22,454 nt of DNA from the IMG/VR virus record IMGVR_UViG_3300045977_000002, positions 1-22,454 of that record. The stretch is one strand, 5' to 3'. The notes below the pieces were generated by a model. It ran no database searches and had not been told where the DNA came from. It saw only the letters and a program-made list of their open reading frames with translations. Made by a program: the position numbers and the translations under genes. Of the stretch, positions 1-22,454 are shown piece by piece (the stretch's first letter is position 1; every line of letters begins with the position of its first letter). The DNA comes from a virus.

Positions 1-72
1 TTGAGTATGATGCCGCAAATGATGCGCCGTCAGCCTCAGCCCCAAATGATGGAAGAAGAAGAAATGTACTAA
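1..72 (+). CDS. 3' end of an upstream gene, Met/Gln-rich C-terminus (partial)
   Basis: The window opens inside a reading frame (frame 1) that stays open for 23 codons and stops at TAA 70-72, one base before the terminase ATG. The visible tail is rich in Met, Gln and Pro and ends in an acidic E-E-E-E-M-Y. Such tails occur at the C-termini of phage structural and packaging proteins, and the portal C-terminus in this window has a similar composition. Too little is present to assign a function. A small terminase subunit or an internal protein would fit the position, but that is a guess. Confidence 0.6.
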   Translation: MSMMPQMMRRQPQPQMMEEEEMY

Positions 73-73
73 C

Positions 74-1723
74 ATGACACTAGAAGACCAAACTAGAAAG
101 ATATTAAATGAATGGAAACCGGAACCAAAACAGGAGCTATTCCTGTCTATCCCTACGTCAGTGAAAGAGGCTTTTTATGGCGGAGGAGCAGGCTCAGGAA
201 AATCCGATGTTCTTTTGTTGTACGGAATTGTTCATAGATGGCACGAGCATCCTAAGTTTAAGCAAGTATTCATGCGCAGAACATATCCAGAGCTGCGTAA
301 CGAAATTATTCCAAGAAGTCGTGAACTCTATAGAAAGTTCGGAGCTACTCTCAACAAAACTGAAATGTGTTGGACATTCCCCCGTACAGACCAGTACGGA
401 GGTACGGGTGGAACTAATGAGGGTGCAATGATTTTTCTTGGTCATTGCGAGAATGAAGATGACGTACACCAATATGACACGATGCAAATCTGTCTCTATA
501 GTCCAGACGAGCTTACTTCAATTACTGAATGGATTTATACATACATCACCTTCCAGAGAAATCGCGCTCCAAAAGACTCTGGATTGCCATCTATTACTCG
601 CGCTGCTGGAATGCCCGGAGGAATTGGTCATACGTGGACCTATAAACGGTTTATTAAACCGTGGCCTAAAGGCGGAAAGATAATCGTCGGAAAAGGTGGA
701 AACAAGAGGATTTACATCCATTCTACACTAGAAGATAACAAGCACATTGACCCTACGTATCGTCAATCTCTGCAAGGTATTACGATTGAGGCAGAGCGTA
801 AAGCCAAGCTGTTAGGCGATTGGGATGCATATCAAGGTCAGGTGTTTGATGAATTTCGTGATAGGAAGTTTCAGGATGAACCAGAGAATGCACTTCATGT
901 AATTGAACCATTTGAAATTCCTGCATGGTGGCCGCGTATAGTCGTAGGTGATTGGGGATTCACTGCGATGACGTGGATTGGATACGCAGCTATTAGTCCT
1001 AGTCGGCGCGTGTACATTTACCGTGAGCAATATTGGGTAAAGACGAAAATTGCAGAGTGGGCACCACATGTCAAACTTTACATTGATAAAGAATACCCAC
1101 GCCTTATCCGATTCTGTAAGAGTGCGGGTCAGGAACGAGGTCAAGAGCACACCATCCAACAACAGATTGAAGAAGAATTGGGACAGAGTATTGAACTTTC
1201 CCAAAATTCTCCGGGTAGTCGTATCGCGGGTAAACTCTTGGTACATGAATACCTTCGTTGGCAACCAAAATTGGTAAATCCACAGGAGATTGGTCAATAC
1301 AACGAAGACTATGCAATGTGGATTTATCGTAATCGTGGACAGAAAGAATATGAATCGTACATGAATTCATTTCTTCCACAAGAACCGGAGACAAATATCC
1401 CTAAACTCCAGATTATATCTGGAGCTGCTCCGATTTTAGTGGAAGCAATTAAGGCATGTTCATATGATAAGCCAAAAAACAACAAACCAGCAGAGGATAT
1501 AGCAGAATTTGAGGGTGATGACCCTATTGATGGACTGCGCTATTTGGTAGATGCAGCAGAGAATTTCTTTGACGATGCTAACCAAGAGTTCAAACGTATC
1601 CAGAAACAGGATGAACTCGTACGTCAATTATCTGCGAATCAAGATTGGACTGCATTCTACCGAAATATGCGTAAAACCGAATCAGAAGATTTCATAAGAC
1701 CCATAAGTAGATATAGGCATTGA
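74..1723 (+). CDS. terL: Terminase large subunit (DNA-packaging ATPase/nuclease)
   Basis: This is the motor that cuts concatemeric phage DNA and pumps it through the portal into the empty head. The 549 residues show a Walker A loop GGGAGSGKS at residues 36-44. The Walker B-like acidic pair is D145-E146, after a hydrophobic strand (ICLYSPDE; the Pro just before DE is somewhat unusual). The C-terminal RNase H-like nuclease domain has GDWG at 292-295, with D293 as a likely metal ligand, and a late acidic cluster DDPID at 482-486. Length is normal for a large terminase. The ATG at 74 lies one base after the preceding stop with only a weak GAAGAAG purine tract upstream, so translation is probably coupled. 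The stop TGA overlaps the TTG start of the next small gene (ATTGA). Confidence 0.97.
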   Translation: MTLEDQTRKILNEWKPEPKQELFLSIPTSVKEAFYGGGAGSGKSDVLLLYGIVHRWHEHPKFKQVFMRRTYPELRNEIIPRSRELYRKFGATLNKTEMCWTFPRTDQYGGTGGTNEGAMIFLGHCENEDDVHQYDTMQICLYSPDELTSITEWIYTYITFQRNRAPKDSGLPSITRAAGMPGGIGHTWTYKRFIKPWPKGGKIIVGKGGNKRIYIHSTLEDNKHIDPTYRQSLQGITIEAERKAKLLGDWDAYQGQVFDEFRDRKFQDEPENALHVIEPFEIPAWWPRIVVGDWGFTAMTWIGYAAISPSRRVYIYREQYWVKTKIAEWAPHVKLYIDKEYPRLIRFCKSAGQERGQEHTIQQQIEEELGQSIELSQNSPGSRIAGKLLVHEYLRWQPKLVNPQEIGQYNEDYAMWIYRNRGQKEYESYMNSFLPQEPETNIPKLQIISGAAPILVEAIKACSYDKPKNNKPAEDIAEFEGDDPIDGLRYLVDAAENFFDDANQEFKRIQKQDELVRQLSANQDWTAFYRNMRKTESEDFIRPISRYRH

Positions 1724-1824
1724 AGGTTTGCTGGAAAATAGTCTTCGCATGGAGTTTACTACTCACATTTTGCCTAGTTTTTTGGGCTGGAATGGTGTGT
1801 CTCTACGTTAGATTTACAACATGA
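1720..1824 (+). CDS. Tiny single-pass membrane protein, TTG start
   Basis: A 34-codon frame fills the space between terminase and the next gene exactly. It starts at TTG 1720-1722, overlapping the terminase TGA as ATTGA, and ends in TGA 1822-1824, overlapping the next ATG as ATGA. The peptide begins MKVCWKIVFAW and continues into a run of about 20 hydrophobic residues, so it should span the membrane once with a basic N-terminus. The double overlap, the exact fill and the membrane character argue that it is a real, translationally coupled gene. There is no good Shine-Dalgarno sequence. A role in lysis (holin, antiholin or spanin subunit) is possible from its type and place but is not shown. 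Confidence 0.55.
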   Translation: MKVCWKIVFAWSLLLTFCLVFWAGMVCLYVRFTT

Positions 1825-2138
1825 TTAAAGAACTTCTTTACAAATGGTTCGGGCTTGACCCAATTCCTTGTGCGACCTGTGAGGTCTTGAAGGAGACTCT
1901 CTCAATAGAGAGACAATTCAATCAAGTATTACTCCAGAAGTTGCTGGATAAAGGTAAGCCCGAGCCTCTACAAGAAGTAGAGGAAAAGCCTGTACCTATA
2001 CAGCCACAGTTTATACCGTGGCGTGTCAGGCAACAGATGCTAGAAGCAGAGGATAGAAAGAAAGCACAGTTGATGAGGGATAAAAATCAAGAGATTGAGA
2101 AACTTGAAAAAGAACTAGGCGTAACGAATGCCAGCTAA
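1821..2138 (+). CDS. Small phage protein with CxxC and C-terminal coiled coil, unknown function
   Basis: This 105-residue soluble protein has a CATC motif at residues 17-20 in its N-terminal third. A proline-rich middle (P-x-P-I-Q-P-Q-F-I-P-W) is followed by a strongly charged helical tail containing R-Q-Q-M-L-E-A-E-D-R-K-K-A, which should form a coiled coil. The I-P-W-R-V-R-Q-Q-M-L-E-A-E-D-R pattern is familiar to me from uncharacterised small phage proteins near terminase and portal genes. The ATG overlaps the stop of the 34-aa membrane gene (ATGA), and its 3' end overlaps the next gene by 11 bases. The function is unknown. One Cys pair alone would need a partner molecule to bind zinc. Confidence 0.85.
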   Translation: MIKELLYKWFGLDPIPCATCEVLKETLSIERQFNQVLLQKLLDKGKPEPLQEVEEKPVPIQPQFIPWRVRQQMLEAEDRKKAQLMRDKNQEIEKLEKELGVTNAS

Positions 2139-2280
2139 GTCTGCTGCTCAATATCGTTTCATGCAGATGATAGCGCACGGTGGTAAGCCAAATAAAGGTA
2201 TTGGTCCATCTCAAGCAGTTGCGCGTGAATTTGTTGAAAAAACAAGTGCAAAGAAACGAAAGGATTGGAGCAGAAAATGA
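2128..2280 (+). CDS. Small basic phage protein, MPAKSxAQ-type, unknown function
   Basis: A 50-residue basic protein begins MPAKSAAQYRFMQ and contains A-R-E-F-V-E-K-T before a lysine/arginine-rich end. This pattern, MPAKSxAQxRFM near the N-terminus and F-V-x-K-T further on, recurs in short phage proteins of unknown role, and I recognise it as a family rather than a function. The ATG at 2128 lies inside the end of the preceding gene (11-base overlap). Its TGA 2278-2280 overlaps the next ATG as ATGA. The base composition and short helical character would suit nucleic-acid or virion-DNA binding, but nothing in the sequence proves it. Confidence 0.8.
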   Translation: MPAKSAAQYRFMQMIAHGGKPNKGIGPSQAVAREFVEKTSAKKRKDWSRK

Positions 2281-2468
2281 TTATGAACATCATCGGAATA
2301 ATTCTCATTATCCTACCGATTGCACTGGCAATTTGGGTAATTGAGACATATTTCCCCAACTTGCAGAGAGCATTGAAAGCCTTCATCATTGCGTCGATAA
2401 CTATCGCAGTTATCAGACTATTCTATCAGTGGACATGTCAGCTTTTGTGTGGACCACTAATCCCATGA
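2277..2468 (+). CDS. Small membrane protein with two predicted TM segments, holin-like
   Basis: The 63-residue product has hydrophobic segments at about residues 3-24 and 35-52. They are joined by a short turn containing Y-F-P-N-L, and the pattern W-V-I-E-T-Y-F-P ... L-K-A-F-I-I resembles small two-TM phage proteins often called holin-like. I chose the ATG at 2277, which overlaps the preceding TGA (ATGA). An in-frame TTG at 2265 would add four residues (MEQK), and the ATG at 2283 is another possible start, so a dual-start holin/antiholin arrangement is conceivable. The stop overlaps the next ATG. No endolysin is seen in the window, so a lysis role rests on topology alone. Confidence 0.75.
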   Translation: MIMNIIGIILIILPIALAIWVIETYFPNLQRALKAFIIASITIAVIRLFYQWTCQLLCGPLIP

Positions 2469-2599
2469 TTCCCCTATCAATGCTTCTGCTTGTCGTTGCA
2501 TTGGTATTGGCAGTACTGGATGCCATTAAGAGCCAGTCGTATACCTCGTATGCTGTAGTATTAATCTGTATCGCTCTCTTACTGACGAGGGTAATATAA
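2465..2599 (+). CDS. Tiny hydrophobic membrane protein, 44 aa
   Basis: This 44-codon frame starts with ATG 2465, overlapping the preceding TGA (ATGA), and ends in TAA 2597-2599, overlapping the next ATG (TAATG). It begins MIPLSMLLLVVALVLAVLDA, continues with a short polar hinge (I-K-S-Q-S-Y) and ends in a second hydrophobic stretch, so it should form one or two membrane helices. It fills the space between two good genes exactly. With the two neighbouring membrane genes it makes a cluster of three small membrane proteins right after terminase. The function is unknown; holin or virion-membrane roles are possible. Confidence 0.65.
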   Translation: MIPLSMLLLVVALVLAVLDAIKSQSYTSYAVVLICIALLLTRVI

Positions 2600-3498
2600 T
2601 GGGCTTTTGGGGAAAACTCGGAAAAATAGGGCTAAAGATTGCACCCTATGCAGCTATGGCTATTCCGGGTGTAGGCCCATTAGCCGCAGCAGGTATACAG
2701 GCTGGCATAAGTGCAGCACAGAAAAAAGCTAGTGGCGGCAGTTGGATGGACGCGCTGAAAAGCGGTGCATTAAGTGCTGGAACTAGTTACGCTGGTGCCA
2801 AAATACCTGGACTCGACAAGATTACAGGAGGTGCAGGTAAGGGACTTGCACCAAGTGGTAAATTTAACTTTGGTAACTTCCTGAAAGACACCGGCAGGAA
2901 TATGTTGCAAGGTGAGACTGGAATTAGATTGCCAGGTGGTGGACAGGGCGGTGGATTTGATATTCCATTGTATGCGGGCGGAAGTATTCGCGTAGGTGGA
3001 AATAAAGGTTTGGGTCCATCATACGCAGGTGACAGTAGTTTCGTACGTGATGACGTAAACAACGTAGCCAATCGAATCAACTCAATGGGACAGGGTGGAG
3101 GCGGTGGTTGGTCAGGCTTCTTGAAAAGTGCTCTACCAGCAATTGGCGCGGGAGTAGGTGGTTACTTCTTGGGTCGCGGTCAGGGAGGCGGTGGTGGAGA
3201 TAATGAGGAACCAATGTACGGAAGTAGGCCAGCTATGCCTAATTACGAAGGACGTATGCGTGGTCTTGGCCCTGTAATGGGAAGACGTGACCAGAACTTC
3301 CCAAATCTCGCTGAATCAATTGGTGCGGGTAGATTGGAATCCATCCGTAATCAACCATTCCGTAAGGGATACGATGTAATTGGTTACAGCAATGAAAAGA
3401 ATGAGGAAGGTAACTATCCAGAAATAAGAACTCCAATGCCTCCTATTTATCCTACAGGTGGTGGACGTAGGCGTAGACAGGAAGCGGCGGCGTACTGA
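2599..3498 (+). CDS. Glycine-rich protein with amphipathic N-terminus, probable internal/minor virion protein
   Basis: The 299-residue product begins MGFWGKLGKIGLKIAPYAAM and continues as an alternating hydrophobic/glycine/alanine stretch to about residue 40. The rest is glycine-rich with many short G-G-G runs and ends in R-R-R-R-Q. Proteins starting G-[FW]-[GL]-x-K-[LI]-G-K are common among phage minor virion and ejection proteins, where the N-terminal helix is thought to act on membranes. That assignment is by resemblance only. The gene starts on the shared A of TAATG with the 44-aa gene and ends two bases before the portal ATG, so it belongs to the packaging/portal operon. It could also be a portal-associated or scaffolding helper. 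Confidence 0.8.
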   Translation: MGFWGKLGKIGLKIAPYAAMAIPGVGPLAAAGIQAGISAAQKKASGGSWMDALKSGALSAGTSYAGAKIPGLDKITGGAGKGLAPSGKFNFGNFLKDTGRNMLQGETGIRLPGGGQGGGFDIPLYAGGSIRVGGNKGLGPSYAGDSSFVRDDVNNVANRINSMGQGGGGGWSGFLKSALPAIGAGVGGYFLGRGQGGGGGDNEEPMYGSRPAMPNYEGRMRGLGPVMGRRDQNFPNLAESIGAGRLESIRNQPFRKGYDVIGYSNEKNEEGNYPEIRTPMPPIYPTGGGRRRRQEAAAY

Positions 3499-3499
3499 A

Positions 3500-4507
3500 A
3501 TGGCGAAAGAAATTTCAGAAGAAACTAAGAACCTACTGAAACAAGTCGTAGACCATTTTGACGACGAAGATAGAAGTGTGCGTGATAGACAAATACGCAC
3601 ATGGCGTAGACTCAAGCTGTTATGGGAAAACATTCAACACACGTATTACAGTGAGGTTGCCCATGATTGGCGCATTCCCGAATTGCAAAGAGTTGGTGAA
3701 GACACTGACCAAGGATACTACGACAAACCAGTTAACGTCTACAGGGCTTACCTGGAGTCAATTATTGCTGCTCTTTCTGTTACAGTACCTCCTGTCGTAT
3801 GTTATCCAGATGACGCAGACAACCCCTTAGACGTTACAACTGCGAAAGCAGGTAACAAGATTGCAGAGCTAGTTTTCAAGCACAATGACATGCCTCTGTT
3901 CTGGTTACATGCTCTGTTTGTATTCTCTACAGAGGGCATGACTGCGTGTTACGCCTATCCGAAAGAGGATGAAAAATACGGTACATATCAGAAAAAGGAA
4001 TATGAATCCTATCCTGAGATGCATGAGCAGGAAATTTGTTCATTCTGTAATGCAGAAATGTCAGACAGAACCATTACAGAACAGCAGGAAGACAAGTTCA
4101 TGCCAGGAGATGAGGATGTAAATCTTAACTATGCAATGGAGAATGAACCTGAGTTAAAGGTTTGTCCTAATTGTGCTCAGGCAGTCATACCAGATAAGCG
4201 TCAGAGGTCTGTTACAGTTACGCGCTTAGTAGGTATTACGAACCATCCCAAATCGCGTATCTGCATGGAAGTGTACGGGGGACTATTCGTAAAGGTTCCC
4301 ATTTGGGCAAGGAATCAGAAGGAATGTTCCTATCTGATTTATAACTATGAGACACATTACTCGAACGTCCTCGAACAGTATCCGGATTTACGAGATAAAA
4401 TCACCAAAGGACAATCCTCGTACGATATGTACGAGCAGTGGGGACGAACGTCACCTCAATATCACGGTGAGCATCCTATCAATAATGTTACTGTTCGTAA
4501 TTGTTGA
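3500..4507 (+). CDS. Portal protein, N-terminal part (gene interrupted by in-frame TGA)
   Basis: This is the first 335 residues of the dodecameric head vertex through which DNA enters and leaves. The start ATG at 3500 follows the previous stop by one base; an upstream in-frame ATG at 3458 lies inside the preceding gene. Helical segments rich in basic and aromatic residues (R-D-R-Q-I-R-T-W-R-R-L-K-L-L-W) and a Y-D-K-P-V-N-V-Y-R-A-Y-L-E-S-I-I segment near residues 74-89 are typical of P22-like large portals. Residues C180-S-F-C183 and C222-P-N-C225 form two CxxC pairs, a likely zinc-ribbon insert. The frame stops at TGA 4505-4507 straight after V-R-N-C, but the next codons continue the same protein in the same frame (see 4508-5863). 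Together they would make 787 residues with one residue at the TGA. Confidence 0.9.
   Translation: MAKEISEETKNLLKQVVDHFDDEDRSVRDRQIRTWRRLKLLWENIQHTYYSEVAHDWRIPELQRVGEDTDQGYYDKPVNVYRAYLESIIAALSVTVPPVVCYPDDADNPLDVTTAKAGNKIAELVFKHNDMPLFWLHALFVFSTEGMTACYAYPKEDEKYGTYQKKEYESYPEMHEQEICSFCNAEMSDRTITEQQEDKFMPGDEDVNLNYAMENEPELKVCPNCAQAVIPDKRQRSVTVTRLVGITNHPKSRICMEVYGGLFVKVPIWARNQKECSYLIYNYETHYSNVLEQYPDLRDKITKGQSSYDMYEQWGRTSPQYHGEHPINNVTVRNC
4505..4507 (+). other. In-frame TGA interrupting the portal gene at a predicted Trp codon
   Basis: Codons 334-337 read AAT TGT TGA TTG, and the frame continues as clear portal sequence on both sides. One base change (TGG to TGA) would restore a Trp at the expected C-W-L-R-P site. 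TGA is a genuine stop for at least nine other genes here (for example those ending at 1723, 2280, 3498, 11491 and 17855), so wholesale recoding is not supported. The 3' base is T, not the C of the classical leaky UGA-C context. Confidence 0.85.
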
Positions 4508-5863
4508 TTGCGCCCTTGCTCTTTTAACATTCTGACTAAAGATGAGTGCGATGAACTGAAGAAGCAATTTCCTGATGGCGTGAAAGTAGTGGTGGTAAAT
4601 GACTTCGTTGCTTATGCATGTAATGAAGCCCTTGATGATTGCTGGACTCTTACTTACAACCCTCTATCAGATTATATTCACTTCGACCCGATTGGTTTAC
4701 TTCTCGTTTCGGTACAAGACATCACTAACGACCTCATTTCGCTTGTGCTTCAGACCGTGGAACATGGTATTCCACAGACGTTTGCAGACCCTAAAGTTCT
4801 CAACTTCAATGCCTACAGACAATCAGAAGTTATACCGGGAGGTATATATCCCGCCACCCCAAAGAGTGGTAAACCATTAAGTGATGGGTTCTATGAAGTT
4901 AAAACAGCGACATTATCACAAGAAGTGCTACCGTTCGCGCAAAAAGTCCAAGAAATCGGTCAATTGGTTTCGGGAGCCTTACCTTCATTGTTTGGTGGGC
5001 AGACAGCAGGTAGCAGAACAGCATCAGAATACTCAATGAGTCGTGCTCAGGCTTTGCAAAGATTGCAAGGCACTTGGAAGATGTTGTTGTTGTGGTGGAA
5101 GAATATATTTGGCAAAGTCATCCCGATGTATATCAAAGAGATGAAGGATGACGAAAAACAAGTCAAAAAAGACGAGTTTGGAAACTTTGTCAACGTATTC
5201 ATCCGTATGGCTGAACTTCAGGGTAAGATTGGTTCTGTTGAAATTGAGGCTAACGAGAATCTTCCGATTACGTGGAACCAGCAAAAAGACGCAATCATGG
5301 AATTGTTCCAGTTGAATAATGAGGGTATTACAGCTACTCTCGCATCACCTGAGAACTTGCCATACATCAAACGCGCAATTGGTCTAAATGACTACATCAT
5401 TCCAGGAGAAGATGACAGACAGAAGGAATACGAAGAAATTCAACTTCTCATAAACTCTGAACCAATTGAGATGCCACCTGACCCAATGATGATGCAACAG
5501 GCTATGATGGCAGGTATGCCACCTCCACCACCTGTTAGACTGCCGAGCATTGAACCAGATTTTGAGGTGGATAATCATTTACTTGCAGCAGATATTGATA
5601 GACGATGGTTGGTATCTGATGCAGGTAGATTGTGCAAACTAGAAAATCCTCCGGGATATGAAAATGTACTCTTGCACATGAAGATGCATAAAGATATGGA
5701 TATGCAGAAACAGATGCAGGAGATGCAGAAACAAATGATGGCACAGGGCGGTATGATGCCTCCACCAGCGGGGCCACCACAAGAGCAACAACAAGCTGGT
5801 CCACCTCCTCAGAGTACTGGGGAGCCATTACAAGAGGGTGAATATGAACCTGTTGTTCAATAA
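4508..5863 (+). CDS. Portal protein, C-terminal part
   Basis: The 451 codons after the TGA continue the portal in the same frame, with no plausible independent start. TTG 4508 abuts the stop, there is no Shine-Dalgarno sequence, and the next in-frame ATG is far inside. L-R-P-C-S-F-N-I-L would follow a Trp in many large portals I recall (C-W-L-R-P-x-x-F-N). Later parts include G-S-R-T-A-S-E-Y-S-M-S-R-A-Q-A-L-Q-R-L-Q-G-T-W and R-R-W-L-V-S-D-A-G-R. The C-terminal tail is rich in Met, Gln and Pro (M-Q-K-Q-M-Q-E-M-Q-K-Q-M-M). The gene ends in TAA and overlaps the scaffold start. A separate polypeptide from this part is unlikely; readthrough, a Trp-to-stop mutation or a sequence error fits better. 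Confidence 0.9.
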   Translation: MRPCSFNILTKDECDELKKQFPDGVKVVVVNDFVAYACNEALDDCWTLTYNPLSDYIHFDPIGLLLVSVQDITNDLISLVLQTVEHGIPQTFADPKVLNFNAYRQSEVIPGGIYPATPKSGKPLSDGFYEVKTATLSQEVLPFAQKVQEIGQLVSGALPSLFGGQTAGSRTASEYSMSRAQALQRLQGTWKMLLLWWKNIFGKVIPMYIKEMKDDEKQVKKDEFGNFVNVFIRMAELQGKIGSVEIEANENLPITWNQQKDAIMELFQLNNEGITATLASPENLPYIKRAIGLNDYIIPGEDDRQKEYEEIQLLINSEPIEMPPDPMMMQQAMMAGMPPPPPVRLPSIEPDFEVDNHLLAADIDRRWLVSDAGRLCKLENPPGYENVLLHMKMHKDMDMQKQMQEMQKQMMAQGGMMPPPAGPPQEQQQAGPPPQSTGEPLQEGEYEPVVQ

Positions 5864-7115
5864 GTTGTACGCTGCTCCTGATTCTGGCGGCTCCGGTGGT
5901 GCTACAGCACCAGAGGAGACAGAAACATTTGAACTTCTGAATGCAGAAGAAGAACCTGAAGTATTAGACCTTCCAAAAACTGAAAAGAAAGAAGGTGAAG
6001 AAGATGAGGAAAGCGAAGATAAGACAACAGGAGAGGAAGAAGAAGGCGATGAACTTAAAGAAATTGAAAAAGAACTTGAAGCGCCAACAGAAGAAGACAT
6101 CGACGAATTAATTACTCCTGTACGCCGTAAGGAGATACTAACAAAATATCCTAAACTGTTTAAGGATTTTCCGTATCTCGAAAAGGCATACTACAGAGAA
6201 CAACAGTTTACAGAAGTATATCCTACGATTCAGGATGCGCGGGTAGCAGCAGATAAAGCTGCAATTCTGGACCGCACTGAACGTGAGGTAATGAATGGAA
6301 ATATTGGTTCGATTCTATCCGCTGCAAAGCAAGAGAACCAAGAGATATTCAATAGGATTGCTGACAACTACTTGCCAACGCTGCGGGCAGTAGACCAGCA
6401 GGCATATTATCACGTACTCAGTGGTGTAATCAAGGACACCATTGTTACGATGGTAAGAGAAGGACGCGCTCTAGGTGAGCAAGGTGCGCCATTACAAGCT
6501 GCTGCGAACGTATTGAATCAGTTTGTATTTGGCTCACAGAATTTCCAGCCTCACCATCCGTTGTCACGTCAGGTAAGACCTGAGGAACAGCGGAGAGAGT
6601 ATGAATTTCAGCAGCAAGAAAACAACAGGATGATGAGTCAGTTTACGTCTGTAAAGGATGATTTACAGACTAAAGCTGATAATGTCCTGAAATCCACGAT
6701 AGATGGTCATATTGACCCTCGTGGAACGATGACAGATTACGTGAAGCAGCACGCAACGCAAGAGGCTTTCAATAACTTGGAAGACCTACTGGCGAAAGAT
6801 ATGCGCTTCCGTAGTCTACTGGATAAACTGTGGGAAAAGGCTTTTGAAAGTGGTTTCGATAAGACCACTACTGATAAGATAAAAGCTGCATACCTCTCTA
6901 AAGCAAAGACGCTGTTGCCTAGCGTAATAAAAAAGGCACGAAATGATGCTTTGAGAGGACGTTCTAATCGTGAAGAAATTGACGACGAAACACCGACCTC
7001 TAAAAAAGGTCCAATTACTCCTGGCCGGTCCACAGCCCCTTCAAGTGGAAAAATCCGTAAACCGTCAGATATACCAAAAGGTATGTCTACATTGGACGTG
7101 CTGATGAAGGACTAG
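5844..7115 (+). CDS. Probable capsid scaffolding protein
   Basis: This 423-residue protein sits between portal and capsid genes, the usual site of scaffold genes. After a glycine-rich start, residues 20-90 are strongly acidic (runs of E and D, e.g. E-E-D-E-E-S-E-D). The rest is mostly helical and charged, and the C-terminus is basic (G-R-S-N-R-E-E ... K-K-G-P-I-T-P-G-R-S), as expected where a scaffold touches the capsid. I prefer ATG 5844 because AAGAGGG at 5832-5838 lies five bases upstream; an in-frame GTG at 5838 would add two residues. It overlaps the portal end by 20 bases. There is no protease motif, so maturation may use scaffold exit rather than cleavage. A minor head protein is the alternative. 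Confidence 0.82.
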   Translation: MNLLFNKLYAAPDSGGSGGATAPEETETFELLNAEEEPEVLDLPKTEKKEGEEDEESEDKTTGEEEEGDELKEIEKELEAPTEEDIDELITPVRRKEILTKYPKLFKDFPYLEKAYYREQQFTEVYPTIQDARVAADKAAILDRTEREVMNGNIGSILSAAKQENQEIFNRIADNYLPTLRAVDQQAYYHVLSGVIKDTIVTMVREGRALGEQGAPLQAAANVLNQFVFGSQNFQPHHPLSRQVRPEEQRREYEFQQQENNRMMSQFTSVKDDLQTKADNVLKSTIDGHIDPRGTMTDYVKQHATQEAFNNLEDLLAKDMRFRSLLDKLWEKAFESGFDKTTTDKIKAAYLSKAKTLLPSVIKKARNDALRGRSNREEIDDETPTSKKGPITPGRSTAPSSGKIRKPSDIPKGMSTLDVLMKD

Positions 7116-7126
7116 GAGTAAACATC

Positions 7127-8377
7127 ATGGCTGTTGTTGAATCTCAAGTAGCAGCCCTCGAATTGGAAAAGGTAATTCCAAAGGTTCGAGTGCTGTTCGA
7201 GAGGGACGACAAATTCTATGCGAACATCAAGAAGCGCGATGTTGAAAAGATTTCACATCGCCAGATGCGTGTTCCATTGGAATTGCGTCCCGGTGGTTCG
7301 TTCCAGTATTTCAACCCTGATGGTGGAGATTTGGGACGAGGTGGTGGGCCTACGTTTGACAAGGCTGTACTCAACTGTGTTTTCCTGAGTGAAAACATTG
7401 AGTACACCAAGTTGACTCAGTGGGCTACTGATGATGCGCGTAAAGCCATCGTCAATTCTGTACGTCGTCTGACTGCTACGGCACTCGATGAGATGCGTCG
7501 TCAGTTGGATAGTCAGATGATGCAGACTGGTGATGGTGTGGTTGGTGTTGTGACGACTGATACCCCTGCGGGTGGAAGCAACGTCATTACGCTGACTACG
7601 GATGGCTTCGGTGCGCGTCTTGTACGGTTTGGTCAGACTGTACAGGTATTTGACGCTGCACTTGCAGTGAATCGTGGTAGTGCAACTATCACGTTGTGGG
7701 ATGTGGAGAACAAGGTAATCAACTTGACTCCACAGATTGCTGGTGTGGTACCCGGTGACAAGCTCGTTACCAATGGTATCGCAGCACCCGCATCACTGCC
7801 TGCATTGTTTGGTGTTCCGTATCACCATAGCAATGCATCTGCTGGTACATGGTTGGGCTTCTCGCGCTCAACTACTCCTGAAATCCGTGCTAACCGCGTC
7901 AATGCGGCTAGTGCTGGATTGACTCTGCCACTTCCTCGTCTTGCCATGAATAAGATTGGGAATCGCGTGGGTATTGAGAATACGTTCTCTCCACGTGCAT
8001 GGATGCATCCCTGTCAGATTCAGGCATACGAGGAAATTGGACAGTTGGTGTCCATCATCCAGAAGATGCCGAAAGAAGAAGGACTCAACATGTATTTCGG
8101 CACCAACATGCAGTTGGCTGGTGCTGGTTGTACACCTTCTTTCAACTGGGATAAAACTCGTATCGACTTCGTTGTCGATGAAGTGTGGGGCCGTGGTGAG
8201 ATTCTCCCCATTGGATTCTACACGACTGATGGACGTAAGATTTTCGAGATTCGCGGTGCGTCTGGTGGCGTAGCCGCAGCGGAAATCTTCTACATGGTTG
8301 TGGGGATGCAGACGTTTGTATCCAATCCTGCTGCATGTTCCTACATTGACAATCTGGCTGTTCCAGTCGGATATTAG
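7127..8377 (+). CDS. Major capsid protein
   Basis: This 416-residue protein forms the icosahedral shell. The assignment rests on position after portal and scaffold, length, and the pattern of a long N-terminal helix (V-A-A-L-E-L-E-K-V-I-P-K-V) followed by beta-rich segments, as in HK97-fold coats. Residues about 140-215 (T-D-T-P-A-G-G-S-N-V-I-T-L onward) are a beta-rich stretch that could be an insertion domain as in P22-like coats. AGGAG at 7115-7119 lies eight bases before the ATG, a strong ribosome binding site as expected for the most abundant virion protein. Codon choice is more GC-rich (many cgt, ctg, gtc) than in the tail genes, also consistent with high expression. There is no delta-domain signature of a self-cleaving capsid. 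Confidence 0.92.
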   Translation: MAVVESQVAALELEKVIPKVRVLFERDDKFYANIKKRDVEKISHRQMRVPLELRPGGSFQYFNPDGGDLGRGGGPTFDKAVLNCVFLSENIEYTKLTQWATDDARKAIVNSVRRLTATALDEMRRQLDSQMMQTGDGVVGVVTTDTPAGGSNVITLTTDGFGARLVRFGQTVQVFDAALAVNRGSATITLWDVENKVINLTPQIAGVVPGDKLVTNGIAAPASLPALFGVPYHHSNASAGTWLGFSRSTTPEIRANRVNAASAGLTLPLPRLAMNKIGNRVGIENTFSPRAWMHPCQIQAYEEIGQLVSIIQKMPKEEGLNMYFGTNMQLAGAGCTPSFNWDKTRIDFVVDEVWGRGEILPIGFYTTDGRKIFEIRGASGGVAAAEIFYMVVGMQTFVSNPAACSYIDNLAVPVGY

Positions 8378-8385
8378 GAGGAACA

Positions 8386-8685
8386 ATGCCACTTACAGCA
8401 TCAGATTGGGCTGCAATCTCTCCTGTGAACAATAGTGCTCCGGGTACTCTTGTATCCGCTGCTACTGTTGCTCCAAACACCTTCCTCACCGTGCTGACTG
8501 GCAATACGGCAATCGCTACGATTACGCCTCCTGTCACTCATGCACACATGCTCGCACTCCAGTTTGCGGGCACAGCGGGTGTAGTTGCTACAGGTAACAT
8601 TCTCACTGCCAAGGCGTCAGTAGTTGGTGAGGTGATGTTGCTTGTGTACAACCCGAACACTGCGAAGTACGTTCCTGTGGGTTAG
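8386..8685 (+). CDS. Small beta-rich virion protein, probable capsid decoration (copy 1)
   Basis: The 99-residue product has no charged helices and is built of short beta segments with A-S/A-A-T-V-A-P, T-G-N-T-A-I-A-T-I-T-P-P and A-T-G-N-I motifs, ending L-L-V-Y-N-P-N-T-A-K-Y. The T-A-I-x-T-I ... G-N-I pattern resembles beta-fold modules known in phage head fibres and tail spikes. AGGAGGAAC at 8376-8384 gives a very strong ribosome binding site, and the gene starts nine bases after the capsid gene, so it should be made in large amounts. A decoration or cement protein, or a head-fibre subunit, is the best reading. The protein at 8785-9081 is clearly related to it. Confidence 0.75.
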   Translation: MPLTASDWAAISPVNNSAPGTLVSAATVAPNTFLTVLTGNTAIATITPPVTHAHMLALQFAGTAGVVATGNILTAKASVVGEVMLLVYNPNTAKYVPVG

Positions 8686-8691
8686 TTGGGC

Positions 8692-8753
8692 GGGTGGATA
8701 ATTGATGCTGGGACTACATATTATCCCTGATATGTAGGGTCAGTTATCCACCC
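8692..8753 (+). promoter_or_regulatory. Nested inverted repeats (RNA hairpin) between the two decoration-like genes
   Basis: An outer stem pairs 8692-8705 (GGGTGGATAATTGA) with 8740-8753 (TCAGTTATCCACCC), 14 base pairs with one G-T. An inner stem pairs CTACATAT (8714-8721) with ATATGTAG (8730-8737), leaving an 8-base loop. No T-run follows the right arm (it continues CCTATCATC), so this is not a standard intrinsic terminator. The right-arm segment TCCACC (8747-8752) can instead pair with GGTGGA (8768-8773), which overlaps the GGAGGAGG ribosome binding site of the next gene. It may be a processing site, an mRNA stabiliser or a translational switch. Confidence 0.7.
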
Positions 8754-8770
8754 CCTATCATCTCGAAGGT

Positions 8771-8778
8771 GGAGGAGG
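8771..8778 (+). promoter_or_regulatory. Strong Shine-Dalgarno for the second decoration-like gene
   Basis: GGAGGAGG lies six bases before the ATG at 8785 and fixes that start. Its 5' edge lies within GGTGGA (8768-8773), which can pair with the right arm of the upstream hairpin. Confidence 0.8.
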
Positions 8779-8784
8779 ACTGAG

Positions 8785-9081
8785 ATGATTCCAGGTTCAG
8801 TTAGTAAAGTTGTAGAGGGTTCTCCTGTAGCATCTGCTGCAACGATTACCCCACGTATGGGAGAAGTGTTTCGCGTAACTGGTTCAACTGCAATCAACAC
8901 TATCAACCCTCCATTGGGTATCATGCAGAATCAGGTAATCTACTTGATTCCTACTGATGGTGCGGTGACTCTTGGAACATCAGGTAACATCAATGCTGGT
9001 GTTGCTATGGCGCAGAATAGAGTAGTGATGCTTGTATGGCTCAAGGCCACACAGAAGTGGTATATTGAGAACGGAGCGTAG
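8785..9081 (+). CDS. Small beta-rich virion protein, probable capsid decoration (copy 2)
   Basis: This 98-residue protein is a diverged relative of the one at 8386-8685. Shared in order are A-S-A-A-T-[VI]-x-P, V-[LT]-T/G-[NS]-T-A-I-x-T-I-x-P-P, S/T-G-N-I and V-x-L-[LV]-[VW]-x-x-x-x-x-K-[YW]. The two probably arose by tandem duplication. The pattern T-P-x-x-G-E-V-F-x-V-T-G-S-T-A-I-x-T-I is also seen in beta modules of phage fibres and spikes. Its own strong ribosome binding site (8771-8778) allows independent high expression, and the structured spacer upstream may tune that. Position beside the capsid gene suggests a decoration or head-fibre role; a tail-spike module is the alternative. Confidence 0.72.
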   Translation: MIPGSVSKVVEGSPVASAATITPRMGEVFRVTGSTAINTINPPLGIMQNQVIYLIPTDGAVTLGTSGNINAGVAMAQNRVVMLVWLKATQKWYIENGA

Positions 9082-9083
9082 AA

Positions 9084-9626
9084 ATGGAAACTTTGGACGA
9101 CCTGAATGCGCGCTTGATAGACCATTATGGAATCGACACGTCTACAGGTCGTCCAATTTTCCGAATCGTGTGGGCTAATGACCAGACAGAGATGCGACGA
9201 GTAACAGAATTAGATTCTGGTATTCAATTACTTCATCCTGTGGTGCGTGAAGTAAAGAAATATCCGTATCTCAAAGATTTGTACGTTTTGGAGCGACTGG
9301 TTGTAGTTCCTGAAATTAACAGAGAGGAACTCCCTACTTCAAAACTGTCCTATGAACCTATTTGGGCATACAGAGATGCTGCGGGACAACCATTACCGCC
9401 TATCTGGACGCCTACAAAGTTCATAGTTGACACGCTTTACGCGGCGTTAGGTAAGAAAAGTCTCAGAAAGTACGTAGATAGTGAAGAAAATACTACTCCA
9501 GAAGGTATGGATGCGCGTATTACGAAGATGTGTGAGGAACTTTTCGGCGATGAAACTGAAACTGGTGACGCATTAGCATATGGAGAGGCTATTGTAGTGC
9601 CTAGAAACTACGAAAAGGAGAACTAA
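9084..9626 (+). CDS. Conserved phage protein of unknown function (connector region)
   Basis: This 180-residue protein contains D-H-Y-G-I-D-T-S-T-G-R-P-x-F-R-I-V-W-A-N-D-Q-T-E near the N-terminus, V-R-E-V-K-K-Y-P-Y-L-K-D-L-Y-V-L-E-R in the middle, and K-F-I-V-D-T-L-Y-A-A-L-G. The D-Q-x-E and K-Y-P-Y-x-K-D-x-[YW] patterns are familiar from uncharacterised proteins near phage capsid and connector genes. The C-terminus is acidic. GGAG eight bases upstream supports ATG 9084, and its stop overlaps the next ATG (TAATG). It may act in head completion, but I see no catalytic motif. Confidence 0.8.
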   Translation: METLDDLNARLIDHYGIDTSTGRPIFRIVWANDQTEMRRVTELDSGIQLLHPVVREVKKYPYLKDLYVLERLVVVPEINREELPTSKLSYEPIWAYRDAAGQPLPPIWTPTKFIVDTLYAALGKKSLRKYVDSEENTTPEGMDARITKMCEELFGDETETGDALAYGEAIVVPRNYEKEN

Positions 9627-10321
9627 TGTTACAAGTGGGTGAATTTCCGGGTCTTGCCAACCCCAATCGTCGCACAATTAGGGCACCAATCAACCCTTTG
9701 GACAAAAGTACTATCGTAAGTCTACTCCCAAAGGCTATTTCGGAGCGTAAAGTTACGATTCAGCCGGGATTATTTGAAATACCTGCTGGAAGTGTTGAAA
9801 ATCCGTCAATTTTGGTCGTAGGACCATCAAGTTGGTGGAGAGAAGTAGATGAGAATCAACCATTACTTGAAATACCCGTATCTTCGATACAAATCGCTGA
9901 TTCGGTTGTACGGGATTATGCGAATGGCCTACTCGCCTGTAACATGGCGGACCAAATGCCGGGCCTTTTTTATGTGCCTGGTGACTATACTGTCGAAAGA
10001 CTTAGAAAAGACCATGCAAATCTCATATCCAAGTACGCGGCTGCACAAAAGAAATGGTTTCTCGAACTTGTTAGAATTGCCGACATTCTTTGGTCAAGAA
10101 GTAACGGCAATCCACTCAGTATTTCGGATGATGCGCGGTTGGCTTGTAGGCAACTGAATATTACCAACAAACCGTGGTTAGGAGATATTCAGACAGCAGA
10201 ATTGGTGCGTTGCGTGGCATGTGGGAACCTGCGTAATCAGCAATTCCCTGTATGTCCTGTGTGTAAGGCAATTGCGGACCCTGTAAAGGCAAAGGAACTG
10301 AATATCCAGTTCGCTCAGTAA
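9626..10321 (+). CDS. Phage protein with C-terminal zinc ribbon, unknown function
   Basis: The 231-residue protein has a proline-rich N-terminal half (P-I-N-P-L-D-K-S-T-I), a helical middle (E-R-L-R-K-D-H-A-N-L-I-S-K-Y) and a C-terminal C196-V-A-C199 / C210-P-V-C213 zinc ribbon with ten residues between the pairs. Such ribbons often mediate protein contacts or nucleic-acid binding. AAGGAG precedes the ATG, which shares bases with the preceding TAA (TAATG). Its place between capsid and adaptor genes suggests a virion or assembly role, not replication. No enzymatic motif is visible. Confidence 0.8.
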   Translation: MLQVGEFPGLANPNRRTIRAPINPLDKSTIVSLLPKAISERKVTIQPGLFEIPAGSVENPSILVVGPSSWWREVDENQPLLEIPVSSIQIADSVVRDYANGLLACNMADQMPGLFYVPGDYTVERLRKDHANLISKYAAAQKKWFLELVRIADILWSRSNGNPLSISDDARLACRQLNITNKPWLGDIQTAELVRCVACGNLRNQQFPVCPVCKAIADPVKAKELNIQFAQ

Positions 10322-10332
10322 AGGAGAAGAAG

Positions 10333-10548
10333 ATGATTGATAAGCCCTATGCCTATCACAAACCATCCAATGAAGGCTTGGACAAGATTAACAAACTTCG
10401 AGAGTTCTATAGTGAAGGTGAAAGACTTATTAGAGAAGTTTGTCCACCTAGTAGGCAGCAGTCAATTGCACTTACGAATAATGAGCAAACTGCTATGTGG
10501 GCAATCAAGGCTGTAGTATTCAATGACCCTAACAGTGAAGTAGCCTAA
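10333..10548 (+). CDS. Acb2/Tad1-like hairpin protein, probable anti-CBASS/anti-Thoeris cyclic-nucleotide sponge
   Basis: This 71-residue protein carries Y-x-Y-H-K-P-S-x-E at residues 6-14, a charged helix to about residue 36, then C-P-P-S-R-Q-Q-S-I-A-L-T-N-N-E (37-51) and M-W-A (55-57). The pattern Y-H-x-P-S/N ... L-x-P-x-S-R-x-x-S-x-A-L-T-x-x-E-x-A-x-x-W-A matches, from memory, the Acb2/Tad1 hairpin family of small phage helical-hairpin proteins. Characterised members assemble into hexamers that trap cyclic di- and trinucleotides made by CBASS or related signals of Thoeris, so host effectors are not triggered. The N-terminal Tyr and the Lys/Arg-rich helix are candidate ligand contacts; I have not mapped them to solved structures. 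The RBS is strong (AAGGAGAAGAAG). Some family members are only domain-like relatives, so function remains inferred. Confidence 0.75.
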   Translation: MIDKPYAYHKPSNEGLDKINKLREFYSEGERLIREVCPPSRQQSIALTNNEQTAMWAIKAVVFNDPNSEVA

Positions 10549-10562
10549 GAAGGAGAAGGAAG

Positions 10563-10790
10563 ATGCCCATCAATGCGACGGTTACGGCCAAAACTGGACC
10601 TGACCGACAGGTAACTGCACTACAGATTCCAGGTTGTACTGGCATGTTGGTATTGCCAGATAGAAAGGTTCTCCAACTCTTTACAGGTGGTGACACCAAT
10701 TCACCGCCTGCAAAGGAATTTGACCTGTCAGCAGCTACGACATTCACTGTTGTCATCTCTGGCAGCACATATACTGTTACGGTGTCGTAA
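10563..10790 (+). CDS. Small beta-rich phage protein, unknown function
   Basis: This 75-residue protein is dominated by short beta segments: A-T-V-T-A-K-T-G-P near the start, V-T-A-L-Q-I-P-G-C-T-G-M-L in the middle, and a C-terminal F-D-L-S-A-A-T-T-F-T-V-V-I-S-G-S-T-Y-T-V-T-V-S hairpin. It has a strong purine-rich RBS (AAGGAGAAGG) and its stop overlaps the adaptor start (TAATG). Size, beta content and good RBS would suit an accessory virion or connector protein, but I recognise no defined family function. It is unlike the two decoration-like proteins at the sequence level. Confidence 0.72.
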   Translation: MPINATVTAKTGPDRQVTALQIPGCTGMLVLPDRKVLQLFTGGDTNSPPAKEFDLSAATTFTVVISGSTYTVTVS

Positions 10791-11491
10791 TGAGCACGAC
10801 TTCATTAACTGCGGCTGAAGTAATGGACCGCTCGGCAGCGTTAATGAATGACCCTGCCAAAACGGACTACACTTACGTTGCTCAACTACCATATCTCAAT
10901 ATGGCAATTGATGAGTTGGTGGAGAATTTAGAGGAATCTAATTCTTCACCAACAAATCAAACGTCTACAGTCATACTTGTGCCTGTTGGTACAGTTATGA
11001 TTACTCCTATTGAACATCCTACTCCTCCACATTATCCAGTAGACCTTGTGGAAATTCAGGAAGTAGGTGAAAGGATGAGTGGAACTAATGACCCATTCAT
11101 TCAATTAGGTAGACGTGAATTTTTGACTGCGTATCCACCTAATAATTCACTATTGTTCTGGCATTGGGAAGACCAAATCATCAAATTCAATCCCAATGGA
11201 GCAATTACACCAAGAGATATTGAACTGAAATATGTGTCTCAGAAAATACAACAGGCAATAAACGAGACTTCAGTAATTGGAACTATCAATGCACGGTCTT
11301 ACTTGTCGTATAAGACTGCTGCTTTTTGCGCTATGTTTATTGGTGAAAATGAAACTAGAGCTGGCATACTTGAAACTCAAGCTGAAAAAGCAATGGAAAG
11401 GCTGACTGGAATTAACAACAAGGGAAAACAACAGATTATGACTCGGCATCGTCCTTTCAGGGCGGCTTATAAGGCGCGTGGAGGATTCTGA
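10790..11491 (+). CDS. Head-tail adaptor protein
   Basis: The 233-residue protein has T-A-A-E-V-M-D-R-S-A-A-L-M-N-D, a helix ending Y-L-N-M-A-I-D-E-L, a central beta part with P-V-D-L-V-E-I-Q-E-V, and a helical C-terminal region (Y-L-S-Y-K-T-A-A-F-C-A-M-F-I-G). It closes with R-H-R-P-F-R-A-A-Y-K-A-R-G. The N-terminal helix pair with A-I-D-E-L and the R-P-F-R-x-x-Y-K tail are features I associate with adaptors that dock beneath the portal (gp4/gp6-like, tail tubular A-like). Overlaps at both ends (TAATG before, TGATG after) couple it to the stopper gene. Confidence 0.8.
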   Translation: MSTTSLTAAEVMDRSAALMNDPAKTDYTYVAQLPYLNMAIDELVENLEESNSSPTNQTSTVILVPVGTVMITPIEHPTPPHYPVDLVEIQEVGERMSGTNDPFIQLGRREFLTAYPPNNSLLFWHWEDQIIKFNPNGAITPRDIELKYVSQKIQQAINETSVIGTINARSYLSYKTAAFCAMFIGENETRAGILETQAEKAMERLTGINNKGKQQIMTRHRPFRAAYKARGGF

Positions 11492-13080
11492 TGCCCGGCG
11501 TGCGTGACCATGAGCCAATTGTAATTGAGCAGTTTGGTGGACTTTGGGATAGAGGTGATGATGAATCTGTTCCATCAGACCATTTCATTAAAGCTGAGAA
11601 CATCCAGTATTTTTACTCTGGTTTCCAAACTCGTGATGCAATAGACAGATACCAGAATGTAACTACACCTCTTGCCAAAATCAAGAGGATGTATAACTAT
11701 GTAATGCAAACTGGTCAGTCCCTACTTGTACTGACAGAAGGTGGCAAAATCTATCATCTAATTGGTGCAACTACTGTTCATGGTCCAATTCTTACCATTC
11801 CAGAAATGGATGATTTTGGATTCGTGGATATTGCAGGAAGGGCATATATTACACCCTTCAAAACTTATTTGGATATAAATAACGTAAAGTATCAACTAGG
11901 TTTGAAGAACGAATTCGTATATGTGTATAAGGGTGATGGAACTGCCGCACGTAAAGCTGGTGGCAAGAAGCCTACAGGAGCCGCACTTACAGCAGCTTTA
12001 GGTGCAGCAGGACGAACTGATATTTTTACTCACTTACTCGCTGTAGTATACGAAACAGATACAGGATACTTGACTGCACTTGGTCCTGAGACATTCGCCC
12101 AATTGGATTTTACGGACGGCACTCATAAAATAGATGTTTCAAACATCCCAGTATCTCCAGATGCATTCGTCAAGAAACGTCACATCGTTTCTACAAAAGG
12201 TATACCAGAGTACAACGGGGACCAGAAGGGTTATCAGTTCTTTTTTGTACCAGGTGGCAATATTGATAACAATACTGACACTACTAAAACTATTGAGTTT
12301 TTTGATTCAGATTTGGTTAGTGATGCATCACATCTTATAGATAACTTCAGTGAAATTCCAGCGGGAGTAAATCTCAACACGTATCACAGTCGAATGGTTG
12401 TAGTGGGGGAATTTGGTCTAGATGGTCCTCCTAATACAGTAGAAGATACGTTAGAAGGATTGCCTCCTGGCGTGTTGGATAACAGGTCAATTGCGCGTGT
12501 ATCATTTCCGGGTGAACCAGAAGCTATCAGTAAGGTAGATGGACTCATCATCGCACCACTTGATGGTAACGCACTGACCAACGTGCAGGAGTTCAGAGAT
12601 GTTCTCTATCTATTCAAAAAGACACGCACATTCGCGTACTCAGACAATGACGATGAGCCAGCCACATGGCAAGAGGAAGTCCTTGACCAAGGTGTTGGCG
12701 CACCAGTGCATGGAATTGCTGAAGTTCTTGATTCTGGGGGTGTGAATACAGACTTTCTTCTTATCTCTGACCTATCTGGACTGATGCTGTTCAATGGAAC
12801 ATATGCACGTCCAGAAATGTCATGGAAGATTGAAGACTTCTGGATGGCAATTCTACGCAATGAATTTCATTTGATGCAAATTGTCAATGACTCATTGAGT
12901 AAGAAAGTTTGGATTACACTTCCTGAACCTAATCGTCATGTGATGCTACATGCTGATTATGGGGATGGAATGGATGGAAAAAACATCAAATGGGCCAAGT
13001 GGATATTTGATGCGAAGATTTCCTGTGTGACGTTGATTGAGACAAACAGGTTAATCATTGGCGCGTTGGAGAATGCATAA
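11491..13080 (+). CDS. Stopper/tail nozzle-like protein (gp10/tubular B-like)
   Basis: This 529-residue beta-rich protein begins with I-E-Q-F-G-G-L-W-D-R-G-D-D, a start common among phage DNA-stabilisation and nozzle proteins in which the N-terminal arm anchors to the adaptor. Repeated beta segments (L-L-V-L-T-E-G-G-K-I-Y-H-L; V-L-Y-L-F-K-K-T-R-T-F-A-Y; F-L-L-I-S-D-L-S-G-L-M-L-F-N-G) suggest a beta-propeller-like body. Position just after the adaptor and before appendage genes agrees. In short-tailed phages this protein closes the head after packaging and forms the tail tip. Its presence with no tape measure or tube gene supports a podovirus-like particle. Confidence 0.78.
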   Translation: MPGVRDHEPIVIEQFGGLWDRGDDESVPSDHFIKAENIQYFYSGFQTRDAIDRYQNVTTPLAKIKRMYNYVMQTGQSLLVLTEGGKIYHLIGATTVHGPILTIPEMDDFGFVDIAGRAYITPFKTYLDINNVKYQLGLKNEFVYVYKGDGTAARKAGGKKPTGAALTAALGAAGRTDIFTHLLAVVYETDTGYLTALGPETFAQLDFTDGTHKIDVSNIPVSPDAFVKKRHIVSTKGIPEYNGDQKGYQFFFVPGGNIDNNTDTTKTIEFFDSDLVSDASHLIDNFSEIPAGVNLNTYHSRMVVVGEFGLDGPPNTVEDTLEGLPPGVLDNRSIARVSFPGEPEAISKVDGLIIAPLDGNALTNVQEFRDVLYLFKKTRTFAYSDNDDEPATWQEEVLDQGVGAPVHGIAEVLDSGGVNTDFLLISDLSGLMLFNGTYARPEMSWKIEDFWMAILRNEFHLMQIVNDSLSKKVWITLPEPNRHVMLHADYGDGMDGKNIKWAKWIFDAKISCVTLIETNRLIIGALENA

Positions 13081-14150
13081 TGCTACAAGCCCTCTATTCA
13101 TTTGACCACCTAACTACTGCTAACTTGCAGCAATTACCTGGTGTGGTAGCTGTTCAGGGTAACTGTTCACATTTGGCTACAGGTGGTAGGGATAATGGTC
13201 CCTGTTTACTGATGCAAGGCGACCCTATCAACTCAACTCTTGGATTCGCTATTGGAATTATTCCTAACATTGATGTTACAATCGGTATGTGGATTGCTGC
13301 CACTACCTCAATAACTTCGACAGCACGTTCAATTATCTCATTTTGCAATCCTTCTACTACAGATGCAGAGAATTCCAATCTCTCTCATGTCAACATTACT
13401 CTTGAACCAGATGGTTCATTGAGAGTTTTCAGGAAGTATCCTGGTACTCCGTTCACTACACTGCTTGGAGCTACTAATCCTGGTGTTGTGACCTTTGGTA
13501 GTTCACCAATTGTACCTGTTTATATCGAAGTAAGAGTACTTATTGCAGATTCAGGTACAGTAACAATCAGAGCTAATGGAGTACAGGTACTCGCCTTGAC
13601 AGCAGTGGATACGCAACATGGTGGAAATCCACTTGTAACTTACATCGCACTAAATGGTGGTAGTTCTCAACTGAGAGTCGATGACGTATACGTCGTAACT
13701 GCTCAGGATAATGGAGATGGTTGGAATGGATTGATGGGGATAATGAAAATTGATGGGAAACTTGCTAATGGAGCAGGTGACTTGACCCAGTGGACTCCAT
13801 CTGTTCCAACTGGTGTAAACTGGCAGAATGTGGATGATTCCACTCCAAATCTGACAGATTACAATGATGCAACAGCAGTGAATCTGACTGATATTTACCA
13901 CATCGAAGACATTTCATTTGACCCAATTGCAATCCAAGTAGACCTGTTGCTACAGAAATTGGACGCAGGTCCATCATCTGTTGTTCACACTCTGAAACAT
14001 GAAGGAGTAGTTTACAACAGTCCTGATGTGATAGGAGTTTCACCGGGATTCAAGTATTACAAGAAAGGTTACACAACCGCACCTGACTTAACTGCATGGA
14101 ATATGACCAAGTTTAATGCACTTCAGGCAGGTCCGAAAAAGGTTGCGTAA
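13080..14150 (+). CDS. Tail appendage protein with LamG-like N-terminal domain (paralog 1)
   Basis: The 356-residue product has a beta-sandwich-like N-terminal two thirds (G-F-A-I-G-I-I-P ... V-T-I-G-M-W-I-A; V-Y-I-E-V-R-V-L-I; L-R-V-D-D-V-Y-V) of the concanavalin/LamG type. A module follows with W-N-G-L-M-G, G-D-L-T-Q-W-T-P-S and N-W-Q-N-V-D-D-S-T-P. The same two-part design recurs at 16539-17591. Such proteins in phages decorate tails and may bind glycans. The start overlaps the stopper stop (TAATG). Exact function is unknown, but a virion adhesin or tail-surface role is the best fit. Confidence 0.75.
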   Translation: MLQALYSFDHLTTANLQQLPGVVAVQGNCSHLATGGRDNGPCLLMQGDPINSTLGFAIGIIPNIDVTIGMWIAATTSITSTARSIISFCNPSTTDAENSNLSHVNITLEPDGSLRVFRKYPGTPFTTLLGATNPGVVTFGSSPIVPVYIEVRVLIADSGTVTIRANGVQVLALTAVDTQHGGNPLVTYIALNGGSSQLRVDDVYVVTAQDNGDGWNGLMGIMKIDGKLANGAGDLTQWTPSVPTGVNWQNVDDSTPNLTDYNDATAVNLTDIYHIEDISFDPIAIQVDLLLQKLDAGPSSVVHTLKHEGVVYNSPDVIGVSPGFKYYKKGYTTAPDLTAWNMTKFNALQAGPKKVA

Positions 14151-15058
14151 TGGCGACTCGGTTCTATATCAATAACTTTACTTCACTATTCATTCCTGCG
14201 ACTCTTAAGGGCGCATGGAATAGTGTCCCTACTGCACGTGCCTTTATGATGGGGACCACTAAATTTGGTGGTCTGATTACAACTGCTGTAGAAACTGAAA
14301 CTGTCACAACAGCGCCATTTAGTGTCCATTTACTGCGTGGAATTTCATCCAAACTTCAGGCACAGACTATTTCAGGGGATGTAAATGTAATTCTTGGAGT
14401 AGTTCAAAGTGCAGCAGATGCAGATAACTTCTGGCATCTTCATATTTACGTAACTCAGGGTGATACTGACGCAGTAAGAGGGACACTCTTAAACAACTAC
14501 TTGGAAAGTGGTACAAATGAGTGGCCTACTGGGGCAGTTGGAATTGCATTACAGGCTCCCCCACCCTTATCCCCTGTAAATGCTTTATCAGGAGATAGGA
14601 TTGTAGTTGAAATTGGATTTGTCGCCCGAAATGTAACAGCTATTTCAAGAGGCGGGACTATATACTATGGAACACAAGTAAGTACCACATTTGACGATGC
14701 TCCTGACCTATCGGTAACTGATAATACGGTACTTCAAGAAGCAGGAAGTATCAACTTCTCACAAACTATTCTATTTGAACCTGTACCTATACAGATTTCA
14801 CATCAACAGGTTCAAGTTGCTAATAATCAGCCTGCTGCTGCATTCATAGCGCACGAAGTTGTACAAGTAGCTGGTAATCCACCTGCACCTACGCGCATTG
14901 CTCATATGGTTGTGCAGGTAGTTAGTGGGACACCAATACCTCTACCTGATTTGAGTGGAATTTACTACATAAATCCTGCTTTACGTCGTGATAGATACTA
15001 TGCAATGGACAGGAAGATACCAAATCCCACGGTGAAGACAGCATTGTTAGGTGAGTAG
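14150..15058 (+). CDS. Tail appendage protein with C-terminal H-x-V-V-Q-V repeats
   Basis: The 302-residue beta-rich protein (F-Y-I-N-N-F-T-S-L-F; F-W-H-L-H-I-Y-V; I-V-V-E-I-G-F-V-A-R) is probably a tail surface protein. From about residue 215 it carries three tandem repeats, Q-I-S-H-Q-Q-V-Q-V-A, I-A-H-E-V-V-Q-V-A and I-A-H-M-V-V-Q-V-V, spaced 17-18 residues with proline-rich linkers. These resemble the repeats of the gene at 17592-17855. The end is basic (A-L-R-R-D-R-Y). The start shares a base with the preceding TAA (TAATG) and the stop is TAG. I do not recognise a named family. Confidence 0.75.
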   Translation: MATRFYINNFTSLFIPATLKGAWNSVPTARAFMMGTTKFGGLITTAVETETVTTAPFSVHLLRGISSKLQAQTISGDVNVILGVVQSAADADNFWHLHIYVTQGDTDAVRGTLLNNYLESGTNEWPTGAVGIALQAPPPLSPVNALSGDRIVVEIGFVARNVTAISRGGTIYYGTQVSTTFDDAPDLSVTDNTVLQEAGSINFSQTILFEPVPIQISHQQVQVANNQPAAAFIAHEVVQVAGNPPAPTRIAHMVVQVVSGTPIPLPDLSGIYYINPALRRDRYYAMDRKIPNPTVKTALLGE

Positions 15059-15060
15059 TC

Positions 15061-15372
15061 ATGGCAAAGGGTGCGGCGCTATCAGAAGCTAGTGTTGGTG
15101 AGAATATATCTCACTTTGCGTCTATACGTATTCGAGTGAATGGTACTGGTAGTCTCAAAATGAAGGTATCTTCACTTGATGACGTTAGAAGTAAGGAGTT
15201 AGTACCTTTCACGATGCAAACGACGAACAGGATTATTCCGACGCGCATCGTGAATTTCATGGAGCAAAGGGCTGCATTTGAATTAAAGACAACAGAAATG
15301 AACGAATTTATGAGAATTAATCGAATTGTTGTCTTTGTAAAGGAAGTTTTCACGTCATATCCGGGGTCGTAA
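15061..15372 (+). CDS. Small beta-rich tail-region protein, unknown function
   Basis: This 103-residue protein alternates short beta segments (S-I-R-I-R-V-N-G-T-G-S-L-K-M-K-V) with charged turns and ends F-V-K-E-V-F-T-S-Y-P-G-S. It starts two bases after the previous stop and ends one base before the next gene. The N-terminal part looks like one face of a beta sandwich. Context places it in the tail-appendage operon. It may be an adaptor between fibres, but no defined motif supports that. Confidence 0.7.
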   Translation: MAKGAALSEASVGENISHFASIRIRVNGTGSLKMKVSSLDDVRSKELVPFTMQTTNRIIPTRIVNFMEQRAAFELKTTEMNEFMRINRIVVFVKEVFTSYPGS

Positions 15373-15373
15373 T

Positions 15374-15808
15374 ATGGCGTTTAGACCACCTAAGAAACAG
15401 CCTGAATTTGCAGATTTAATTGGAATTTTAGCACAGAGTAAAACTGAGCTAGGTAATGCTACATACCAAACTATTACAGAAATAATCAACAGATTAACTC
15501 AATTAAAACTAATCATAAATGAAGCAATTGATGGAAAAATAGACGATGGTGACGCAACTAAGAAATTCGCTACGAAATTCGCTACATATCTAACTGAACA
15601 AGATGAAACTGGACAGTTACCCAATTCATTACAACTACTTGCTGGTCTTAATCTCTCTTTTGATACTACTATTCCAAATAAACTTACTATCAATGCAACT
15701 GGGGGTGCCGGTGCAGACCATGTTCCAATGAGTACTGGTGCAGAACCACTAGAAATCATGTCGGACGGCGCGGGTCAGGTGCTTTTGGTGGCGTTTGAAG
15801 GACCATGA
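15374..15808 (+). CDS. Tail fibre-associated protein, coiled coil then beta end
   Basis: The 144-residue protein begins R-P-P-K-K-Q-P-E-F-A-D-L-I-G-I-L-A-Q-S-K and has a helical segment with I-I-N-R-L-T-Q-L-K-L-I-I-N-E. It then changes to a glycine-rich beta end (A-T-G-G-A-G-A-D-H-V-P-M-S-T) typical of short fibre domains. Residues Y-Q-T-I recall Y-Q-T-F at the start of the next protein. The stop overlaps the next start (ATGA), so the two are likely co-translated and may form one fibre. Confidence 0.7.
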   Translation: MAFRPPKKQPEFADLIGILAQSKTELGNATYQTITEIINRLTQLKLIINEAIDGKIDDGDATKKFATKFATYLTEQDETGQLPNSLQLLAGLNLSFDTTIPNKLTINATGGAGADHVPMSTGAEPLEIMSDGAGQVLLVAFEGP

Positions 15809-16539
15809 GCGATACTACATACCAAACATTCCAGCATTACGGGACAAATGCAGAGAGACTTGCATTCACCCCTAATCCTGCGTCTGGAATTAAGCCTATT
15901 TACATCTGGTACGAGACTGATACTGGCAATGTATTCCTTTATCATACAGCATGGGTTCCAATTTCGGGTTCTGGTGCTCCAGTAGGCGCACACGCAACGA
16001 CACATGAGCCGGGTGGTAGTGATGCAATGGCAGTTGATGCCATTCCAGCTACAGGCTCTCTCAGAACCCTAGGAACTGGTTCTAATCAGGCTACAGCAGG
16101 TAATGATGCGCGTTTGTCAGATGCTAGAACTCCATTACCTCACGCTGCAAGTCACGCAGCAGGAGGAAGTGACCCATTACCTATTGTAAGGAAGCAAATT
16201 ACACTAGTCGTAGACAATGGAACTCTACCTCTCACGACTGGATATAAGGCATGGATTTCAATGCCTGTGGCTGGTACGTTGATGAAGTGGCGTCTTTTGG
16301 CAGATGTTGTAGGGTCTGTTGTAATAGATGTGTGGAAGGACGTATTCGCAAATTATCCTCCTACCGTGGCGGATACGATTACAGCAGCAGCGAAACCTAC
16401 GCTGAGTTCTGCATTATCAGCGGAATCGAGCACATTGACAGGATGGACGACTACATTTAATGCAGGTGATATATTTGCATTCAATGTAGATTCAGTAGCT
16501 ACGATAAAGAAACTCTCCCTCACGTTGGAGTTTGAATAA
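15805..16539 (+). CDS. Tail fibre protein with HxxTHxPGGSD and GNDARLSDARTP motifs
   Basis: The 244-residue protein carries A-H-A-T-T-H-E-P-G-G-S-D at 62-73 and T-G-S-N-Q-A-T-A-G-N-D-A-R-L-S-D-A-R-T-P at 91-110, followed by H-A-A-S-H-A-A-G-G-S-D at 113-123. These repeats are well known in trimeric tail fibres of many phages, where they form intertwined beta structure. The C-terminal third (V-V-I-D-V-W-K-D ... L-S-L-T-L-E-F-E) is a separate beta domain, likely receptor-facing. The start overlaps the previous stop (ATGA) and its own stop overlaps the next ATG (TAATG). Confidence 0.85.
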   Translation: MSDTTYQTFQHYGTNAERLAFTPNPASGIKPIYIWYETDTGNVFLYHTAWVPISGSGAPVGAHATTHEPGGSDAMAVDAIPATGSLRTLGTGSNQATAGNDARLSDARTPLPHAASHAAGGSDPLPIVRKQITLVVDNGTLPLTTGYKAWISMPVAGTLMKWRLLADVVGSVVIDVWKDVFANYPPTVADTITAAAKPTLSSALSAESSTLTGWTTTFNAGDIFAFNVDSVATIKKLSLTLEFE

Positions 16540-17591
16540 TGTCTCTCCTTGACATGAATTCATTTGATAATTATACTGCTATACTGAGCAGATGGACCAG
16601 TGTGAACGTAGGTGCATTTGCGAGTAATACAATTGGTGCCTTTGGACGGCATAGCAGTAATGGTTATCGTGCATCTAATACATCAGGTGGAGCATCAGGG
16701 CGTGTTGCTCACATAAACAAAACTTATACACCTTCTGGTGTTGGATTCGTAATAGGTTTTTCTTATAAGTCGTCAAATCCAATTGGTGGACCCAATCTCT
16801 TTTGTTCTATCAATGATACTGGAGTAGTTCAGGTAGGTGTAGTACTGAATCCTGCTGGAACTCTCTCACTAGTACGAGGTTCAACTATAATAGCAACATC
16901 TGTTCTTGGATTGACTACTGGTGTACAATATTACATTGAATTTGATGGAACTATTGACCCTGCTGCTGGAGCATTATCTGTAAGAGTCAATGGTGCCTTA
17001 ACACCCTGGGTTACATTCAGTGGTAATACTCGAAATACTGCAAATACAGTTTGGAATGGTTTGTCACTTGGATTGATGATTAACAATCTGATTGTCAGTG
17101 ATGGAGTTCATGATTTTGATGATTTGTATGTACTTGATAAATCAGGTTCCGCACCGTGGAATGCATTCCTTGGTGATGTAAGAGTAGATGTACGTAATCC
17201 TACTGCTGCTGGTGCTACTACTGGATTTACTCCATCTGCTGGTAGTAATTTCCAAAATGTGGATGACGTAGCACCAAATGACGATACGGACTTCAATTCT
17301 GCTGCTGCCGCTCCTGCAACAGATACATTCGTGTTCCAAGATGTACCTGTAGCTGGTGCTATAATTTACGGTATTCAGCATTGTATCTATCTGAGAAAGA
17401 CAGATGCAGGTATTTGTACTGTAGCTCCAGTTGTTAGACATTCTGGAGTAGATAACGTAGGTGCAAACATTACACCGGGTACTAGTTATGCATTTGGACT
17501 TGCACTGAATCCAACCAATCCAGGTACAGGTCTACAGTGGACTGAAGCAGGCTTTAATGCGGCTGAATTTGGATATCAACGGACTACGTAA
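16539..17591 (+). CDS. Tail appendage protein with LamG-like N-terminal domain (paralog 2)
   Basis: This 350-residue protein matches the design of the one at 13080-14150: a beta-sandwich domain (G-F-V-I-G-F-S-Y-K-S; Y-Y-I-E-F-D-G-T; D-F-D-D-L-Y-V-L) followed by W-N-A-F-L-G-D-V-R-V-D, A-G-A-T-T-G-F-T-P-S-A-G-S-N-F-Q-N-V-D-D and D-T-D-F-N. The G-D-V-R-V-D ... F/W-T-P-S-x-x-x-N-[FW]-Q-N-V-D-D core is shared by both. It is probably a virion surface protein, with possible glycan binding by its LamG-like fold. The two genes look like diverged duplicates separated by the fibre genes. Confidence 0.78.
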   Translation: MSLLDMNSFDNYTAILSRWTSVNVGAFASNTIGAFGRHSSNGYRASNTSGGASGRVAHINKTYTPSGVGFVIGFSYKSSNPIGGPNLFCSINDTGVVQVGVVLNPAGTLSLVRGSTIIATSVLGLTTGVQYYIEFDGTIDPAAGALSVRVNGALTPWVTFSGNTRNTANTVWNGLSLGLMINNLIVSDGVHDFDDLYVLDKSGSAPWNAFLGDVRVDVRNPTAAGATTGFTPSAGSNFQNVDDVAPNDDTDFNSAAAAPATDTFVFQDVPVAGAIIYGIQHCIYLRKTDAGICTVAPVVRHSGVDNVGANITPGTSYAFGLALNPTNPGTGLQWTEAGFNAAEFGYQRTT

Positions 17592-17855
17592 ATGGCTGAT
17601 GCTCGTATATCTCAAGATACAGTTGAAATACTAAGTCAACCTACGGCCATTGATGCACGAGTTTCACAGGATGTAATTGAAATACTGAATCAACCTATAC
17701 CAGCGGCCAGAATTACGCAAGATGTAATTGAATTACTTCATTCTCCGCCTGCTGATGCTAGAGTGAGTCAGTACATAGTTGAAATATTAGCTCAAAATAT
17801 TGAGGGGTTTGAGCGTGGTTACGCATACATCGACGAAATATTTGGGATAGGATGA
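17592..17855 (+). CDS. Small tail-region protein of four A-R-[IV]-x-Q-x-V-x-E-[IV]-L repeats
   Basis: The 87-residue product is mostly four tandem repeats of 17-18 residues: A-R-I-S-Q-D-T-V-E-I-L, A-R-V-S-Q-D-V-I-E-I-L, A-R-I-T-Q-D-V-I-E-L-L and A-R-V-S-Q-Y-I-V-E-I-L, starting at residues 4, 22, 39 and 56 and joined by proline-rich linkers. A short aromatic, acidic tail (G-Y-A-Y-I-D-E-I-F) follows. This repeat is known to me in phage tail-region proteins, where its role is unclear; a repetitive beta structure on a fibre is likely. The ATG follows directly on the previous TAA and the stop overlaps the next ATG (ATGA). Confidence 0.78.
   Translation: MADARISQDTVEILSQPTAIDARVSQDVIEILNQPIPAARITQDVIELLHSPPADARVSQYIVEILAQNIEGFERGYAYIDEIFGIG
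17601..17789 (+). repeat. Four tandem peptide repeats (51-54 bases per unit)
   Basis: The repeat units of the 87-aa protein start at about 17601, 17655, 17706 and 17757. The amino-acid pattern is conserved while the codons have drifted, so this is an old duplication under selection at the protein level and not a recent DNA expansion. Confidence 0.75.
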
Positions 17856-18223
17856 TTAGGTCATTTTGTCCAGAAGATTTAGATGAACTGAGGAAAATTC
17901 ATGAGCAGTATTTTGCAAATGAATTCAATTTCCCTGACTTTATGAACTTCATTTGTGTATTCGTAATAGAGGACGAGAAGGGAATCATAACAGCAGGTGG
18001 AATACGTGACATTGCTGAATGTGTTGCAGTTACTAACATGTCACGCGCACCCAAAGAACGATTAGCGGCATTATACCAGCTTCTTGATGCGTCAGTCTTT
18101 GTATGTGGCAAATCGAAATACGACCAAATGTACGTGTGGAGTCAAAACCCGAAGTACACACGCAGATTGATGAGAAATAACTTCAGATTACCACAAGGTC
18201 AGTCACTAATTCTAGATTTGTGA
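17852..18223 (+). CDS. GNAT-like acetyltransferase family protein
   Basis: The 123-residue protein opens M-I-R-S-F-C-P-E-D-L-D-E-L-R-K-I-H-E-Q-Y-F, the strand-helix start typical of the GNAT fold. Then come I-C-V-F-V-I-E-D, G-I-I-T-A-G-G-I-R-D and a C-terminal Y-T-R-R-L-M-R-N-N-F-R-L. Where a full GNAT has the acetyl-CoA loop Q/R-x-x-G-x-G/A, this protein reads R-A-P-K-E-R-L-A-A-L, so catalysis is uncertain. Similar GNAT-like proteins occur in phage structural operons, with substrates unknown. The ATG overlaps the previous stop (ATGA). Confidence 0.72.
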   Translation: MIRSFCPEDLDELRKIHEQYFANEFNFPDFMNFICVFVIEDEKGIITAGGIRDIAECVAVTNMSRAPKERLAALYQLLDASVFVCGKSKYDQMYVWSQNPKYTRRLMRNNFRLPQGQSLILDL

Positions 18224-18229
18224 GGACAT

Positions 18230-19222
18230 ATGGGTTCTAATAACAACAAAAATCAAGGATACGGACCCAACCCCGGTAGGTCTGGTAGTGACCCTCGTGG
18301 TAGGTCACAGAATCAAGCCCAATACCAGCAACAGAGGTATGAATCACAACAAGGTCCAATGGTTAATGCATTCGCGCATAACTATGGACGTGGTTCAGAG
18401 GCTAATTACGGCGATTACATGGACATAATGAACCAGTATCGCGGTATTGCCTCTGGTGAGGGTGGTGATGGAGGGGGCGGTGGCGGAGGTGGTGGAGGTG
18501 GTTATTCACCTGAGTTGATTGGGTATAAAGACCCATTCAATTCATATGCAGGCTTTACAGAGTTCTCCAATACAGGTGGATACAATGCCGCTGACATGGC
18601 TAATCTACGTGCGCGTGGAGTTTCTCCCATACGCGCAGCATATGCAAATGCCGAACGAGAAGTACAGAGACAGCGAGCATTACAGGGTGGATACTCACCC
18701 AATGCCATTGCAGCACAAGTAAAGATGGCGCGTGAACAGGGTCAGGGTATGGCTGATGCTGTTCAGAACGTAGAAGGTGGAATTGTTGACCAGAGGAATA
18801 GAAATAAACTCTCTGGTTTGTCTGGAATGAGTGATATTGAGAAGCAGAGACTAGCTGCTGACCTTGAAGTAGCCAAATTCAATGCACAAGCAAAGATGAG
18901 TGCTGCTGCTGCTAGTTCTGCTGCTAGTGCTGCTGGTAGACAAGCCAGTATGCAGAATAGATTGTCTGCACTGAGTGGTATGAGGCAATTGTATGGAACT
19001 ACACCTGGTATGTCCGAAACATTCGGTAATCAGTTGTTACAGGGTGTTGGACAGGGTGGTACATTTGGCCTCAATTTGATGGGTAGAGAGAATGAAGGTG
19101 CCCAACTTCCGGGTAGATTTGAACAAACTACTGGTCGTATCAGAGAAATAGGTGATATTGCTGGTAGAGTAGCAAATCCAATTATTGACTATTATGAGAA
19201 TCGTCGTAAAGGACGGGAATAG
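18230..19222 (+). CDS. Glycine/alanine-rich probable internal virion protein
   Basis: The 330-residue product starts with a disordered Asn/Gln/Gly region (M-G-S-N-N-N-K-N-Q-G-Y-G-P-N-P-G-R) and has a run of eleven glycines near residues 83-93. The remainder is an alanine-rich helical part (A-E-R-E-V-Q-R-Q-R-A-L-Q-G-G-Y-S-P-N-A-I-A-A-Q; A-A-A-A-S-S-A-A-S-A-A). Helical, low-complexity proteins just after the fibre genes of short-tailed phages are often ejection proteins stored in the head and released into the host. That role is inferred from composition and position. Start ATG 18230 follows GTGAGGAC. Confidence 0.7.
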   Translation: MGSNNNKNQGYGPNPGRSGSDPRGRSQNQAQYQQQRYESQQGPMVNAFAHNYGRGSEANYGDYMDIMNQYRGIASGEGGDGGGGGGGGGGGYSPELIGYKDPFNSYAGFTEFSNTGGYNAADMANLRARGVSPIRAAYANAEREVQRQRALQGGYSPNAIAAQVKMAREQGQGMADAVQNVEGGIVDQRNRNKLSGLSGMSDIEKQRLAADLEVAKFNAQAKMSAAAASSAASAAGRQASMQNRLSALSGMRQLYGTTPGMSETFGNQLLQGVGQGGTFGLNLMGRENEGAQLPGRFEQTTGRIREIGDIAGRVANPIIDYYENRRKGRE

Positions 19223-19224
19223 TC

Positions 19225-20778
19225 ATGGCAATGTCTGACATTCAAAGAATACGCCAGCAGTACATCTTCAATCCTGTTGAAGATATTACAGGTGGTGGTA
19301 TGGGCATGGGAGATTTTGGCTACGCACCGAGAGGTGGTGGGGGGTATAATATGCCTCCTATTGGGGACGAAGGTCCATCACGTAGCCCTTTTGACTTTAG
19401 ACAAGAGCCTACACCTACATTTCCTGATATGGGGATACAAGCTCCTCGTGTAGACCCATTACAGCAAGTAGGTGCGCCTTCACCACCAGTAGCTAATTCG
19501 CAGTATGACCCTAATAAGTCATTGGATGCTACAATTGAAGCAATAAACAGGGTCTATACGCCTGAAACAGTAGACAGGGATAGATTCCGCGCACTTCTAG
19601 ATAAAGCACCTGAGCGTGGTTCACCATCATTTGCACGCTCTCTAGTAGCTGCTGGTCTATCTCTAAAGGCACAAGACCCTATAAAGACTGCTGAACAAGT
19701 AATGTATGCTCCATATCTGCGTGACATGGCAGATTGGACTGCAAAGGCTGACCCATTTTCTAAGGCTGCACAACTAGAGAATACAGCAAATATCAATGAG
19801 AGGACTCTAGCAGGTAATGTAGTTACTGCTCACACGCAGGCAGAAAGACTTGCAGAACAGGCTAGACAAGCTGACCAAAAGGCTGAAATCTCTCGTATTC
19901 GTGCTATGGCAGACCAAGCCAGAGCCGCCAAATGGACGATTGTAACGAAAGGTAACACTGTAATTGCAGTTAGTCCAGATGGTACACAGACTCGTAATCT
20001 TGGTACTATCCCCGGTGTAATGACGGAATCAGAAAAGATTGCACTGGAAGGTAAGTGGGACGTAGAGACTGCAAAAGCGCGTGGAGAATCTGCACTAGCA
20101 GTTACTAATGTACGTGAATCTGAGTTGTATCAGGATTCACAGGGTAATATCTTTGAATGGAATCAAGCTACAAAGTCAATGATTCCACGTACAGGTAATT
20201 CTCCTGTACCAGTAGGAAACATCAATAGGATTGGAACTCCATCACAGTCACAACCACCAAGAGGTCCGAACGCACCCAGAACTAATACACTAGAAGATAT
20301 ACGCATCCGAAACGAGAAGATGCGGAATCTATATGAACTTGACCCTACTGCAAGGAAATGGATTACTAGAAGTCCAGATGGTTCCAGATTCACGATGAAG
20401 AATAGACCTACTATTGGACAGGGGGCTGGTATATTCCCTTGGAGTAGTAGTGGAGCAACTCAACAAGATATAGATGATTGGGATGCAGTTAGAAAGGAAA
20501 TTGACCCTGGTTATGTACCTCCTCCTGCTGGTCAGGCACCTGCTACAGATAAAGGTGTAGGACCAACTGGTACTGGTACTGCACCATCAGGTGGTGGAAG
20601 GGGTCTTGGACCTAGTAGACCACCTACGGGTACTACTACAACTACTATTCCACAACAGGCTGGAAGACAACCAACTAATCAACAGACTGACCAACAGAAC
20701 CCAATGAATAAACGCCGCTCATTTGACGGTGGTAAGACTTGGCAGCACTCTACTGATGGTGGAAAGACGTGGAAGTAG
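19225..20778 (+). CDS. Probable internal virion protein with two C-terminal ASP-box motifs
   Basis: The 517-residue protein has a glycine/proline-rich N-terminal 110 residues, a helical middle rich in Ala, Glu and Arg (A-E-R-L-A-E-Q-A-R-Q-A-D-Q-K-A-E-I-S-R-I-R), and a beta-like segment W-T-I-V-T-K-G-N-T-V-I-A-V-S-P-D-G-T. A Pro/Thr/Gln-rich linker leads to two ASP boxes, S-F-D-G-G-K-T-W and S-T-D-G-G-K-T-W, near the very end. It sits between two other probable ejection proteins. The start ATG 19225 follows the preceding TAG by two bases; ATG 19231 is an alternative. Function is not established. Confidence 0.7.
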   Translation: MAMSDIQRIRQQYIFNPVEDITGGGMGMGDFGYAPRGGGGYNMPPIGDEGPSRSPFDFRQEPTPTFPDMGIQAPRVDPLQQVGAPSPPVANSQYDPNKSLDATIEAINRVYTPETVDRDRFRALLDKAPERGSPSFARSLVAAGLSLKAQDPIKTAEQVMYAPYLRDMADWTAKADPFSKAAQLENTANINERTLAGNVVTAHTQAERLAEQARQADQKAEISRIRAMADQARAAKWTIVTKGNTVIAVSPDGTQTRNLGTIPGVMTESEKIALEGKWDVETAKARGESALAVTNVRESELYQDSQGNIFEWNQATKSMIPRTGNSPVPVGNINRIGTPSQSQPPRGPNAPRTNTLEDIRIRNEKMRNLYELDPTARKWITRSPDGSRFTMKNRPTIGQGAGIFPWSSSGATQQDIDDWDAVRKEIDPGYVPPPAGQAPATDKGVGPTGTGTAPSGGGRGLGPSRPPTGTTTTTIPQQAGRQPTNQQTDQQNPMNKRRSFDGGKTWQHSTDGGKTWK

Positions 20779-20785
20779 GTGAATA

Positions 20786-22454
20786 ATGCCTCAATGGGTT
20801 GATGACATTACACCAAGTGTAACACCATCAAGAGGAACTCAATGGGTGGATGACCCACCTACACCTCAGCGAGACTATAGCTTTGGTTCAGGCTATGGTA
20901 TGCCTTCATGGGGTGATATTGGTCTAACTGCGCTCAAAATACCCATCCAATTAGGTGAAACTTTAGTTGGATTAGGCGACCTTGCAGTATCTCCCCTTCA
21001 GTATGGTGCAGATAAGCTCGGATTTGACCTTCCCAACGTAAGTAAGTCACTGGAATACGTTGGATATGACCCTAAGATGACGAAAGAGTTTATTTCGTCA
21101 TTTGAATCAGAAGAACTTAAAAGAGCTAGACAAGAATTTGCAAAAGCTCAGGGATTTAGTGGAAGTGCCTCTGAATTGTGGAGAAATCCAGGTCTAGCAG
21201 GATTAGCTATTGAAGAATCACTACCTTATCTAGCTGGTGGTGCAGGTATAGCTCGTGGTGCTATGGCAGCAGCACCTAGACTAGCTCCGTGGGTAGCTGG
21301 AGCACTTGGAGAAGCTGTTATTGGAGCAGGTTCACAAGCTGCTGCAATACGTGAAGAAAAAGGTGAATTTGACTACACAGACGCGCCGTTAGCAGCGGCT
21401 TCTGGTGCTGCAACTGGTATACTTTCTGGTGCTGGTGGACGTGTAGCCACTAAATTCGGTTTACCTGATGTTGATGCATTCTTAGCGGACCAATCCATTA
21501 GAGGTGCTCGCAGAATACCCGGACTTATAGGTGCAGGCATCACAGAAGCAGGTGAAGAAGCAGCGCAATCAGCACAAGAACAGGCTGCACTGAATTATGC
21601 CACTGGTAAGCCTATTGGAGAGGGTGTAGGTTCCTCTGCTCTGATGGGTGGTGTAACTGGTGGCATTATGGGTGGTACAGTACCAGCATTTAGACGTTCT
21701 GGTGCTCCACCTATCAGTCCATTACCTGAGTTACAGCAACCAGACCTACCATTTGGCCCTATGACGGGTCAACAGAATCTTTTTGAAGAATCAATTCATC
21801 CTATCGAAAGATACGACCAATTAGCTGATTTAGGGGTGCGTGGTCCAGAGCAACAGACTGAATTGGACGCACTTAGACAGCAGTTGGGGATAGACCAAAG
21901 ACCTACTGGTGGTCCACAACCGGGAATTGACCCTTGGACTGGTAAATTCAGGAAAATACCTACTGGCCCACCACAACAAATGGGCCTTGATTTACAGGCT
22001 CCAGCAGATGAAACTGGACAGATGGAATTGTTTGATATGGGTCAGACTCCGCCTCCTACTGGTGGTGGACCTACTGGTGGTATCAACATTGACATTACTG
22101 GTCCTCAAGTTATTCCAGAAGGGTCTTCTCTATCTGAGAATCAACATGTAGCTACGATAAATGACCCTACAACAGCCAAATACTGGCAGTCTAAGGGTTA
22201 TGTATTTGTAGAGGGATTGAGAAGTGCGCCTGATGCTAAGGGTAGACAGTATCCACAGATGGTACGTGGTGATGTAGCACCATTGTACGTAGGTAAAAAG
22301 ACTGGTCCACCCACTCCTAGAGGCGCTGTTGGTCAGCCTACTGGACCTGAACCTGCATTAACTCAAATGCCGGGTGCTGGTCCCTTCCGTGGAACTACTG
22401 CACCTGCTACTGGTCCAATTGTAGTACCCAACGAAGTAGCAGATAAGCCCGGAT
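20786..22454 (+). CDS. Large probable ejection/polyvalent virion protein (N-terminal part, runs off window)
   Basis: From ATG 20786 (AGGTGAAT just upstream) the frame stays open for 556 codons to the window end, with no stop. The N-terminus has two Q-W-V-D-D motifs, then hydrophobic and glycine/alanine-rich segments (L-A-G-L-A-I-E-E-S-L-P-Y-L-A-G-G-A-G) and E-A-G-E-E-A-A-Q-S-A-Q-E-Q near residue 255. This layout is familiar from very large phage proteins ejected with the DNA or acting as polyvalent host-entry proteins. After about residue 310 it becomes a Pro/Gly/Thr-rich linker with repeated Q-x-x-L-F-like motifs. Downstream domains lie outside the window, so no enzyme activity can be assigned. 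Confidence 0.75.
   Translation, partial: MPQWVDDITPSVTPSRGTQWVDDPPTPQRDYSFGSGYGMPSWGDIGLTALKIPIQLGETLVGLGDLAVSPLQYGADKLGFDLPNVSKSLEYVGYDPKMTKEFISSFESEELKRARQEFAKAQGFSGSASELWRNPGLAGLAIEESLPYLAGGAGIARGAMAAAPRLAPWVAGALGEAVIGAGSQAAAIREEKGEFDYTDAPLAAASGAATGILSGAGGRVATKFGLPDVDAFLADQSIRGARRIPGLIGAGITEAGEEAAQSAQEQAALNYATGKPIGEGVGSSALMGGVTGGIMGGTVPAFRRSGAPPISPLPELQQPDLPFGPMTGQQNLFEESIHPIERYDQLADLGVRGPEQQTELDALRQQLGIDQRPTGGPQPGIDPWTGKFRKIPTGPPQQMGLDLQAPADETGQMELFDMGQTPPPTGGGPTGGINIDITGPQVIPEGSSLSENQHVATINDPTTAKYWQSKGYVFVEGLRSAPDAKGRQYPQMVRGDVAPLYVGKKTGPPTPRGAVGQPTGPEPALTQMPGAGPFRGTTAPATGPIVVPNEVADKPG

Follow-up and report, generated by a model that had tools for sequence, protein, structure and literature searches.

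An in-frame stop codon within an otherwise conserved phage gene may be a feature of the phage, a defect of one genome, or an error of the contig in which it is seen. We addressed this question for a stretch of 22,454 nucleotides of the virus record IMGVR_UViG_3300045977_000002 (positions 1 to 22,454; hereafter the window), in which an otherwise open frame of 787 codons at positions 3500-5863 is broken by a TGA. The translation across the stop reads VRNC-stop-LRPCSFN. An earlier reading of the window, made from the sequence alone, had described a split portal-type gene with one frame on both sides of the TGA, and this description was confirmed. In the relatives, the two halves of the window gene are two parts of a single uninterrupted protein. 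The features discussed below are collected in Table 1.

Table 1. Features of the window around the interrupted frame.
Feature	Coordinates	Strand	Description
Terminase large subunit	74..1723	+	Intact, ends in TGA; PHROG 979 E 8.5e-33, Pfam Terminase_6N
Portal gene, 5' part	3500..4504	+	335 codons, ATG at 3500; relatives encoded on 62 viral contigs
In-frame TGA	4505..4507	+	Replaces the Trp codon of the relatives
Strain-variant patch	4507..4564	+	58 bp; 4507 nonsense; 4546, 4549 and 4564 synonymous
Portal gene, 3' part	4508..5863	+	451 codons, TAA at 5861-5863; joined to the 5' part in every relative spanning both
Probable major head protein	7127..8377	+	Intact; PHROG 14242 E 7e-4; alignments of 83 relatives cover at least 90% of its length

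The identification of the gene as a phage portal is well supported. It lies where a portal gene is expected, between the genes of the terminase large subunit and the probable major head protein. To compare its fold with known structures, the structure of the intact protein of a near-identical relative (L002) was predicted from 25 relatives and searched against the PDB using Foldseek. The leading PDB matches were all phage portals, namely those of N4 (E 2.9e-7), Pa223 (5.8e-7), and Moo19 (1.5e-6). It should be noted that the predicted structure is of low confidence (mean pLDDT 51) and that the TM-scores were low; a portal fold is indicated by this model but not proven in detail. The best fold matches are portals of the N4 or podophage type (PDB 9lc1, 9nwm, and 9d80), and the match to the P22 portal was far weaker. 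The gene had previously been called a P22-like portal; the portal part of that description stands, while "P22-like" proved loose, as an N4-type or general podophage portal fits the fold matches better.

At the level of sequence, the gene matched neither a family of Pfam or PHROGs nor a portal in the PDB, no meaningful match was obtained when the solved structures were searched by sequence, and no relatives of the portal were present among 50,697 phage records. The hhalign comparison with the proteins annotated as portals in Pelagibacter phage HTVC115P and Roseobacter phage CRP-9 was weak, with the PS..GGQ..SRTAS..SM region in register. Unlike the N4- and podophage-type portals named above, to which it has no sequence-level match, the window family carries a variable-length insert bearing four invariant cysteines. 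These form two CxxC pairs present in 25 of 25 sequences (C180, C183, C222, and C225 of the L002 protein, within the part that corresponds to window 3500-4504), and the arrangement is zinc-ribbon-like. To our knowledge, such a CxxC insert is unusual for a portal.

Two scans of viral_contigs yielded 129 loci (L002-L130) besides the window's own copy (L001). The codon in question is covered by 124 loci, of which 122 have TGG, one has TTG (L022), and the window alone has TGA. When identical 159-nt neighbourhoods were collapsed, 71 distinct sequences were obtained: 68 with TGG, one with TTG, one with TGA, and a remaining truncated locus, also with TGG. The Trp column is invariant in the alignment of 25 proteins (W336 of L002). 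The expectation of the sequence-only reading that Trp belongs at this site and that the window differs from its relatives by a change of TGG to TGA was thus supported. Meanwhile, no stop was found within the aligned portal in any of the 123 other loci and, therefore, the stop is not a feature of the family.

L022 represents a second departure at this same codon, with Trp replaced by Leu (TTG, position 7001). It differs from L020 at two positions in 7067 bp, the codon change among them, and both positions lie no more than 67 bases from the contig end; the TTG is probably a contig-end error or a strain variant. L022 parallels the window in that the same Trp codon is changed in a contig with few differences from a close relative, and it counts in favour of the artefact proposed below. 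More generally, the relatives of window 74-8685 make up a large and diverse set of metagenomic phages, 45-48 kb in size. A search of genome_contigs for provirus relatives that could point to a host returned none.

We then considered whether the TGA could be read as a sense codon. If the host or the phage read TGA as Trp, fully or partially, the change would be silent, and it does sit among third-position silent changes (see below). Against this, the in-frame codons of the window comprise 99 TGG and one TGA, and seven other closed genes in the gene list end in TGA, fewer than the "at least nine" counted previously. Across the relatives, TGA, TAA, and TAG interchange at the same gene ends; the terminase gene, for example, ends in TGA at 30 loci, in TAA at 40, and in TAG at 41, some of these loci being copies of one contig. 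As the stop codons alternate at homologous gene ends, we conclude that TGA functions as a stop codon in this group of phages. A code in which TGA means Trp, wholesale or partial, was rejected, since in-frame TGA codons are not numerous and TGA is not rare as a terminator. This bears out the earlier view that no wholesale code change has occurred, and we regard any such decoding as very improbable. The phages with reassigned stop codons (PMC11210395) share with the window an in-frame stop in an otherwise conserved structural gene; in those phages, however, many genes are interrupted and the coding density falls, whereas in the window one codon of one gene is affected and TGA still terminates.

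Functional readthrough would yield the full-length portal through decoding of the UGA by a near-cognate tRNA-Trp or a suppressor tRNA. Trp, which the family has at this site, would be inserted, and the frame stays open beyond the stop; misreading of UGA by tRNA-Trp is moreover the classical leaky case. However, no tRNA genes were found in the window, and of the 22 long relatives (42-48 kb), 18 lack tRNA genes while the other four (L133-L136) each carry one tRNA-Leu(UAA), a tRNA that does not decode UGA, so that no cognate suppressor tRNA was found in the window or in these relatives. Downstream of the stop, no Rfam family was matched and the predicted fold was not significant (z-score -0.41), which speaks against a stimulatory RNA element. 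The TGA is followed by T, a context in which termination is strong in E. coli. Programmed readthrough would need a stop conserved among the relatives, and it is absent from all 123 other loci, including the near-identical L002 and L003. Readthrough, a suppressor, and partial reading of TGA as Trp, all of which the sequence-only reading had listed as options, thus gained no support, and we consider functional readthrough improbable. Similarly improbable is a real circulating strain that has the TGA in its essential portal gene and nevertheless produces the complete portal, its host partly reading UGA as Trp and so making the change effectively silent.

Two further readings of the TGA were considered. 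A genuine two-gene portal, restarting at the TTG at 4508 directly 3' of the stop, is extremely improbable: the homologs, in all of which the frame is single and uninterrupted, refute a conserved split gene for the family, and no clear ribosome-binding site was seen by eye before 4508. Decoding of the UGA as selenocysteine would agree with its in-frame position, but the homologs have Trp and not Cys at this site, and neither an Rfam element nor a significant hairpin follows; this we regard as a negligible possibility.

The origin of the TGA was approached by comparison with the two near-identical contigs. These, L002 (window 2078-8695) and L003 (window 1204-5446), come from two other sample records; as their IMG record numbers are neighbouring, they may stem from one study and so not be fully independent. 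Both have TGG at the codon, and they are identical to each other over 2078-5238. TGG at this site had been named in advance as evidence against readthrough if seen in reads; it is seen here at the level of contigs rather than of reads. A search of viral_contigs for further copies of the window haplotype recovered only L002 and L003 again, and the right half of the window had no near-identical contigs.

The window differs from L002 (over 2078-8396) or L003 (over 1253-5238) solely at the four sites of the patch given in Table 1. All four differences are third-position transitions: those in GAG/GAA, TGC/TGT, and AAG/AAA are synonymous, and that in TGA/TGG is nonsense. The chance that four random differences in 6319 bp fall within 58 bp is P ~3e-6, and this clustering speaks for a patch of strain variants that entered the window, either by assembly or by real recombination. 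The three synonymous third-position transitions fit real strain variation. Further strain differences, mostly synonymous, occur at the ends of the near-identical contigs (L003 at 1246-1252 and 5239-5320, L002 at 8397-8695); in the gene at 8386-8685, 18 of the 23 codons that differ between the window and L002 are changed synonymously. These differences indicate that the population from which the samples came contains related strains side by side. It was also observed that L002 is identical to the window over 4565-8396 and then diverges by ~9% (27 differences in 8397-8695), which suggests a strain switch or a recombination boundary near a small structural gene.

We propose that the TGA represents a nonsense change of one base, private to one metagenomic contig, and, at somewhat better than even confidence, an artefact of assembly or consensus calling rather than a feature of the phage. 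With related strains coexisting in the sampled population, the assembler would have used variant-strain reads for the short stretch 4507-4564 in a contig that elsewhere equals the common strain; the TGA would have come in along with this stretch, as a read or consensus error left uncorrected. In the common strain, the portal would be one protein of 787 residues with Trp at this position. We infer that assembly brought in the patch and that its nonsense base is erroneous; alternatively, the patch may have arisen by real recombination. In De Bruijn graph assemblers, variants farther apart than the k-mer size are left unphased, and consensus or inter-strain chimeric contigs can result (PMC11443906). 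The window resembles such contigs in having a short patch of linked variants in an otherwise identical contig; it differs from the cases of that work in that one patch site makes a stop codon, and here the patch is deduced from contig comparison. Assembly or sequencing error, the first option of the sequence-only reading, is thus favoured and refined, the TGA being one of four clustered strain-variant sites.

Counting against an artefact is the location of the site, well within a 22-kb contig rather than close to one of its ends. In addition, the three linked changes are not explained by pure base-calling error, so that some of the patch, at the least, reflects real variation, and this may hold for the TGA as well. 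In that case a minority phage genome would carry a genuine nonsense mutation, acquired with or without real recombination of the patch. This genome would make a truncated portal and would last only for a short time, or through complementation by intact relatives that infect the same cell. Such a defective allele is favoured by the linkage of the TGA to three synonymous variants that are plausibly natural and by the apparent integrity of the remaining window genes that have homologs; in mixed infections, moreover, complementation of phages is possible. However, the portal is essential and a defective allele should be rare, yet the TGA stands in the consensus of a 22-kb contig, and viral_contigs yielded no second copy. 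We rank a real but defective minority allele below the artefact, as a less likely alternative.

The comparison with near-identical contigs exposed the four-site strain patch, and its main lesson is one of caution: when a single in-frame stop stands at a conserved Trp in a metagenomic phage contig, near-identical contigs should be consulted before recoding or readthrough is invoked. If the functional reading were true, it would mean that this phage can bear a leaky stop codon in a structural gene that is essential to it.
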